64,000 nucleotides of DNA from contig NZ_JABCQO010000001.1 of NCBI RefSeq assembly GCF_015244675.1, positions 496,001 to 560,000 on the forward strand, given 5' to 3'. Source of the stretch: Gluconobacter cerevisiae (lineage in GTDB: Bacteria > Pseudomonadota > Alphaproteobacteria > Acetobacterales > Acetobacteraceae). The notes beneath the pieces are model-generated. The model did not search any database. It was not told where the DNA came from and saw only the letters and a list, made by a program, of their open reading frames with translations. Positions 1 through 64,000 of the stretch are shown here, in pieces (within the stretch, counting starts at the first letter, position 1; each line of letters opens with the position of its first letter). The translations under genes and the position numbers were made by a program.

Positions 1-206
1 TCCGCGCCGAACCCGGCTGCGAGCGTTTCAAGGTCTATACGCTCGCCTCCGACCCCGACCTGTTCCATGTGGAAGAAACCTATCGGGACGACGCAGCCTT
101 CGCCGCCCATATGGCCACCGAACACGGCAAGGTGTTCAACCAGAAGATCACGCCACTGGTCGAAGGCGGCGGATCGGAAGTTGTTTTTCTGGATGCGGTG
201 ATCTGA
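1..206 (+). CDS. C-terminal part of an ABM-domain (putative quinol) monooxygenase
   Basis: The open frame enters from the left edge and ends at TGA 204-206, giving 67 visible residues. The pattern of an ExY...A..AH..T.H...F segment (EETYRDDAAFAAHMATEHGK) followed by a short beta strand is typical of the antibiotic-biosynthesis-monooxygenase fold, small dimeric proteins of the YgiN type. The N-terminus and start codon lie outside the window, so substrate and neighbours cannot be judged. It converges with the next gene, with only three bases between the two stop codons. Confidence 0.7.
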   Translation, partial: RAEPGCERFKVYTLASDPDLFHVEETYRDDAAFAAHMATEHGKVFNQKITPLVEGGGSEVVFLDAVI

Positions 207-209
207 TCG

Positions 210-722
210 CTATTTCAGATACAAATAGAACGGGATGATCCCGAAGATCGCCCAGGCCACGATGAAAATGAACGGGGCCTGATGGGCGAACAGGGCGCCA
301 CGCTGGGCGCGGCGCATCATGTCACGGGTTTCGTCTTCGTTCGGTGCCAGAGTGAAATCGGTTAGATCCGGACTTCGGGTGTGCAGATGGCGCTGCTTGC
401 CCTCCCATTTGCCGATTGCAGCATAAGCCGCACGGATGCCCGGCAGCGCCATCAGCGCCAGTACAAACCCCAGTAGCGAAAACAGGGGCGGCAGCAGAAG
501 CACCATGCTGTCGCCCCACCGTTTCGTGGAGCCGGTCATGGCCGTTGCATAGGCAATGACCAAAAACGCCTGTGATCCCAGAAGAGCCTGAAGACGACCA
601 TTCACGATTTCGGTCTCGAACCGGATCTCCGAGCGGTAGAAAGCAAGAAGCTCGTTATCGGTCGGATGACCCTGTGCGACGATCTGAGTGGTATCTGGAG
701 ACGGCGATGCGGTGTCGTCCAT
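210..722 (-). CDS. small membrane protein of unknown function, three predicted TM segments
   Basis: A 170-aa protein. The first 40 residues are polar (a Ser/Thr/Asp/Pro-rich start, then a charged helix), followed by hydrophobic segments at about residues 45-65 and 70-92 and a last one at about 148-168, with a charged cytoplasmic-type stretch between the second and third. I do not recognise a family motif. It lies in the same direction as the Nudix gene, 78 bases downstream of it, so co-transcription is possible. The coding pattern looks real: the frame is continuous and the hydrophobic blocks are well formed. Confidence 0.65.
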   Translation of the reverse strand: MDDTASPSPDTTQIVAQGHPTDNELLAFYRSEIRFETEIVNGRLQALLGSQAFLVIAYATAMTGSTKRWGDSMVLLLPPLFSLLGFVLALMALPGIRAAYAAIGKWEGKQRHLHTRSPDLTDFTLAPNEDETRDMMRRAQRGALFAHQAPFIFIVAWAIFGIIPFYLYLK

Positions 723-800
723 CGGGACCTTCGTGATATGCTCGGTCTTCGATAGCGCCCCAGATATGTCTCAGGTTCCGCAATTTTCGGGAAAGTCCTG

Positions 801-1379
801 TCAGATCAGGCCTTTCGCACGGATCAGAGCGAAAGCGGCGAGCGAGACCATGCATTTCATTTCGCCTTCGCGGATCATGGTCTCGAACGCCTCCAGCGTC
901 ATGTCGTGACAGGTGATGTCCTCTTCCGTGGCTTCCAGATCCGTCTCGCCACGGGTCAGGTTGCGGGCAAGGAAGACATGCCCCTTCTGGTTCGAATACC
1001 CGGCGCCCTGATACATCGTGCCGACATGGATCATCTCGCCGGCACATAACCCGGTTTCCTCGCGCAGTTCGCCCAGCGCCAGCTCGACGGGATCGACGTT
1101 CTCTTTCGTCTCCCACATGCCCATCGGCAGTTCCCACAGCCGCTCGCCTACCGGATAGCGAAACTGCTGGATCAGCGTGACCTTCCCGTCGGCATGCAGC
1201 GGCAGGATCACAACGAACTCACCCCGCTCCACAATCCCGTACAGGCCCTGCTTTCCGTTGGGATGGACGATGATGTCCTCACGCAGGGCGGTCCAGGGAT
1301 TGCTGTAGGCCAGTCGGGTCGAAAGCGTCTGGAAACCGGCGTCCCTGCGTGCGTCTTCAAGGGTCTTATCGGTGCTCAT
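801..1379 (-). CDS. Nudix hydrolase, ADP-ribose pyrophosphatase-like
   Basis: A 192-aa protein with the Nudix core ALGELREETGL at about residues 104-114, preceded by an ELPMG strand-turn. This family hydrolyses nucleoside diphosphates linked to another moiety; the length and the ELPMG element resemble ADP-ribose/ADP-sugar pyrophosphatases. The canonical Arg of the RE-x2-EE signature is Gly here (G-E-L-R-E-E), while the metal-binding glutamates are kept. The start is supported by an AGGAG site five bases upstream of the ATG. It is divergent from dinB with only 50 bp between the two start codons, so their promoters must overlap. Confidence 0.8.
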   Translation of the reverse strand: MSTDKTLEDARRDAGFQTLSTRLAYSNPWTALREDIIVHPNGKQGLYGIVERGEFVVILPLHADGKVTLIQQFRYPVGERLWELPMGMWETKENVDPVELALGELREETGLCAGEMIHVGTMYQGAGYSNQKGHVFLARNLTRGETDLEATEEDITCHDMTLEAFETMIREGEMKCMVSLAAFALIRAKGLI

Positions 1380-1429
1380 GGACGGCTCCTGATCTTGTTT
1401 CGTTCTTTCGAATCGGCGACACTCGCGTC

Positions 1430-2521
1430 ATGGAGCAACGCCGGATCGTGCATATCGACATGGACGCATTTTACGCGTCTGTCGAACAGCGGGACGACCC
1501 GTCCCTGCGCGGCCGTCCGCTCGCGGTCGGGCGGGGCGAAGCGCGGGGCGTGGTCGCAGCCGCAAGCTATGAAGCCCGGCGCTTCGGCGTCCGCTCGGCC
1601 ATGCCGTCGGTTACGGCCAAACGCCTGTGCCCGGAACTGGTGTTCGTCCCCGGACGCTTTGACGTCTATCGGTCAGTGTCCGCCCAGATCCATGACATTT
1701 TCTCCCGCTACACGCCCCTGATCCAGCCGCTGTCGCTGGATGAGGCCTATCTGGACCTGACGGACCATTTGGGCGCTTACGGCTCGGCCACACTAGTCGC
1801 GGACCGCATCCGCGCGGACATCCACGCCGAAACCGGCCTGACCGCCTCGGCTGGCGTGTCCTACAACCGGTTTCTGGCCAAGCTGGCCTCGGATTACCGC
1901 AAACCCGACGGGCTGTTCGTGATTACGCCCGCCATGGGCCCGGATTTCGTTTCCGCGCTGCCCGTGGATGCGTTTCACGGCATCGGTCCGGCCACAGCCC
2001 GGAAAATGCGCGCGCTCGGGATCGAGACAGGCGCGGATCTGCGGACACACAACATCGAAACCCTGACCCGGCATTTCGGCAAGGCGGCGGCATTCTATTA
2101 TGGAATCTCACGCGGCATTGATCATCGTCCCGTCGTTGTGAACCGGGAGCGCAAATCCCTCGGAACCGAACAGACCTATCTTCAGGACCTGACTTCCGAA
2201 CCCGACGCACACACGGCCCTGACGCAGATTGCCGCCAAGCTGTGGGGCAGTCTGCAACGCCGTCAGCTTCAGGCCCGCACCGTAACCCTGAAGGTCAAAT
2301 ACGCCGATTTCCGCCAGATTACCCGCGCCCGCACCTTACCTGCGCCGGTTCCGTCCGAAGACGTCCTGCTACAAACGGGGCAGACTCTCATGATGCCGCT
2401 GTTTCCTTTTGTGACGGGCGTCCGTCTGCTGGGGCTCACGCTTTCGGGGTTTCATGCGCCCGCTCCCACGTCCTCCGACCAGATGGAACTGCTGTTCCGC
2501 GACGCGCCTGACCCGTCATAA
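1430..2521 (+). CDS. dinB: DNA polymerase IV (Y-family translesion polymerase)
   Basis: A 363-aa Y-family polymerase that extends past damaged template bases. Visible motifs are the N-terminal metal site HIDMDAFYASVE, the second catalytic block SLDEAYLDLT at about residue 103, a helix-hairpin-helix region (FHGIGPATARKMRALGI) and a C-terminal little-finger domain. The frame stays open upstream to 1349, but the ATG at 1430 starts exactly at the conserved family N-terminus. No clear alphaproteobacterial LexA box (GTTC-N7-GTTC) is visible in the 50 bp upstream, so SOS control is not shown by the sequence. Confidence 0.93.
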   Translation: MEQRRIVHIDMDAFYASVEQRDDPSLRGRPLAVGRGEARGVVAAASYEARRFGVRSAMPSVTAKRLCPELVFVPGRFDVYRSVSAQIHDIFSRYTPLIQPLSLDEAYLDLTDHLGAYGSATLVADRIRADIHAETGLTASAGVSYNRFLAKLASDYRKPDGLFVITPAMGPDFVSALPVDAFHGIGPATARKMRALGIETGADLRTHNIETLTRHFGKAAAFYYGISRGIDHRPVVVNRERKSLGTEQTYLQDLTSEPDAHTALTQIAAKLWGSLQRRQLQARTVTLKVKYADFRQITRARTLPAPVPSEDVLLQTGQTLMMPLFPFVTGVRLLGLTLSGFHAPAPTSSDQMELLFRDAPDPS

Positions 2522-2637
2522 GCGCCCTCCACGCGAAATTTATGAGGCAAAGACAGGGCCGCCCTCGTGACGGCACCCGTCATCTGGCCTATGCCATGAG
2601 AGATCTTTTCACAGATAAGCCTCAGGAGAGCAGAGCC

Positions 2638-3831
2638 ATGACCGCGCAGGAAACGTCGGCGGCCTCACCGACGAAACGCGTTCTTGCCGTCGTTCTGTTC
2701 AATCTGCTGGTCTATATCGTGATCGGCCTGCCCAATGCCGTTCTGGCGATTTTCGTCCATGAGAGCCTGGGTTACAGCACCACCGTCGCAGGCATCACGT
2801 TCTCGCTCCAGTATTTCGCGACCTTCGCCGCGCGCCCTTCCGCCGGACGACTGGTGGACCGGATCGGCCCCAAACCAGTCGTCATTGGCGGACTTGTCAC
2901 CTGCGTTCTGTCGGGCCTGCTGATCGCAGGGTCCGGGCTGCTGGCGGCCACGCCGCTGCTGTCTCTGGGTGTGCTGCTCTCCAGTCGTCTGCTGCTGGGC
3001 TGGGCGGAAAGCTGGGCCGCAACCGGGGTGATCGTCTGGAACATCCGCCGCGCCGGGGCGGAAAACACCGCCATCGCCATTTCATGGAACGGCATCTGCT
3101 CCTATGGCGGAATCGCGCTGGGTGCGCCGATCGGGGCAAAGCTGTCGCTGCTGGCCGCGCCTTATGGCGGGCTAGTCTCAGTCGGTATCCTCTCGGCGGC
3201 GCTGCCGCTGTTCGGCCTTGCGATCATCGGATTCTATCCCGCCGTCGAACCCCTCCCCGCAACCAGCAAGCCCATCTCTTTTTCGCGCGCTCTCAGACTC
3301 GTCCTGCCGCATGGCTCGGCACTGGCAGCAGGGTCCATCGGATTTGGCGCGATCTCGTCGTTTCTGGCCCTTTATTACTCCGTCCTGCACTGGGAAGGCG
3401 CCGCCACCGCGCTGGCGGTTTTCGGGTTCATTTTCGTCGTCATCCGGTTTTTCTTCGCCTCACAGATCGCAATCCGTGGCGGCGTGTTCGTGGCGATCGT
3501 CTCACTGCTGGTAGAGGCGCTGGGACTTGCCACGCTCGGTCTGTTCCAGACGCCGTTCGCAGCCCTCGTGGGGGCCGCGCTGACCGGGGCGGGATTCTCA
3601 CTGCTCTTTCCGGCTCTCGGTGTTCTGGCCGTCAACAGCGCGGGGCCCGAGAACCGTGGGGCGGCTCTGGGCGCCTATTCCGTCTTCATTGACCTTGCCA
3701 TCGCGTTCTCGGGGTTGTTTCTTGGACAGGTCATCGAGTTCGCAGGCTACAGAACGATGTTTGCCACCACCGCCCTGTGTTGTCTGGGGGGCGTGCTGAT
3801 CAGCCGTTCTCTGGGCCGCCGGATTTCCTGA
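2638..3831 (+). CDS. major facilitator superfamily transporter, YhhS/YfcJ-like
   Basis: A 397-aa protein with about 12 hydrophobic helices. The loop between TM2 and TM3 holds an MFS motif A-like stretch (GRLVDRIGPKPVV), and the sequence resembles the YhhS/YfcJ group of putative drug or arabinose exporters. The start was set at ATG 2638 because an AGGAG site lies just before it; an in-frame ATG at 2596 is less well placed. It follows dinB by about 116 bp. The substrate cannot be read from the sequence. Confidence 0.85.
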   Translation: MTAQETSAASPTKRVLAVVLFNLLVYIVIGLPNAVLAIFVHESLGYSTTVAGITFSLQYFATFAARPSAGRLVDRIGPKPVVIGGLVTCVLSGLLIAGSGLLAATPLLSLGVLLSSRLLLGWAESWAATGVIVWNIRRAGAENTAIAISWNGICSYGGIALGAPIGAKLSLLAAPYGGLVSVGILSAALPLFGLAIIGFYPAVEPLPATSKPISFSRALRLVLPHGSALAAGSIGFGAISSFLALYYSVLHWEGAATALAVFGFIFVVIRFFFASQIAIRGGVFVAIVSLLVEALGLATLGLFQTPFAALVGAALTGAGFSLLFPALGVLAVNSAGPENRGAALGAYSVFIDLAIAFSGLFLGQVIEFAGYRTMFATTALCCLGGVLISRSLGRRIS

Positions 3832-3863
3832 CAGATCCTTGCTTCAACTGACACGGACCCGAC

Positions 3864-4418
3864 ATGATCATTCGTTCCTGCGCCGTTTTCTGTGGTTCCC
3901 GCTTTGGCAACTCCCCTGCTTACGCTGAAGGGGCAACGGAGATCGGAACGGCTCTGGCGCAACACGGAATCACACTGGTCTATGGCGGCGGGCATGTCGG
4001 GCTGATGGGCACGGTGGCGGATGCAGCACTCAAGGCGGGCGGCAAGGTGATCGGCGTCATCCCCGAATTCCTTCATACCCGCGAGGTGATGCACAAGGGC
4101 GTCACGCAGCTTGAAATTACGCCGGACATGCACACCCGCAAGGCGCGCATGTTCGAACTCTCCGACGCCTACGCCATCATTCCCGGCGGCCTCGGCACAT
4201 TCGACGAACTCATGGAAATCATGACCTGGAAGCAGCTCGGCCTGCATCAGGGGCCGATCTATATCGTCAATATCGACGGCTGGGCCACGTCTCTGGTGCA
4301 GACGCTAAACGATGCCGTCGATCAGGGTTTTGCAGAACCGTCAGCCCGCCGCCTGTTCACAGTCGTGCAGGACGTGCCGGAACTGATGGAGCATCTGTCC
4401 GTCAGCGTCCCGGCCTGA
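3864..4418 (+). CDS. LOG-family nucleotide phosphoribohydrolase
   Basis: A 184-aa lysine-decarboxylase-like (LOG/TIGR00730) protein. It has the diagnostic GGGHVGLMG at about residues 36-44 and PGGLGTFDEL at about 110-119, the phosphate-binding and catalytic motifs of enzymes that release adenine or cytokinin bases from nucleoside 5'-monophosphates. In bacteria these are usually AMP/cytokinin-riboside-monophosphate phosphoribohydrolases, often misannotated as lysine decarboxylases. The gene stands alone and converges on the fRMsr gene, with a GC-rich hairpin covering the junction. Confidence 0.9.
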   Translation: MIIRSCAVFCGSRFGNSPAYAEGATEIGTALAQHGITLVYGGGHVGLMGTVADAALKAGGKVIGVIPEFLHTREVMHKGVTQLEITPDMHTRKARMFELSDAYAIIPGGLGTFDELMEIMTWKQLGLHQGPIYIVNIDGWATSLVQTLNDAVDQGFAEPSARRLFTVVQDVPELMEHLSVSVPA

Positions 4419-4424
4419 GTTCAG

Positions 4425-4445
4425 GAGCGGGGCGCGTCCCCGCTC
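4425..4445. terminator. GC-rich hairpin between convergent genes
   Basis: A perfect 8-bp inverted repeat (GAGCGGGG / CCCCGCTC) with a 5-nt loop lies between the LOG gene and the convergent fRMsr gene and covers the latter's last bases. There is no U tract on either side, so termination is an inference from position. Confidence 0.4.
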
Positions 4446-4920
4446 ACCCTTCCAGCGTTGCGACCAATAGAGCGACAATCTCTTCCAGACGCACCCGGTC
4501 CGCGTCCGAAAACCGGTTCTTCACCGGGCTGTCGATGTCCAGCACGCCCACAAGCACGCCCCCCGCCACGATAGGCAGCACGATTTCCGACTCCGATGCC
4601 GCATCACAGGCGATATGGCCCGGAAACGCATGGACGTCCGGGACCACGAGCGTCTCGCGGTTCTGCGCAACCGTCCCGCACACGCCCCGGCCCAGCGGAA
4701 TCCGCGTGCAGGCCAGCCGCCCCTGAAACGGCCCCAGCACAAGCTGCTTTTCAGCCTCTTTCCAGAGATAGAATCCGGACCAGTTGATCTGCGGCAGGGC
4801 CTCGAACAGCAGGGCCGCGATATTGGCCATGTTGGCGATCATGTCCGTCTCGGTCGACACGACGGACCGCACCATCGGAACAAGCTCGTCAACGCTCAGG
4901 CGATGGATGGGAGCACTCAT
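4444..4920 (-). CDS. free methionine-(R)-sulfoxide reductase (GAF domain)
   Basis: A 158-aa single-GAF-domain protein of the YebR/fRMsr family, which reduces free Met-R-sulfoxide with thioredoxin. The three redox cysteines are present in the expected arrangement: ACTRIPLGRGVCG supplies two, ten residues apart, and HIACDAASESE the third. The start at 4920 (MSAPIHRL) was preferred over an upstream ATG at 4965, which would add 15 atypical residues. It is a cytosolic antioxidant enzyme, in keeping with a strictly aerobic oxidative lifestyle. Confidence 0.88.
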   Translation of the reverse strand: MSAPIHRLSVDELVPMVRSVVSTETDMIANMANIAALLFEALPQINWSGFYLWKEAEKQLVLGPFQGRLACTRIPLGRGVCGTVAQNRETLVVPDVHAFPGHIACDAASESEIVLPIVAGGVLVGVLDIDSPVKNRFSDADRVRLEEIVALLVATLEG

Positions 4921-5141
4921 AAAAAGACAGTCCTGCAAAAACAGAAGATTAGGGCCACCGATCATAGGTCAGATCGGAAAAAACGCGAAAGGACGCCGTT
5001 TTTAATAGAAAAGCGTTCGTTTCCCGTAATGCTCCCGGGTCTGCGAGAATTATTAGAAATTATTCACAAAATAAAAAACAGTTTCCTCAAATGAAGAGAC
5101 TTCTAAAAGAGGCCGGTCCTTTCGTCTGAAAGATCCTTTTC

Positions 5142-6617
5142 ATGATCCTGACATCCCAGACCCTTCCGACTCTGCCGGACTCCATCCTGACCTCCCCCTA
5201 TGATCGGACGACGGTGACACCCGGCATTGTCCATCTCAGTGTCGGCAACTTTCACCGTGCCCATCAGGCCGTCTATACGGACCGCGCGCTGGCCCTTCCG
5301 GGGGAGTCCGGCTGGGGTATCGTGGGTATGGGCCTGATGGATTTTCCCGGAGAAGTGGCAAAGGCCGAGGCCCTGCACGCACAGGACGGCCTCTACACCC
5401 TGCGCGCCTGCCCGCCGAACCGTCCCGACACGGTCCGGGTCGTCAAGTCGCTGGTCGAATACATTCATGCCCCCGCCGACCGCGAAGCCGCTCTGAAGCG
5501 CCTGACGGACCCCGCCATCCGTATCGTCAGCCTGACCATTACCGAAGGCGGCTACTATATGGATGAAGCGGGCCGGTTCATGACCGAGCACCCCGCCATC
5601 GCTGAAGACCTGCACCGCCTGGTCCCGCAGACGGCATTCGGTATGATGACCGAAGCCCTGCGCCAGCGCCGTGATGCCGGGATCGCGCCCTTCACCATCC
5701 TGTCCTGCGATAACGTGCCTGCGAATGGCGATGTCGCCCGCAATGCCGTGCTGTCCTTTGCCCGTCTGCGTGATGCGGAACTGGCGGCGTGGATCGAAGC
5801 CGAAGTGGCTTTCCCCTCCTGCATGGTTGATCGCATCACCCCGGCCGTTCATCCCGCCGACGTGGCGCGCCTCAATGCCCAGAGCGGCATCGAAGACCGC
5901 GTTCCGGTGTTCTGCGAAGACTTCATCCAGTGGGTCGTGGAAGACAATTTCCCCGCCGGACGCCCGGCCTGGGAGCAGGTCGGCGTTCTGTTTACGGACG
6001 ATGTCGAGCCTTACGAACAGGTCAAGCTGCGGATGCTGAACGCGTCCCATTCCATGCTGGCCCTGCCCGGCGTGCTGATGGGATACCGGCTCGTCGATGA
6101 AGCCATGGGCGACGAGCATCTGGCTGCCCTGCTGGAGCAATTCCTGCGCCACGACGTCTCACCGCAACTGACGGCCCCTCCGGGGATCAGCCTGTCGGAC
6201 TATGCCGCCCAGCTTCTGGAGCGGTTCCGCAACCATGCCGTCAGCGACCAGCTTCTGCGCATCACGTCCGACAGCACATCCAAGCTGCCGGTCTTTTTGC
6301 GCGCCACGGCGGAAGACGTTCTGAAAAACGCTCAGGACCCGCGCCGGATCGCCTTCGCCCTCGCCTGTTACTGTGCCTATCTGGTGGGCCGCGATGACGT
6401 ACAGGCCAACTTCGCCGTCACCGAACCCCGCCTGAGCGCCGACGACCGTGCGCTGGCGCTGGACCCGAACCCGGCCAAGGCGCTGGAAATGAGCGTGTTC
6501 GCCGGATGGGGCCTTGAAGACTCCGCCGAGTTCCTCACGCGCTTCATCCAGACCCGCGAAGACCTGAAAACGCGCGGCACAACAGCCGTCCTGAAGGATC
6601 TGGTCACAAACTCATAA
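5142..6617 (+). CDS. mannitol 2-dehydrogenase (long-chain polyol dehydrogenase family)
   Basis: A 491-aa member of the mannitol dehydrogenase/fructuronate reductase family. It carries an N-terminal nucleotide-binding region (GIVHLSVGNFHRAHQAVY) and the family catalytic K-x4-N-x2-H motif in KLRMLNASHSMLALPG at about residues 297-312. The enzyme interconverts D-mannitol and D-fructose with NAD(P), the cytosolic counterpart of membrane polyol oxidation in Gluconobacter. It is monocistronic: an AT-rich 220-bp gap precedes it and a complex palindrome follows directly after the stop. Fructuronate reductase is a less likely reading because no hexuronate genes are nearby. Confidence 0.88.
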   Translation: MILTSQTLPTLPDSILTSPYDRTTVTPGIVHLSVGNFHRAHQAVYTDRALALPGESGWGIVGMGLMDFPGEVAKAEALHAQDGLYTLRACPPNRPDTVRVVKSLVEYIHAPADREAALKRLTDPAIRIVSLTITEGGYYMDEAGRFMTEHPAIAEDLHRLVPQTAFGMMTEALRQRRDAGIAPFTILSCDNVPANGDVARNAVLSFARLRDAELAAWIEAEVAFPSCMVDRITPAVHPADVARLNAQSGIEDRVPVFCEDFIQWVVEDNFPAGRPAWEQVGVLFTDDVEPYEQVKLRMLNASHSMLALPGVLMGYRLVDEAMGDEHLAALLEQFLRHDVSPQLTAPPGISLSDYAAQLLERFRNHAVSDQLLRITSDSTSKLPVFLRATAEDVLKNAQDPRRIAFALACYCAYLVGRDDVQANFAVTEPRLSADDRALALDPNPAKALEMSVFAGWGLEDSAEFLTRFIQTREDLKTRGTTAVLKDLVTNS

Positions 6618-6697
6618 AAGTTTTTGGGTTCCGCCTTTTTTCAAAAAGGCGGAGTTCTTTGAAGCTTTTTGAAAAAAGCTTCACCAAAAACTTTTAT
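6614..6697. repeat. 84-bp three-way palindrome (two hairpins inside an outer stem), probable bidirectional terminator
   Basis: Outer arms 6614-6627 and 6684-6697 are perfect 14-bp inverted repeats. Inside are two perfect 10-bp hairpins with 2-nt loops, at 6631-6652 (CCGCCTTTTT arm) and 6661-6682 (GAAGCTTTTT arm). The whole can fold as a three-way junction. It sits between convergent mannitol dehydrogenase and murA, overlaps the last codon of the former, and ends five bases before the murA stop. A/T-rich arm ends give U tracts in both directions. Confidence 0.8.
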
Positions 6698-6702
6698 CCC
6701 TG

Positions 6703-7959
6703 TCAGTCCGAGACGCGAGCAATATCGGCACCGCAGGCGGCGAGCTTGCGGTCCACGCCTTCATAGCCGCGGTCCAGATGATAGATGCGGCTGAGCTGCG
6801 TCTCGCCTTCCGCCGCCAGACCCGCGAGGATCAGCGAGAAGGATGCCCGCAGATCGGTCGCCATGACCGGCGCACCCGACAGCTTCGACACGCCACGGAT
6901 GATGGCGGAGCGTCCATGCACATTCACACGCGCGCCCATCCGGTTGAGTTCGGGAACATGCATGAAGCGGTTCTCGAAAATCGTCTCGGTAATCATGGAC
7001 GCCCCTTCCGCCACGGACAGCATCGCCATGAACTGCGCCTGCATGTCCGTCGGAAAACCGGGATACGGCTCGGTCATGATGTCCACGCCCTGAAGTGTGC
7101 CGCTGCGACGGACCCGCAGACCGCGCGCTTCTTCCACAACTTCGACGCCTGTTTCCTCAAGTGTGCGGATCACGGCCCCCAGATCATCGGCCCGTCCACC
7201 CACGAGCAGCAGATCGCCGCCCGTAATGCCAGCCGCGCAGGCATAGGTGCCGCACTCGATCCGGTCCGGCATGACGGCGTAATGCGCGCCGTGCAGCTTT
7301 TCCACACCGTCAATAACCAGCGTGCCCGAGCCTTCGCCCGTGATCTGCGCGCCCATGGCGTTGAGGCAATGCACCAGATCGCTGATTTCCGGCTCACGCG
7401 CGGCGTTGACGATATGAGTGCGCCCCTTGGCCAGCGTTGCGGCCATCAGCAGGTTCTCGGTCGCGCCCACGCTGGCGAACGGCAGGATGATCCTGTCACC
7501 CTTCAGCCCGTCCGGAGCGGTCGCATTGATATAGCCGTTCTCGAGCCGGATCACGGCCCCCAACGTCTCAAGCCCCTTGAGATGCATGTCCACAGGACGC
7601 GTACCAATGGCGCAGCCACCGGGCAGCGAGACCTTCGCCTCACGCGCCCGCGCCAAAAGCGGCCCCAGCACCAGAATGGAAGCCCGCATCTTGGAGACGA
7701 TGTCATACGGCGCCTCGACGGAGCCGATCTCGCCGCCGATGGACAGCGTGCGCGGCCCGACGTCTTCAACCGCAATGCCCAGCCCCAGCAGCAGGTCGCG
7801 CATCGTCTGGATATCCGCGATGCCCGGCACATTGGACAGCACCAGCCGCTCGGACGTCAGAAGCCCCGCGACCATGAGCTTGAGGCCGGAGTTTTTGGCC
7901 CCGCCGATCTCGATTTCGCCTGTCAGGCGGCGGCCACCGCGAATGATGAAACGGTCCAT
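6703..7959 (-). CDS. murA: UDP-N-acetylglucosamine 1-carboxyvinyltransferase
   Basis: A 418-aa EPSP-synthase-fold enzyme for the first committed step of peptidoglycan synthesis (PEP transfer to UDP-GlcNAc). The N-terminus [16 protein letters not shown] and KN of [11 protein letters not shown] are typical, and the catalytic cysteine loop is present as [11 protein letters not shown] at about residues 112-122, so a fosfomycin-sensitive Cys form is predicted. The start at 7959 gives the usual family length; an upstream open extension to 8115 overlaps dcd and is not credible. It is the last gene of a leftward run beginning with a glycosyltransferase. Confidence 0.95.
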
Positions 7960-7999
7960 GGTGCGATCCTTGAGAAACGGGCCTTGAGAAGCGGGGGGA

Positions 8000-8551
8000 T
8001 TAGAGGCGGGGCGTGGTGACGCCGGACTGGCGCATGTATTTTCCGGCGCGATCGGCATAGCTGACCTCACAGGGGCTGGCGCCCTGAAAGAACAGGAACT
8101 GGCAGATGCCCTCATTCGCGTAAATTCGCGCAGGCAGCGGCGTGGTATTGCTGATCTCGATCGTGACCTGCCCTTCCCATTCCGGCTCCAGCGGCGTGAC
8201 GTTCACGATGATGCCGCAACGCGCATAGGTGGACTTGCCGAGACACACCACCAGCGTGTCACGCGGGATGCGGAAATACTCGACCGTATGCGCCAGCGCG
8301 AAGCTGTTGGGCGGGATGGTTATGTCGCCCGTGCGGGTGACGAAACTGTTGGACGCGAAGTTCTTCGGATCGACGATGGCGCTGTCCACATCCGTGAAGA
8401 TCTTGAAGTCTTCCGCCACGCGCGCGTCATAGCCATAAGATGACAGGCCGAAAGAAATGACGCCTTCGCGCTTCTGGGCCTCCACGAATGGCTCGATCAT
8501 GCCTTTTTCCCGCGCCATCTGGCGAATCCATGTGTCGGGCATGATGGGCAT
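8000..8551 (-). CDS. dcd: dCTP deaminase
   Basis: A 183-aa trimeric dCTP deaminase that makes dUTP for thymidylate synthesis. The sequence shows [16 protein letters not shown], the nucleotide-binding [24 protein letters not shown] region (about residues 105-128) and the C-terminal [12 protein letters not shown]. The active-site glutamate lies in EPEWEGQ. The start [12 protein letters not shown] is the conserved family N-terminus. It lies 40 bp upstream of murA and 108 bp downstream of the EamA transporter. Confidence 0.95.
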
Positions 8552-8659
8552 GAAGGCACTCCTGAGCGGGGGCGACAGGAATCGCCGCGCGTCTAACCCA
8601 CCTGCTCTAGCGAGCGACGCCAGATCACGCAACGGGACATCATCACGCAATGTGTCAGA

Positions 8660-9574
8660 TCAGTCATTTTTCGTGATCGCCTGCGAGGAACGACCCAGCA
8701 GGGCTTCCAGCCATTGCGGACGCAGTTCACTGGTCAGAACACCGCCCACGATCAGCACAGCACCCAGCAGCGTCGCCGGAGGCAGATGATCGCCAGCCAG
8801 CCAGCCGACAAGCCCGCCCCAGACGGGCTCTCCGGCATAGATCACGGCCGCTTTTGTCGGAGAGACGGATTTCTGCGCCCAGTTCATCACGACCTGCACC
8901 AGCGCGCTCAAACCGCCCAGAGTCAGCGCACAGGCGATCCAGACCCACGAGAAGGCCGGAAGCGCTTCTCCCGAAACCGGGACCATCAGCCCGGCAAACA
9001 GACTTCCGGCAACAAGCTGCATGACCGTTATGCGCAGACTGTCCACACCGCGTGCATAAAGGCTGATGAGGACGATCTCGATTGCAATAGCAATCGCCGC
9101 ACACAGCGTCAGCAGATCGCCGCGACCGAAAGACAGCGACAGCGCCGCCGGCCCCGCCAGACAGACCAGCCCTGCGAACGCCAGTCCGATCCCAAGCCAG
9201 CTCATCAGGTGCGGCGCGCGGCGCAGGAAAGCCCACTGAAAGATCGGCACCAGCGGAACATACAGCGCCGTAATGAAAGCGGAGCGACTGCTGGTGATGT
9301 CGTGCAGCCCTGCGCTCTGCAACACGTATCCGATCGCCAGAGTAACGCCAATCAAGGTTCCGGCCCAGATTTCCCGCCGGTTGAAATCCAGCAGTTTCCG
9401 CCTGGCCATCAGCCCGACGAAAACTGCCGCCATCATGAAACGGACAAAAACGAAAAACCGCGGTCCGCAATGCTGCATGGCGGTATGCAGCACGAGAAAT
9501 GTTCCACCCCACAGAACTGTCACGCCTGTCAGCGCCAGCTCCTCTGGGGACGGCATGGAAAAATTGCGTTTCAC
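8660..9574 (-). CDS. EamA/DMT-family transporter
   Basis: A 304-aa inner-membrane protein with about ten hydrophobic helices in two EamA halves; WGGTFLVLHT in helix 1 and PVWGGLVGWLAG near the C-terminus mark the two repeats. The family exports or imports metabolites such as amino acids or drugs; the substrate is not deducible. Translation begins at GTG 9574, whose bases overlap the TGA of the upstream 62-aa gene (GTGA), so the two are probably translationally coupled. An internal ATG seven codons in is the alternative start. Confidence 0.85.
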   Translation of the reverse strand: MKRNFSMPSPEELALTGVTVLWGGTFLVLHTAMQHCGPRFFVFVRFMMAAVFVGLMARRKLLDFNRREIWAGTLIGVTLAIGYVLQSAGLHDITSSRSAFITALYVPLVPIFQWAFLRRAPHLMSWLGIGLAFAGLVCLAGPAALSLSFGRGDLLTLCAAIAIAIEIVLISLYARGVDSLRITVMQLVAGSLFAGLMVPVSGEALPAFSWVWIACALTLGGLSALVQVVMNWAQKSVSPTKAAVIYAGEPVWGGLVGWLAGDHLPPATLLGAVLIVGGVLTSELRPQWLEALLGRSSQAITKND

Positions 9575-9759
9575 TGGCTCTCAGCGCTCGTTGGGGGGGA
9601 TGAGACAACTTCATCCTGTGGACGGGCACGCTGCTGCTGTTTGCGGCGCATCAGATTGGCCCGGAGCGCTTTGGCTTCACGGCTTTCCCGCTCTTCCTTT
9701 GCGGCCGCAGCGCGGTCTCGGATGATCTGCTCCGTGGGTTTTCCGTCCTTACCGGTCAT
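9571..9759 (-). CDS. 62-aa highly charged protein, function unknown
   Basis: MTGKDGKPTEQIIRDR is followed by a long Ala/Arg/Glu/Lys helix (EERESREAKALRANLMRRKQ) and a Ser/Pro tail. This resembles the short charged proteins common in alphaproteobacteria that carry an ALRANLxRRKxQ pattern, whose function is unknown. Its first 11 bases overlap the 3' end of the glycosyltransferase gene, and its stop overlaps the transporter's GTG. This tight overlap on both sides argues for a real gene. An upstream in-frame ATG at 9810 would add 17 residues of poor quality. Confidence 0.65.
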   Translation of the reverse strand: MTGKDGKPTEQIIRDRAAAAKEERESREAKALRANLMRRKQQQRARPQDEVVSSPPTSAESQ

Positions 9760-10933
9760 GGTTCTGTTCCTCGAATGTCGTCCGCAGATGGGTGCCCAGA
9801 AGTTCATCATAAACGCCCAGCGTCCGGGCCTGCATCAGGTCTGTCGTATAGTTGGCAACGGCATGGGCGCGGGCTTTTTCCGCCAGCCAGTTCAACGCAT
9901 CCTCATCTGTTTCCAGTACGCTTTTCAACGCATCCGCCAGAGCATCCGCATCACCGGGTGGTACAACAAGACCCGTCTCGCCCGGCAGGATCGTTTCCAT
10001 CATGGCTCCCTGCGCCGTACCGATCACCGGACGGCCCATCATCTGCGCCTCGACCAGCGTCCGCCCGAACGGTTCGGGCCGGAGCGAGGGTGCCACGACA
10101 ACGGTCGCCAGATCACAGGCCGCAGGCATGTCCGTGCAGGTTCCGGCAAACCGGACCCGATCTTCAAGGCCGAGTTCCCGCACACGCTGTTGGAGTCTGC
10201 GCGAAAACTTCCGGTCGCCCTCGGGCCCCGCCAGAACACAGATCCACCCCGTATCCGCCCGATCCCGCAGGAGCGCCAGCGCCTCGATCAGAACGCCCTG
10301 CCCTTTCCAGTCCGTCAATCGTGCGGGCATGAGAATGACGTCTTCGCCATGCAGCACACCCCAGGATTCGGCAAGTTTCTGGACGCGCTCGCCGGAAATC
10401 ACACCGGGCTCGAAGTCCTGCGGGTCTGCGCCACGCGGAATAACGCGCAAACGGCTTTCCGGCACACCGTATTCGCTACGCAGGCGGCCCGCAATGAACT
10501 CCGAAATGGCGATGACCCGCGCGCCCCGCGCCAGCACGGAATTATAGAGTTTCTTGCCCCACCATGTGGCCTCGTGAACGCCGTGCCATGTCGTTACGAG
10601 CGGGATGTTCTCCCGGCGACACGCGATCCATGCTGCCCAAGCCGGAATCCGCGAACGCGCGTGCACGAGGTCCACGCCTTCACGCCGGATGATCGCCTGA
10701 AGATCCCGTGCTCGACGCAGGACGGCGAAAGGCGATTTTATCTTCAGATCAAGGTCGATATGCCGCCCGCCCGCATGACGAAGCTGCACCAGAAGCCGCC
10801 CCGGACGCGAGGCCACGAGCGCGGTCCCGCCGCCTTGTGTGATGGCAGAGGCAATCTCGACAGCCCCGCGTTCCAGACCGCCGGTGCCCAGCGCCGGAAG
10901 AACCTGAAGAATGACGGGAGAGCGGTCGGTCAT
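9749..10933 (-). CDS. glycosyltransferase, GT4 family
   Basis: A 394-aa GT-B-fold enzyme that transfers a sugar from a nucleotide donor, probably to a lipid or polysaccharide acceptor. The N-terminal LPALGTGGLERGAVEIA is the acceptor-side glycine loop; the donor side has MPARLTDWKGQ and the E-x7-E motif in EPFGRTLVEAQMMGRPV at about residues 299-315. The gene starts the leftward run and overlaps the 62-aa gene by 11 bases. LPS or capsule synthesis is the usual role, but no partner genes here say which. Confidence 0.88.
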   Translation of the reverse strand: MTDRSPVILQVLPALGTGGLERGAVEIASAITQGGGTALVASRPGRLLVQLRHAGGRHIDLDLKIKSPFAVLRRARDLQAIIRREGVDLVHARSRIPAWAAWIACRRENIPLVTTWHGVHEATWWGKKLYNSVLARGARVIAISEFIAGRLRSEYGVPESRLRVIPRGADPQDFEPGVISGERVQKLAESWGVLHGEDVILMPARLTDWKGQGVLIEALALLRDRADTGWICVLAGPEGDRKFSRRLQQRVRELGLEDRVRFAGTCTDMPAACDLATVVVAPSLRPEPFGRTLVEAQMMGRPVIGTAQGAMMETILPGETGLVVPPGDADALADALKSVLETDEDALNWLAEKARAHAVANYTTDLMQARTLGVYDELLGTHLRTTFEEQNHDR

Positions 10934-11040
10934 GATGGTTCTGCGGGGCCTGTTCCGGAAAGAGTATTTTCAGACGAAAACAGCCTGTAGCCGGGTCTGC
11001 ATCCCCTTCCCACCCGAAAAATGGAAAAACGACTATCCTG

Positions 11041-11100
11041 AACGACGAAGGGGCGGCCCCCGTGCCATTTCCGGCACGAAAACCACCCCTCTTCGTCTGC
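11041..11100 (-). terminator. structured 3' region of sldA
   Basis: Nested inverted repeats: GACGAAG 11044-11050 with CTTCGTC 11091-11097, a gapped GC stem inside, and an apical GTGCC/GGCAC hairpin (11062-11077). It starts about 26 bp after the sldA stop. The U run on the minus strand is weak and lies beyond the structure, so it may be a terminator or a 3'-stabilising structure. Confidence 0.45.
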
Positions 11101-11125
11101 CCGGAAGCGGAAGCCCCCGGTTTTA

Positions 11126-13345
11126 TCAGCCCTTGTGATCGGGCAGGGCGTAAACCACGAGCTGGTCGCTGACCGGCGTCATCATGAAGTGATGTCCACC
11201 TGCCATGATGGCGACGTACTGGTGACCATTGGCCTCATAGGTCATCGGGTTAGCCTGACCGCCGCCCGGCAGGACTGCGCTCCAGACCACCTTGCCAGTG
11301 TGTTCGTCGATAGCGCGGATCTGGTTATCCGTAGCCGCAGCGATGAACACCAGACCGCCAGCCGTCACGACAGAGCCACCATTGTTCGGTGTACCGATTT
11401 CCCAGGGCAGACCAGTCGGCAGACCCCACGGGCCATTGGCACGAGCCGTTCCCAGCGGATGCTGCCACAGCACCTTCTGGCCATGCTTCATGTCGATGGC
11501 CGTAATCATGCCGTAGGGCGGACGGTTGCACATCATGCCCGTGTACTGGTTCCAGAACGGGGTCACGACAATACCGTAAGGCGTGCCGTCCATGGCGCCG
11601 TTACCTTCGGCTCCGCCACCACCCGGCTTGTAGTTCGGGTCGTCGATCGGCATCAGGCCAAGCTGATCGGCCTTCTTGCGGGTCACGAGCTGGTCGTACA
11701 TCGGGGTGATGTTCCAGTTCGCAATCAGGATACCGCTCTGCGGATCATAGGACATGGAGCCCCAGTCACTGCCGCCGTTATAGCCCGGATATTCGATCCA
11801 GGGCTTATCGACGCTCGGCGGCGTGAACTCACCCGTATAGTTCGCACGACGGAACTTCACGCGGCAGAAGAGCTGATCGATGGGGGACATGCCCCACATA
11901 TCGGTCTCTTTCAGGTCGGGCACGCGCAGGGCCGGCATCCCTGTGGACCAGGGCTGCGTCGGTGTACGTGGATCGCCCGGAATCACACCCGGCGACGGAG
12001 CAGGACGTTCCTCGACCGGCAGGATGGGCTTGCCGTCACGACGGTCGAGCACGAAGGTCTGGCCACGCTTGGTCGGCATGATGAGCGCCGGAACAGGCTG
12101 GCCATCCGGGCCAGGCATGTCCATCAGCGTCGCCTGCGAGCCGATGTCATAGTCCCAGACGTCCTTATGGGCCGTCTGGAAGACCCAGCGCGGTGCGCCT
12201 GTCTTCACATCGATAGCAACGACTGCGGAGGACACCTTGTTTTCTTCGGGGCTACGCAGCGCGCTGTAATAGTCCGAAGCCGAGTTGCCGGTCGGGACGT
12301 AAACGAGGCCAAGCGCGTTGTCGCCCGTCATGGCAGCCCAGGAGTTCGGCGTGCCGCGGCTGTAATGGTTGTTGCCGGTCGGCTGGCTGTGGTCGTTAGG
12401 ATTATTCACATCCCAGGCCCACAGGAACTTGCCGCTCTCGGCGTCGTAACCACGGATCACGCCTGACGGCGCCCAGCGGCGCTGGCCGTCGAGAACTTCG
12501 TGGTTCACCACGACCACACCGTTAATGACAGGCGGCGGCGTCGTCATGGATACGAAGCCCGGAACGGATTCGCCCAGACCCTGCATCAGGTTCACCTGAC
12601 CACCATGCCCGAAGCCCTCGCACAGATTGCCGGTCGCGGCATCAACCGCGATCAGGCGCATGTCGAGCGTGCCTTCGAGAATACGGTTGTGACAGGGCTG
12701 ACCTTCCGGCACCTGGGACGACGTGAAATACGTCACGCCCTTACACGCAGCGGTGTAGGGGATGGATTCGTATTTCTCGTTGATGTTGTGACGCCAGATT
12801 TCCTTACCCGTTGCCGGGTCGAGCTTCATGATGTCGTTCTGCGCCGAACACATATAGAGGCCGTCACCCACCTTGATTGGCGTGGTTTCGGCTGCCCATT
12901 TGTTGACCTGTCCCGGACGCGGATAGCTGCCGGTATGGTAAACGAAAGCGACCTTGAGCTGATCGGCGTTCTGCGGCGTGATTTCGGACAGCGGCGAGTA
13001 GCGCGTCTGGCTGTCATCACGACCATAAGCAGACCAGTCACCCTGTGCAGGGGCAGCGCTCTGCTGCGGCACCATCTGCGGAACGTCGTTCGGGTCCATG
13101 GACCCGATATCCGGCAGGTTGGCGGCATTCACGCCCGGAGCCTGAGGCGCGTAAGGAGACGGGCCGGAAAAACGGCTTGTGCTGGCAGGAGTCGTTGCCG
13201 TCGGCTCGTCGGCATTGCCGGGGCCCGGAACGGAAGCCGTCGGCGAACCGCCACTTCCGGCAGGAGCGAACTGGGCATTGGCGGCCAGCGGAACGCAGGC
13301 CAGCGTCACGCAGGCTGCAGTAGCGAGAAGATAGGATCTGCGCAT
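11126..13345 (-). CDS. sldA: PQQ-dependent polyol (sorbitol/glycerol) dehydrogenase, large subunit
   Basis: A 739-aa quinoprotein with a signal peptide (MRRSYLLATAACVTLACVPL, cleaved near ANAQ), a Pro/Ser/Thr-rich linker to about residue 100, then an eight-bladed propeller. Repeated tryptophan-docking-type segments are visible (DPATGKEIWRHN, DAESGKFLWAWD, DVKTGAPRWVFQ, DEHTGKVVWSAV). It oxidises polyols such as D-sorbitol, glycerol, D-arabitol and gluconate on the periplasmic face and passes electrons to ubiquinone. It has no haem c motif, as expected for this type. Its ATG overlaps the sldB stop by one base, so the two form an operon. This is the strongest single marker for Gluconobacter. 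Confidence 0.95.
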   Translation of the reverse strand: MRRSYLLATAACVTLACVPLAANAQFAPAGSGGSPTASVPGPGNADEPTATTPASTSRFSGPSPYAPQAPGVNAANLPDIGSMDPNDVPQMVPQQSAAPAQGDWSAYGRDDSQTRYSPLSEITPQNADQLKVAFVYHTGSYPRPGQVNKWAAETTPIKVGDGLYMCSAQNDIMKLDPATGKEIWRHNINEKYESIPYTAACKGVTYFTSSQVPEGQPCHNRILEGTLDMRLIAVDAATGNLCEGFGHGGQVNLMQGLGESVPGFVSMTTPPPVINGVVVVNHEVLDGQRRWAPSGVIRGYDAESGKFLWAWDVNNPNDHSQPTGNNHYSRGTPNSWAAMTGDNALGLVYVPTGNSASDYYSALRSPEENKVSSAVVAIDVKTGAPRWVFQTAHKDVWDYDIGSQATLMDMPGPDGQPVPALIMPTKRGQTFVLDRRDGKPILPVEERPAPSPGVIPGDPRTPTQPWSTGMPALRVPDLKETDMWGMSPIDQLFCRVKFRRANYTGEFTPPSVDKPWIEYPGYNGGSDWGSMSYDPQSGILIANWNITPMYDQLVTRKKADQLGLMPIDDPNYKPGGGGAEGNGAMDGTPYGIVVTPFWNQYTGMMCNRPPYGMITAIDMKHGQKVLWQHPLGTARANGPWGLPTGLPWEIGTPNNGGSVVTAGGLVFIAAATDNQIRAIDEHTGKVVWSAVLPGGGQANPMTYEANGHQYVAIMAGGHHFMMTPVSDQLVVYALPDHKG

Positions 13346-13728
13346 CAGACGGCTCCCCTCAGGGTGCGGCGGGTTTCCAGTCGGCGAAGAACCGGAATGG
13401 TGAGGAAAACAAGAATACCCAGCATCGTCGGACCCATGGCGCGCGGCATGAGATCAATTGGGCTGAAACCTACTTCCCACAGCGACCAGACCCATGTGTA
13501 GGCAAGCGCACCCAGATAAAGAAATGCGCCGATTGTGCGTCCCAGAACCATGAACACGCCGCTGGCAACCAGCAGAATGCCACACAAAACGTAATAGACG
13601 GAGCCGCCCAGCATCGCGAGTTCTGCACCCTCGATGACAAAGAACAGACCCACCAGAACGATAACAACCCCGAGCACGAACGTGAGCCACTCGGTCAGGG
13701 TCCTGTTGCCATAATAAGTATTTGGCAT
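13345..13728 (-). CDS. sldB: polyol dehydrogenase membrane subunit
   Basis: A 127-aa protein with four hydrophobic segments (about residues 13-32, 38-60, 66-84 and 97-115) that resembles the N-terminal membrane anchor of membrane glucose dehydrogenases. It anchors SldA and is needed for its activity. A strong AGGAGG site at 13738-13743 lies nine bases before the ATG. It is the first gene of the sldBA operon and shares one base with sldA at the junction (TGATG). Confidence 0.95.
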   Translation of the reverse strand: MPNTYYGNRTLTEWLTFVLGVVIVLVGLFFVIEGAELAMLGGSVYYVLCGILLVASGVFMVLGRTIGAFLYLGALAYTWVWSLWEVGFSPIDLMPRAMGPTMLGILVFLTIPVLRRLETRRTLRGAV

Positions 13729-13834
13729 CGGTGAAAGCCTCCTGCACTGATACCCCGGACGGTAATTCCGGACTTTCAGGAAAGCTACGGCTCTTTTGCA
13801 ATATTTCTATGTTTCACTCTAACAAAAGCGTGTG

Positions 13835-13863
13835 CGAATACAGTTTTATTTCGGTGAATTCAA
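13835..13863 (-). promoter_or_regulatory. candidate sldBA promoter
   Basis: On the minus strand TTGAAT (13858-13863) and TATTCG (13835-13840) are separated by 17 bases within an AT-rich stretch about 105 bp before the sldB start. The -35 is fair and the -10 weak; no other clearer pair was seen in the 151-bp gap. Confidence 0.25.
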
Positions 13864-13879
13864 ATAACCGTGATCCTTA

Positions 13880-15022
13880 TTACCCGGCAGGAATCGTGAC
13901 AACAGCGCCACCCGTATGATTCGTTGCCGCAAGGGCCGCCAGAACCTGAACCATCGTAAAGGCCAGTTTGCTCTGGAAATCCCGGTCACTGATCCAGAAC
14001 CACGCATTGTGATAGCTGACGGCAGCATAGGGGCCGTCAGGTTCTTCCTTACTTGAATGGATCACGACTTCTGGCCGATTCTCGATTCCAACCTGACCAA
14101 TCGTCGGCGGCGTGCGACCGGCCTTGATGTCTCCTTCCGGAACCTCGACCTCATAGGCAAGCTGCGTCAACATCGCGAGCATTGAGCGTGTCAGGATCGC
14201 AATCTGACCCGGATGCTTGGGATAAGGCCCATAGACGATCTCGGCCTCTTCCGCCGTCGGGTCGAGATGCAGCAGACGGCGCACTTCCGCCTGAATCGCA
14301 AGCAGATTACTTTCCGAAGTGGAGGTCAGAACAAGATAGGACCGTTCAGGCCCCGGACCACCGCCATTACTGTCCGACTTGCCGCCATTCTTCTTGCTGT
14401 CTGTCGGCGTCACAGGATCGGTCGTGATCCGGATAGTCATGGCTCCAGCGACTTGAAGCTGACGCAGGTCGTGCAGCAGCAGATAAAACCGCACGGACCC
14501 GCCGCCGAACGGTCCTGCACCGAGGCCCCGCACATTGGACAGACCATCAATGGACTGCGCCGTCAGACGCAGCAGCGTGTCGATCGGCAGACCGCCAAGG
14601 CTGAGCGGCATGATGACGGTCGGCGAAATCGGGCGGACCACGTTCTCGGCATATTGCTGCCCCGTCACGGGCTGATAGGTGAAAGTCGGGCTTTCCCCCA
14701 TCGACATCGTACCTGTTCCGAACAGGTAATTCCCGACCGCCGTTGCCGGGTAGGCATAAAAGCCGCCGCTGACGCTCTTGGAAACGCTGTACCCCGCAAT
14801 GACCTGCGTCGTGTCGAGGAAGGTCGGCGGATCGGCGTAACGCAGTCGCACGATGTTGAGCAGCATCTCGTGCTTCTGGGTATCTCCCAGCGCACGGGAA
14901 TATTCGAGCTGGTCATTACGCAGCTTCCCCGGTCCCATCGGACCACAGGCGGAAAGCCCGATTGCAGAAAAACAGGTCAGGGCAGCCAGCAGCGTGGCAC
15001 GAAAGTAGGGATGATTCGGCAT
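13880..15022 (-). CDS. 380-aa lipoprotein, function unknown
   Basis: A signal sequence ends in a lipobox (AIGLSAC, Cys at about residue 26), so it is a lipid-anchored envelope protein. The body contains a conserved-looking block RYADPPTFLDTTQVIAGYS at about residues 60-78, which I have seen only in uncharacterised proteobacterial lipoproteins, and a low-complexity KKNGGKSDSNGGGPGP linker near residue 215. It reads toward sldB but a 151-bp promoter-containing gap separates them. It is divergent from dnaK. I cannot assign a function. Confidence 0.8.
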   Translation of the reverse strand: MPNHPYFRATLLAALTCFSAIGLSACGPMGPGKLRNDQLEYSRALGDTQKHEMLLNIVRLRYADPPTFLDTTQVIAGYSVSKSVSGGFYAYPATAVGNYLFGTGTMSMGESPTFTYQPVTGQQYAENVVRPISPTVIMPLSLGGLPIDTLLRLTAQSIDGLSNVRGLGAGPFGGGSVRFYLLLHDLRQLQVAGAMTIRITTDPVTPTDSKKNGGKSDSNGGGPGPERSYLVLTSTSESNLLAIQAEVRRLLHLDPTAEEAEIVYGPYPKHPGQIAILTRSMLAMLTQLAYEVEVPEGDIKAGRTPPTIGQVGIENRPEVVIHSSKEEPDGPYAAVSYHNAWFWISDRDFQSKLAFTMVQVLAALAATNHTGGAVVTIPAG

Positions 15023-15174
15023 AGCTGTGTGAAGACTGTCCCATTGGCAGGCAAAGCGGAAGGCCCGACCTTACTAAAGGGCGGCGCGCATATCTGAAAC
15101 CGCCATCTTTCTTTTGAATGCCCTTTTCACTGCGAGACAGGACAAGATTCTCGACGAAATGTGTCGTCCAAGTG

Positions 15175-15203
15175 CTTGAAACACCTTCCAGCCTTGCCTA
15201 GAT
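15175..15203 (+). promoter_or_regulatory. sigma-32 (RpoH) type promoter of dnaK
   Basis: CTTG at 15175-15178 (within CTTGAAA), an 18-base spacer, then CCTAGAT at 15197-15203. This matches the alphaproteobacterial heat-shock consensus CTTG-N17/18-CyTATnT with one mismatch. It lies about 100 bp before the dnaK ATG. No CIRCE element was seen. Confidence 0.7.
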
Positions 15204-15304
15204 CAGTAGTCGAAACACAGGCCCGTGAGGGTCTGGGGACGTCAATAGGGTTCGATCCGGTGCCTCACAGGGCCGGGACGGACCGCTGAGAGGACTGATT
15301 TTAC

Positions 15305-17209
<1,905 letters not shown>

Positions 17210-17263
17210 TCGGGTGACTTTCCCGGATGGAGCGCAACGCTCCGTCCGGCCCTGTTTTCCGAG

Positions 17264-17298
17264 GGCGCCCGTTCCCGCAAGGGGGTGGGCGCCATTCT
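17264..17298 (+). terminator. hairpin between dnaK and dnaJ
   Basis: GGCGCCC 17264-17270 pairs with GGGCGCC 17287-17293 around a CCC-GCAA-GGG apex and is followed by a T-rich run (ATTCTTGTTTTT). It looks like an intrinsic terminator inside the dnaK-dnaJ gap and could lower dnaJ expression relative to dnaK. Confidence 0.65.
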
Positions 17299-17354
17299 TG
17301 TTTTTCCGGCCCATAACAGGGACCGCCTTCCGGAACGCCCCCTAAGGACCGAAC

Positions 17355-18497
17355 ATGGCCATCAAAATCGACTATTACGAATCCCTTGAAGTCTCCCGCA
17401 CAGCCTCGCCGGACGAGCTGAAAAAAGCCTTCCGCAAGCAGGCCATGCGGTACCATCCCGACCGCAATCCGGGTGACGACGCCGCCGAGCAGAAATTCAA
17501 GGAAATCAACGAAGCGTATGATGTTCTGAAGGACGGGCAAAAGCGCGCGGCCTATGACCAGTACGGCCATGATGCCTTCGAAGGTGGCATGGGCGGAATG
17601 GGCGGCGGCTTCGGCGGTGGTTTTGCCGGTGCGGGTGGTCTGGGCGATATCTTCGACCAGATGTTCGGAGACATGATGGGTGGCCGTCGGGGTGGTGGAC
17701 GCCGGACCGGGGCCGATGTCCAGGTTCAGGTCGAAATCACGCTGATGGAAGCCTTCACCGGCGTGAAGAAGAATGTCGAGGTCCGCACCCGCGTGGCCTG
17801 CGAGTCCTGTCATGGTTCGGGCTCGGCTGATCCCAAGGCGGGCAGCACCACCTGCCCGACCTGTCACGGTGCGGGCAAGGTCCGGGCGCAGCAGGGCTTT
17901 TTCCTCGTCGAACGCCCCTGCCCGACCTGTCATGGTTCGGGCCGGACCGTCGCCAATCCGTGCAAGGTCTGTCACGGCACGGGAACGCAGGCAAAGACCG
18001 AAACCATCAGCATCGACATTCCGGCTGGTGTCGAGGATGGCACCCGCATCCGCATGGCGGGCAAGGGCGAGGCCGGTGGCGAAGGCGTGCAGCCGGGCGA
18101 TCTATATGTGCACGTCTCCGTTCTGTCGCATGACATTTTCCAGCGCGACGGGGCGAACATCTATTGCCGCGTTCCGCTGCGCATGACGCAGGCGGCTCTG
18201 GGCACGGAAGTGGAAGTTCCGGTCGTGGATGGCGGCCGTACTAAGGTCCGCATCCCTGCCGGAACACAGACCGGCGAGACGTTCCGTCTGCGCGGCAAGG
18301 GCTTCTCGGTCCTGCGCTCCTCAGCCCGTGGGGACATGTATATTCAGGTCTCAGTCGAGACGCCGAGCCATCTGACGAAGCGGCAGCGCGAGCTTCTCGA
18401 AGAATTCGAGAAGGAAGCCGGGGACGACCATGCCAAGGGCAGCCCCGAAAGCAGCGGCTTCTTCGCCAAGGTCCGCGACTTCTTCGAGGGTCGCTGA
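17355..18497 (+). CDS. dnaJ: co-chaperone DnaJ (Hsp40)
   Basis: A 380-aa type I J-protein. Order: J domain with the HPD motif in [10 protein letters not shown] (about residues 29-38), a G/F-rich segment ([14 protein letters not shown]) and a zinc-binding domain with four CxxCxGxG repeats starting at [24 protein letters not shown] and CKVCHGTG. The C-terminal substrate-binding domain follows. It stimulates the DnaK ATPase. It lies 145 bp after dnaK with a terminator-like hairpin between them and is closed by a strong terminator. Confidence 0.98.
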
Positions 18498-18517
18498 TCT
18501 TTATCAGGCCTACGAAA

Positions 18518-18555
18518 AACCCCGGTGCCCTTCCTGAAAGCACCGGGGTTTTTTA
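18518..18555. terminator. intrinsic terminator shared by dnaJ and aroE-like gene
   Basis: A perfect 11-bp stem (18518-18528 with 18540-18550, AACCCCGGTGC arm) with an 11-nt loop, followed by TTTTTA on the plus strand and preceded by A residues giving a U run on the minus strand. It sits between convergent genes and can serve both. Confidence 0.88.
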
Positions 18556-18571
18556 TGTCAGTTTTTTTAGA

Positions 18572-19426
18572 TCAGGCCGCGCCGAAAATATCCTTCAGGG
18601 TCTTTTCCATCACCCCGGCATCCAGCGTTTTGCCCAGCCAGTGCTCCACGCCGATCACGCCCTGATTGACCAGCATTCCAAGCCCGTCCAGCGCGGTGCA
18701 GCCTTTGCTTTCTGCCTCGCGCAGCAGGCGCGTTCTGGGCGGGTTCGGGATCACATCAGCGACGATCAGACCCTTACGCAGGGTTTCGACCTTCAGCGGC
18801 GGCATGGTTTCGGCATCGCCCAGACCGATGGAGGTCGCATTGATCAGAATGTCCACGTCCTGCGGCACGCTGGCGTCACCGTCCCAGGCCTGAACATCCG
18901 CCTTGGCCGACGTGTTGTCCCGGACGAGGGCAGCGATGGTTTCGGCTTTTTTCGGGTCGCGGTTCATGACGGTGATATGGGCGGCGGAGGCCAGACCCAG
19001 CTCCACGGCAATGGCGCGCGCGGCCCCGCCCGCACCCAGAAGCAGGACCTTCTTTCCGGACGGGTCCGTGACCTTTTTGAGAGAGGCCAGAAAGCCCTTG
19101 CCGTCCGTATTGTCGCCGATCAGACGGCCATCGCGGATGGAGACGCAGTTCACGGCCCCGATGATCCGGGCGGATTCGACCACTTCGTCCAGATGCTCGA
19201 TCACCTTGACCTTGTGCGGCAGGGAACAGTTAAACCCGACCCACTCCATAGCCTTGGCGCCTGCCACGGCGTCCTTCAGACCCTCGGCCTTGACGTCACA
19301 GTTGATGTAGCGCGCATCAATGTTGTGGTGCTGGTAGGCGGCCTCGATCATGGCGACAGTGGGGTTGTCGTCGCAGGGTGTCGAGAACGATCCCGTCAGG
19401 ATGCTGCGGAAATTCTGCTGGCTCAT
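18572..19426 (-). CDS. shikimate dehydrogenase-family oxidoreductase, atypical N-terminus
   Basis: A 284-aa AroE-family protein. It keeps the catalytic Lys (CSLPHKVKVIEHLD), the Asp of NTDGKGF, the NADP-binding GAGGAARAIAVEL loop and the C-terminal MLVNQGVIGVEHWLG. The substrate-binding serine motif of canonical AroE (GxPIxHSxSP) is replaced by TGSFSTPCDDNP at about residues 10-21, so the ligand may be shikimate, quinate or something related. The start at 19426 is supported by a GAGGAG site. It is a cytosolic enzyme; the biosynthetic aroE may lie elsewhere in the genome. Confidence 0.75.
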   Translation of the reverse strand: MSQQNFRSILTGSFSTPCDDNPTVAMIEAAYQHHNIDARYINCDVKAEGLKDAVAGAKAMEWVGFNCSLPHKVKVIEHLDEVVESARIIGAVNCVSIRDGRLIGDNTDGKGFLASLKKVTDPSGKKVLLLGAGGAARAIAVELGLASAAHITVMNRDPKKAETIAALVRDNTSAKADVQAWDGDASVPQDVDILINATSIGLGDAETMPPLKVETLRKGLIVADVIPNPPRTRLLREAESKGCTALDGLGMLVNQGVIGVEHWLGKTLDAGVMEKTLKDIFGAA

Positions 19427-19501
19427 GAGAGGCTCCTCGGATCTGTGCAGTCTTGCTTGCACACGACATGACGCCCGAGAGCGCAGAACGTCCATTCACA
19501 T

Positions 19502-19524
19502 TCCGGAAATCTCGATTTTCCGGA
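19502..19524. promoter_or_regulatory. palindrome upstream of the AroE-like gene, possible operator
   Basis: TCCGGAAA (19502-19509) and TTTCCGGA (19517-19524) form a perfect 8-bp inverted repeat with a 7-nt spacer, 76 bp before the start of the leftward gene. No U tract follows. It could be a regulator site; the protein that binds is unknown. Confidence 0.3.
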
Positions 19525-19603
19525 GGCTCCTCAGGACCTTCAAAACACCAGAAATCTGACCGATCATCTGCGAAAGAGACGATCGGCCAGATACCAGCGA
19601 CTT

Positions 19604-20209
19604 TTAGAGGGCGCTGGCCTTCTGTTCCGCGTCCGAGAGAATACGGGCACGGTCGGCGCCGCCATTGGTGGCGAGACCTTCGGCTTCAATCACGGTGATG
19701 TCCGTAATGCCGATCATGGCGAAGACGGATTTCAGGTAGCTGAGCTGATGCTCGAAAGAAGCTGCGGGCGAGCCTTCGCCATACAGGCCGCCACGTGCCA
19801 GAGCGAGCACGACTGTCTTGCCTTTGGCCAGACCTTCAATGCCGGACGGACCATAACGGAAGGTCTGACCCGCCACCATGATGCGGTCGATCCAGGATTT
19901 GAGCTGGCTGGGAATCGACAGGTTGTACATCGGCACGCCAATGACGACGATATCCGCAGCCTTGAAATCATTCAGAGCCTTGGCGCTGGCGACCAGTTCG
20001 GGGCGAGCCGACACATCCGGCGTCAGTTCCTTGCCGAGCCATGACAGGGCTTCGACGTCGAGATGCGGCAGCGGATCGCTGGCGAGATCAAGGGAAATGA
20101 CCTCCACGGACGGGTCTTTCTTGCGAAGCTGCGCAACAGCGGCGGCACTGACCTGACGGCTGGCGGAGCTGTCACCGAGAATGCTGGAATCGATGTGAAG
20201 AAGTTTCAT
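19604..20209 (-). CDS. azoR: FMN-dependent NADH-azoreductase
   Basis: A 201-aa flavodoxin-fold enzyme that reduces quinones and azo compounds with NADH. It shows the FMN phosphate loop HIDSSILGDSSASRQVS at the N-terminus, PMYNLSIPSQLKSWIDRI at about residues 94-111 and ARGGLYGEG at about 139-147, all AzoR hallmarks. The start at 20209 was chosen because the family begins MKLLHIDSS. It is divergent from an HxlR regulator with a 91-bp shared promoter region, a common arrangement for quinone/electrophile response. Confidence 0.92.
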   Translation of the reverse strand: MKLLHIDSSILGDSSASRQVSAAAVAQLRKKDPSVEVISLDLASDPLPHLDVEALSWLGKELTPDVSARPELVASAKALNDFKAADIVVIGVPMYNLSIPSQLKSWIDRIMVAGQTFRYGPSGIEGLAKGKTVVLALARGGLYGEGSPAASFEHQLSYLKSVFAMIGITDITVIEAEGLATNGGADRARILSDAEQKASAL

Positions 20210-20300
20210 TTTGATCTTTCCGGTTCCTGATCGTAACCAGCACCAGATAAGGAACCTTTGAACCCCGCCGCAAGAAGGCACATTCCGGAGCCATAGGCAC

Positions 20301-20738
20301 ATGGATGTTCGCGTCAGTGACACCACCCATCCCCAGAAGCTGTCCGTAAAGCCGGGGGCGGCACCTCTGGACTGCGCACAGGACAGCGGCGCCTGCGCCG
20401 TCATCCGCTCCATCCTTGCCCGCACGACGGACAAATGGAGCATCCTGATCGTCAAATCGCTCGGGCGTGGATCGCACCGCTTCAGCGAACTGCGCCGCGC
20501 GATTGACGGGATTTCGCAGCGGATGCTGACGCTCACTTTGCGCAATCTGGAACGTGACGGCCTCGTCCTGCGGACTGTCACGCCCACGACTCCGCCGCGC
20601 GTGGATTATGAACTCACGACGCTTGGGGAATCGCTCTGGACACTGACAGAAGCCTTCGGTCAGTGGGCGATGTCGAACCGCCCCGAAATCGAATCCGCCC
20701 GAGCCCGCTTCGACGCCCGGCTAGACGCCGATCTCTGA
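20301..20738 (+). CDS. HxlR-family transcriptional regulator
   Basis: A 145-aa winged-helix protein. The HxlR core runs from about residue 33 (ACAVIRSILARTTDKWSILIV) through FSELRRAIDGISQRMLTLTLRNLERDGLV, ending with a dimerisation helix. DCAQDSGAC near the N-terminus supplies two cysteines that might sense redox or electrophile stress, as in some HxlR members. Divergent placement suggests it controls azoR and itself. GGTTCC (20222-20227) and GGAACC (20251-20256) in the shared gap form a spaced inverted repeat that could be part of the operator. Confidence 0.85.
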   Translation: MDVRVSDTTHPQKLSVKPGAAPLDCAQDSGACAVIRSILARTTDKWSILIVKSLGRGSHRFSELRRAIDGISQRMLTLTLRNLERDGLVLRTVTPTTPPRVDYELTTLGESLWTLTEAFGQWAMSNRPEIESARARFDARLDADL

Positions 20739-20763
20739 TCTTTTCGCACGCAAGGCCCCCATC

Positions 20764-21510
20764 ATGACCCTGATTTCCGCCCCTCGTATCGGTATTGCCG
20801 GCATCACGGGCCGACTTGGCACCCTCTGCGCCGAGGAAGCCGGAAGCGCCCTCGCAGGCGGCCTGTCCCGCACGGCAGATGCCTCGCGCAACATCACGAC
20901 CGACCCTGCCACGCTCGCCAAAAGCTGCGATGTCGTGATTGACGTCAGTCATGCCACGACCGTCCCGGCCCATGCGGCGGCCTTCGCGCAGGCCGGATGT
21001 GCGTGGGTTCTGGGAACCACGGGTCTCGATCGTGGCGCACAGGATGCCGTGAACGCGGCGGCGCAGCATATTCCCGTCCTTCAGGCCGCCAATTTCTCTC
21101 CGGCGCTGACGCTGTTTCTGGAACTGGCCCGGCAGCTTGGCGCGGGACTGCCGGATTATGATGCGGAAATTCTGGAGGTTCATCACCGCCAGAAGCTGGA
21201 TGCGCCCTCGGGTACGGCGCTGGCGATCGGAAGGGCCGTGGCGGAAGGACGTGGAGTCGCATTCGAGGATGTGGCCCGGACTGACCAGAACGGTCTGCGC
21301 CCGGAAGGGGCGATCGGATTCGCGTCTCTGCGCGGTGGGCAGATCGTGGGCGAACACGACCTCGTCCTGATGGCCGCGGACGAACAGATTACCCTATCGC
21401 ACCGCGCACTGGACCGGCGAGTCTTCGCCAGAGGCGCCCTACTCGCCGCAAAATGGCTCGCCGGACGCCAAGCCGGACTCTACACAATGGCCGACGCGCT
21501 CAAGCACTGA
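20764..21510 (+). CDS. dapB: 4-hydroxy-tetrahydrodipicolinate reductase
   Basis: A 248-aa enzyme of the lysine/diaminopimelate pathway. It has an N-terminal NAD(P) loop GIAGITGRLG and the substrate-binding/catalytic EVHHRQKLDAPSGTAL at about residues 139-154, with the catalytic His pair and Lys. It is slightly short compared with E. coli DapB (273 aa) but complete. It follows the HxlR gene by 25 bp, so read-through is possible. The product feeds peptidoglycan and lysine synthesis, the same branch as asd at 34810. Confidence 0.95.
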   Translation: MTLISAPRIGIAGITGRLGTLCAEEAGSALAGGLSRTADASRNITTDPATLAKSCDVVIDVSHATTVPAHAAAFAQAGCAWVLGTTGLDRGAQDAVNAAAQHIPVLQAANFSPALTLFLELARQLGAGLPDYDAEILEVHHRQKLDAPSGTALAIGRAVAEGRGVAFEDVARTDQNGLRPEGAIGFASLRGGQIVGEHDLVLMAADEQITLSHRALDRRVFARGALLAAKWLAGRQAGLYTMADALKH

Positions 21511-21520
21511 TTCCGAATCA

Positions 21521-21565
21521 GGGTGCAGGGATCAAGATCCCTGCCGGGCCCGGGCAGAGCCCGGA
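21521..21565 (+). repeat. dispersed 45-bp double-hairpin element, copy 1
   Basis: GCAGGGATC-AA-GATCCCTGC (perfect 9-bp stem) is followed by CCGGGC-AGA-GCCCGG. The same 45 bases, with two differences and in the opposite orientation, occur at 60253-60297. This copy lies between the convergent dapB and xylitol dehydrogenase genes. Confidence 0.85.
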
Positions 21566-21573
21566 CTCCCCAA

Positions 21574-22362
21574 TCAACCACCAGCGATCGGCAGATTCAC
21601 CCCCGTCATAAAGCTGGAATCATCCCCCAGCAAAAACGCGACCACACCGGGGATTTCGTTGATATCGCCATAACGGCGCATCGGGACGCTCCCGATCATC
21701 TGTTCGGACACCACCTTGGGATCGGTGGAGAAATACTGGCTTCCCACCTTGGCCTGAAGCTCGACCTGACGCTCCCACATGAAGCCGGGGCCCATATAAC
21801 CGGGGCTGATGGCGTTCACGCGGATATTGTAGGGGGCAAGATCCAGCGCCGCCGTTTCGGTCAGGGCGATGATGGCCCCCTTGGACGCGCCATAGGCCGC
21901 CATATTCGGCGGACCTTTCACGCCCGCCATGCTGGCGGTGTTCACCACACGACCGTAATTCTGCGCGATCATATGCCGCACGACGGCCTTGAGGACATGA
22001 AACGCGCCGGTGACATTGATCGTCAGCACGCGCGCGAAATCCTCGGACGGGTAATCCTGCACCGGGGCAAATGCGCCCTGATATCCGGCATTGTTGAACA
22101 GGAAGTCGATCTTCCCGAAATCCCGCACCACGGCCTCCACGGTCTCGGTCACGGCCTCTTCGGACGTGACGTTACAGACATAGGACCGGGCTTCGACGCC
22201 CTTTTCCCGTACAGCAACTTCCGCCTTCTCCAGAGCCTCCCGGTTCATGTCCAGCAGGGCGATGGCCGTCCCTTCCCCGGCCAGACGGAGGGCGGTCGCA
22301 AGACCGATATTGCCACCCGCGCCGGTGACGAGACAGACTTTACCGCTAAAGTGATTCGACAT
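21574..22362 (-). CDS. xdh: NAD-dependent xylitol dehydrogenase (SDR)
   Basis: A 262-aa classical short-chain dehydrogenase. It has the cofactor loop TGAGGNIG, NNAG, the catalytic Ser in NTASMAG and YGASK (Tyr/Lys). The length and long stretches of sequence match what I recall of the Gluconobacter oxydans xylitol dehydrogenase of known structure, which oxidises xylitol to D-xylulose with NAD in the D-arabitol-to-xylitol route. An acidic Asp-Met-Asn after beta-2 (ALLDMNREAL) fits NAD preference. The start at 22362 gives exactly the family length. Confidence 0.9.
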   Translation of the reverse strand: MSNHFSGKVCLVTGAGGNIGLATALRLAGEGTAIALLDMNREALEKAEVAVREKGVEARSYVCNVTSEEAVTETVEAVVRDFGKIDFLFNNAGYQGAFAPVQDYPSEDFARVLTINVTGAFHVLKAVVRHMIAQNYGRVVNTASMAGVKGPPNMAAYGASKGAIIALTETAALDLAPYNIRVNAISPGYMGPGFMWERQVELQAKVGSQYFSTDPKVVSEQMIGSVPMRRYGDINEIPGVVAFLLGDDSSFMTGVNLPIAGG

Positions 22363-22698
22363 TTCAAATGCCTCAAATTTCCTGTTTTTCCCGGTATCGA
22401 CCTCGTGCCGCGTCTTTGACGGGCCATGATGGTCACGGGAGCACAAACGCAGCATGGCCGGTGTCGTTGAAAAATGAAACAGGGGCTGGCGCTCTCTTTT
22501 TCGTAATATCTGTCCGGTTTTTTTGTAATTTCAGAGCGGTTTTCGGGACTTTTCCGCAGAAAACTGCGTTCAGACCCGCTGCTACCCCTTGACCCTTGCG
22601 TCCAATTCCGCCAAGCCGTCCCCTCCCTGAATGCCACAGACCGCCTGCCAAGGCACACTGTGGCCCTTCTCACCACTCATTCCCTGCGAGGTCCCTGA
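22363..22698. other. 336-bp divergent intergenic region between xdh and metK
   Basis: No convincing gene is seen; short open frames here lack ribosome sites and family features. The middle (about 22480-22560) is T-rich and probably holds the promoters. The 3' end folds into a hairpin around the metK start (listed separately). No known SAM-riboswitch signature was recognised. Confidence 0.5.

Positions 22699-22701
<3 letters not shown>
22674..22701 (+). promoter_or_regulatory. hairpin spanning the metK ribosome site and start codon
   Basis: CACTCA (22674-22679) pairs with TGAGTG (22696-22701). The loop holds the GAGG ribosome site, and the metK GTG start (22699-22701) is inside the 3' arm. 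If it forms, it would hide the start codon; the stem is only 6 bp. Confidence 0.35.
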
Positions 22702-23883
<1,182 letters not shown>

Positions 23884-23898
23884 TCTGGCAGAAAACCC

Positions 23899-24594
23899 CT
23901 GGTCGAGTCTCTCAAACCCCAGCCGGAGCGGCTTTACGGCCGTCAACGCGGCCATCCGCTCCGGGCCCGGCAGCAGCATCTTCTTGAGAAGGCGCTGCCC
24001 CGGCTCTCCTTTGCCTCACCGGAAAATCCCGCTGCGGGATTCTCCGATGCGGTGTCGCGCGTCTTTCTCGAAATCGGTTTCGGCGGTGGCGAACATGCCA
24101 TTGGCCAGTCCGAACTGAACCCGGATGTCGGCTATATCGCCTCCGAGGTTTTCGAGAACGGCCTGTGCTCCCTGCTGTCGCGCCTCGTGCCCGAAGGTGA
24201 GGAAGACACGGCCACGCCGCCTCCCCATTTCCGTATCTGGGCCGAAGACGCCCGACTGTTGCTCAAGGACATGCCTGACGCATGCCTCGACCAGGCCTAT
24301 CTGATGTTCCCGGACCCGTGGCCCAAGGCCCGGCACGCCAAGCGCCGCTTCGTGCATCCGGAAAACATCAAACAGATGCACCGCGTCCTGAAACCCGGCG
24401 CCATCTGGCGCGTCGCCAGTGACCATCCTGTCTATCAGGAATGGGTCACGGACGTGATGGGCAAGCAGGACCTGTTTGATGCACCGCCCCCGGCCAAGGA
24501 ACGTCCGGAAGGCTGGTCGCCCACACGCTACGAGGCCAAAGCCTTCCGCGAAGGGCGCGTGCCGTTCTACTGGACTTTCACGCGCCGTCCCTGA
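23899..24594 (+). CDS. trmB: tRNA (guanine-N7)-methyltransferase, apparent CTG start
   Basis: Makes m7G46 in tRNA using SAM. Family blocks are visible: ERLYGRQRGHPLRARQQHLL at the N-terminus, the SAM loop FLEIGFGGGEH, LMFPDPWPKARHAKRR and the C-terminal TRYEAKAFREGRVPFYW. The N-terminal block is in frame but preceded by no ATG, GTG or TTG: between the metK TAA (23881-23883) and that block the only plausible initiator is CTG at 23899, giving 231 aa. The first conventional start, GTG 24052, would remove 51 conserved residues. It sits directly downstream of metK, which supplies the methyl donor. Confidence 0.85.
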   Translation: MVESLKPQPERLYGRQRGHPLRARQQHLLEKALPRLSFASPENPAAGFSDAVSRVFLEIGFGGGEHAIGQSELNPDVGYIASEVFENGLCSLLSRLVPEGEEDTATPPPHFRIWAEDARLLLKDMPDACLDQAYLMFPDPWPKARHAKRRFVHPENIKQMHRVLKPGAIWRVASDHPVYQEWVTDVMGKQDLFDAPPPAKERPEGWSPTRYEAKAFREGRVPFYWTFTRRP

Positions 24595-24632
24595 AACCCT
24601 TATCTCAGTTATTCAGCGAGTTTCCTGACATC

Positions 24633-26273
24633 ATGACCCAGATCGAACGCGAAGAAATGGAATTCGATGTCGTGGTGGTCGGTGGCGGTCCCGCCGGTCT
24701 GTCCGCCGCGATCCGCTTGAAACAGTTGATGCCGGATGCGGGCGTCTGCCTGATCGAAAAAGGCAGCGAGATCGGCGCCCATATCGTTTCGGGCGCCGTC
24801 ATCGAGCCCCGCACACTCGATGAACTTCTGCCGAACTGGCGCGATCTGGACGCCCCGCTGCGGACGCAGGTGACGGAAGAGCGGATGCTGTTCCTCACCG
24901 AAACGCGTTCCTTCGCGGTTCCGTATCTGGACCGCGTGATGCCGCAGATGGCCAATCACGGAAATTACGTCGTCTCGCTCGGCGAAGTCTGCCGCTGGCT
25001 CGGCGAGCAGGCCGAGGCTCTGGGCGTTGAAATCTATCCGGGCTTCTCGGGTGCGGAACTGTTCATCGAAAATGACCACGTCTCTGGCGTCATCACGGGT
25101 GACATGGGCATCGAACGCAACGGCGAGCACGGACCGAACTTCACGCCCGGCATGATCCTACGCGCGAAGCAGACCATCCTGACCGAAGGCGCGCGCGGCT
25201 CCCTGACGGGCCATGCCATGAAGCGTTTCGGCCTGCGCAAGGGCGTGGAGCCGCAGACCTATGGCCTCGGCATCAAGGAAGTCTGGGAAATCCCGGCCGA
25301 AAAGCACCGTCCGGGCCTCGTGCAGCACAGCTTCGGCTGGCCGCTCGACGACAATACTTATGGCGGGGCGTGGCTCTATCATTTCGGGGAAAATCTGGTC
25401 AGCTTCGGCTTCGTGACCGGCCTCGATTACGCCAACACCTATCTGTCCCCCTTCGAGGAAATGCAGCGCACCAAGCTGCACCCGGCTTTCCGGGAGCATT
25501 TCGAAGGCGGCAAGCGTCTGATTTACGGCGCACGTGCCCTGTCGGAAGGCGGGTTTCAGTCCATTCCGCGTCTGACTTTCCCCGGCGGCGTGCTGGCTGG
25601 CGATTCGGCAGGCTTCCTGAACGTGCCCAAGATCAAGGGCACGCATACGGCCATGAAGTCCGGCATGATCGCGGCTGAGGCCGTGGCCGAGGCTCTGGAA
25701 AAGGACAAGAAGGAAGCCGCCAGCATGACAGCGCGCGTCCAGCAGTCCTGGCTGTGGTCCGAACTGCGCGACGTCCGCAACATCCGTCCGGCTTTTGCAA
25801 AATGGGGCATGAAGCTCGGCGCGCTCTATTCCGGGATCGACAGCATGATCCTGCGGGGTCGTGCGCCCTGGACGCTACATCACCCGCACGCCGATAACGA
25901 AACACTGCGTCCGGCCTCGGTGTGCACGAAAATCGACTATCCCAAGCCGGACGGGAAGATCACCTTTGATCGCGTCAGTTCGGTCTTCCTGAGCAGCACG
26001 AATCACGAGGAGAATCAGCCGGTTCACCTCAAACTCCGCAACGAAACCGTCTGGCAGACCGTCAATCACGACGTGTTCGATTCGCCGGAGAGCCGCTACT
26101 GCCCCGCTGGCGTGTATGAACAGGAACAGACGGGCGAAAACGCCTGGCAGCTCCGGATCAACGCCCAGAACTGCGTGCACTGCAAAACCTGCGACATCAA
26201 GGACCCGACGCAGAATATCGACTGGTGCACGCCCGAAGGTGGCGGCGGTCCGAATTATCCGGTCGGGATGTAA
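24633..26273 (+). CDS. electron transfer flavoprotein-ubiquinone oxidoreductase
   Basis: A 546-aa membrane-associated flavoprotein/iron-sulfur enzyme that moves electrons from reduced ETF to the quinone pool. It has an FAD dinucleotide loop VVVVGGGPAGLSAAIRLKQ, GDSAGFLNVPKIKGTH at about residues 323-338 and a C-terminal 4Fe-4S domain with INAQNCVHCKTCDIKDP plus a later Cys (IDWC). An internal ATG at 24657 is an alternative start. It stands directly before etfB-etfA, completing an ETF electron-transfer module. Confidence 0.95.
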   Translation: MTQIEREEMEFDVVVVGGGPAGLSAAIRLKQLMPDAGVCLIEKGSEIGAHIVSGAVIEPRTLDELLPNWRDLDAPLRTQVTEERMLFLTETRSFAVPYLDRVMPQMANHGNYVVSLGEVCRWLGEQAEALGVEIYPGFSGAELFIENDHVSGVITGDMGIERNGEHGPNFTPGMILRAKQTILTEGARGSLTGHAMKRFGLRKGVEPQTYGLGIKEVWEIPAEKHRPGLVQHSFGWPLDDNTYGGAWLYHFGENLVSFGFVTGLDYANTYLSPFEEMQRTKLHPAFREHFEGGKRLIYGARALSEGGFQSIPRLTFPGGVLAGDSAGFLNVPKIKGTHTAMKSGMIAAEAVAEALEKDKKEAASMTARVQQSWLWSELRDVRNIRPAFAKWGMKLGALYSGIDSMILRGRAPWTLHHPHADNETLRPASVCTKIDYPKPDGKITFDRVSSVFLSSTNHEENQPVHLKLRNETVWQTVNHDVFDSPESRYCPAGVYEQEQTGENAWQLRINAQNCVHCKTCDIKDPTQNIDWCTPEGGGGPNYPVGM

Positions 26274-26391
26274 TTTTCTTCCCGCAAAAGGGCCCGCAAA
26301 ACGGCATGACCAGAGCGGAGTGTGACTTTTCCGGTCAGTCCCGCTACGGTGGCGCCCGTTTTTGTGGCGGCGACAGCAGCGAAAGATGACG

Positions 26392-27141
26392 ATGAAAGTT
26401 CTGGTCCCAGTCAAACGGGTGGTCGATTACAACGTCAAGGTACGTGTAGCGGCTGATGGCAGCGGTGTCGAAACGCAGGGCGTGAAAATGTCCATGAATC
26501 CGTTCGACGAAATCGCGGTCGAAGAAGCAGTGCGCCTGCGTGAAAAAGGTGCGGCCAAGGAAGTCGTGGTCGTGACCGTCGGCGCACAGGCTGCGCAGGA
26601 TGTGCTGCGTACGGCCATGGCGATGGGCGCGGACCGCGCCATCCTCGTCCGCACGGACGACACGCTTGAGCCGCGCGCCGTGGCCAACGTGCTCAAAGCA
26701 ATCGCCACGCGCGAAGAGGCTGGCCTGATCTGCATGGGCAAGCAGGCGATCGACGACGACATGAATGCTACGGGCCAGATTCTGGCCGCGAAGCTCGGCT
26801 GGCCGCAGGGCACATTCGCCAGCGCTGTGACGGTTGCCGATGGCCGGATCGAAGTCGCCCGCGAAATCGACGGCGGCACGGAAGTCGTGTCCCTCACGCT
26901 CCCGGCTGTGGTAACGGCGGATCTGCGCCTCAACGAGCCGCGCTATGCGTCCCTGCCGAACATCATGAAGGCCCGCAAGAAGCCGCTTGAGACGGTCGAG
27001 ATCGACAGTCTCGGCGTCGATACGGCGTCGCGCCTGACGGTAGTCTCGGTGGCCGAACCCGCCGAGCGCAAGGAAGGCGTGAAGGTAAACAGCGCGGCCG
27101 AATTGGTCGAAAAGCTCAAGACAGAAGCGAAGGTGATCTGA
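26392..27141 (+). CDS. etfB: electron transfer flavoprotein beta subunit
   Basis: A 249-aa protein with the family start [19 protein letters not shown] and the AMP-binding region around residues 115-135 ([20 protein letters not shown]). It pairs with EtfA to accept electrons from acyl-CoA and related dehydrogenases. ATG 26386, two codons earlier, is an alternative. The stop overlaps the etfA start by one base (TGATG). Confidence 0.95.
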
Positions 27142-28046
27142 TGACCGCTCTTGTTCTGGTTGAAGTCGAAAACGGCGCGGTCCGTCAGGCTTCCCGTTCG
27201 GCTGTTGCCGCCGCCTCCCGCTTCGGTGCGGTCGATGCCATCGTGTTCGGAGACGGCGCCCAGGCCGCTGCTGCCCTGCCGGGTGTGACGCGCGTTCTCA
27301 GCGTGCCGGGTCTGGTCAACGATCTGGCCGAGCCCGCCGCCGATCTGCTGGCCGCCCGTGCGAAGGACTACAGCCATATCGTGGCCGCTGCCTCCGCCAC
27401 CGGCAAGAACATCCTGCCGCGTCTGGCGGGCCTACTGGACGTGCAGCCTATCCCCGACGTGGTTGAGATCAAGGACGCCGATACGTTCGTGCGCCCGATC
27501 TATGCCGGTAACGCGCTGGCAACGGTTCGCTCCGCCGACAGCATCAAGGTGCTGACGATCCGCGGCTCCAATTTCGATCCGGTGGCTGCCGAAGGTGGCT
27601 CTGCTGCGGTCGAAACGGTCGAAGCTCCGGCTAGCGAGAAGTCCGTTTTCGTGAAGGTCGAGCTTTCGGCATCCGACCGTCCGGAACTGGAATCCGCCCG
27701 CGTGGTGATTTCCGGCGGCAAGGGTTTGAAGGACGCTGCGAACTTCAAGCTGCTCGAACCCATTGCCGACAAGCTGAACGCCGCTATTGGTGCCTCACGT
27801 GCGGCCGTGGATTCCGGTTTTGCTCCGAACGAAATGCAGGTCGGCCAGACCGGCAAGATCGTGGCGCCGGAACTCTACATCGCCGTCGGCCTGTCCGGTG
27901 CGATCCAGCATCTGGCTGGCATGAAAGACAGCCGCGTCATCGTGGCCATCAACACCGATCCGGAAGCGCCGATTTTCAAGGTCGCCGATTACGGCATCGT
28001 GGGTGATCTGTTCGAGGTCCTCCCGACGCTCGAAAAAGCGCTGTAA
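27141..28046 (+). CDS. etfA: electron transfer flavoprotein alpha subunit
   Basis: A 301-aa protein with the FAD-binding C-terminal domain: [19 protein letters not shown] at about residues 243-261 and the [21 protein letters not shown] signature at about 270-290. Translationally coupled to etfB by a one-base overlap. A strong terminator 23 bp after the stop closes the ETF operon. Confidence 0.96.
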
Positions 28047-28068
28047 GGCACCGTTCGCCTGAAACGAC

Positions 28069-28105
28069 AAAAAAGGGGCGTCCCATGACGGGACGCCCCT
28101 TTTTT
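28069..28105 (+). terminator. intrinsic terminator after etfA
   Basis: A perfect GGGGCGTCCC/GGGACGCCCC stem (28075-28099) with a 5-nt loop, flanked by A6 upstream and T6 downstream that extend the stem. Confidence 0.92.
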
Positions 28106-28182
28106 CATGACGGGACCTGACGCAGGTTTAACTGGTTCTTCGCGCCCCATAAGGCACTCTGTCGGGCACGGAGACCCTCATC

Positions 28183-28890
28183 ATGACCCTGCGCAAGTCC
28201 ATCCGCGACATCCTGTCCTGCCTGCCCGTCCTTCTGGGCTTCCTGACCATTCACAGCGCTCTCGCCGCCGCTTACATCGTGCCATCGGCCTCCATGGAGC
28301 CGACACTGCGGATCGGCGACCAGATCGGCGTCATCGTCCCGTCCTATGGTCTCAGCACGGCCAATCTGCCGTTCGGCGATGCCCTGAAGCCTTCTTCCGA
28401 AACGAACAGCCGCCTGTTCGGGCATCTGCCCCATCGCGGAGACGTCGTCGTGTTCCGCGCACCCGCCAACCTGCACCAGACCTGGATCAAGCGCGTGATC
28501 GGTCTGCCGGGCGACACGGTGGCCCTGATGCACGGTCGAGTCATCCTGAACGGTGCCGAATTGCCGTGGAAAGACATGGGACCAACCCGCGAGGAAAGCC
28601 GAAAGAACGTCTGGCGTGCGGCAGAACGCTATGAAGAAACCTTGCCGGGAAACATCCGCCACAACATTCTCAAAATGTCGCAGGATGGAGACCTGGACAA
28701 CATTGCCCCTTTCACCATTCCCGCCAACCATCTGTTCGTTATGGGCGACAACCGGGATAACTCCGCCGACTCGCGCGTCAGCGTAGCGGACGGGGGCGTC
28801 GGGCTTCTTTCCGTCTGGAACCTTCAGGGGCAGGCCCGCGCCGTCCTGTGGTCATGGCGGGATATCGGCAGAACGGCGCTCGTTCTCTGA
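28183..28890 (+). CDS. lepB: signal peptidase I
   Basis: A 235-aa S26 peptidase with one N-terminal membrane segment. Boxes in order: PSASMEPTL with the catalytic Ser (about residues 35-43), RGDVVVF, KRVIGLPGD with the catalytic Lys (about 105-113) and GDNRDNSADSR near residue 188. It cleaves signal peptides on the periplasmic side. The sequence between the Ser and Lys boxes is longer than in minimal forms. It stands alone, so it may be a second copy next to a main lepB elsewhere. Confidence 0.92.
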   Translation: MTLRKSIRDILSCLPVLLGFLTIHSALAAAYIVPSASMEPTLRIGDQIGVIVPSYGLSTANLPFGDALKPSSETNSRLFGHLPHRGDVVVFRAPANLHQTWIKRVIGLPGDTVALMHGRVILNGAELPWKDMGPTREESRKNVWRAAERYEETLPGNIRHNILKMSQDGDLDNIAPFTIPANHLFVMGDNRDNSADSRVSVADGGVGLLSVWNLQGQARAVLWSWRDIGRTALVL

Positions 28891-28950
28891 TTTTTCGCCC
28901 TAGCCCTCTTGCAGGAAAGCATTAACCCCTGTAGGAGAAGCGCCGTCGGC

Positions 28951-29027
28951 CGGAGTGTAGCTCAGCCTGGTAGAGCACTGTGTTCGGGACGCAGGGGCCG
29001 GAGGTTCGAATCCTCTCACTCCGACCA
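28951..29027 (+). tRNA. tRNA-Pro(CGG)
   Basis: A 77-nt cloverleaf with encoded CCA. The acceptor CGGAGTG pairs with CACTCCG; the D arm is GCTCAGCCTGGTAGAGC; the anticodon stem CTGTG/CGCAG carries the loop TTCGGGA with anticodon CGG (reads CCG); the T loop is GGTTCGAATCC. Confidence 0.95.
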
Positions 29028-29126
29028 GCCGATAATTTTTCCAGAAATCGCTAAAACCGTTTCAGGCCCACAGGCCAGAGCATTTCTGCGCCAGAATTTT
29101 GCTCCTGACGCTCAAAACCTATAACG

Positions 29127-29160
29127 CAAAAAAAATGCCCTCCCCCTTTCGGGAGAGGGC
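29127..29160 (-). terminator. terminator of the levansucrase gene
   Basis: On the minus strand a GCCCTC/GAGGGC stem with an inner GC stem is followed by T8. It lies 10 bp after the levansucrase stop; on the plus strand it may also stop tRNA-Pro read-through. Confidence 0.85.
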
Positions 29161-29169
29161 AAAACGGCT

Positions 29170-30480
29170 TCAGGAACGCTTGTCAAACGCCGAAGAAGTC
29201 GGCCAGACGCCCTGAGCAAAAACCTGCCCGTAAGCATGGACTTCCGTCAGATAGGTCCGCTCACCTTCGAGGACGATCTTCACGGTCGGGGCAAGGGTGC
29301 CACCGATACGATAGGTCGCCGGGCTCTCCGGATCAGCCGAACCCGGCTCCGGCAGGGTGTCGATGAAAGACTGCACGTAACCGGCAGGATCGACGAAGTG
29401 CGAATAGGTTTCGTACGGCGCAGAGGACGGGTTACCGAGCACGAGGCCCGAACCGTTCAGCGGCGCATACGGACCGAAAATGCCGTTCCGCGACACGAAA
29501 CCATACACACCATCCGGGCCGATGCTGTTGCCAGTGAAGGTGGAGTGGTGGGAGATCGTGAACAGATAGGTCAGACCATCCTGGAACACGACATGGGGAC
29601 GCTCCGTCTGGTCATTGACGCCAAGCGCCGTGACGAGAGCCGGAAGCATTTCCCATTTGGAGAAGTCGCCCTGCGTGGCGTCCGACTTCAGACGGGCGAT
29701 GCCAATGGCCGCAGCGCCATACTGGGCATTGGCCGGAACCGTCGTGGCAGGCGGAACTGCGCCCATTTCGTCGGAACCAATGGTAAAGTTCCCACGCATG
29801 CCCGGAACATTGCCTTCAAACAGGGCATAGATGTGGTTGTCGCCGGGATTGCGGAAAATATGCGGATCGCGGAAATCCCAGTACTGGTCCTCGACGATAT
29901 TGGCATAATGCACGCCATCGGCTTCGAACATGTCCGTGCAGACATCGAACCCCTCGAACCACACGCCATTTGCGTCGGCAAGGACACGGCCTGTCGTGTA
30001 GGACGGAACGGACTGCGGCGGCGTCTGATTGACCGAGGTGTAGAACAGGTCGATCGTGTTGGCGCTGTTCTCGCGCATGACGGCACAGCCGGACCATTCC
30101 CAACTGCGGGAATTCGCGCCTTCCTTGATGACACGACCGCCGAACTTCCAGTCTGCGCCATTACCGGTACGGCTATAATAATAACCGATATAGGAAAAAT
30201 CGTTACGGCGGTGCCAGCCCTCGGCCGTATCGCCCGTGGCGGCGCGATCGGCGACGAGGGCGAACATGATGTACCAGCCCTTGAAAGTCACGGTTTTGCC
30301 GTGGATGTCACGCAGCAGCCAGGTGTCCCACTGCCAAACATCGGAATCGATGACGGGAAATGCATAGTCGATGACCGGCATGGTCGTGGTCGGATCATCG
30401 GTACGGATCTTCATCGCATCTGCGATCGTCCAGCGTGAACCCGACTGGACTGCGCTCTGCTTGCTGGAAACAGCGTTCAT
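29170..30480 (-). CDS. levansucrase (GH68), no signal peptide
   Basis: A 436-aa glycoside hydrolase family 68 enzyme that builds levan/fructo-oligosaccharides from sucrose. The catalytic triad is visible: nucleophile Asp in WQWDTWLLRD, transition-state Asp in DFRDPHIF and acid/base Glu in TERPHVVF. Close similarity in motifs and length to the Zymomonas mobilis levansucrase (423 aa) is evident. The start at 30480 has an AGGA site; no hydrophobic signal follows it, as in Zymomonas, so export must be signal-peptide independent if the enzyme is extracellular. A longer in-frame start at 30528 would add a hydrophobic stretch but lacks a ribosome site. Confidence 0.93.
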   Translation of the reverse strand: MNAVSSKQSAVQSGSRWTIADAMKIRTDDPTTTMPVIDYAFPVIDSDVWQWDTWLLRDIHGKTVTFKGWYIMFALVADRAATGDTAEGWHRRNDFSYIGYYYSRTGNGADWKFGGRVIKEGANSRSWEWSGCAVMRENSANTIDLFYTSVNQTPPQSVPSYTTGRVLADANGVWFEGFDVCTDMFEADGVHYANIVEDQYWDFRDPHIFRNPGDNHIYALFEGNVPGMRGNFTIGSDEMGAVPPATTVPANAQYGAAAIGIARLKSDATQGDFSKWEMLPALVTALGVNDQTERPHVVFQDGLTYLFTISHHSTFTGNSIGPDGVYGFVSRNGIFGPYAPLNGSGLVLGNPSSAPYETYSHFVDPAGYVQSFIDTLPEPGSADPESPATYRIGGTLAPTVKIVLEGERTYLTEVHAYGQVFAQGVWPTSSAFDKRS

Positions 30481-30642
30481 GAATTTTCCTGTAACTGAAA
30501 AAGAAAAGAACCAGACGCACGCCAGCATCCGAGCCCCTGTTTCAGGTCCATATGCTGGAGAAACGTCTGAATAAGGAGATCAAGTCCGATACTGAGCCGT
30601 AATGTTATAAATAGAAAAAAAAGTATTTTTTCTAAAATGCTC

Positions 30643-30741
30643 AACAAAAAAGGCTGCTTCTTGTGGAAGCAGCCTTTTCAAAATTCTTTAACCTGAAATT
30701 GTGTTTTTAACCATTGATTAATTACGTTTCATGGCTCAGTG
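30643..30741 (-). ncRNA. candidate small RNA or levansucrase leader transcript
   Basis: Predicted from a promoter (TTGCAT-N17-TATAAC) at 30747-30775 and a terminator at 30648-30678, both on the minus strand, giving a transcript of about 95-100 nt. Only two tiny frames exist inside (MKRN and MVKNTISG). The AT-rich body has a gapped TTAA-N7-TTAA palindrome at 30707-30721. It could be a free sRNA, or a leader whose terminator controls entry into levansucrase 168 bp downstream. Confidence 0.45.
30648..30678 (-). terminator. intrinsic terminator with no gene upstream
   Basis: A 13-bp stem (30648-30660 with 30666-30678, AAAAGGCTGCTTC arm) and a 5-nt loop, ending in six T on the minus strand. It ends the candidate small RNA or attenuates the levansucrase leader. 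Confidence 0.8.
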
Positions 30742-30746
30742 CCACA

Positions 30747-30775
30747 GTTATAGGAAAAAGCTGCGCGCGATGCAA
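30747..30775 (-). promoter_or_regulatory. sigma-70-like promoter
   Basis: Minus-strand TTGCAT (30770-30775), 17-bp spacer, TATAAC (30747-30752). The -10 matches five of six consensus bases. Confidence 0.5.
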
Positions 30776-30814
30776 GCAGAAAATTTCTATTTGCTTTTGC
30801 AGGCTCCGATTCAC

Positions 30815-30843
30815 AAAAAAACCCACCCGTCACCGGGTGGGTT
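30815..30843 (-). terminator. terminator of hemH
   Basis: A perfect ACCCACCC/GGGTGGGT stem (30821-30828, 30835-30842) with a 6-nt loop, followed on the minus strand by a T7 run; 29 bp after the hemH stop. Confidence 0.88.
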
Positions 30844-30871
30844 TCTAAAAAGGATCAGAAAGTCACAGGGC

Positions 30872-31903
30872 TCAGCGGCGCTGAAAACCAGCCAGAGCAG
30901 AGCGCGAAAGCTCTTCCAGAAGATCAATCGCAGCTTTCGAATCGTTCAGACAGGGCACAAGAGCAAACTCCTCTCCTCCCGCTTCCATGAACTCTTCCCG
31001 AAGTTCGTTCCCGATTTCATCCAGCGTTTCAATGCAGTCCGTCATGAAGCCGGGCATGATCACGGCAATCTTCGTGATCCCCTGCGCCGGAAGGGCTTTC
31101 ACAAAAGGCGCCGTGTAAGGCTGGATCCATTCAAGCGGCCCGAAACGGGACTGGAATGTCAGAGGCATCTGCTCCTCGCTCAACCCAAGAGCAACGCGCA
31201 GCCCGGCAATCGTCCGCTCGCATTCGTCGCGGTACGTATCGCCCTTTTCGATGCAGGTTTTGGGAAGACCATGAAACGACGCGACGATCTGCTGCGGTTT
31301 GAAAGGGAGTTCTGCCAGCCTGTCCTGAACAGAGGTTTCAAGCGCACGTATAAAAGCAGGGTGATCCGGAAAGGATGGAACTGTCAGGACAGCAGGCTGG
31401 CGTCGCAGACGCATGAGCGCACGGAAAAGCTGGTCATTGGCCGTTGCGGTCGTGGTCGCGGAATACTGCGGATAAAGCGCGATGCTGACGATCCGGTCAC
31501 ATCCCTGATCCATCAGGCTTTCAAGCGCTTTTGTAACAGAAGGACGACCGTAGCGCATGCCCCATTCCACTGGCACGCCATCAGCCTTCAGCCGTTCGGC
31601 CAGCCCTTCAGCCTGCCTGCGGGTATAGACCCGCAACGGTGAGGCGTTTTCTTCCTTATGCCAGATCCGCGCGTAGTTCGCGCCGCTGGCGAAAGGACGT
31701 TTTGTCAGGATGATGCCCTGAAGAATGGGCTGCCAGATCAGAGGAGGACTCTCGATGACGCGACGGTCAGAGAGAAACTCGCTGAGATATCTTCTGACTG
31801 AGAAATAGCCTGTATCGTCAGGCGTACCCAGATTGATCAGAAGAACACCCGTCCTGCCTTCTGGCGGAGGGGTAATGCGGGGAGGTTTATGTAAGAAAGC
31901 CAT
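30872..31903 (-). CDS. hemH: ferrochelatase
   Basis: A 343-aa enzyme that inserts Fe2+ into protoporphyrin IX, the last step of haem synthesis. It has LLINLGTPD at the N-terminus, the signature SFHGLPKTCIEKGDTYRDEC with the catalytic His at about residues 199-218, and PGFMTDCIETLDEI near residue 285. The start at 31903 (MAFLHKPPRIT) has a GAGGG site; an ATG at 31930 is less likely. The 43-aa membrane gene lies 79 bp upstream in the same direction, so the two may be co-transcribed. Haem supply matters for the quinol oxidases of this organism. Confidence 0.95.
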   Translation of the reverse strand: MAFLHKPPRITPPPEGRTGVLLINLGTPDDTGYFSVRRYLSEFLSDRRVIESPPLIWQPILQGIILTKRPFASGANYARIWHKEENASPLRVYTRRQAEGLAERLKADGVPVEWGMRYGRPSVTKALESLMDQGCDRIVSIALYPQYSATTTATANDQLFRALMRLRRQPAVLTVPSFPDHPAFIRALETSVQDRLAELPFKPQQIVASFHGLPKTCIEKGDTYRDECERTIAGLRVALGLSEEQMPLTFQSRFGPLEWIQPYTAPFVKALPAQGITKIAVIMPGFMTDCIETLDEIGNELREEFMEAGGEEFALVPCLNDSKAAIDLLEELSRSALAGFQRR

Positions 31904-31982
31904 GGTGCCCTCTACTGTGGAACCGGGCACGCATTCAGGTAAAGAGGGAAAACGTCTGGAGATACGCGTCCCTTACGGGACG

Positions 31983-32114
31983 CTATCGTCGGTGCCGTAC
32001 TTTGGCATAGGAAACATCCGGTTTCCGAATCCCTTGCAGGATAGTATAGGCAAATACCGCAACAGCGGCAGCCATCGGACCAACATACGGCAGAAGAGTA
32101 TTCGTCAGAGCCAT
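31983..32114 (-). CDS. 43-aa single-span membrane peptide, unknown
   Basis: A short frame with a very strong ribosome site (AAAGGAGG five bases before the ATG). The peptide starts MALTNTLLPYVGPMAAAVAV, has one hydrophobic helix at about residues 9-27 and a basic tail ending KVRHRR, so the tail is probably cytoplasmic. I do not recognise the family; it is not CydX, CcoQ or CcoS by sequence. It lies upstream of hemH in the same direction, which hints at a role tied to haem or a respiratory oxidase, but that is only context. Confidence 0.7.
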   Translation of the reverse strand: MALTNTLLPYVGPMAAAVAVFAYTILQGIRKPDVSYAKVRHRR

Positions 32115-32361
32115 ACTTGCCTCCTTTGAGCCTTTGGAAAAGATTTTCCGGTAAGCTCAATTCAGAGATTGAGCATATCTCTTCCGCATTTCAAGAAAAA
32201 AATCGGAATTCTTCAAAAAACATTCAAAAAAATGAAATATTCCAGTTTTTCCAATACCTTAGACGAATACGACTCTGCATCACCTTGGCAGCTACAGGCA
32301 ACCATCCCATCTCAGAGCGGTTACAGATACATCATCCGTTTTGAATTAAGGATTTTCAGAC

Positions 32362-32784
32362 ATGGCTACACAGGACCCCGTCATTTACGTTGTGGCTGAC
32401 GGAGAAAAAGCCCGTTTCCTGCGCCTTGAAGGATCGCAGCTCCGCACTATCGAAACCTTCGACCTGCACAAAGGCTCCAGTGCGGAAAAGGACGTCTCGT
32501 CCATCAAGGCTCCGCACGAAAACCCACGTGATCAGCTCAAGGTGCATTTCACCCGCGATCTGGCCGCCCATATCAACAAGGCCGCACAGGACCACAACGT
32601 CGAAGGCATTCTCCTTGTCGCTCCGCCGCAGGCTTCGCACGAAATCCGCGAACATCTCGACAAGCCGACCACGAAGAAGCTCTTCAAGACGTTGGTCAAG
32701 GATCTGGTCAATACGCCGGATCACGACCTGCTGAAGCATCTTGACCGCCCGGAAACAGGCTGGTCCGAACTCGCTTCGGTCTGA
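32362..32784 (+). CDS. host-attachment protein family (PF10116-type)
   Basis: A 140-aa protein with the family pattern: an N-terminal strand (YVVADGEKARFLRL), central FTRDLAAHINKAAQDHNVEG, LLVAPPQASHEIREHL at about residues 92-107 and a C-terminal KDLVNTPDHDLLKHL. The family was named after an Agrobacterium protein needed for attachment to plant cells and has an RNase H/eRF1-like fold; its biochemical role is not known. Divergent from the 43-aa membrane peptide. An AT-rich 247-bp gap upstream holds the promoters of both. Confidence 0.8.
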   Translation: MATQDPVIYVVADGEKARFLRLEGSQLRTIETFDLHKGSSAEKDVSSIKAPHENPRDQLKVHFTRDLAAHINKAAQDHNVEGILLVAPPQASHEIREHLDKPTTKKLFKTLVKDLVNTPDHDLLKHLDRPETGWSELASV

Positions 32785-32795
32785 TCCCGATCAGA

Positions 32796-33896
32796 TCAAG
32801 GGGAGGGCCATCCAACGGTCTTCCCCGCCACGCAGGGTTGCCTCACTCCGGTTGTCTCAGGCCAGGATGAGGGCAGCCCTCGCAGGCAGCGTACGGCCAG
32901 AAGCCCGAAACATTGCGCTTCCAGAGCATCGCCATCCCATCCTAAAATATCCACCGAGGCTACGTTCCCAAGCCGCCGGTTCAGCCCATCCATCAGAACC
33001 GGATTGTGACGCCCGCCTCCTGCGACAAACCACATTCCCGGTCGCACCGGAAACGCTGTTCGGGCGACGGATTCAACCGTAAAAGCCGCCAGAGTCGCGG
33101 AACCGTCTTCCGCAGACAGATCCCGCACCAGCGCCATGGCTTCGGGATGAAAACTCAGCCTGTCGAGCGATTTGGGCATAGAGCGCGCAAAATACGGCAT
33201 CGCCAGAAGCGTTTCCAGAACATCCTGACAGACCATTCCCGCAGCCGCCAGTGTGCCACCGAAATCACAAGGCTGGCCCGTATGCTGGAGCGCCCAGTCA
33301 TCCAGAAGCGCGTTTCCGGGCCCGGTATCGCAGGCCCATACGCCCCGCTGCCCGTCCGAATCCTTCGGTCCCAGAAGCGTCACGTTGGCGACACCCCCAA
33401 TATTGAGAACCGCCACGGGACGCTGTTCCTGCTGAAGCAAAGCGGCGTGAAACACTGGCACGAGCGGCGCGCCTTCACCGCCATTTTCCAGATCCCGCGT
33501 CCGGAAATCATGCACGACCGGAACGTTGCACCGTTCCTGAAGGAGCCGGGCGTCCCCAATCTGCCAGCTTCGGCCCAGTTCCGGCTGATGCAGGATGGTC
33601 TGACCATGAAACCCGATCACCGCAGGTTCCAGATCCGGTGCCTGCTCCCGCAACAGACGCACCGCCTCCACATGCTGCACGGTCAGATCCCGGGCGATCG
33701 CCAGAACGTCGGAATCATCCTCCGCCAGACCCGCCGCACGATCCAGCAGAGCCCGCGTCTTGGCTCGGAGTTCGGGGCTGTAGGGCAGCGTCAAAGACGG
33801 TCCGGTACGCCCGATTCGCACACCATCCGTTTCGATCAGAGCGGCATCGACCCCGTCCAGAGACGTCCCGCTCATCAGTCCAAGCGCCCAGACCAT
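32796..33896 (-). CDS. anmK: anhydro-N-acetylmuramic acid kinase
   Basis: A 366-aa sugar kinase of murein recycling that phosphorylates anhMurNAc to MurNAc-6-P. Motifs: ALGLMSGTSLDGVDAALIE at the N-terminus, IGFHGQTILH, the DTGPGNALLDDW phosphate region and FVAGGGRHNPVLMDGL near residue 295. The start at 33896 (MVWALGLM) was preferred; an ATG at 33965 would overlap murQ by 40 bp. It follows murQ, whose enzyme uses its product. Confidence 0.94.
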   Translation of the reverse strand: MVWALGLMSGTSLDGVDAALIETDGVRIGRTGPSLTLPYSPELRAKTRALLDRAAGLAEDDSDVLAIARDLTVQHVEAVRLLREQAPDLEPAVIGFHGQTILHQPELGRSWQIGDARLLQERCNVPVVHDFRTRDLENGGEGAPLVPVFHAALLQQEQRPVAVLNIGGVANVTLLGPKDSDGQRGVWACDTGPGNALLDDWALQHTGQPCDFGGTLAAAGMVCQDVLETLLAMPYFARSMPKSLDRLSFHPEAMALVRDLSAEDGSATLAAFTVESVARTAFPVRPGMWFVAGGGRHNPVLMDGLNRRLGNVASVDILGWDGDALEAQCFGLLAVRCLRGLPSSWPETTGVRQPCVAGKTVGWPSP

Positions 33897-33925
33897 TCCG
33901 GTCGCGCCCGCGTTGACCGCAGCGT

Positions 33926-34813
33926 TCAAAGCCCGGCGAGCGCCAGATGCAGATTGCCCTGACACTGCTCCAGAAGCGGCTCGATCTCCACCAGAGCCAC
34001 ACCGTGTCGCAGAAGAACGGCCCGTTTCGTGTTCCCCCGCACGAGCTTCAGAGCCTCACGCGCCTCTTCAGCTGTTCCTCCGGCCAGTTCCATGACCATG
34101 CGTTCCGCGCGCACCTGAAGCTTGTCGTTGCTGATGCGCATATCCACCATGCGCCCACGATAGACATGCCCCAGACGCGTCATCAGCGCGGTGGAAAACA
34201 GGTTCAGCGTCACTTTCTGCGCTGTCCCGGCGGCCATGCGCGTTGAGCCCGCGAGAACTTCAGCCCCCGTCGGAATGCAGATCCCGAACTCCGCTTCCTT
34301 CAGCAAGCGCGACTCCGGGTTGCCACTCACGCCGATCGTCAGGGCTCCGACTTCCCGTCCGAGTTGAACAACCGCACAAGTGTAAGGCGTGTTGCCGCTG
34401 GCCGCGACGCCGATCACCACGTCCTGCGCAGTCGGGTGATAATCCATCAGATCAAGCCGCGCCTGATCCTCCCGGTCCTCTGCACCTTCCGCGGCCTGGG
34501 TCGTCGCCCCGGCGCCACCTGCCAGCAGCAGAACCAGTTTTTCGGGCGCAACACCAAAGGTAGGCGTCAATTCCACGCCGTCTTGCAAGCCGATGCGACC
34601 GGATGTCCCGGCCCCCGCATAGACCAGCCGCCCGCCGGCCTGAAGCCGGGGCACAGCCGCCTCGACGGCACGTTCAATGGACGGCAAGGCTTCCCCAACC
34701 CGATCCAGCGCAGCCTTCTGCGACGTCAGAAGCCGGTCCAGAAGAGCATCGAGCGCCAAGCGCTCGATATCCTCATTGACCGCAAGAACCGTTTCCGTAC
34801 GGGACGCCGTCAT
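33926..34813 (-). CDS. murQ: N-acetylmuramic acid 6-phosphate etherase
   Basis: A 295-aa SIS-domain lyase that removes the lactyl ether from MurNAc-6-P to give GlcNAc-6-P. It shows GRLVYAGAGTSGRIGLQDGVE at about residues 61-81, GVAASGNTPY at about 134-143 and EVLAGSTRMAAGTAQK at about 183-198, where the catalytic acid residues of the family lie. Its start overlaps the asd stop (ATGA) and it leads into anmK, so cell-wall recycling is placed behind the DAP-pathway gene. Confidence 0.95.
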   Translation of the reverse strand: MTASRTETVLAVNEDIERLALDALLDRLLTSQKAALDRVGEALPSIERAVEAAVPRLQAGGRLVYAGAGTSGRIGLQDGVELTPTFGVAPEKLVLLLAGGAGATTQAAEGAEDREDQARLDLMDYHPTAQDVVIGVAASGNTPYTCAVVQLGREVGALTIGVSGNPESRLLKEAEFGICIPTGAEVLAGSTRMAAGTAQKVTLNLFSTALMTRLGHVYRGRMVDMRISNDKLQVRAERMVMELAGGTAEEAREALKLVRGNTKRAVLLRHGVALVEIEPLLEQCQGNLHLALAGL

Positions 34814-35877
34814 TCGGCCTCGTCTTCGTCCGGCACTTCGTTACGGCGGAAAAGCTGCCCGTCCTTCAAAAGCCCCTGCTCCACGATGCTTTCCGCAATC
34901 TGAACCGCATTGAGCGCCGCGCCCTTACGCAGGTTGTCGGATACACACCACAGCGCCAGACCGTTCTCGACCGACGGATCAATCCGCAGACGGGACACAT
35001 ACGTTGCATCCTCGCCCACACACTCGATCGGCGTGACGTAGCCGCCATCCTCGCGCTCGTCCCGCAGGATCACGCCCGGTGCCTTGCGCAGCGCCTCGCG
35101 GGCCTTCTTCAGATCAACCGGCTTTTCGCACTCGATGCTGATGGCTTCAGAATGGCCAATAAAGACCGGAACGCGCACGCAGGTCGCCAGAACCTTGATA
35201 TCCGGGTCCATGATCTTACGGGTTTCGACGGCCATCTTCCATTCTTCCTTGGTCGCACCGTCGTCCATGAAACGGTCGATATGGGGAATGACGTTGAAGG
35301 CGATCTGCTTGGTGAACTGCGCAACCGTCGGCGGATCGTTGACGAACGTGCCCTTGGTCTGGGCGAACAGCTCGTCCATCCCGTCCTTGCCCGCGCCCGA
35401 AACGGCCTGATAGGTCGAGACCACGATCCGCTTGATCCGGAACAGGTCATGCAGCGGCTTGAGCGCCACGAGCATCTGTGCGGTAGAGCAGTTCGGGTTG
35501 GCGATGATGCCCCGGCTGGCCTTGCCGATGGCGGCGGCGTTCACTTCCGGCACGATCAGCGGGATGCCCGGCTCCATGCGAAAATGGGACGTGTTATCGA
35601 TGACGACGCATCCGGCGGCCGCAGCCTTGGGCGCATAAACGGCCGAAACCGAACCGCCCGGCGAGAACAGCGCGATATCCCAGCCTTTGAAATCGAACGT
35701 CTCGAGATTCTGAACCTTTAGGACCGTCTTGTCCCCGAAGGAAATCTCACGTCCCGTGGAACGCGGAGACGCAAGAGCCACGACCTCATCGACCGGAAAC
35801 TCCCGCTCCGCCAGAATTCGCAGCAGTTCACGCCCGACCGCACCCGTGGCGCCAACAACCGCAACCCGATAACCCAT
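34810..35877 (-). CDS. asd: aspartate-semialdehyde dehydrogenase
   Basis: A 355-aa enzyme that reduces aspartyl phosphate to the semialdehyde, feeding lysine/DAP, threonine and methionine. It has the NADP loop VVGATGAVGRELLRIL, the catalytic Cys in IANPNCSTAQM at about residues 123-133, STYQAVSGAGKDGM and the substrate-binding HSEAISIE near residue 238. It is coupled to murQ by a 4-bp ATGA overlap and follows the 2OG-oxygenase gene by 23 bp. Confidence 0.97.
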   Translation of the reverse strand: MGYRVAVVGATGAVGRELLRILAEREFPVDEVVALASPRSTGREISFGDKTVLKVQNLETFDFKGWDIALFSPGGSVSAVYAPKAAAAGCVVIDNTSHFRMEPGIPLIVPEVNAAAIGKASRGIIANPNCSTAQMLVALKPLHDLFRIKRIVVSTYQAVSGAGKDGMDELFAQTKGTFVNDPPTVAQFTKQIAFNVIPHIDRFMDDGATKEEWKMAVETRKIMDPDIKVLATCVRVPVFIGHSEAISIECEKPVDLKKAREALRKAPGVILRDEREDGGYVTPIECVGEDATYVSRLRIDPSVENGLALWCVSDNLRKGAALNAVQIAESIVEQGLLKDGQLFRRNEVPDEDEAE

Positions 35878-35900
35878 GATCTTTTCCCGTTCCCTGAAAA

Positions 35901-36539
35901 TCAGCCCGAAAAGGGCAGACGCTTTAAAAGCGCCGACAGACGGTGCCGCCGCAGTTCGTAGCGGGCCTTGCGTCCCGTCGCCATATAGTTGAGCTGGATC
36001 GCATATCGCGTTCCGACAAACTGCCGGTGCCCGTGCCAGGTGGCCGGACCGTTCGGAAACACCAGAAGCGTCCCCTCCGCCGGCGTCACCTCGACGTCGA
36101 AATCCTCGAGATCATCAGGCCCGTTCAGCAGCCGCAAACAACCATCGCGTGAGGCCCAGTCCTCGCCGCGCGGATTGAGATACAGCAGGATCGTGACCAG
36201 CTTGGCCTCCGAATCCCGATGGATCCGCCCGTCCTTTTCCCGCGTGCGTCCGCGCACCGTCAGCATGGTCGGCGCCTCCGCCAGATCCAGCCCGAATTTC
36301 TCTGCCACCAACGCCTTGAGCTTCGGCCCCTGCAATTCTGCAATCATGCCCGCAACACGCGGCGTCAGCTTCAGAGCTTCCGGCGGAAAGGAGCCGCCAG
36401 ACTTCATATCCGGCAGATCAGAGACAACCGCCTTGAGGTCATCATTGCCAATGAAATGCGGCACCACCACATGCGGAAACGGTTTTTCCGCCACGGGCAT
36501 GCGCTCGAACGCATCATAATCAAGGGAAATCCTGCTCAT
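35901..36539 (-). CDS. 2-oxoglutarate/Fe(II)-dependent oxygenase
   Basis: A 212-aa jelly-roll oxygenase of the prolyl-hydroxylase-like group. The metal ligands HxD are in RIHRDSEAKLVTILLYLN (about residues 112-129) and the distal His in ATWHGHRQF; the 2OG-binding Arg is likely in VGTRYAIQLNY. The substrate is unknown; relatives hydroxylate proteins or small molecules. The start at 36539 gives MSRISLDYDAFERM; a longer frame to 36590 looks non-coding. It heads the leftward run 2OG-asd-murQ-anmK. Confidence 0.82.
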   Translation of the reverse strand: MSRISLDYDAFERMPVAEKPFPHVVVPHFIGNDDLKAVVSDLPDMKSGGSFPPEALKLTPRVAGMIAELQGPKLKALVAEKFGLDLAEAPTMLTVRGRTREKDGRIHRDSEAKLVTILLYLNPRGEDWASRDGCLRLLNGPDDLEDFDVEVTPAEGTLLVFPNGPATWHGHRQFVGTRYAIQLNYMATGRKARYELRRHRLSALLKRLPFSG

Positions 36540-36619
36540 GGCGCGGAAGGCTAGACGCGGCCCACGTCTGCGACAAGGCCTATTCCACACATGTGAGATC
36601 TGCCTTTTACGAAAGAATA

Positions 36620-36943
36620 TTACCCCCGCAGCGGCTTATGCGCCCTCACCATCCGGCTCGTCGCCAGATAGCGGACATATCCTGCTCCCAGACGGTTCGC
36701 ACCCCCCGTACACACATGCGGTCCCGGAAGGGACGAGATCCGCCCGTCCCACACGGTATGAAGCAGGCGGGGATCTGTCCGGCATTCCAGCGTCCTGTGA
36801 TCCACCCCGGACTGTCCGACATCATCCGCCAGAACGGAACGCGCGGACAGATCGTCCCGACGCGGCTCCTGCGCTCCCGCTGACGCACCCGTCAGCACAA
36901 GACCACTTCCCGTCAGAACTGCAAGAAACAGCAGAGCACGCAT
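36620..36943 (-). CDS. 107-aa secreted protein, unknown
   Basis: The first 30 residues form a Sec signal (MRALLFLAVLTGSGLVLTGA, cleavage near AGAQ). The mature part is polar with two cysteines (LECRTD and HVCTGG) that could form a disulfide, and no recognisable domain. A GGGAG site precedes the ATG at 36943. It lies alone between the 2OG-oxygenase and the esterase; coding quality is fair rather than strong. Confidence 0.5.
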   Translation of the reverse strand: MRALLFLAVLTGSGLVLTGASAGAQEPRRDDLSARSVLADDVGQSGVDHRTLECRTDPRLLHTVWDGRISSLPGPHVCTGGANRLGAGYVRYLATSRMVRAHKPLRG

Positions 36944-37118
36944 CAGCGAAACTCCCATCCCAACAAGGCCGGCTCAGGACCGGTCAGTCACCAAGACGAC
37001 TCTCGGGCGTTAAAAGTTGCGGCAGCTTTGTGGCAGAATGAACAGATTTTTGCCTTCAAGCAGGTCGACCACTGAAATTTCCCAGGATTTTCCCCTTCCC
37101 AGCCCAAGGCACCGCCCC

Positions 37119-38081
37119 ATGAATACCAGATCTCTCATTCTTCCCGAACTGCTTCCCCTCCTTGAAGAATTCCCAACCATCAATCTTTCCCCTGAAACAC
37201 TGCCGGCCAGCCGCGAGGAGCTGGAACAGGCTGCCGGTCAAGCTTTCCTTCAGGCCGAAGATTACCCAGTCACGCTCGAACGTCTGTCCATTCCTGGCAC
37301 AGACAACGCATCCCCGATCAGCCTCCTGAGCGTCCGGCCCCGCAAAGAAGCCACGACCCCGCGTCCGGCGCTTCTGCATATTCATGGTGGCGGCTATCTC
37401 TCGGGCCAACCTGAGCTCACCACTCCCCAGCTCTGCCAGTTCGCACAGGATCTGGACTGTGTCGTCTTCTCGCCGGACTACCGCCTTGCCCCCGAACATC
37501 CGTTTCCCGCGGGGATCGAGGACGCGTACACGACACTGTGCTGGATCACGCGGAACGCCGAAACCCTCGGGATCGACGCTTCCCGCATCGGCCTAACGGG
37601 TGAAAGCGCTGGGGGCGGCCTCGCAGCCGGACTGGCCCTTCTAACCCGCGACCGCGAAGGACCGACGCTGCTGTTCCAGAACCTCGTCTATCCCATGCTT
37701 GATGACCGCACGATCACGGGCCAGCCTGACGCCTCTCCCGTGGGGGGCGAGTTCGTGTGGACCCGCGTCAGCAACACCTTTGCGTGGACATGCCTCCTGA
37801 ATCCCCTCGCTCCCGGCTCGGCGGACGTCTCGCCCTACGCCGCGCCCGCCCGCGCCACCGACCTGTCCGATCTGCCGCCGACCTATCTGTCCGTCGGCGC
37901 TCTGGACCTGTTCCTGGACGAAAACCTCGCCTATGCGCAGCGCCTGATCCATCAGGGCGTTTCAGTAGAACTGGAAATCGTGCCCGGCGCCTGCCATATC
38001 TTCGACCAGACAGACACCCCGGTCGCCACCCGCTCCATCGCACGCCGTATCGACGCCATGAAACGCGGATTCGGTCTCTGA
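37119..38081 (+). CDS. alpha/beta hydrolase, hormone-sensitive-lipase (GDXG) family
   Basis: A 320-aa esterase/lipase-like enzyme. It has the oxyanion-hole motif HIHGGGYLSG at about residues 88-97, the nucleophile elbow GESAGGGLA at about 161-169, an acidic residue in GALDLFLDEN near 263 and the catalytic His in GACHIFDQ near 293. It is expected to hydrolyse short-chain esters or lactones in the cytosol. An upstream open extension to 37017 has no supporting ribosome site. It precedes sucA by 73 bp in the same direction. Confidence 0.88.
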   Translation: MNTRSLILPELLPLLEEFPTINLSPETLPASREELEQAAGQAFLQAEDYPVTLERLSIPGTDNASPISLLSVRPRKEATTPRPALLHIHGGGYLSGQPELTTPQLCQFAQDLDCVVFSPDYRLAPEHPFPAGIEDAYTTLCWITRNAETLGIDASRIGLTGESAGGGLAAGLALLTRDREGPTLLFQNLVYPMLDDRTITGQPDASPVGGEFVWTRVSNTFAWTCLLNPLAPGSADVSPYAAPARATDLSDLPPTYLSVGALDLFLDENLAYAQRLIHQGVSVELEIVPGACHIFDQTDTPVATRSIARRIDAMKRGFGL

Positions 38082-38154
38082 AGAGTACGCGGCCAAAAGA
38101 CAGACCCCGGTTCCCATCACGTCACAGGAGCCGGGGACACAGGAGAACGAGTTC

Positions 38155-40809
38155 ATGGGCGACCATCGCGATGACCGGGACGCCATCAACGGCGAAAACA
38201 CCGTCTATCTGGCGGAGCTGCACGCACGCTGGCAGCATGACCCGTCATCCGTGGACACGGCTTTTGCCGCCCTGTTCGAAACCCTCGGCTCCGACCGCCT
38301 GCCCACAGACACCGCCGAACAGACCGACGCCAGCGCCGAGAGCCTGAAATTCGCCTATCGCCTGCGTGGACATTCCATCGCCAAGCTGGACCCACTCGGC
38401 TTGGCACCTGTTCCCGACATCCCCGAACTGAACCCGCCCGGTGCCGACCGGGACCTGATCGCCCGCCTGCGTTGTGCCTATTGCGGCACCACGGCCGCCG
38501 AGTTCATGCATCTTCAGGACCCCGTCCAGCGCCAGTGGTGGATCGACCGTCTTGAAAACCCTGTTCCCGGCCCGTCTCTGGACCAGAAGCGCCTCCTCCT
38601 CGCCCTCACCCGCGCCGAAGCCTTCGAGCAGTTCTGCCAGAAGCGCTTCATGGGCATGCGCCGTTTCGGCCTTGAAGGCGGTGAGAGCGTCATTGTCGCC
38701 CTGCGCACCCTCATCGACGCCGCCGCACAGGACGACGTACGTTCCGTTTCGCTCGGCATGCCCCATCGCGGCCGCCTGAACGTGATGGCCAACATCCTGC
38801 GCAAGCCGTTTGCAGCTATTTTCAGCGAGTTTGCGGGCGCCTCCTTCAAGCCCGACACCATTCAGGGCTCGGGCGATGTGAAATACCATCTCGGCACCGC
38901 CACAACACTCGAACATGCGGGCCACACCGTCCGCATCTCGCTCCTGCCCAACCCGTCGCATCTGGAAGCGGTGGACCCCGTCGTACTCGGCCGTGTCCGC
39001 GCCGATCAGGACCGCGAAAAGGACCACGACCGCCAGCACCATCTGGGCATTCTGGTCCACGGCGACGCCGCCTTCGCCGGTCAGGGCGTCGTGTACGAAA
39101 CCCTGAGCCTGTCTAAGCTGGAAGGTTACCGGACGGGCGGCACAGTTCACGTCATCATCAACAACCAGATCGGCTTCACCACCGTCCAGTCCGACGCCCA
39201 TTCGGGCATCCACAACACCGACATCGCCAAATCCGTTCAGGCCCCGATCCTGCACGTCAATGGTGACGATCCCGAAGCCGTCTCCCGCTGTGCCTTTCTG
39301 GCGCATGAATGGCGCCGCACCTTCCAGTCCGACATCGTGCTGGACGTGGTCTGCTATCGCCGTCACGGCCATAACGAAGCAGACGAACCCGCCTTCACAC
39401 AGCCAGCGATGGTCCACGCCATCCAGTCCCGCGCCACGACACGCAGCCTCTACGCCCAACACCTGATCCGCACGGGCGTCATGACCGAGGCCGAAGTCGA
39501 GGAGATGTGGAACCACTTCCAGAACCGTCTGGAAGAACAGTTCGAGACCTCCAGGACCTATCACCCCGACGGCACGGACTGGCTGGACGGCCCAGAAGAT
39601 CCGACACGCCTGCAGGACGAGCAGGACCGCATCCAGCCCATGACCGGTGTGCCGCTCCGCCGCCTGCGGGATGTCGGAGACGCCATCGGCACGATCCCTG
39701 AAGATTTGGCCGTCCACCCCCGTCTGGCCCGCCAGATCACGGCACGCGGCAAGGCGGTCGCCGATGGCGGTCCACTCGACTGGGCCACGGCGGAAGCCCT
39801 CGCTTTCGGAACCCTGTCCATGGACGGCCACCCCGTCCGCCTGTCCGGACAGGACAGCCGTCGCGGCACGTTCAGCCAGCGTCACGCCGTGCTGTTCGAT
39901 CAAGACACAGGCCGTGAAGACACGCCCCTGACCCATATCGCGCCCCATCAGGCCCCGCTGAACATCTGGAATTCACCGCTTTCCGAATATGCCGTCCTCG
40001 GCTTCGAATACGGCTATTCCCTCGGCGATCCGGAAGCTCTGGTCCTATGGGAAGCTCAGTTCGGTGACTTCACCAACGGCGCGCAGATCATCCTCGACCA
40101 GTTCATTGCTTCAGGCGAAACCAAATGGCTGCGGACCTCTGGCCTGACCCTGCTTCTGCCGCATGGCTATGAAGGCGGCGGCCCGGAACATTCTTCAGCC
40201 CGCCCCGAGCGCATTCTTCAGCTCTGCGCCGAAAACAACATGCGCGTGTGCAACATCACGACACCCGCAAACTATTTCCACGCCCTGCGCCGCCAGATCG
40301 CGCGACGCTGCCGCAAACCGCTGGTCGTCTTCACGCCCAAATACCTGCTCCGCAACAAGGACGCGGTGTCCATGCTGGACGAGATGGGCCCACACACCCG
40401 CTTTCAGCCCGTCATCGCGGACCCGGCCAAGGAAGAAGGCGCACGCCGCGTCATTCTATGCACTGGAAAGGTCTATTACGATCTGGTCGCCGAACGCGCG
40501 CGCCAGAACCGTGACGACGTCGCCATCATCCGCATTGAACAGCTCTATCCCTTCCCGCACCATGCACTCATGGAGCATCTCGCCCGCCACCCGGACGCGG
40601 AACAGGTCGTGTGGTGTCAGGAAGAGCCCCTCAATAACGGGGCATGGATTTTCGTAGACCGTCGCATCGAACGCGCCCTGCGCGCCTGCGAGCATCGGGT
40701 GCAGCGCCCGGACTATGCAGGCCGCGACAGTGCCGCCTCGCCCGCAACCGGACTACCGGGCGTTCATGCCGCCCAACAGGAAAAACTGGTTCAGGACGCC
40801 CTGTCCTGA
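38155..40809 (+). CDS. sucA: 2-oxoglutarate dehydrogenase E1 component
   Basis: An 884-aa thiamine-diphosphate enzyme that decarboxylates 2-oxoglutarate and loads succinyl groups onto the E2 lipoyl arm. Visible parts: the E1o N-terminal arm (VYLAELHARWQHDP), SLGMPHRGRLNVMANIL, PNPSHLEAVDPVVLGRVRA, the TPP site GDAAFAGQGVVYETL...NNQIGF, and the transketolase-like PHGYEGGGPEHSSARPERIL. A good AGGAG site precedes the ATG. No sucB or lpd follows; the next genes are a small lipoprotein and a tRNA. It is shorter than E. coli SucA (933 aa) but complete in domains. Confidence 0.96.
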   Translation: MGDHRDDRDAINGENTVYLAELHARWQHDPSSVDTAFAALFETLGSDRLPTDTAEQTDASAESLKFAYRLRGHSIAKLDPLGLAPVPDIPELNPPGADRDLIARLRCAYCGTTAAEFMHLQDPVQRQWWIDRLENPVPGPSLDQKRLLLALTRAEAFEQFCQKRFMGMRRFGLEGGESVIVALRTLIDAAAQDDVRSVSLGMPHRGRLNVMANILRKPFAAIFSEFAGASFKPDTIQGSGDVKYHLGTATTLEHAGHTVRISLLPNPSHLEAVDPVVLGRVRADQDREKDHDRQHHLGILVHGDAAFAGQGVVYETLSLSKLEGYRTGGTVHVIINNQIGFTTVQSDAHSGIHNTDIAKSVQAPILHVNGDDPEAVSRCAFLAHEWRRTFQSDIVLDVVCYRRHGHNEADEPAFTQPAMVHAIQSRATTRSLYAQHLIRTGVMTEAEVEEMWNHFQNRLEEQFETSRTYHPDGTDWLDGPEDPTRLQDEQDRIQPMTGVPLRRLRDVGDAIGTIPEDLAVHPRLARQITARGKAVADGGPLDWATAEALAFGTLSMDGHPVRLSGQDSRRGTFSQRHAVLFDQDTGREDTPLTHIAPHQAPLNIWNSPLSEYAVLGFEYGYSLGDPEALVLWEAQFGDFTNGAQIILDQFIASGETKWLRTSGLTLLLPHGYEGGGPEHSSARPERILQLCAENNMRVCNITTPANYFHALRRQIARRCRKPLVVFTPKYLLRNKDAVSMLDEMGPHTRFQPVIADPAKEEGARRVILCTGKVYYDLVAERARQNRDDVAIIRIEQLYPFPHHALMEHLARHPDAEQVVWCQEEPLNNGAWIFVDRRIERALRACEHRVQRPDYAGRDSAASPATGLPGVHAAQQEKLVQDALS

Positions 40810-40831
40810 ACCATTCCGAACAGGAAAAACC

Positions 40832-40993
40832 TCAGGTCGGGCCGCCCTGATAGCCATAGCTGCTGCGGCCCGCGCCGACATTGCCATAACTGTCACCACG
40901 AAACTGCCGAGACCCCTGCCCGCCATAATCCGGCCCACACGCCGCCAGCGCCGCCAGAAGTCCAAGCGCTATCCCAATCCGAACTCGCATCAT
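40832..40993 (-). CDS. 53-aa glycine/tyrosine-rich lipoprotein
   Basis: A short frame with an AAGGA site and start MMRVRIGIALGLLAALAACG. The lipobox LAAC puts the lipidated Cys at residue 19, leaving a 35-residue mature peptide rich in Gly, Tyr, Ser and Gln (PDYGGQGSRQ, SSYGYQGGPT). It converges with sucA, 22 bp away. Small envelope lipoproteins of this composition have no known function. Confidence 0.65.
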   Translation of the reverse strand: MMRVRIGIALGLLAALAACGPDYGGQGSRQFRGDSYGNVGAGRSSYGYQGGPT

Positions 40994-41105
40994 CAGCATT
41001 TTCCTTGCGTATCAGCCTGTTGCGACATCATAGGCCGCAAAATCCCGACAGACCACCAGCGGATCGCGGTCGGACGTAGGGACATCTGCTCTTCTCAGGA
41101 AAAAT

Positions 41106-41181
41106 GGTGAACCGGCTGGGACTCGAACCCAGGACCATTCGATTAAAAGTCGAATGCTCTACCAACTGAGCTACCGGTTCA
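41106..41181 (-). tRNA. tRNA-Lys(TTT)
   Basis: A 76-nt cloverleaf on the minus strand: acceptor GAACCGG/CCGGTTC, D arm GCTCAGTTGGTAGAGC, anticodon stem TTCGA/TCGAA with loop CTTTTAA (anticodon TTT), T loop GGTTCGAGTCC, encoded CCA, then a T5 run. Confidence 0.95.
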
Positions 41182-41331
41182 TCCGCACGCTGGCTACCCC
41201 ACAACCCATAAGGGCGTCAACCTCACAACCGCGAAAAACAGGTCAGATGCTTCTCCAGACATGGTCTCCCCTCGCAAAAGCGGCTATGGGCGCCACACGC
41301 TTCGTCTCTCAGCCCCCAAAGGAAGAAACAG

Positions 41332-41754
41332 ATGCCCATCCAGATTCTTCCCGGCCTCACACTCGAAGACGACGAACTGAAAGTGACCTACATTCTGGCG
41401 TCAGGCCCCGGTGGTCAGAACGTCAACAAGGTGGCGACGGCCGCGCAGCTCCGCTTCGACGCCGCGCGTTCTCCCGCCCTGCCAGACCGCATCAGAACCC
41501 GCCTGATCGAACTGGCGGGCAGCCGGGCCACACAGAACGGTGAAATCATCATCACCGCCCGTCGCTTCCGGACACAGCAACGCAACCGAGAAGACGCAAT
41601 CGAGCGGCTGGCAGAACTGATCCGGAAAGCGGCTCATCGCCCAGCGTTCCGCGTCGCCACACGCCCTGGAAAAGCCGCCAAACAACGGCGTCTGGACGGG
41701 AAATCCCACCGGGCAGGCATCAAGCGCAACCGAACGGTGCGTCTGGACGACTGA
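41332..41754 (+). CDS. arfB: alternative ribosome-rescue factor ArfB (YaeJ-like)
   Basis: A 140-aa peptidyl-tRNA hydrolase that frees stalled ribosomes. The catalytic GGQ is in ASGPGGQNVNKVATA at about residues 23-37, and the basic C-terminal tail (KAAKQRRLDGKSHRAGIKR) that enters the empty mRNA channel is present. Domain 2 of class-I release factors is absent, as expected for ArfB. It is monocistronic. Confidence 0.93.
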   Translation: MPIQILPGLTLEDDELKVTYILASGPGGQNVNKVATAAQLRFDAARSPALPDRIRTRLIELAGSRATQNGEIIITARRFRTQQRNREDAIERLAELIRKAAHRPAFRVATRPGKAAKQRRLDGKSHRAGIKRNRTVRLDD

Positions 41755-42084
41755 TCTCAACAGCCGACACAGCTATCCCAGAACAGAAGCGTTCAAATTC
41801 TGCACAACTCAATACGATACGATTAAGTAACATAAAAAAACTACCGTTTGCTTTTTTGAGCAGAAAATAGCGCGGAAAAAATATCTTTCGCTGAACCAAT
41901 CTCGGACGGAATTTAATTTTCCAAAAAATGACCACATAATTTTTTTGTTGCCTTATTGCAACATGAGGAAAATCTGTCGTTGAAATTATTTTTGCTACTT
42001 TATCGTAACGAGTTTTTATCGTTACTCTTCCGAACCCCCCTCTGAACCCAAGGGCGGTGTCTTATGGAGGTAAAAAGAGTAATA
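41755..42084. other. AT-rich promoter region of the TonB-dependent receptor
   Basis: From about 41790 to 42030 the sequence is far richer in A/T than its surroundings. Two perfect inverted repeats occur: TGTTGC/GCAACA (41946-41951, 41958-41963) and GTAACGA/TCGTTAC (42005-42011, 42019-42025). No gene is seen. No Fur box was recognised. These repeats may be operators for the receptor gene. Confidence 0.5.
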
Positions 42085-44724
42085 ATGAAATCCCGGCACC
42101 GCATCTCCCTGCTCGTGACAACAGCCTTTTCTGTCATGCCGTGTCTGTCCGCTTTCGCTGCGACGACTACTCATCCTGTCCGTCACCACAGCACCCGGAC
42201 CGGCAGCAGCACGCACGCAACTGCACATCCCACCAATACTCCAGTCGCGAAGACTGCGACTGCCGCACCACGCAAGAAAAAGACCGACGTCAACTTCGCC
42301 GGGGAAGCTGAAACGATCAACGTCACCACCGGCACCCACGCGACAAACCGCAAGGCCCGCGAAAGCACGTCTCCCGTCACCGTGGTCTCTGCTGGGACGC
42401 TCCGACGCTCCGGTATGCTCAACCTCTCGGACGCCCTGACCCGGACCTATGCTTCCATCAACGTGGTGGCAATGGGCGCAGATTCCGCAGCCCTGACGTC
42501 CTCCATCCAGATGCGCGGCCTCGGCCCGAATGAAGTGCTGGTTCTGGTGGACGGCAAGCGCCGCCACAACACGGCGAACATCACCGCCGATGCAGGCCCG
42601 CAGTTCGGCTCCACGGGCGCCGACCTGAACACAATCCCCGCAAACGCCATTGACCATATCGAAGTGCTCGAAGACGGCGCGGCTGCGATGTACGGCTCGG
42701 ATGCGATTGCCGGTGTGGTGAACATCATCACCAAAAAGCAGGCCCACGGCATGCAGACCTCCGTGCAGACCGGCGCAAACGCCTATAACGGCGACGGCTG
42801 GCAGTATAAGGTCGGCGCCGATGGTGGCGTGAAATGGGGCAGCGACGGCTATCTGCATCTCAGCGGCGAGGTTTATCACTCGGATCACATGGTCGTCGGC
42901 GCACATGATCATCGTCTGATCGGAAGCTGGCCCACCAACGCCACAACGACGGGATACTATAACGGTATCGTTCCGAACGCGATGAACGTACCGACCAATT
43001 CCAACAAGATCATGAGCACGCCGGAGGAAACCCGCGAAAGCCTCGCTATCGACTTCGGCAAGACCATTACCGAAGGCGTCAATTTCTACGGCCTGATCAC
43101 CTATATGCATCGTCATGGCGAGGCGTATGAAAACTACCGCACGCCCGTCATCGCGCCCACCATGTATCCGGCTGGCTTCTCCCCGCTCGAAACATCGGAA
43201 GAGAACGACTATGCAGCCACCCTGGGTCTCAAGGGCGATAATTTTCTGGGCTTCGACTGGGATCTGAGTACCACATACGGCGCTGACGGGAACAAAATCG
43301 GCAACAAGAACACCGTCAATACCGGTATGCTCGCCAGCACATGCTCCACGGTTCCGGGTTCGGCTTATTATTCCACCGATGGCTGCGGCTGGTCTCCCAA
43401 TACGACCCGCGCCGAAACCTATCGCATGGCACAGTGGACCAATAATCTGGACTTCCGCCGCCACTTCAATATTGCCAACGTCGTGCCCATGACGCTGGCT
43501 TTCGGTGGCGAACACCGTCTCGAAACCTATGAAATCAAGGCTGGCACCCCACCGTCCTATGAACTGGGCGGCACACAGGGATATGCCGGTCTTGGTCCCA
43601 ACAGCGCCGGCAACTGGAGCCGTGATATCTGGGCTGCCTATGTCGATGGCGACTTCCACCCGCTCCCGCATTGGGATCTCGATTTCGCGGGCCGCTTCGA
43701 GCACTACACGGATGTCGGCAACACGGAAAACGGCAAGGTCTCGACCCGCTATGACGTGAGCAAACGCATCGCGATCCGTGGCACGATCAGCACCGGCTTC
43801 CGCGCACCCACACTGGCCGAACAGCACTATAGCGCCATGAACGTGGACCCGACCGGCGCCTCCGGCCTGCTGCCCGTCAACTCAACAGCTGCCCGTATTC
43901 TCGGCGCCAGCGCCCTGAAGCCGGAACGCTCCGTCAGCGCCAGTGGCGGCATTGTCCTGGAGCCCGTCAAGAACTTCCATGTCGAAACGGACGTCTATCA
44001 GATCAATCTGCGTGACCGCATCGTGGGCGGTGGTACCGTCAACGGTCAGCCAGCCGTCGATGCCATCGAAGCCATGGGATACTCCCTACCCCTGAACAGC
44101 ATCACGCTCGACAACGTCTCAGCCTACTACATGACCAATGGTGCCAGCACTCGCACGCAGGGCCTCGACATCAAGGCGGACTACACGTTCCGCTTCCACA
44201 ATGCCGGCAACCTGAACCTCAGCATGGCACTGGACCTGAACCGGACGCGTCTGCACCACAACGCAACAGATACCAACGGCAATGCACTGCTGAACGCACA
44301 AAACATCGGCTACATCACAACCGCCTATCCGCGCAGCAAGATCATCCTGAACGCGTTCTATACAGTCGGGAAATGGGACTTCAACGTCCGGCAGACCCGC
44401 TACGGCGAGACCACGTCCATGCTGACCTATTATGACTGGACAGACAAAACGCTCGGCTGCCCGAGCGGCGGCAAACTGGCTTATTCCAACAGCTGTTTTG
44501 CGCAGTTCAAAAACACGCCACGCTGGCTGACAGATCTCGAAGTCGGGTACCGCTTCAACAGCCACTGGCATCTCGCGATTGGTGCGAACAACATCTTCAA
44601 CGTCCGCCCCCGCCGCGTACAACCCATCAACAGTTCCCGCGGCGCCCAGATCTACGATCAGTTCTCTCTGCAGGTTCCCATCACCGGCGGCTACTATTAC
44701 GGCCGTATCAACGCCAGCTTTTGA
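42085..44724 (+). CDS. TonB-dependent outer-membrane receptor
   Basis: An 879-aa outer-membrane transporter that uses TonB energy for substrate uptake. Signal peptide to about residue 25 (PCLSAFA), a His/Thr/Lys-rich linker, a TonB-box-like ETINVTTG, the plug domain (SGMLNLSDALTRTYA, QMRGLGPNEVLVLVDGKRR, IEVLEDGAAAMYGSDAIAGV) and a beta barrel ending in GYYYGRINASF with the terminal aromatic residue. The start was set at 42085 by its hydrophobic signal and nearby GA-rich ribosome site; ATG 42064 is in frame. The substrate is unknown; siderophore, sugar or cobalamin are possible. Confidence 0.92.
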   Translation: MKSRHRISLLVTTAFSVMPCLSAFAATTTHPVRHHSTRTGSSTHATAHPTNTPVAKTATAAPRKKKTDVNFAGEAETINVTTGTHATNRKARESTSPVTVVSAGTLRRSGMLNLSDALTRTYASINVVAMGADSAALTSSIQMRGLGPNEVLVLVDGKRRHNTANITADAGPQFGSTGADLNTIPANAIDHIEVLEDGAAAMYGSDAIAGVVNIITKKQAHGMQTSVQTGANAYNGDGWQYKVGADGGVKWGSDGYLHLSGEVYHSDHMVVGAHDHRLIGSWPTNATTTGYYNGIVPNAMNVPTNSNKIMSTPEETRESLAIDFGKTITEGVNFYGLITYMHRHGEAYENYRTPVIAPTMYPAGFSPLETSEENDYAATLGLKGDNFLGFDWDLSTTYGADGNKIGNKNTVNTGMLASTCSTVPGSAYYSTDGCGWSPNTTRAETYRMAQWTNNLDFRRHFNIANVVPMTLAFGGEHRLETYEIKAGTPPSYELGGTQGYAGLGPNSAGNWSRDIWAAYVDGDFHPLPHWDLDFAGRFEHYTDVGNTENGKVSTRYDVSKRIAIRGTISTGFRAPTLAEQHYSAMNVDPTGASGLLPVNSTAARILGASALKPERSVSASGGIVLEPVKNFHVETDVYQINLRDRIVGGGTVNGQPAVDAIEAMGYSLPLNSITLDNVSAYYMTNGASTRTQGLDIKADYTFRFHNAGNLNLSMALDLNRTRLHHNATDTNGNALLNAQNIGYITTAYPRSKIILNAFYTVGKWDFNVRQTRYGETTSMLTYYDWTDKTLGCPSGGKLAYSNSCFAQFKNTPRWLTDLEVGYRFNSHWHLAIGANNIFNVRPRRVQPINSSRGAQIYDQFSLQVPITGGYYYGRINASF

Positions 44725-44750
44725 AATCCATTTTCAGATCGTTCCACAGG

Positions 44751-44779
44751 AAAGGCGCCCCGTTACAGGGCGCCTTTTT
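44751..44779. terminator. terminator after the TonB receptor
   Basis: A perfect 10-bp stem (44751-44760 with 44768-44777, AAAGGCGCCC arm), 7-nt loop, followed by T residues. It also lies at the 3' end of the convergent small lipoprotein gene. Confidence 0.88.
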
Positions 44780-44781
44780 CT

Positions 44782-44958
44782 TTAGAAAATAGCACGGTCT
44801 GGAATACTTGTGGCATCTGGCGTCGTGATTGCAACAGTGTTGGCAAAATGACTGCGCGCATCCCCTCCATTAACCAAACCGCTTGAACAGGCAGATAACG
44901 CCAAAGCACAGGATAAGAGCATCATATCCAATACCAGCACTGATTTCCTGATCATCAT
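44782..44958 (-). CDS. 58-aa lipoprotein, unknown
   Basis: Start MMIRKSVLVLDMMLLSCALA, lipobox ALSAC with Cys at residue 24, then a 34-residue polar mature part (SSGLVNGGDARSHFANTV). An AAGGA site lies before the ATG pair. It converges on the TonB receptor and shares its terminator. A longer in-frame start at 44991 adds 11 residues. No family recognised. Confidence 0.55.
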   Translation of the reverse strand: MMIRKSVLVLDMMLLSCALALSACSSGLVNGGDARSHFANTVAITTPDATSIPDRAIF

Positions 44959-45091
44959 TTTTATTCTTCCTTTTCTGATCATGATGACCATACGAGCAGA
45001 AAAGAGACCCGTGAAATCTTATGTTTCTATCTGTTCATAAGCACGATTTATGAATGCACTCATGAGCGCCGCATCCCGCAAAACCCCTAAT

Positions 45092-45125
45092 AAAAAAAGC
45101 CGATGCATCACTGCACCGGCTTTTT
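45092..45125 (-). terminator. terminator of the gyrA-coaD-ppiB run
   Basis: An AAAAAGCCG/CGGCTTTTT stem extended inward by ATGCA/TGCA with one bulge; a T-rich run follows on the minus strand. It starts 23 bp after the ppiB stop. Confidence 0.85.
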
Positions 45126-45148
45126 CAAAATCCGCTTTTACGCAGGAT

Positions 45149-45634
45149 TCAGGCTTCAACATAGGCCTTGACGATGGTGTCAGGGTCCTTGACCACGCCA
45201 CCTGCGCCGGAACCACGCTTGAGCTGGTCCACATACTCCATGCCTTCCGTAACCTGACCAACGATCGTGTACTGACCGTTCAGATGCGGGCTGGCTGCGA
45301 ACATGATGAAGAACTGGCTGTTGGCAGAGTTCGGGGCCATCGTACGGGCCATACCAACCGTGCCACGCTCGAACTTGGCGGCATTCGTAAACTCGGCCTT
45401 GAGGTCCGGATAGGAGCTGCCGCTCGTGCCGGTTCCGGTCGGATCGCCACCCTGAGCCATGAAGCCTTCGATCACGCGATGGAACGCCACGCCGTTATAG
45501 AAGCCTTCGGTGGCCAGCAGCTTGAGACGCTCGGCAGCCAGAGGCGCCAGATCGGGGCGCAACTCGATGACCACCTTGCCAGTCTTGAGCTCGAAAACCA
45601 GCTTGTTGCCGTCAGGCACTGCAGTATCGGACAT
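45149..45634 (-). CDS. ppiB: peptidyl-prolyl cis-trans isomerase, cyclophilin type
   Basis: A 161-aa cytosolic cyclophilin without a signal peptide. Active-site segments are FHRVIEGFMAQGGDPTGTGT at about residues 50-69, the Q and F of NSQFFIMFAASPHLNGQYT and the final VDQLKRG. It catalyses proline isomerisation during folding. The start at 45634 follows a GGAAGG site. It is the last gene of a leftward run, 31 bp after coaD. Confidence 0.94.
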   Translation of the reverse strand: MSDTAVPDGNKLVFELKTGKVVIELRPDLAPLAAERLKLLATEGFYNGVAFHRVIEGFMAQGGDPTGTGTSGSSYPDLKAEFTNAAKFERGTVGMARTMAPNSANSQFFIMFAASPHLNGQYTIVGQVTEGMEYVDQLKRGSGAGGVVKDPDTIVKAYVEA

Positions 45635-45665
45635 CTTGGAACCTTCCAGAAATCGTTGAAGGTTC

Positions 45666-46196
45666 CTATGTCGGCCCTCGGCCCAGTTTCGACAAGACGA
45701 TATGTGCAACATCTTCGCTGACGAAGGGCGAAATATCCCCTCCCAGCCGTGCGATTTCCTTCACAATGCGGCTGGCCGTACTGCGATGCTCTTCTGAAGA
45801 GAGCAGGAAAACCGTCTCGATTTCGGGCGCCAGACGACGCAACGCGCCCGAAAGCTGGCTCTCGTAATCGAAGTCCCCACCAGAACGCAGCCCACGCACA
45901 ACCGTCCCTGCGCCCGCCTGACGGACAGCATCCACAAGCAGCGTATCGAAGCCAACAACCTCGACCCGCTCCCCATGCGGCAGCTTGTCCACCTCACGCC
46001 GCAGAGCCGAGAGCCGCGCCTCCAGATCCAGAAGCGGCTGCTTGCCTTCATTGACCGCCACCCCGACCAGCAGCCGGTCGAACAGCGCGGAGGCCCTGTG
46101 GATGATGTCCAGATGCCCGAACGTAACCGGATCGAACGTGCCGGGATAAAACCCGACACGCGGATCCGTCCGCGCCTCAGGCGTCAGGTGCAGCAT
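45666..46196 (-). CDS. coaD: phosphopantetheine adenylyltransferase
   Basis: A 176-aa nucleotidyltransferase of CoA synthesis (4'-phosphopantetheine to dephospho-CoA). It has the GxFDPxTxGHxxI motif as [30 protein letters not shown] at about residues 103-114 and the [19 protein letters not shown] region with the SSxxxR motif. The start at 46196 overlaps the last 20 bases of gyrA, which fits an operon; a longer frame inside gyrA is rejected. Confidence 0.95.
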
Positions 46197-48975
46197 CGTC
46201 ACCAGCGGCAGGAGCTTCGGAGACCACAGTCTCGTCGGCATCGCCCTCTTCCGTGTCATCTTCCAGAACCGGGAAGACGCAGATGACGGTTTCGCTGTCA
46301 TTCAGGCGGAACAGTGTCACGCCACTGGCCTGACGCGCCATGACGCGCACCTGCGAGACCGGCAGACGGATCAGACGCCCCGTATCCGTGACCAACATGA
46401 CATCCGTACCATCAAGCGTCGGCAGCGTGCCCACCACTTCCTTGCCGCGACGGTTCGCAGAGAAGGTCATGTTGGTAATGCCCTGACCGCCACGGCCCGA
46501 CACACGGTAATCATAAGCCGAGGAGCGGCGGCCAAAGCCACCATCCGTCACGGTCAGAAGAATTTCTTCCTGCTGTTCCAGCTCCTCGAAGCGCTCCTGC
46601 GTCAGATCACCGACGATTTCGACAGTTTCTTCATCACCGGAGACGGCCTCGTCCTCGGCGCCATCTTCCAGAACCGCATTTTCAGCACGGCGCTTGGCAT
46701 TGGCCATCCGCAGATAAGCTGCGCGTTCCTCGACACTGGCGTCGACGTGATTGAGGATACACAGCGAAATCACTGCATCGCCGTCGCCCAGACGGATGCC
46801 GCGCACGCCTGTGCTGCCACGACCGGCGAACACGCGCAGCGTCTCATCCGTAATCTGGAAGCGGATGCAGCGCGCGTTCTTCGTGGCCAGGAACACGTCC
46901 TGACCCTCACGGCAGGTCGCCACACCGATGAGGGAATCCCCTTCATCCAGCTTCATGGCAATCAGGCCGGACGCACGGATATTGCGGAAATCGCTCAGAC
47001 GGTTACGACGCACATTGCCGCTGGCCGTGGCGAAGGCGAGGTGCAGGTCGTCCCACAGTTCCTCATCCTGCGGCAGGGGCAGAACAGCCGTGATGGAATC
47101 CGTTCCCAACTCCGGCAGCAGGTTGACCAGCGCACGGCCCTTAGCGGTCGGCGCGGCTTCCGGCAGGTGCCAGACCTTCATCCGGTAGGCCTTGCCGCCC
47201 GAAGAGAAGAACATCACCCACTGATGCGTATGAGCGTTGAAACTACGGATAATCACGTCATCGCCACGGCGACCCGAGGCCGTGCGGCCGCGACCACCCC
47301 GGTTCTGTGATCGGAAAATCTCCAGCGGCGTGCGCTTGATGAAACCGTCGCGCGTGATAGTCACAACCATCTGCCCCGGCTCGATCAGGCTTTCATCCGT
47401 CTGGTCACCCAGTGCATCGGAGATTTCCGTCGCACGCGGTGTTGCAACTTCCGCACGGGCCGCCAGAAGCTCCTCGCGCATGACTTCCATCCGGCGCGGA
47501 CGGCTCTCGATGATCTGAAGCAGCTCGCCGATCTTGACGGCAACGTCACCCAGTTCGCCCTGGATCTTTTCCCGCTCCAGACCCGTCAGGCGTTGCAGGC
47601 GAAGCTCCAGAATGCCACGCGCCTGCGCTTCCGTCAGACGGACCTTGCCATCGATGATGACATTGCCTTCATCATGGATCAGTTCGAGCAGCGGAATGAC
47701 TTCCGAAGCGTCCCATTCCCGCGCCATCAGCGACTCACGGGCCGTGGCAGCATCGGGAGCCGCACGGATCAGCGCGATGACTTCATCGATATTGGCAACA
47801 GCCAGAACAAGACCAACCAGCAGATGCCCGCGATCACGGGCCTTGTTCAGATCGAACCGGGCGCGGCGCAGAATGACTTCTTCGCGGAAGCGCAGGAAGG
47901 CTTCCAGAATGTCTTTGAGTCCCATCGTCCGCGGCTTGCCGTCGTCCAGCGCCAGCATGTTGGCGCTGAAAGAGGTCTGAAGCTGCGTGAAGCGGTAGAG
48001 CTGGTTCAGCACCACATCCGGTGTCGCATCGCGCTTGAGCTCGATGACAACGCGCATCCCGGAGCGATCGGACTCGTCGCGGATGTCGGAAATACCTTCG
48101 ATTTCCTTGGCCCGGACCAGATCGGCGATCTTTTCCTGCAACGTGGCCTTGTTCACCTGATACGGAATCTCGGTGATGATGATGGCCTGACGGTCCTTGC
48201 GGATTTCCTCGATCTCGGCACGTGCCCGCACCGGAATGGACCCACGACCCGTCTCATAGGCGCGACGGATACCGCTCCGTCCCATGATGATGCTGCCCGT
48301 CGGGAAATCCGGCCCCGGGATGATCTGCATCAGCTCATCAAGTTCGATGGCCGGATTGGCAATCATCGCCAGCGTAGCATCAATGACTTCGCCCGGATTA
48401 TGGGGCGGGATATTGGTCGCCATACCGACGGCAATACCGGCCGCACCATTGACGAGCAGATTCGGGAAAACCGCAGGCAGAACCTTCGGCTCGTTCTCGC
48501 TCTCGTCATAGTTAGGCTGAAAATCAACGGTATCGCGGTCAATATCGTCCAGCAGGAAGGACGACGCCTTGGCCAGACGCGCCTCGGTATAACGCATGGC
48601 AGCCGGGCTATCGCCATCGACCGATCCGAAATTACCCTGACCATCGATCAGCTTGACGCGCATCGACCAGTGCTGCGCCATCCGGACCATGGCGTCATAG
48701 ATCGAGCTGTCACCATGCGGATGGTATTTACCCATCACATCACCGACAGCACGTGCGGATTTGCGATAGGGCTTGTCAGCCGTAAAGCCACTTTCACGCA
48801 TGGCATAGAGGATACGGCGATGAACCGGCTTCAGGCCGTCCCGCACATCCGGCAGAGCGCGCGATACGATCACGGACATCGCATAAGCCAGATAGGAGGA
48901 GCGCATTTCCTCCTCGATCGTCACAGGAAGACGGCCGGAAGAGGGCAGATCAGTCGGCTCGGTCAGCTCGGTCAA
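46177..48975 (-). CDS. gyrA: DNA gyrase subunit A
   Basis: A 932-aa type IIA topoisomerase subunit. The breakage-reunion domain has the catalytic Tyr region ([13 protein letters not shown] upstream; RYTEARL) and the quinolone-resistance region [14 protein letters not shown] with the sensitive-type Ser and Asp. The C-terminal wrapping domain has the GyrA-box-like [12 protein letters not shown] and an acidic insertion ([17 protein letters not shown]) usual in alphaproteobacteria. The frame begins at TTG 48975 with a weak GGTGA site; no better ATG lies near the conserved [14 protein letters not shown] start. Confidence 0.97.
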
Positions 48976-49250
48976 GACAGGTCACCACACTAGAATTCAG
49001 TTTCTCCAGCATATCGCATGCGTCGTCATCACGCCACACCCGGTGCTGTGAAGCACATTCACCCTTAGTCGAAATCCCGGCCCAGAAGAGTTCGACAAGT
49101 GAAGTCGACAAACGAAAGATTAACGAAGTTCTCCAAAATACAGACGAGCGTTAACATCTTATTAACTTGCGGGTACTAATTGAACACGTTAGCAATTCCC
49201 AAACACACTCCGGCGAGTCCGTGCCGGAACTTTTTCGGAAAGATCTCCTC
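48976..49250. other. divergent intergenic region between gyrA and the Hint protein gene
   Basis: A 275-bp gap with no gene. It is AT-rich from about 49090 to 49200 and carries a CtrA-type site at 49151-49166 (listed separately). The gyrA promoter must lie in the left part; no clear -35/-10 pair was picked out. Confidence 0.45.
49151..49166 (+). promoter_or_regulatory. CtrA-type binding site TTAA-N7-TTAAC
   Basis: TTAA at 49151-49154, seven bases, TTAAC at 49162-49166: an exact match to the alphaproteobacterial CtrA consensus. It is 84 bp before the Hint-protein ATG and is also a GTTAA/TTAAC inverted repeat. CtrA is the cell-cycle/motility response regulator. Confidence 0.5.
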
Positions 49251-52200
49251 ATGGCCGATACAACCACCGACGACACCACGCCCGCCGGCAGTGACAACAC
49301 CAATTACAACACCACAGAAACCAGCTATCATGAGCACGACTACTCATGGCGCTGGGCAGGCCCGACAACAGGCGGCGACTGGACCGATCCCAGCAACTGG
49401 GTTCTGACCGATGCCGGCCGTACGGTTGATACATCTTCCGACGCTTTCAGCGGAACTCCCATTCCCCAGAGCGAGCAGAATGCTGACGTCAACGTCGGAT
49501 TTTACGGAAACCCGACACCGAACGTCGTCGTCTCCAATGCCGTTCTCTACAATCAGATCCGCAGCCTCAGCGTCTGGCAGAACAGCACCCTGAAAATCAC
49601 CGCACAGGGTGGAAACGGTAACGTTTTCGCAACGGCCGGTCTTCAGAACAACGGCACCATCATCATCGACACCCCGTCCAAGGTCGAACTCGGCGGCGTG
49701 ACGTCGGGCAATGGCACCCTGACGATCCTGAACAACAACGGAAATGTGGCGTTTGACGACGGGCAGCTGAACAACGGCACGCTCAACCTCGTCAATTCAA
49801 GCCTCGGCACTCTTGCAACGCCCATCAGCGTTTCCGGCGGCACGATCAATCTTCAGCAGAACAGCACGCTCATTGCGAACCTGTATGGCGAAGGCTCCAC
49901 GATCAACGTCGACCCGGCAACCGTCAACACGCTGTATGTCAACGACCGCTTCTCCAACAGCAGCGGCTCCGTCCAGAACACCGTCATCAATGGTGTCTCC
50001 GAGAACACCCATTTCGGCATCCTGAGCGGCTCCTCCAAGCCGATCTCGGCCACGTATGAAGCCAACACCGACGGCTCCTACACGCTGACGATCACTCTCG
50101 ATAACGGCCACGCCATCACCTATCCTACGGTTCACGTCGCAAACGGCTACACGCCTGCTGCACAGGCCACGATCGTACAGGACGGCTCGAAGGGTTGGCT
50201 CATCGAGGACGCCGGCACGACGACAGCCCCGGCTTCTTATGTCACCAGCGACCTGCATCAGCAGCTTGCCGCAACGGCAGCGACAGCAGCAGCGGCCGGT
50301 GGTGATCCCTCGCAGTACAGCAACAACGCCATCGGATACCATACGCACGACAACACATGGCGCTGGACCGGTTCTGCCACGGGTGGGGACTGGTACGATC
50401 CGAAGAACTGGACGCTGTATGACGGTCGCGGCAACGTCGCTGACACTTCCGGCAGCTCCTTCAGCGGCAATGCCGTTCCGCAGAGCGAACAGAATGCTGA
50501 CGTCAATGTCGGCTATTACGGCAACACCACGCCGAGCGTCGTCGTCGCCAACGCGCCGTCCTACAACCAGATCCGCAGCCTCAGCGTCTGGCAGAACAGC
50601 ACGCTGGAAATTACTGCGCAGGGTGGCAGCACCTATAACGGCTACGTCTTCACGACGGCTGGTTTCGAGAACAGCGGCACGATCCTGATCAACACGCCGT
50701 CCAAGGTCGAACTCGGCGGCATCGCGATGAACCGTGACGACGGCACCATCACGATCATGAACAACGACAACAACGTCGTGTTCGATACAAACAGCGTCAA
50801 TAATGGCGGCACGATCAATCTGATCAACGCCACGCTGGGCTCTGCCACCAACGCGCTTTGGGTCAATGGCGGCATCGTCAATCTTTCGCAGAACAGCGGC
50901 CTGTTCCTGTATCCGAGCGAGTCCATCAACACCATCAATGTTGATCCGAACACGGTCAACACGGTGTACGTTGAAGCCAACGGCTTCCTGCATAACGATT
51001 CATCGAATGCTCAGGGCGTCGTGATCAACGGTGTGTCCTCCAACACACATTTCGGCATCTCCGGTGTGTCTTCCGCCCCGACGGCTGCCACCTACACGCC
51101 GAATACAGATGGTTCCTACACGCTTCAGGTCACACTGGCTGACGGCCGCCTGATCACCTTCGGCAACATTCACACGGCAAGCGGCTTCGTCCCCGCCGCC
51201 AATGCGTCCATCGTTCAGGACGGCAGCAATGGCTGGATCGTCGAAGACAACGGCAATGCGCCCTGCTTCCTCGCTGGCAGCATGATCCGCACGCCGGAAG
51301 GCGATGTGGCCGTCGAGACCCTGCGCCTCGGCAACACGGTTCTGGCCTTCGTGAACGGCGAAACCGTTGAGCGCAAAGTCACCTGGGCTGGCCGCTCCCA
51401 CATGATCGCCAAGGCCGGTCTGGCCGACGCGGAAGCCGGTTATCCGGTCCGCATCATGCAGGGCGCACTCGCCGAAGGCGTGCCTTACAAGGACATGCTG
51501 GTCACTCCGGAACACTGCCTGTTCATCAATGGCGGTTTCATCCCGGCCCGTATGCTCGTGAATGGTCGTTCGGTGGTCTATGACCGCTCCATCGCCGTCT
51601 ATGACTACTTCCATGTAGAAACGGCCGAACACTCGGTCATCATGGCAGACGGCATGCTGACGGAAAGCTACCTCGACACCGGCAACCGCCAGTCCTTCCG
51701 TCAGGATGGCAGCGTTGTTTCGCTGGGTGGCCGCGAGCGCAACTGGAATGACGACGCAGCAGCCCCGCTGTCCGTCAGCCGGGACGTGGTCGAGCCGATC
51801 TTCCGCGAAATCGAAGCCCGCGCCATCGCAGCAGGCCTCGAGAACACGGTTGCCGCTCCGGCTCTGACCGAAGACGCCAACCTGTACCTCGTCGCCAGCA
51901 CGGGCCAGACCATCCATCAGGTCCGCACCGCCAATGGCCGCGCGATGTTCATGATCCCGTCCGACGTGACAGGCGTTCGCATCGTGTCCCGTACCTCCAG
52001 CCCGAGCGAAACGGTCGGACCGTTCGTGGACGACCGTCGTCAGCTCGGTGTTCTGGTGGGTGAAGTCACACTGTTCGACTCGGGCAACACGATCCGCATC
52101 GATCAGCACCTGACGGACGCAGACCTGAACGGCTGGGATGTTCAAGAAAACACCCCAGTCCGCTGGACGAACGGCAACGCCATGCTGCCGCTGACGGTTC

Positions 52201-52295
52201 GTCAGCCGAACAGCCTTGGCATGCTCGCCATCCAGATCCTGGCCGCTGGCCCCTATCTGGTGACGTCAGAAGAAAACGCAGCCCTGACCGCCTGA
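49251..52295 (+). CDS. large surface-type protein: two ~300-aa repeats plus a Hint domain
   Basis: A 1014-aa protein. Repeat 1 spans about residues 27-320 and repeat 2 about 363-666; both start with a WRWxGxxTGGDWxDPxNW motif and share PQSEQNADVNVG and YNQIRSLSVWQNSTL, in an Asn/Thr/Gly-rich, beta-helix-like composition. An Ala-rich linker separates them. A Hint_2 (hedgehog/intein-like) domain follows at about 671-812, with Cys672 in PCFLAGSMIR and TPEHCLF holding the block-B His and Cys756; these are the only cysteines. A 200-aa C-terminal domain ends the protein. There is no N-terminal signal. Start at ATG 49251; a TTG at 49167 is less likely. Function unknown; self-cleavage and surface attachment are inferences. 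Confidence 0.8.
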   Translation: MADTTTDDTTPAGSDNTNYNTTETSYHEHDYSWRWAGPTTGGDWTDPSNWVLTDAGRTVDTSSDAFSGTPIPQSEQNADVNVGFYGNPTPNVVVSNAVLYNQIRSLSVWQNSTLKITAQGGNGNVFATAGLQNNGTIIIDTPSKVELGGVTSGNGTLTILNNNGNVAFDDGQLNNGTLNLVNSSLGTLATPISVSGGTINLQQNSTLIANLYGEGSTINVDPATVNTLYVNDRFSNSSGSVQNTVINGVSENTHFGILSGSSKPISATYEANTDGSYTLTITLDNGHAITYPTVHVANGYTPAAQATIVQDGSKGWLIEDAGTTTAPASYVTSDLHQQLAATAATAAAAGGDPSQYSNNAIGYHTHDNTWRWTGSATGGDWYDPKNWTLYDGRGNVADTSGSSFSGNAVPQSEQNADVNVGYYGNTTPSVVVANAPSYNQIRSLSVWQNSTLEITAQGGSTYNGYVFTTAGFENSGTILINTPSKVELGGIAMNRDDGTITIMNNDNNVVFDTNSVNNGGTINLINATLGSATNALWVNGGIVNLSQNSGLFLYPSESINTINVDPNTVNTVYVEANGFLHNDSSNAQGVVINGVSSNTHFGISGVSSAPTAATYTPNTDGSYTLQVTLADGRLITFGNIHTASGFVPAANASIVQDGSNGWIVEDNGNAPCFLAGSMIRTPEGDVAVETLRLGNTVLAFVNGETVERKVTWAGRSHMIAKAGLADAEAGYPVRIMQGALAEGVPYKDMLVTPEHCLFINGGFIPARMLVNGRSVVYDRSIAVYDYFHVETAEHSVIMADGMLTESYLDTGNRQSFRQDGSVVSLGGRERNWNDDAAAPLSVSRDVVEPIFREIEARAIAAGLENTVAAPALTEDANLYLVASTGQTIHQVRTANGRAMFMIPSDVTGVRIVSRTSSPSETVGPFVDDRRQLGVLVGEVTLFDSGNTIRIDQHLTDADLNGWDVQENTPVRWTNGNAMLPLTVRQPNSLGMLAIQILAAGPYLVTSEENAALTA

Positions 52296-52314
52296 AGCCA
52301 GTCAGTCTGAAACG

Positions 52315-52351
52315 AAAAAACCTCACCCTTTCGAGGGTGAGGTTTTTTTTT
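52315..52351 (+). terminator. terminator after the Hint protein gene
   Basis: A perfect CCTCACCC/GGGTGAGG stem (52321-52342) with a 6-nt loop flanked by A6 and T9. Confidence 0.93.
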
Positions 52352-52370
52352 GGTCTACACCACAGTCACA

Positions 52371-52403
52371 AAAAACCCCGGAGGCCTGAGCCTCCGGGGT
52401 TTT
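52371..52403 (-). terminator. terminator of ssb
   Basis: A perfect 10-bp stem CCCCGGAGGC/GCCTCCGGGG (52376-52385, 52390-52399) with a 4-nt loop, with T5 on the minus strand; 32 bp after the ssb stop. Confidence 0.9.
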
Positions 52404-52434
52404 CAACATTCAAGAGCCGTATGCGACCCTGAAC

Positions 52435-53019
52435 TCAGAACGGAATTTCATCATCCAGATCGTTGTCCGGCGGGGCATCCCAGCCGCCATTGCTGCCACC
52501 TGAACGACCGCCGCCAGAAGCTCCGCCGGAATTCCCACGGGAACCACCAAAGCCACCGCCCGAACCGCCAGCGGAGCCACCACGGCTACCACCACCAAAG
52601 CCGCCGCTATTGCCACCGCCATAGCCGCCGCCGTTGTCAAAGCCACCATCATCGCCGCCACCGCTGCGATTGCTGTCGATCAGCACCAGATCCCCACGGA
52701 ACCGGTCGATCACAACTTCAGTCGTGTATTTTTCCTGCCCGGACTGGTCGGTCCACTTCCGGGTGCGGAGTTCACCTTCGATATAGACCTTGCGGCCCTT
52801 GCGCAGATAACGCTCGGCGACATCAGCCGTCCGCTCGTTGAAGATCACCACGCGATGCCACTCAGTGCGCTCTTTGCGCTCACCCGACTGCTTGTCGTTC
52901 CAGGTGTCGGACGTCGCAACGGTCAGGTTGACGATTTTGCCGCCCGACTGCGTGTTGCGAACTTCCGGGTCTTTCCCCAGATTTCCGACCAGAATCACCT
53001 TATTGACGCTGCCTGCCAT
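52435..53019 (-). CDS. ssb: single-stranded DNA-binding protein
   Basis: A 194-aa SSB. The N-terminal OB fold ([50 protein letters not shown]) covers about residues 1-115, then a very Gly/Ser-rich linker of about 65 residues, then the acidic tip DDEIPF that recruits replication and repair proteins. Start MAGSVNKV at 53019; an ATG five codons earlier is possible. It is divergent from uvrA, the classic pairing. Confidence 0.96.
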
Positions 53020-53148
53020 TCCCGTCCCAACCAATTTTCTCGAATTGTTCTTTTCATCCTATCCTAAACGCCCATCTATAATTGATCCAGCGCCCTTCAA
53101 GAGCGTTCCGCTTTCACAATCGCCTTTTCTCCACATTCCGGGGTCTCC

Positions 53149-56100
53149 GTGAGCTTTCCAGACAATCATTCGATCCGCGTCCGTGGGGCCCGCGCCCATA
53201 ACCTCAAAAACATTGACGCTACGATCCCGCGGGATTCCCTGACGATCATCACGGGCCTCTCAGGCTCCGGAAAATCCTCGCTGGCTTTCGACACGATCTA
53301 TGCCGAGGGGCAACGGCGCTATGTGGAAAGCCTTTCCGCCTATGCCCGCCAGTTTCTCGAGCTGATGGGCAAGCCGGACGTGGACTCCATCGAGGGCCTC
53401 TCCCCGGCCATCTCGATCGAGCAGAAAACTACGTCCAAGAACCCGCGTTCAACCGTGGGTACGATCACGGAAATCCACGACTACATGCGCCTGCTCTGGG
53501 CGCGCGTGGGCATCCCCTACTCTCCAGCGACTGGCCTTCCCATCGAAGCCCAGACCGTCAGCCAGATGGTGGACCGAATCATGGCCATGCCCGATGGCAT
53601 GCGCCTGATGCTGCTCGCCCCCGTCGTGCGGGACCGTAAGGGTGACTGCAAACGCGAACTCGCCGAACTGACGCGCAAGGGCTTCACCCGCGTGAAGATC
53701 GACGGTGAACTTTACGAAATCGCTGAAGCCCCCGAACTGAACCGCAAGACGCGCCATAACGTCGAAGTCGTCGTAGACCGGATCGTGGTCAAGGAAGGCC
53801 TCGAATCCCGCCTCGCCGACAGTTTCGAGACCGCCCTCGAACTCTCGGACGGTCTGGCCTACGCCGAGGAAGTCAAACGCGCGGGAGAAAAGGAATCTCC
53901 GGCGCATGTCGTTTTCTCGTCGCGCTTCGCCTGCCCCGTCTCCGGCTTCACGATCGAGGAAATCGAGCCGCGCCTGTTCTCCTTCAACGCCCCGATGGGC
54001 GCCTGCCCGGTCTGTGACGGCATCGGCACCGAAACCCATTTCGACGAAAACCTGATTGTCCCGGATGATAGCCTGACGCTGGCCGAGGGCGCCATCGCCC
54101 CGTGGAAGGGCGCCAGCACGGACTGGTATGACCAGACGCTTGCCGCTCTCGCCCGCCATTGCGGCGATGACATGCACACGCCCTGGTCCGACCTCCAGCC
54201 CGCCACGCAAGACCTCATCATCAACGGCTCGAAAGAGCCGATCGACATTCCCTATACCGATGGTGGGAAGGTCCACATCGTCACCAAACCGTTCGAGGGC
54301 GTGCTGAAGAACCTGCGCCGCCGCATGGCGCAAACCGACAGCATGTGGGTGCGTGAAGAACTGTCGCGCTATCAGTCTGAAAAACCCTGCCATGCCTGCC
54401 ACGGCGCACGCCTCAAACCCGAGGCGCTGTGCGTGAAGGTCAAAGACCTCAACATCGCCGAAGCCTCGGACATGCCGATCCGCAAGGCGCTCGACTGGTT
54501 CTCCGGCGTGGAAGCGACACTGACGCCCCAGCGCGCCGAAATCGCCCGCCGCATCCTGCGCGAAATCACGGACCGCCTACACTTCCTCGACGATGTGGGG
54601 CTGGACTACCTCACCCTCTCGCGCGGTTCCGCAACCCTGTCGGGCGGCGAGAGCCAGCGCATCCGTCTGGCATCGCAGATCGGTTCGGGCCTGACCGGTG
54701 TGTTGTATGTGCTGGACGAACCCTCCATCGGCCTGCACCAGCGCGACAATGAACGCCTGCTCGGCACGCTCGAACGCCTCAAGCGCCTCGGCAACACCGT
54801 CATCGTCGTCGAACATGATGAGGACGCCATCCGCGCCGCCGATTACCTGATCGACATGGGACCGGGCGCGGGCAAACTAGGCGGACAGGTCATCGCCGTC
54901 GGCACCCCGGCAGAAGTCGCCAAGAACCCCAACAGCATCACCGGCGCCTATCTGTCAGGCCGCAAGGTCATTCCCGTCCCGACCGAACGCCGCAAGCCCA
55001 GCGGCATGCTCACCCTGCACGGCGCACGCGGCAACAACCTCAAGGATCTGACGGTCGATTTCCCGCTCGGGACCTTCATCGCCGTCACGGGCGTTTCGGG
55101 TGGCGGCAAATCCACGCTCGTCATCGATACGCTCTATAAGGCGCTGTCCCGCCAGCTCATGAAATCGAGCCAGACGCCGCTGCCCTATGACCGTCTGGAA
55201 GGCGTGGACAATCTCGACAAGATCATCGAGATCGACCAGTCCCCGATCGGCCGCACCCCACGCTCCAACCCCGCAACCTATACGGACCTGTTCGCGCCAA
55301 TCCGAGACTGGTTCGCCGAACTGCCCGAGTCCAAGGCACGCGGCTACAAGCCGGGCCGCTTCTCCTTCAACGTGAAGGGCGGCCGCTGCGAAGCCTGTCA
55401 GGGCGACGGTGTTCTCAAGATCGAAATGCACTTCCTACCGGACGTGTACGTGACCTGCGACACCTGCAAAGGCGCACGCTACAACCGCGAAACGCTGGAA
55501 GTGAAGTTCCGCGGCAAATCCATTGCGGACGTCCTGTCCATGACCGTGGACGAGGCCCTGCCATTCTTTCAGGCTGCCCCGAAAATCCGCGACCGTCTCG
55601 CCATCCTGCAACAGGTCGGGCTGGGCTATGTCGCCCTCGGCCAGCAGGCCACAACGCTCTCGGGCGGTGAGGCCCAGCGCGTCAAGCTGTCAAAGGAACT
55701 GGCCAAACGCGCCACTGGCCGCACAGTCTATATCCTTGATGAGCCCACGACGGGCCTGCATACCGAAGACGTCCGCAAGCTGCTCGAAGTGCTGCACACC
55801 CTCGTCGATCAGGGCAACACGGTGCTGGTGATCGAGCACAATCTCGAAGTTATCAAAACAGCCGACTGGCTGATCGATATTGGCCCCGAGGGCGGTGACG
55901 GCGGCGGTCAGGTCGTCGCAGCTGGAACACCGGAAAACATCTCCGCGTGCAAAGCCAGCCATACCGGCCGCTTCCTCGCGCCGCTGCTGGACGCACCGGG
56001 CGCCAGACAGCCGCGCAAAGTCACGGCCACCAAAATCACACAAGCCATGCTCGCCGCCAGCCTGCCACCGCCAAAAGCCGAACGCACAGCCGCGAAAAAA

Positions 56101-56193
56101 GCAAAAGTCGCCAAAGAAAAAGCAGCGGAAAAGGCTCACGAAAAGAAGCCCAGAGGCCGCCCCGCCGGGTCCCGCAACAAAACCAAAGCCTGA
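53149..56193 (+). CDS. uvrA: excinuclease ABC subunit A
   Basis: A 1014-aa damage-recognition ATPase of nucleotide excision repair. Two ABC modules are seen: Walker [15 protein letters not shown] and [16 protein letters not shown], two signature LSGGE blocks, zinc-finger cysteines [15 protein letters not shown] and CEACQGDG...CDTCKGAR. Translation starts at GTG 53149. The last 55-60 residues exceed the usual length and are Lys/Ala-rich ([15 protein letters not shown]) ending with an AT-hook-like [13 protein letters not shown]. Confidence 0.96.
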
Positions 56194-56212
56194 ACCCGGT
56201 CGGATCGCCGGA

Positions 56213-56244
56213 CCCAGGCATCGTCACTGGCGATGATGCTTGGG
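56213..56244. terminator. hairpin at the uvrA/secreted-protein convergence
   Basis: CCCAG-GCATCGTC pairs with GATGATGC-TTGGG (13 bp with wobbles, 6-nt loop), overlapping the last codons of the leftward gene. No U tract, so termination is uncertain. Confidence 0.35.
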
Positions 56245-56655
56245 TTGGCACGACATGAGGTTGACACCGGCCGTATCGTCAAAACGGTCCGGGTGCTCTG
56301 TCAGAGGTAAGGAGACGACATCGTTGATCCGATGATCATGATAGACGAACCCCCAATGGAAAAACCGGGCATCAAACCAAGGATTGTCATCAAACATCTC
56401 ATCCCATTCCAGCAGGTCACGCCGCAAGGGCGATCCGACGCCGTTGCTTTGTGTCCAGACCGCCGACTTGCAGATCGAGGCACGCTCAACACGCACAATC
56501 AGCCGTCCGTTAAGTGTTGCCTTTCCATCAAGCTCCTCGTTGAGCACGATATTGAGGTTATGGGTTAACTCCTCCAAGGATTCCGGCTTGGCCCCCGCGA
56601 AAGCAGTGCCGCCGATAGCAATGGCAAAAATTAGGCCGAGAACAACGCGAATCAT
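56224..56655 (-). CDS. 143-aa secreted protein, unknown
   Basis: A signal peptide (MIRVVLGLIFAIAIGGTAFA, cleavage after AFA/GA) is followed by a mature domain with two Cys (ASICKSAVW and NLMSCQPK) and an acidic/aromatic stretch (EWDEMFDDNPWFDARFFHWG). No family recognised. The start at 56655 was chosen because it begins the signal; the open frame upstream to 56829 overlaps trhO in another frame and is not credible. It follows trhO by 46 bp in the same direction. Confidence 0.6.
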   Translation of the reverse strand: MIRVVLGLIFAIAIGGTAFAGAKPESLEELTHNLNIVLNEELDGKATLNGRLIVRVERASICKSAVWTQSNGVGSPLRRDLLEWDEMFDDNPWFDARFFHWGFVYHDHRINDVVSLPLTEHPDRFDDTAGVNLMSCQPKHHRQ

Positions 56656-56701
56656 TGATTTTATCCCGCCAGAAACAGCATGACCCCGCCCCCATCCACA
56701 C

Positions 56702-57643
56702 TTACTTTTGCCGAACACCCAAATGCCCGGCCTTCCGCGTCTGAGCCAGCACTTCCTGCCGCTCACGCTCAGCATAACGATGGCGCTGCTCTTCCGTCCG
56801 CTCGTTATGACAATGCGGGCACGACACACCCTGCACGAACAGCGGCGAGGCCTTGTCGTGCGCGTTCAGCGGGCGACGGCAGGCATGGCAGACATCATGC
56901 GTCCCGATCTCCAGCCCATGCTTCACTGAAACACGCTGGTCGAACACGAAGCACTCGCCTTCCCACAGGCTCTCTTCCTCGGGCACGGTCTCCAGATATT
57001 TCAGGATGCCGCCCTTAAGATGATAGACTTCGTCCACACCCTCCGCCCGCGCAAAGGACGTTGATTTTTCGCAGCGGATGCCCCCCGTGCAGAACATGGC
57101 AATCTTCGGCAGACGGCCTTCCGCTTCCAGTTCCTGCCGCCGTTTGCGAAACCATTCCGGGAATTCACGGAAGGATTTCGTTTTCGGGTCTTCCGCGCCT
57201 TTGAACGTGCCGATCGCCACTTCATAATCGTTTCGCGTATCAATCAGGATCGTATCCGGATCGGAAATCAGCGCGTTCCAGTCTTCCGGCGCCACATACC
57301 GCCCTACGCCCTGAAGCGGGTCGATATCAGGCTCGCCCATCGTGACGATTTCCTTTTTCAGCCGCACCTTCATGCGGCGGAATGGCAGTTCAGGCGCACG
57401 GGAGTCCTTGCTCTCCAGGTCCGCACAGCCCGGAAGTGCACGGATATGCGCCATCACGCGCTCCATGCCCTCATCCGTTCCGGCGATCGTGCCGTTGATC
57501 CCTTCGCGCGCCAGAAGCAGAATCCCCCGGATTCCCTCACGTTCACACAGTTCCAGCAACGGCTCCCGCAATGCAGCAGGGTCGGCGAACGGCGTGAAAT
57601 GATACAGCGCGACAATGCGGATCGGTTCGAGAATATCGGACAT
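56702..57643 (-). CDS. trhO: rhodanese-type tRNA uridine-34 hydroxylase TrhO
   Basis: A 313-aa YceA/TrhO protein that hydroxylates U34 of tRNA in an oxygen-dependent way. N-terminal acylphosphatase-like part ([19 protein letters not shown]), then a rhodanese domain with the active Cys in [15 protein letters not shown] at about residues 178-192, then a C-terminal Cys pair region CHACRRPL...CPHCHNE that may bind zinc. Start [16 protein letters not shown] at 57643. It is divergent from guaD with 143 bp between starts. Confidence 0.92.
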
Positions 57644-57786
57644 GAGGCAGGCATCCGGCAACCGGGACCGCAGACACAGCCGCGATCGGATGAAAAAAGA
57701 CAGCCCCGGAAATATCAGGGCCAAAGCCGGGATGCCAGACCCATATGACGCAGACACAGGCACGATCCCTGCGGTAAAGTGCTCCC

Positions 57787-59103
57787 ATGACCCAGATCAG
57801 CGCCATTCGCGGCCCCTTCCTGACCTTCCATGCCGATCCCTTCACCACCGATCCCATGGATGCCCTGCATCACGAGCCCGACGGCCTGATCCTGATCGAG
57901 AACGGGCGCATCACCGCTGCCGGTCCCTGGGACAGCCTGCGCGACACAATCCCCACCGAAACGCCCGTCGACCACTACCCCGATATGCTGATTTCCGCTG
58001 GCATGATCGATACGCACGTCCATTACCCGCAGCTTCCGGTCATCGCATCCTACGGCGAGCAGCTTCTGGAATGGCTGGAACATTATGTTTTCCCCGCCGA
58101 AGCCCGCTACGCCGACCTGACTTATGCCCGCTCCGTCGCCCGACAGTTCCTGAACGAACTCCTGCGCGTCGGAACCACGACAGCCGCCGTGTACTGCACA
58201 GTCCATCCCCAATCCGTGGACGCGTTTTTCGAGGAATCCGAACGCCTCAACACCTGCATGATCGCAGGCAAGGTCCTGATGGACCGCAACGCGCCGGAAA
58301 ACCTGCGCGACACCGCCCAGAGCGGCTACGACCAGTCCGCGGACCTCATCGCACGCTGGCACAATCGCGGACGCCAGCTTTACGCCGTCACCCCCCGCTT
58401 CGCCCCCACCAGCACCCCCGAACAACTTGATCTCGCAGGCGCACTTCTCGCCACGAAACCCGACCTGTTCATGCAGACGCATCTGCTCGAAAACCGCTCC
58501 GAAATCGCCTGGGTCCGCGAACTGTTCCCCAACCGCAACTCCTATCTGGACGTGTACGACAAGGCCGGTCTCCTGCGTCCCCGCGCCATTCTCGCCCATG
58601 CCGTCCACGCCGAAGAAGCCGATTTTCAGCGCTGTCACGACACAGGCTGCTCCATCGCACACTGTCCCGGCTCGAACCAGTTCCTCGGCAGCGGCTCATT
58701 CCCACTCTTTAAGGCCCTCAAATCAGAACGCCGAGTACCCGTAGGCATCGGCAGCGACATCGGCGCAGGGCCGTCCCTGTCCCTGCTTCAGGTTCTCTCC
58801 GACGCCTACAAGGTCGCACAGGGCCTCCAGACGAACCTCCATCCCGCGCAGGGGCTCTGGCTTGCCACGGCAGGAGGCTCACAGTCTCTTGGCCTTCAGG
58901 ACAGGATCGGCAGCATCCAACCCGGCCTCTACGCCGATCTCTGCGTCTTCGATCCCGCCGCCACACCTCTGGGCCGGATCCGCGCGCAGACGGCCGAAAC
59001 CCTCGCTGACTGCCTGTTCGCCCTTACTATGCTGGGCGACGATCGCAGCATCGCCGCCACCTATGTGGCCGGCCAGCGCCGCCATGAGCGCAAGACAACC
59101 TGA
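57787..59103 (+). CDS. guaD: guanine deaminase
   Basis: A 438-aa amidohydrolase converting guanine to xanthine. Zinc-binding DTHVHYPQL at about residues 75-83 has the family Hx[14 protein letters not shown] fits guanine deaminases, and further ligands lie in [15 protein letters not shown] and [15 protein letters not shown]. Cytosolic. It begins the rightward half of a purine-degradation region, followed by the DUF3034 outer-membrane gene. Confidence 0.94.
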
Positions 59104-59266
59104 AACCTGTGACACAGAATGCCATTTTATTTTGACTCTGAATTTTTAAAAGTCTTAGGGTTACATTAACTATTTATCAGCATTTCAGAAACTATACTGG
59201 CAAGAGTATTTAACCTGCGAGAGTACTCCGGCTCCCCCTCGGGCTCGCGACCTAAAAGCAGGACCC

Positions 59267-60244
59267 ATGAACCATTCCCTTTCCTCCGCGCAGACTTTCC
59301 GCTCCCTGATGTCCCTGACCGCAGCGCTGTCCCTCAGCGCCCTTCTTCCAGAGCGCGCCGCGCGCGCCGCAGACACTACAGAGAGCGCACCGCAGGTCAC
59401 TCTGGGCAATGACGGCAACAGCAAATCCCTGTTCCGCACACTCTTTGACGGACAGCGTGCGATCGGCACCGGTGGCATGACGTCTCTTGAAGGCTCAAGC
59501 GGCGGCGGCCTCGCAACCTGGGCCACCATCAGCGGCTATGGCAGCAACAAGAGCGCAGGCATGGCCCTTCACTACAGCTATGTGAACGTCACCAATTACT
59601 GGGACCAGAACGTCGGCGCCTCGATTGGCCTTTTTGACCGCGTGGAGCTTTCCTACACCCATAATTTCTTCCAGACCCGCGCCACAGGCGCCAAGCTCGG
59701 CATCGGCAACGGCTACCAGTTCGATCTCGACGTCGCAGGTGCGAAAGTCCGCCTTTTCGGCCATGTCGCCGACAATAGCCTGATCCCACAGGTCGCCATC
59801 GGCGCCATGTACAAACATGACAGTGACAGCCGCATCATTCACATGATCGGCTCAAAACACACCGACGGCGCAGACGCCTATCTCGCCGTCACCAAGCTGT
59901 TTCCGAAAGTCGGAATCCTGATCGACACCACCGTCCGCTTCACCAAGGCCAACCAGTGGGGCATCATCGGTTTCGGTGGCGACCTCGATAACAATTACCA
60001 CGCGCAGTTCGAAGGCTCCCTCGGCTATCTGCCGCCCTTCCTGCCTGGCCTCATCGTCGGCGTGGAATACCGCACCAAGCCCCGAAACCAGCGCTTCACC
60101 GACGAAAGCAACTGGTTCGATGTGTACACCAGCTATTTCATCAACAAGCACCTGAACATCACACTCGCTTACGTGTCACTTGGCACGATTGCGACGTTCA
60201 AAAACCAGACAGGATTCTATTTTTCCGGCCAGACGGGATTCTGA
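59267..60244 (+). CDS. DUF3034-family outer-membrane protein
   Basis: A 325-aa protein with a signal peptide (LSALLPERAARAA) and then the family pattern: GGMTSLEGSSGGGLATWATI at about residues 69-88, ASIGLFDRVELSYTHNFFQT and VAGAKVRLFGHVADNS, with alternating hydrophobic strands ending in GFYFSGQTGF, a terminal Phe as in beta barrels. The role of the family is not known. Its place between guaD and the purine permease operon suggests passage of purines across the outer membrane, which is inference only. Confidence 0.82.
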   Translation: MNHSLSSAQTFRSLMSLTAALSLSALLPERAARAADTTESAPQVTLGNDGNSKSLFRTLFDGQRAIGTGGMTSLEGSSGGGLATWATISGYGSNKSAGMALHYSYVNVTNYWDQNVGASIGLFDRVELSYTHNFFQTRATGAKLGIGNGYQFDLDVAGAKVRLFGHVADNSLIPQVAIGAMYKHDSDSRIIHMIGSKHTDGADAYLAVTKLFPKVGILIDTTVRFTKANQWGIIGFGGDLDNNYHAQFEGSLGYLPPFLPGLIVGVEYRTKPRNQRFTDESNWFDVYTSYFINKHLNITLAYVSLGTIATFKNQTGFYFSGQTGF

Positions 60245-60252
60245 CGTGACAA

Positions 60253-60297
60253 TCCGGGCTCTGCCCGGACCCGGCAGGGATCTCGATCCCTGCACCC
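60253..60297 (-). repeat. dispersed 45-bp double-hairpin element, copy 2
   Basis: The reverse complement matches copy 1 (21521-21565) at 43 of 45 bases. One difference is in the loop of hairpin 1 (AA to GA), the other restores a base pair at the foot of hairpin 2. It lies between the convergent DUF3034 and permease genes. A further CAGGGC-AAA-GCCCTG hairpin is at 60344-60358. Confidence 0.85.
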
Positions 60298-60363
60298 TAT
60301 TTTGTAAATCGGTTTCCAAGGAGCCCCGGTCTTTGGCGGGTTTCAGGGCAAAGCCCTGATCCT

Positions 60364-61770
60364 TCACCCTTCGCGGATACGCTCGTCAATCAACGACTCA
60401 CGCGGCACATCCGTCGCATGCGTCGCCTCGTGAATCGTCCGCTTCACATTGAAGATCAGATGCAGCGAAATCGCCGACAGCGACCCAAGCGTAATCCCGC
60501 TTCCGAAAACGATCTTCGCCCACATCGGAAACGTGTCGGAAATATGCGGTTGAGCCGTCGCCAGCATACTCAGCCCGATACTGGTCCCAACGATGATGAC
60601 GTTACTCTGCCGGTTGAAATCCACCCGTGAGAGAGTCTGCACACCAACCACAGCCACGGTTGCGAACATCGCCAGCGCCGCACCGCCCAGAACCGGCAGC
60701 GGCACCGCAGCCACCAGCGCGCCCAGACGCGGCAGGCAGCCCAGCATCATCATAATCACCGCGGCAGCCGCCACGACCCAGCGGCTCTTCACCGCCGTCA
60801 TCCGCACCAGACCAACATTTTCGGCAAAGCACGTATAGGGAAACGAGTTGAGTACCCCGCCGAGTATGGTGGCGATTCCATCAGCCCGAAGCGTGCGAGC
60901 GATGTCTTCGGACGTGATCGGCTTATCGACGATTTCACCCGTCGCATAGACGTTCCCGATCGTCTCGATCATGGAAATCGTCATGACGATCACCATCGAG
61001 AGGATCGAGACCGGATGAAATGTCGGCATCCCGAAATAGAACGGATGCGTGATGGACAGGAGCGGCGCGGACGACACCTCCCCGAAATTCGCATCGCCCA
61101 GAACCCACGCCACCAACGTTCCCAGAACCAGTCCGATCAGCACGGCAATGGTGGCAATAAACCCGCGAAACAGCCGCTGGATTACCAGAATGGACGCCAG
61201 AGTCCCCAGTCCGTACCAGATACTCCGTAACGGAACATGGTCTTGCATCACGGACGGGCTAGCCCCCGAGACAATATCATTCGCCGCAACCGGCAGCAGC
61301 GCCAAACCTATGATGAGAATGATGGACCCGGTCACGACCGGCGGGAAAAACCGCACCAGCCCAGCGAAATGCCGCGCCATCAGCAACGTCACGAACCCCG
61401 CCACGATGACGGACCCGTAAATGGACAACAACCCCGGCGTCCCGCCCCCCACGGCAGAGCCAATAGCGATCATCGGCCCCACGGCAGTAAACGTCACGCC
61501 CTGCAACAGCGGCAGCCGAACCCCGACCGGCCCGAACCCTACTGCTTGAAGCAGCGAGGCAATCCCGCAGGTGAACAGATCTGCATCAATCAGATGGATC
61601 AGCGTCTCGCGCGGCAGATGCAGCGCTCCCGCCACAAGGATCGGGACGATGACCGCTGCCGAATAGAACGCCAGCACATGCTGCAACCCGTAGGCTCCAA
61701 GCCGCCAGACCGGCAGTTTCTCGTCAACGGGATGCAGACCGGTCGTCGCGGCATTCTCGGCAGTCATCAA
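60364..61770 (-). CDS. NCS2-family purine (xanthine/urate) permease
   Basis: A 468-aa inner-membrane transporter with about 14 hydrophobic segments. Family marks: the QH of TM1 (YGLQHVLAFYSAAVIVP) and the NAT-type block CFAENVGLVRMTAVKSR near residue 315, where Glu replaces Gln of the usual QNxG form; ENxG variants are typical of urate/xanthine carriers. It is the last gene of the leftward purine operon, six bases after the HIU hydrolase gene, which favours urate or xanthine as cargo. Confidence 0.9.
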   Translation of the reverse strand: MMTAENAATTGLHPVDEKLPVWRLGAYGLQHVLAFYSAAVIVPILVAGALHLPRETLIHLIDADLFTCGIASLLQAVGFGPVGVRLPLLQGVTFTAVGPMIAIGSAVGGGTPGLLSIYGSVIVAGFVTLLMARHFAGLVRFFPPVVTGSIILIIGLALLPVAANDIVSGASPSVMQDHVPLRSIWYGLGTLASILVIQRLFRGFIATIAVLIGLVLGTLVAWVLGDANFGEVSSAPLLSITHPFYFGMPTFHPVSILSMVIVMTISMIETIGNVYATGEIVDKPITSEDIARTLRADGIATILGGVLNSFPYTCFAENVGLVRMTAVKSRWVVAAAAVIMMMLGCLPRLGALVAAVPLPVLGGAALAMFATVAVVGVQTLSRVDFNRQSNVIIVGTSIGLSMLATAQPHISDTFPMWAKIVFGSGITLGSLSAISLHLIFNVKRTIHEATHATDVPRESLIDERIREG

Positions 61771-61776
61771 AAGCCC

Positions 61777-62109
61777 TCAGCTTCCGCGATAGGTGGAATA
61801 TCCGAACGGCGCCGCCAGCAGGGGCACATGCGCATGGGCCTCCGCCGCCAGCCCGAACACGATCGGCACCACATCCAGAAACGGCGGATCAGACAGAACC
61901 TGCCCCCCTTTTCGGAAGTAATCGCCAATCCGGAATTCCAGACAATACGTCCCTTTCGAAACCGCAACATCCCGCAGTTCCGGGCAACGCCCGTCCGCAT
62001 TCGTCTGGCCTTCAAACAGAACCCGATCTCCCTGCAACAGACGCAGGCTCACACCCGCAGCAGGCTTTCCGGACACCGTATCGAGAACATGCGTGGACAG
62101 AGAACTCAT
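61777..62109 (-). CDS. uraH: 5-hydroxyisourate hydrolase
   Basis: A 110-aa transthyretin-related enzyme that opens 5-hydroxyisourate to OHCU. The N-terminal LSTHVLDTVSGKPAAGV has the catalytic His, the middle has RCPEL, and the C-terminal tetrapeptide YRGS (in GYSTYRGS) is the HIUase signature that separates it from transthyretin. Cytosolic; no signal peptide. Its start overlaps the OHCU decarboxylase stop by four bases. Confidence 0.96.
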   Translation of the reverse strand: MSSLSTHVLDTVSGKPAAGVSLRLLQGDRVLFEGQTNADGRCPELRDVAVSKGTYCLEFRIGDYFRKGGQVLSDPPFLDVVPIVFGLAAEAHAHVPLLAAPFGYSTYRGS

Positions 62110-62630
62110 GCCGTCACCAGATCTTTCAGACGAAGCCCTGCAATCGCATCAATCTGCGTCAGCGCCTCGGTCAGTTCCTGTTCGGGAGTGCCAGCCAGAC
62201 GGCGCTCCATTTCATCCATAATCACGGTCTTCGCCGCTTTTCCGGGTGCAGCGACCTTGCGCACGCAGATCACGAACGGCATGGCAAACCGCGCGCGATA
62301 CGCGTCATTCAGCCCCCGAAACCGCTCATATTCCGCAGGCGTCAGACGATCCAGCCCGACCGAAGCCTGTTCCGAGGCGGAATGTTCCGTCAGATCCGGA
62401 TCAATCCCCGCCCGGTGCCCAAGCTCCGGATGCGCCCGCACCAGCGCAAGCTGCGCCTCCACGCCCGCAGACCGCACAACCTCCGCAAACGCGGACAACA
62501 TCGCGTCCACATCTGCAAAAGGCCGTGCCTTCAGCACCCCTACCGCCACCCACGGCGAATGTTCGTAAAGCCCACCGAACTGCGCAACGAACGCCTCGGC
62601 CGACAGTGCATTGACGTCTGAAATCTTCAT
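62106..62630 (-). CDS. uraD: OHCU decarboxylase
   Basis: A 174-aa helical enzyme that decarboxylates 2-oxo-4-hydroxy-4-carboxy-5-ureidoimidazoline to S-allantoin. The catalytic region AHPELG at about residues 67-72 and the family FxxxN...F.CVRKV segment (FRGLNDAYRARFAMPFVICV) are seen. The start at 62630 overlaps the puuE stop (ATGA), and its own stop overlaps uraH. Longer N-terminal frames are rejected. Confidence 0.95.
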   Translation of the reverse strand: MKISDVNALSAEAFVAQFGGLYEHSPWVAVGVLKARPFADVDAMLSAFAEVVRSAGVEAQLALVRAHPELGHRAGIDPDLTEHSASEQASVGLDRLTPAEYERFRGLNDAYRARFAMPFVICVRKVAAPGKAAKTVIMDEMERRLAGTPEQELTEALTQIDAIAGLRLKDLVTA

Positions 62631-63526
62631 GCCGGATGCACAGACTGCCAGTGCCGCGCGATATCCAGCCGCGTCGCCACCCACACATCTTCACGCTTCT
62701 GGATATGCTCCAGAAACTTCAGCAGCCCCAGCGCCCGCGCCGGCTTGCCCGCCAGACGGCAATGCAGGCCGATCGACATCATCCGGCCGCCCTCGCGATA
62801 CAGCATATCGAACGCATCGCGCAGATAAGTGAAGAACTGCTCGCCTTCCGTAAACCCGTTCAGCGCCGCAAACTTCATGTCATTCGCGTCCAGCGTATAG
62901 GGCACGATCAACTGCGCCCGACCATGCGTCCGGTCATAATACGGCAGGTCATCCGCATAGGAATCGGCGTCATAAACAAACCCGCCTTCCTCCGCGACCA
63001 AACGCGCCGTGTTCGGGCTCGTGCGCCCCTGATACCAGCCCAGCGGCCGCTCTCCCGTCACTTCGGTATGCAGCGCAATGGCCTCGCGAATATGCGCCCG
63101 CTCCACGTCTTCGGGGAAATCCTGATAATCAATCCAGCGCAGACCGTGAGACGCAATTTCCCAACCACTCTCCTTCATGGCCGCCACAGCATCCGGATTG
63201 CGGGCCAGCGCCTTCGCCACACCAAACACCGTCACCGGCATCCCGGCGTCATCGAACAGACGCCGCAGCCGCCAGAACCCGGCCCGGCTGCCATATTCGT
63301 ACAAGCTCTCCATCTGCGCACAGCGCGCCCCAATGATGGATTTCGTGCCCACCATTTCGGACAGAAACGCTTCGGACCCCGCATCCCCATGCAGAACCGA
63401 ATTCTCCGCCCCTTCCTCATAATTGATGACGAACTGCACGGCGATACGCGCGCCATTCGGCCATTTCGGATCAGGCGGTGTGCGGCCATAACCGATCATG
63501 TCCCGCGGATAGCTGTCCTGCGTCAT
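62627..63526 (-). CDS. puuE: PuuE-type allantoinase
   Basis: A 299-aa metal-independent allantoinase of the polysaccharide-deacetylase fold. MIGYGRTPPDPKWPNGARIAVQFVINYEEGAE at the N-terminus is typical; the chain then shows SRAGFWRLRRLFDD, EIASHGLRWIDYQDF at about residues 126-140 and the C-terminal SIGLHCRLAGKPAR. It hydrolyses allantoin to allantoate. Start MTQDSYPRDM at 63526; an ATG six codons earlier is possible. Coupled to uraD. Confidence 0.94.
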   Translation of the reverse strand: MTQDSYPRDMIGYGRTPPDPKWPNGARIAVQFVINYEEGAENSVLHGDAGSEAFLSEMVGTKSIIGARCAQMESLYEYGSRAGFWRLRRLFDDAGMPVTVFGVAKALARNPDAVAAMKESGWEIASHGLRWIDYQDFPEDVERAHIREAIALHTEVTGERPLGWYQGRTSPNTARLVAEEGGFVYDADSYADDLPYYDRTHGRAQLIVPYTLDANDMKFAALNGFTEGEQFFTYLRDAFDMLYREGGRMMSIGLHCRLAGKPARALGLLKFLEHIQKREDVWVATRLDIARHWQSVHPA

Positions 63527-63540
63527 GGGCGTTTCCTTTC

Positions 63541-64000
63541 TCAAAGCACCGGCGGATCGAGGCTAACGAGTTCTTCCGTGTCATAGGCCAGCAGGCTCGC
63601 CAGATGCCTGTCGCCATCCTCGACGAACAGATCGCGCGCAATACCCCGCGCCAGCTTTTCCACGCCAAAACGCATCCCGCTGATGGACGCGCCAGAAAGC
63701 CCCATGCTCGGCATGGCCCCGAACGTGAAATTGTAGATCTTCGCCAGCATCGACGCCTTGGGATCGGCCTTGTCTTTCGGCAGGAATTGGAACCGCGCGC
63801 CCAAGTAAGGATGGCTCCCCAGAAGCGCGCTGTCTTCCATGGCAGGGGGCGTGAAATGATCGCGCCACAGCAGAACAGACGACGCGAAATCCCGCGTTTC
63901 CGGACGCTGCGACAGGTCGATCGTGAACCCCGTCCCGATAATCAGGAAATCGAAGCGCATCTCGCCCTGCGGCGTCGTCACCACGATCTCGTCGCCGTCC
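63541..64000 (-). CDS. FAD-dependent oxidoreductase, C-terminal part, runs off the window
   Basis: The frame is open to the right edge; 152 residues are visible, beginning (G)DGDEIVVTTPQGEMRFDFLIIGTGF. The GTGF segment after a FDFLIIGTG strand is the second nucleotide-binding element of flavoprotein monooxygenase-like enzymes. The rest (LLWRDHFTPP, PYLGARFQFL, NFTFGAMPSMGLSGASISGM) is a family I know only as an uncharacterised flavoprotein beside purine genes. It is the first visible gene of the purine operon, 14 bp before puuE. Whether it takes part in urate oxidation cannot be told. Confidence 0.7.
   Translation of the reverse strand, partial: DGDEIVVTTPQGEMRFDFLIIGTGFTIDLSQRPETRDFASSVLLWRDHFTPPAMEDSALLGSHPYLGARFQFLPKDKADPKASMLAKIYNFTFGAMPSMGLSGASISGMRFGVEKLARGIARDLFVEDGDRHLASLLAYDTEELVSLDPPVL

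Follow-up and report, generated by a model that had tools for sequence, protein, structure and literature searches.

Gene locus and domain organization

The gene described here occupies positions 49251..52295 on the plus strand of the window, the whole 64,000-nucleotide stretch of Gluconobacter cerevisiae DNA that was analysed, and stands alone between gyrA and ssb, both of which lie on the minus strand. Its reading frame is open and encodes a protein of 1014 amino acids, in which an N-terminal cargo part is followed by a Hint domain and a C-terminal domain (CTD), in agreement with the order of repeats, Hint_2 domain and C-terminal domain proposed in the first-pass annotation. The combined Hint and CTD region is 82-85% identical to that of the orthologues of Gluconobacter oxydans, Gluconobacter vitians, Gluconobacter roseus, and Gluconobacter potus, and gyrA adjoins each of the orthologues in four other Gluconobacter species. 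Comparison with four Gluconobacter orthologues gave dN/dS values of 0.09-0.21, indicating purifying selection in all three protein parts. The orthologues retained beside gyrA and these low ratios therefore identify a maintained gene and not a chance reading frame. A phage origin was rejected, as phage records gave no match. In four other Gluconobacter species ssb and uvrA are found on the opposite side of coaD, gyrA, and the Hint gene (45666-56193 in the window); this block has therefore been rearranged in one lineage. The 5' leader of the gene contains a GC-rich hairpin with a T-run (49209..49228, plus strand), located 22 bases before the start codon and conserved in five Gluconobacter species including those of orthologues L063-L066, which represents a possible leader terminator or attenuator.

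The N-terminal part of the protein comprises two beta-rich repeats, the first of which begins with the pattern W..GGDW.DP.NW and covers residues 5-322 (49263..50216, plus strand), while the second covers residues 342-668 (50274..51254, plus strand). Their alignment contains 188 identities in 318 positions (59%) and scores 961, compared with 70 +/- 11 and a maximum of 106 in 200 shuffled controls; at the DNA level, blastn reported a single long stretch of 81% identity over 282 columns. The duplication of about 300 residues described from the first reading is thus real, and at 59% identity the two units are homologous repeats rather than near-copies. Neither repeat matched a Pfam or NCBIfam family. 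The double-repeat form was also found in Acetobacter at 55-61% identity (L123, L130, and L137), and the two repeats probably constitute an adhesin or surface-layer-like cargo. Only two cysteines, Cys672 and Cys756, are present among the 1014 residues, as had been noted, and the strongly hydrophilic start of the protein offers no Sec-like hydrophobic segment, in line with the earlier view that an N-terminal export signal is absent.

The Hint domain and the predicted cleavage site

Residues 671-810 (51261..51680, plus strand) were assigned to Hint_2 (PF13403, E 1.8e-33) with a score of 116.4 bits against a gathering cut-off of 28.4 and coverage of positions 1-146 of the 147-position profile. An AlphaFold2 model of residues 667-1014 reached a mean pLDDT of 89 and a pTM of 0.83. 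In this predicted model, the Hint part matches the bacterial intein-like (BIL) domain 2lwy with a Z of 14.5 and an rmsd of 2.2 over 119 residues, as well as inteins and Hedgehog, the latter with Z of 11.4-11.6 (11.4 for 1at0); judged by these structural matches, the modelled domain belongs to the HINT fold superfamily.

The first Hint residue, Cys672 (51264..51266, plus strand), is the predicted nucleophile of an N-S acyl shift, and this position is Cys in 157 of 158 relatives and Ser in the remaining one. Block B is represented by T752-P-E-H755 (51504..51515, plus strand), where His755 is invariant (61/61) and position 752 is either Thr (31/31) or Ser (30/30). The conservation of Cys672 and of the block B His, whose loss in orthologues had been named as grounds for abandoning the cleavage proposal, is thus nearly complete. 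The second cysteine, Cys756 (51516..51518, plus strand), is kept in 27 of 31 members of the acetic-acid clade and replaced by Ala or Ser in the other four, and it is Ala in all 30 outer-clade relatives. It is therefore not a general or core catalytic residue or nucleophile, and a general role for it is rejected. In the block F region (51612..51668, plus strand), H788-x-E790...H794 is followed by Thr804-Glu805-Ser806 in place of the His-Asn end of inteins, and His788, Glu790, His794, and Glu805 were all found in 61/61 sequences, which agrees with the initial observation that no terminal Asn for splicing is present.

Since Thr-Glu-Ser stands where inteins have His-Asn, splicing is unlikely and cleavage at the N-terminus of the Hint domain is the expected chemistry; protein splicing and intein membership were rejected on the missing block G His-Asn end. 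The earlier preference for predicted cleavage at Cys672 over splicing is likewise favoured by the conservation of Cys1, the first Hint residue, and of the block B His. The residue that precedes Cys1 was Val in 53, Ala in 25, Thr in 15, Ile in 10, Pro in 7, and Lys in 4 of 116 sequences from the acetic-acid clade, and Pro in 19 and Ala in 11 of 33 other relatives, and Gly was found in none of these 149 sequences. Pro precedes Cys672 in the window protein. In intein fusions, beta-branched residues or Pro before Cys1 slow the thioester step, which suggests that cleavage here is slow or triggered. Cleavage at Cys672 may accordingly be slow, triggered, or dependent on a folded partner domain; the preceding residue is evidence against fast spontaneous cleavage and not against the site. 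In a Brytella acorum relative (L071:7602-8000), a His/Cys-rich run, HHHHHEHCCPAHHHHGCH, ends the N-terminal part immediately ahead of Cys1 and could form a metal site where cleavage is predicted.

The C-terminal domain and tail

In the window protein Hint_2 is followed by the CTD of about 190 amino acids, with its beta-rich domain at residues 826-1000 (51726..52250, plus strand). When modelled alone, this domain was predicted with a pLDDT of 92 as a beta-rich structure with one long helix. None of 91 members showed a Pfam family match in the CTD, and Foldseek returned no match to its fold at E<=0.001; the best VIA Z was 5.5, to the unrelated Hikeshi. A carbohydrate-binding function was considered and rejected, the weak beta-sandwich matches (CBM35, Z 4.5) being too low for fold assignment, and the missing structural match does not make the CTD a new fold. 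The CTD was located behind a Hint domain in 97 of 100 places, and its interpretation as a free domain was discarded, since of the three exceptions two are short copies that share an Acetobacter genome and the third is truncated by the end of a contig. The stand-alone CTD-like frames of about 150 amino acids in that one Acetobacter genome (L202:4614-5024 and L201:691-1098) lie just downstream of Hint genes and are either remnants or separate small proteins.

The protein closes with a low-confidence tail (52257..52292, plus strand; pLDDT 39 at the end of the model of residues 667-1014) that ends in A-L-T-A and conforms to a family motif A-x-[TSR]-A at the C-terminus. The last residue is Ala in 85 of 112 sequences and the residue at -4 is Ala in 53 of 112, against a background of 11%, an enrichment that p-values would overstate because the sequences are related. 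The motif may act in export or as a recognition tag of another kind.

Taxonomic distribution and variable N-terminal parts

In tblastn searches the Hint domain and CTD matched as one unit while the N-terminal part varied. The 131 N-terminal parts fell into 28 groups that share no detectable similarity at the chosen cut-off; the three largest have 44, 25, and 17 members, and the window protein belongs to the third. Among 73 representatives, 14 N-terminal parts matched the AIDA-I model and 13 matched the strand-loop-strand repeat that is a target of O-heptosylation, and one part each matched a serralysin carrying RTX repeats, a trypsin-like protease, a GH17 glycosidase, or a phage collar domain. 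In the serralysin metalloprotease with RTX repeats (L020), Hint takes the place at the end of the protein where the usual C-terminal export signal would be. Cysteine accounts for 50 of 47,127 residues in the N-terminal parts (0.11%) versus 627 of 51,721 residues in the Hint and CTD regions (1.2%). Eight of 124 N-terminal parts exceeded a simple hydropathy cut-off for Sec-like starts and, by eye, these lacked the usual basic start. From the extracellular-type families, the scarcity of cysteine, and the rarity of Sec-like starts we infer an extracellular cargo that is exported independently of Sec. The ordinary cysteine content of the Hint and CTD region would also fit that region remaining in the cell. 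The adhesin-like, exported character proposed for the N-terminal part is supported: relatives place AIDA/strand-loop-strand repeats or a serralysin/RTX protease before this tail, and the N-terminal parts are nearly free of Cys and lack Sec signals.

A gene for a TibC-type O-heptosyltransferase (TIGR04414, E 8e-167) adjoins one relative, and TibC-like genes were identified near five more loci, one of which follows a homologue of the window repeat protein in Acetobacter pomorum (L137). The own genome gave no TibC match, and heptosylation of the window protein by TibC is not claimed.

Up to 18 or more copies of the module occur per genome. Within a class-wide sample of 289 alphaproteobacterial genomes the CTD is confined to Acetobacteraceae, and one Rhizobium rhizogenes plasmid protein aligns across 96% of the Hint and CTD region. 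Hint_2 itself also occurs in Rhizobiales and Rhodobacterales, so that the proposed specificity to acetic acid bacteria fails for Hint_2 and holds for the pair of Hint and CTD, which is essentially an Acetobacteraceae trait. Two plasmid loci are of separate note: on the 3.85-kb Acetobacter pasteurianus plasmid NC_021979.1 (L191:1-3851) the only annotated genes encode a transposase and a Hint protein, and a Phyllobacterium plasmid (L193:1-12435) carries a Hint_2 gene within a polysaccharide export and glycosyltransferase cluster.

Association with a type I secretion operon

The own genome contains one clear type I operon, which encodes an ABC protein, HlyD, a Sel1-repeat protein, two glycosyltransferases, and an unknown protein. 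Its ABC protein, encoded at G000:C1:302111-304330, is closest to HlyB, scoring under the cut-off of that model, while HlyD scores above its cut-off; as read from the sequence, the ABC protein has an N-terminal C39-like part without Cys at the usual catalytic site. At L151:3308-14331 a conserved operon comprises a type I ABC gene, HlyD, a Sel1-repeat protein, a glycosyltransferase of about 990 amino acids, an unknown protein, and a second glycosyltransferase, an arrangement that looks like coupled glycosylation and export.

In 200 Acetobacteraceae genomes, a close orthologue of the ABC protein was detected in 127 of 156 Hint_2-positive versus 12 of 44 Hint_2-negative genomes (odds ratio 11.7, p 4e-11), where weak matches of about 40% identity were excluded by hand as paralogues. 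The orthologue was present in 68 of the 72 genomes with six or more Hint_2 genes, and the association persisted with one genome per genus (odds ratio 8.6, p 3.7e-5), a test in which kinship is only roughly controlled. The operon was next to a Hint gene at none of 80 flanked loci and lies some kilobases from one in a few genomes; dedicated type I genes beside the Hint genes were rejected, none being found at those 80 loci. With kinship roughly controlled and linkage loose, type I export is therefore favoured yet unproved, and the type I option raised initially gains circumstantial support, since one conserved operon of this type co-occurs with Hint_2. Observations bearing on type I secretion are the lack of a Sec signal in the window protein, the type I operon in its genome, the co-occurrence across genomes, and the A-x-[TSR]-A tail, which may or may not be an export signal. 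Serralysin/RTX proteins are a classical class of type I substrates, and the serralysin/RTX cargo of the family would also point to type I export. The single RTX-type protein of the own genome (L198:685-2070) has no Hint domain and may likewise be exported by the type I operon; inspected by eye, it does not share the tail motif.

Comparison with known Hint systems

Type B BILs lack the C-terminal motif, keep motifs A, B, and F, and are cleaved at the N-terminus (PMC7765530, PMC4031507). Compared with this published description, and with motif F assigned by inspection, the window Hint carries the type B set, and the resemblance extends to its bacterial origin, N-terminal Cys, TxxH, missing His-Asn end, and variable host proteins. 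Unlike type B BILs, the window family adds a conserved CTD behind Hint and the A-x-[TSR]-A tail. The order of cargo, Hint, and extra domain, the Cys at the first Hint position, and the fold match are shared with Hedgehog Hog domains, whereas the CTD behind Hint has no significant fold or Pfam match and was not found to be related to the sterol recognition region, Gly never precedes Cys1 in the 149 relatives, and no link to sterols is seen. By profile and motifs the window protein belongs to Hint_2 and is no intein, and membership of the Hog family is not claimed.

The Hint_2 proteins of Rhodobacterales and Rhizobiales share PF13403 and align at the first Hint residue and in the TxxH region, but most matches outside Acetobacteraceae span Hint alone, about 40% of the Hint and CTD region. 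HINT peptidases of polymorphic toxins similarly free a part of an exported protein (PMC3482391); however, in those proteins a variable C-terminal toxin comes after Hint, while in the window family it is the N-terminal part that varies and the C-terminal domain that stays the same. AIDA/Ag43 strand-loop-strand adhesins with TibC resemble part of the family in their cargo repeats and TIGR04414 neighbours, but the window family lacks the Sec signal and the autotransporter barrel. An autotransporter (type V) assignment was rejected, with no barrel family in the window protein or the CTD and no Sec signal. Searches of an open-access library returned one passing mention of an acetic acid bacteria Hint protein, its function given as unknown (PMC11999647). 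The window protein is conserved and belongs to a large Acetobacteraceae family of which little has been described, an under-studied variant of bacterial Hint proteins.

Proposed mechanism and alternative explanations

From the observed architecture, predicted fold, conservation, and purifying selection we infer a scheme for export, its route and timing, and cleavage. The protein would be made without a Sec signal and then exported, most likely through the conserved type I operon, of which there is a single one, and the CTD together with the A-x-[TSR]-A tail would serve as the targeting part. In an N-S acyl shift, Hint would move the peptide bond before Cys672 onto the side chain of that residue; attack by water or a small thiol, the simplest case, would then open the thioester and separate the cargo from Hint and CTD. 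We consider it about an even call that this reading as a whole, a variable extracellular cargo on a fixed Hint and CTD module, exported by type I secretion and cut before Cys672, is correct.

A variant that we regard as unlikely holds that the cargo is anchored at the surface through Hint and CTD and is cut only when triggered, for instance by thiols or pH, then being released or shed. The predominance of Val, Thr, Ile, Pro, and Ala before Cys1 and the strong conservation of the catalytic residues are consistent with such a latent switch, as is the fact that acetic acid bacteria are acid producers, but the CTD contains no known anchor segment. Equally improbable, in our judgement, is export by another route, for example through an outer-membrane translocator for beta-helical cargo, with Hint and CTD as an unrelated processing unit. 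The N-terminal parts resemble type V passengers in the AIDA and Ag43 models, and 29 Hint_2-positive genomes have no close orthologue of the type I ABC protein; against this, the family proteins showed neither a Sec signal nor a TpsA domain or an autotransporter barrel, and the serralysin/RTX cargo points to type I.

Hedgehog-like ligation, in which a nucleophile selected by the CTD (a lipid, hopanoid, glycan, or amine) opens the Cys672 thioester and the cargo becomes covalently attached to the envelope, is possible but unsupported, and we think it decidedly unlikely. Hedgehog and its relatives have the same domain order, with the adduct recognition region behind Hint (PMC2362128), a place held by the CTD in nearly all of its occurrences, and hydrolysis-resistant residues before Cys1 would fit a dedicated acceptor. 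However, the CTD has no detected sequence or fold similarity to known adduct-binding regions, cleavage by type B BILs is not accompanied by ligation (PMC4031507), and no conserved acceptor or partner gene lies nearby. The broader claim of a bacterial equivalent of Hedgehog processing in Acetobacteraceae, a general anchoring system other than sortase in which the CTD selects a specific envelope molecule and Hint and CTD join many unrelated cargoes to it, we hold to be more doubtful still. A cytosolic, non-cleaving protein with Hint as a merely structural end domain, which would agree with the slow-cleavage residue before Cys1, is very improbable given the nearly invariant catalytic residues in 158 relatives, the Cys-poor extracellular-type cargo, and the glycosyltransferase neighbours.

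If the preferred reading of type I export and cleavage before Cys672 is true, a plug-in C-terminal module used across the family would couple Sec-independent export to self-cleavage for many cargoes. It makes directly testable what purpose Hint domains serve in bacterial proteins other than inteins and toxins, and whether any bacterial Hint transfers its cargo to a nucleophile.
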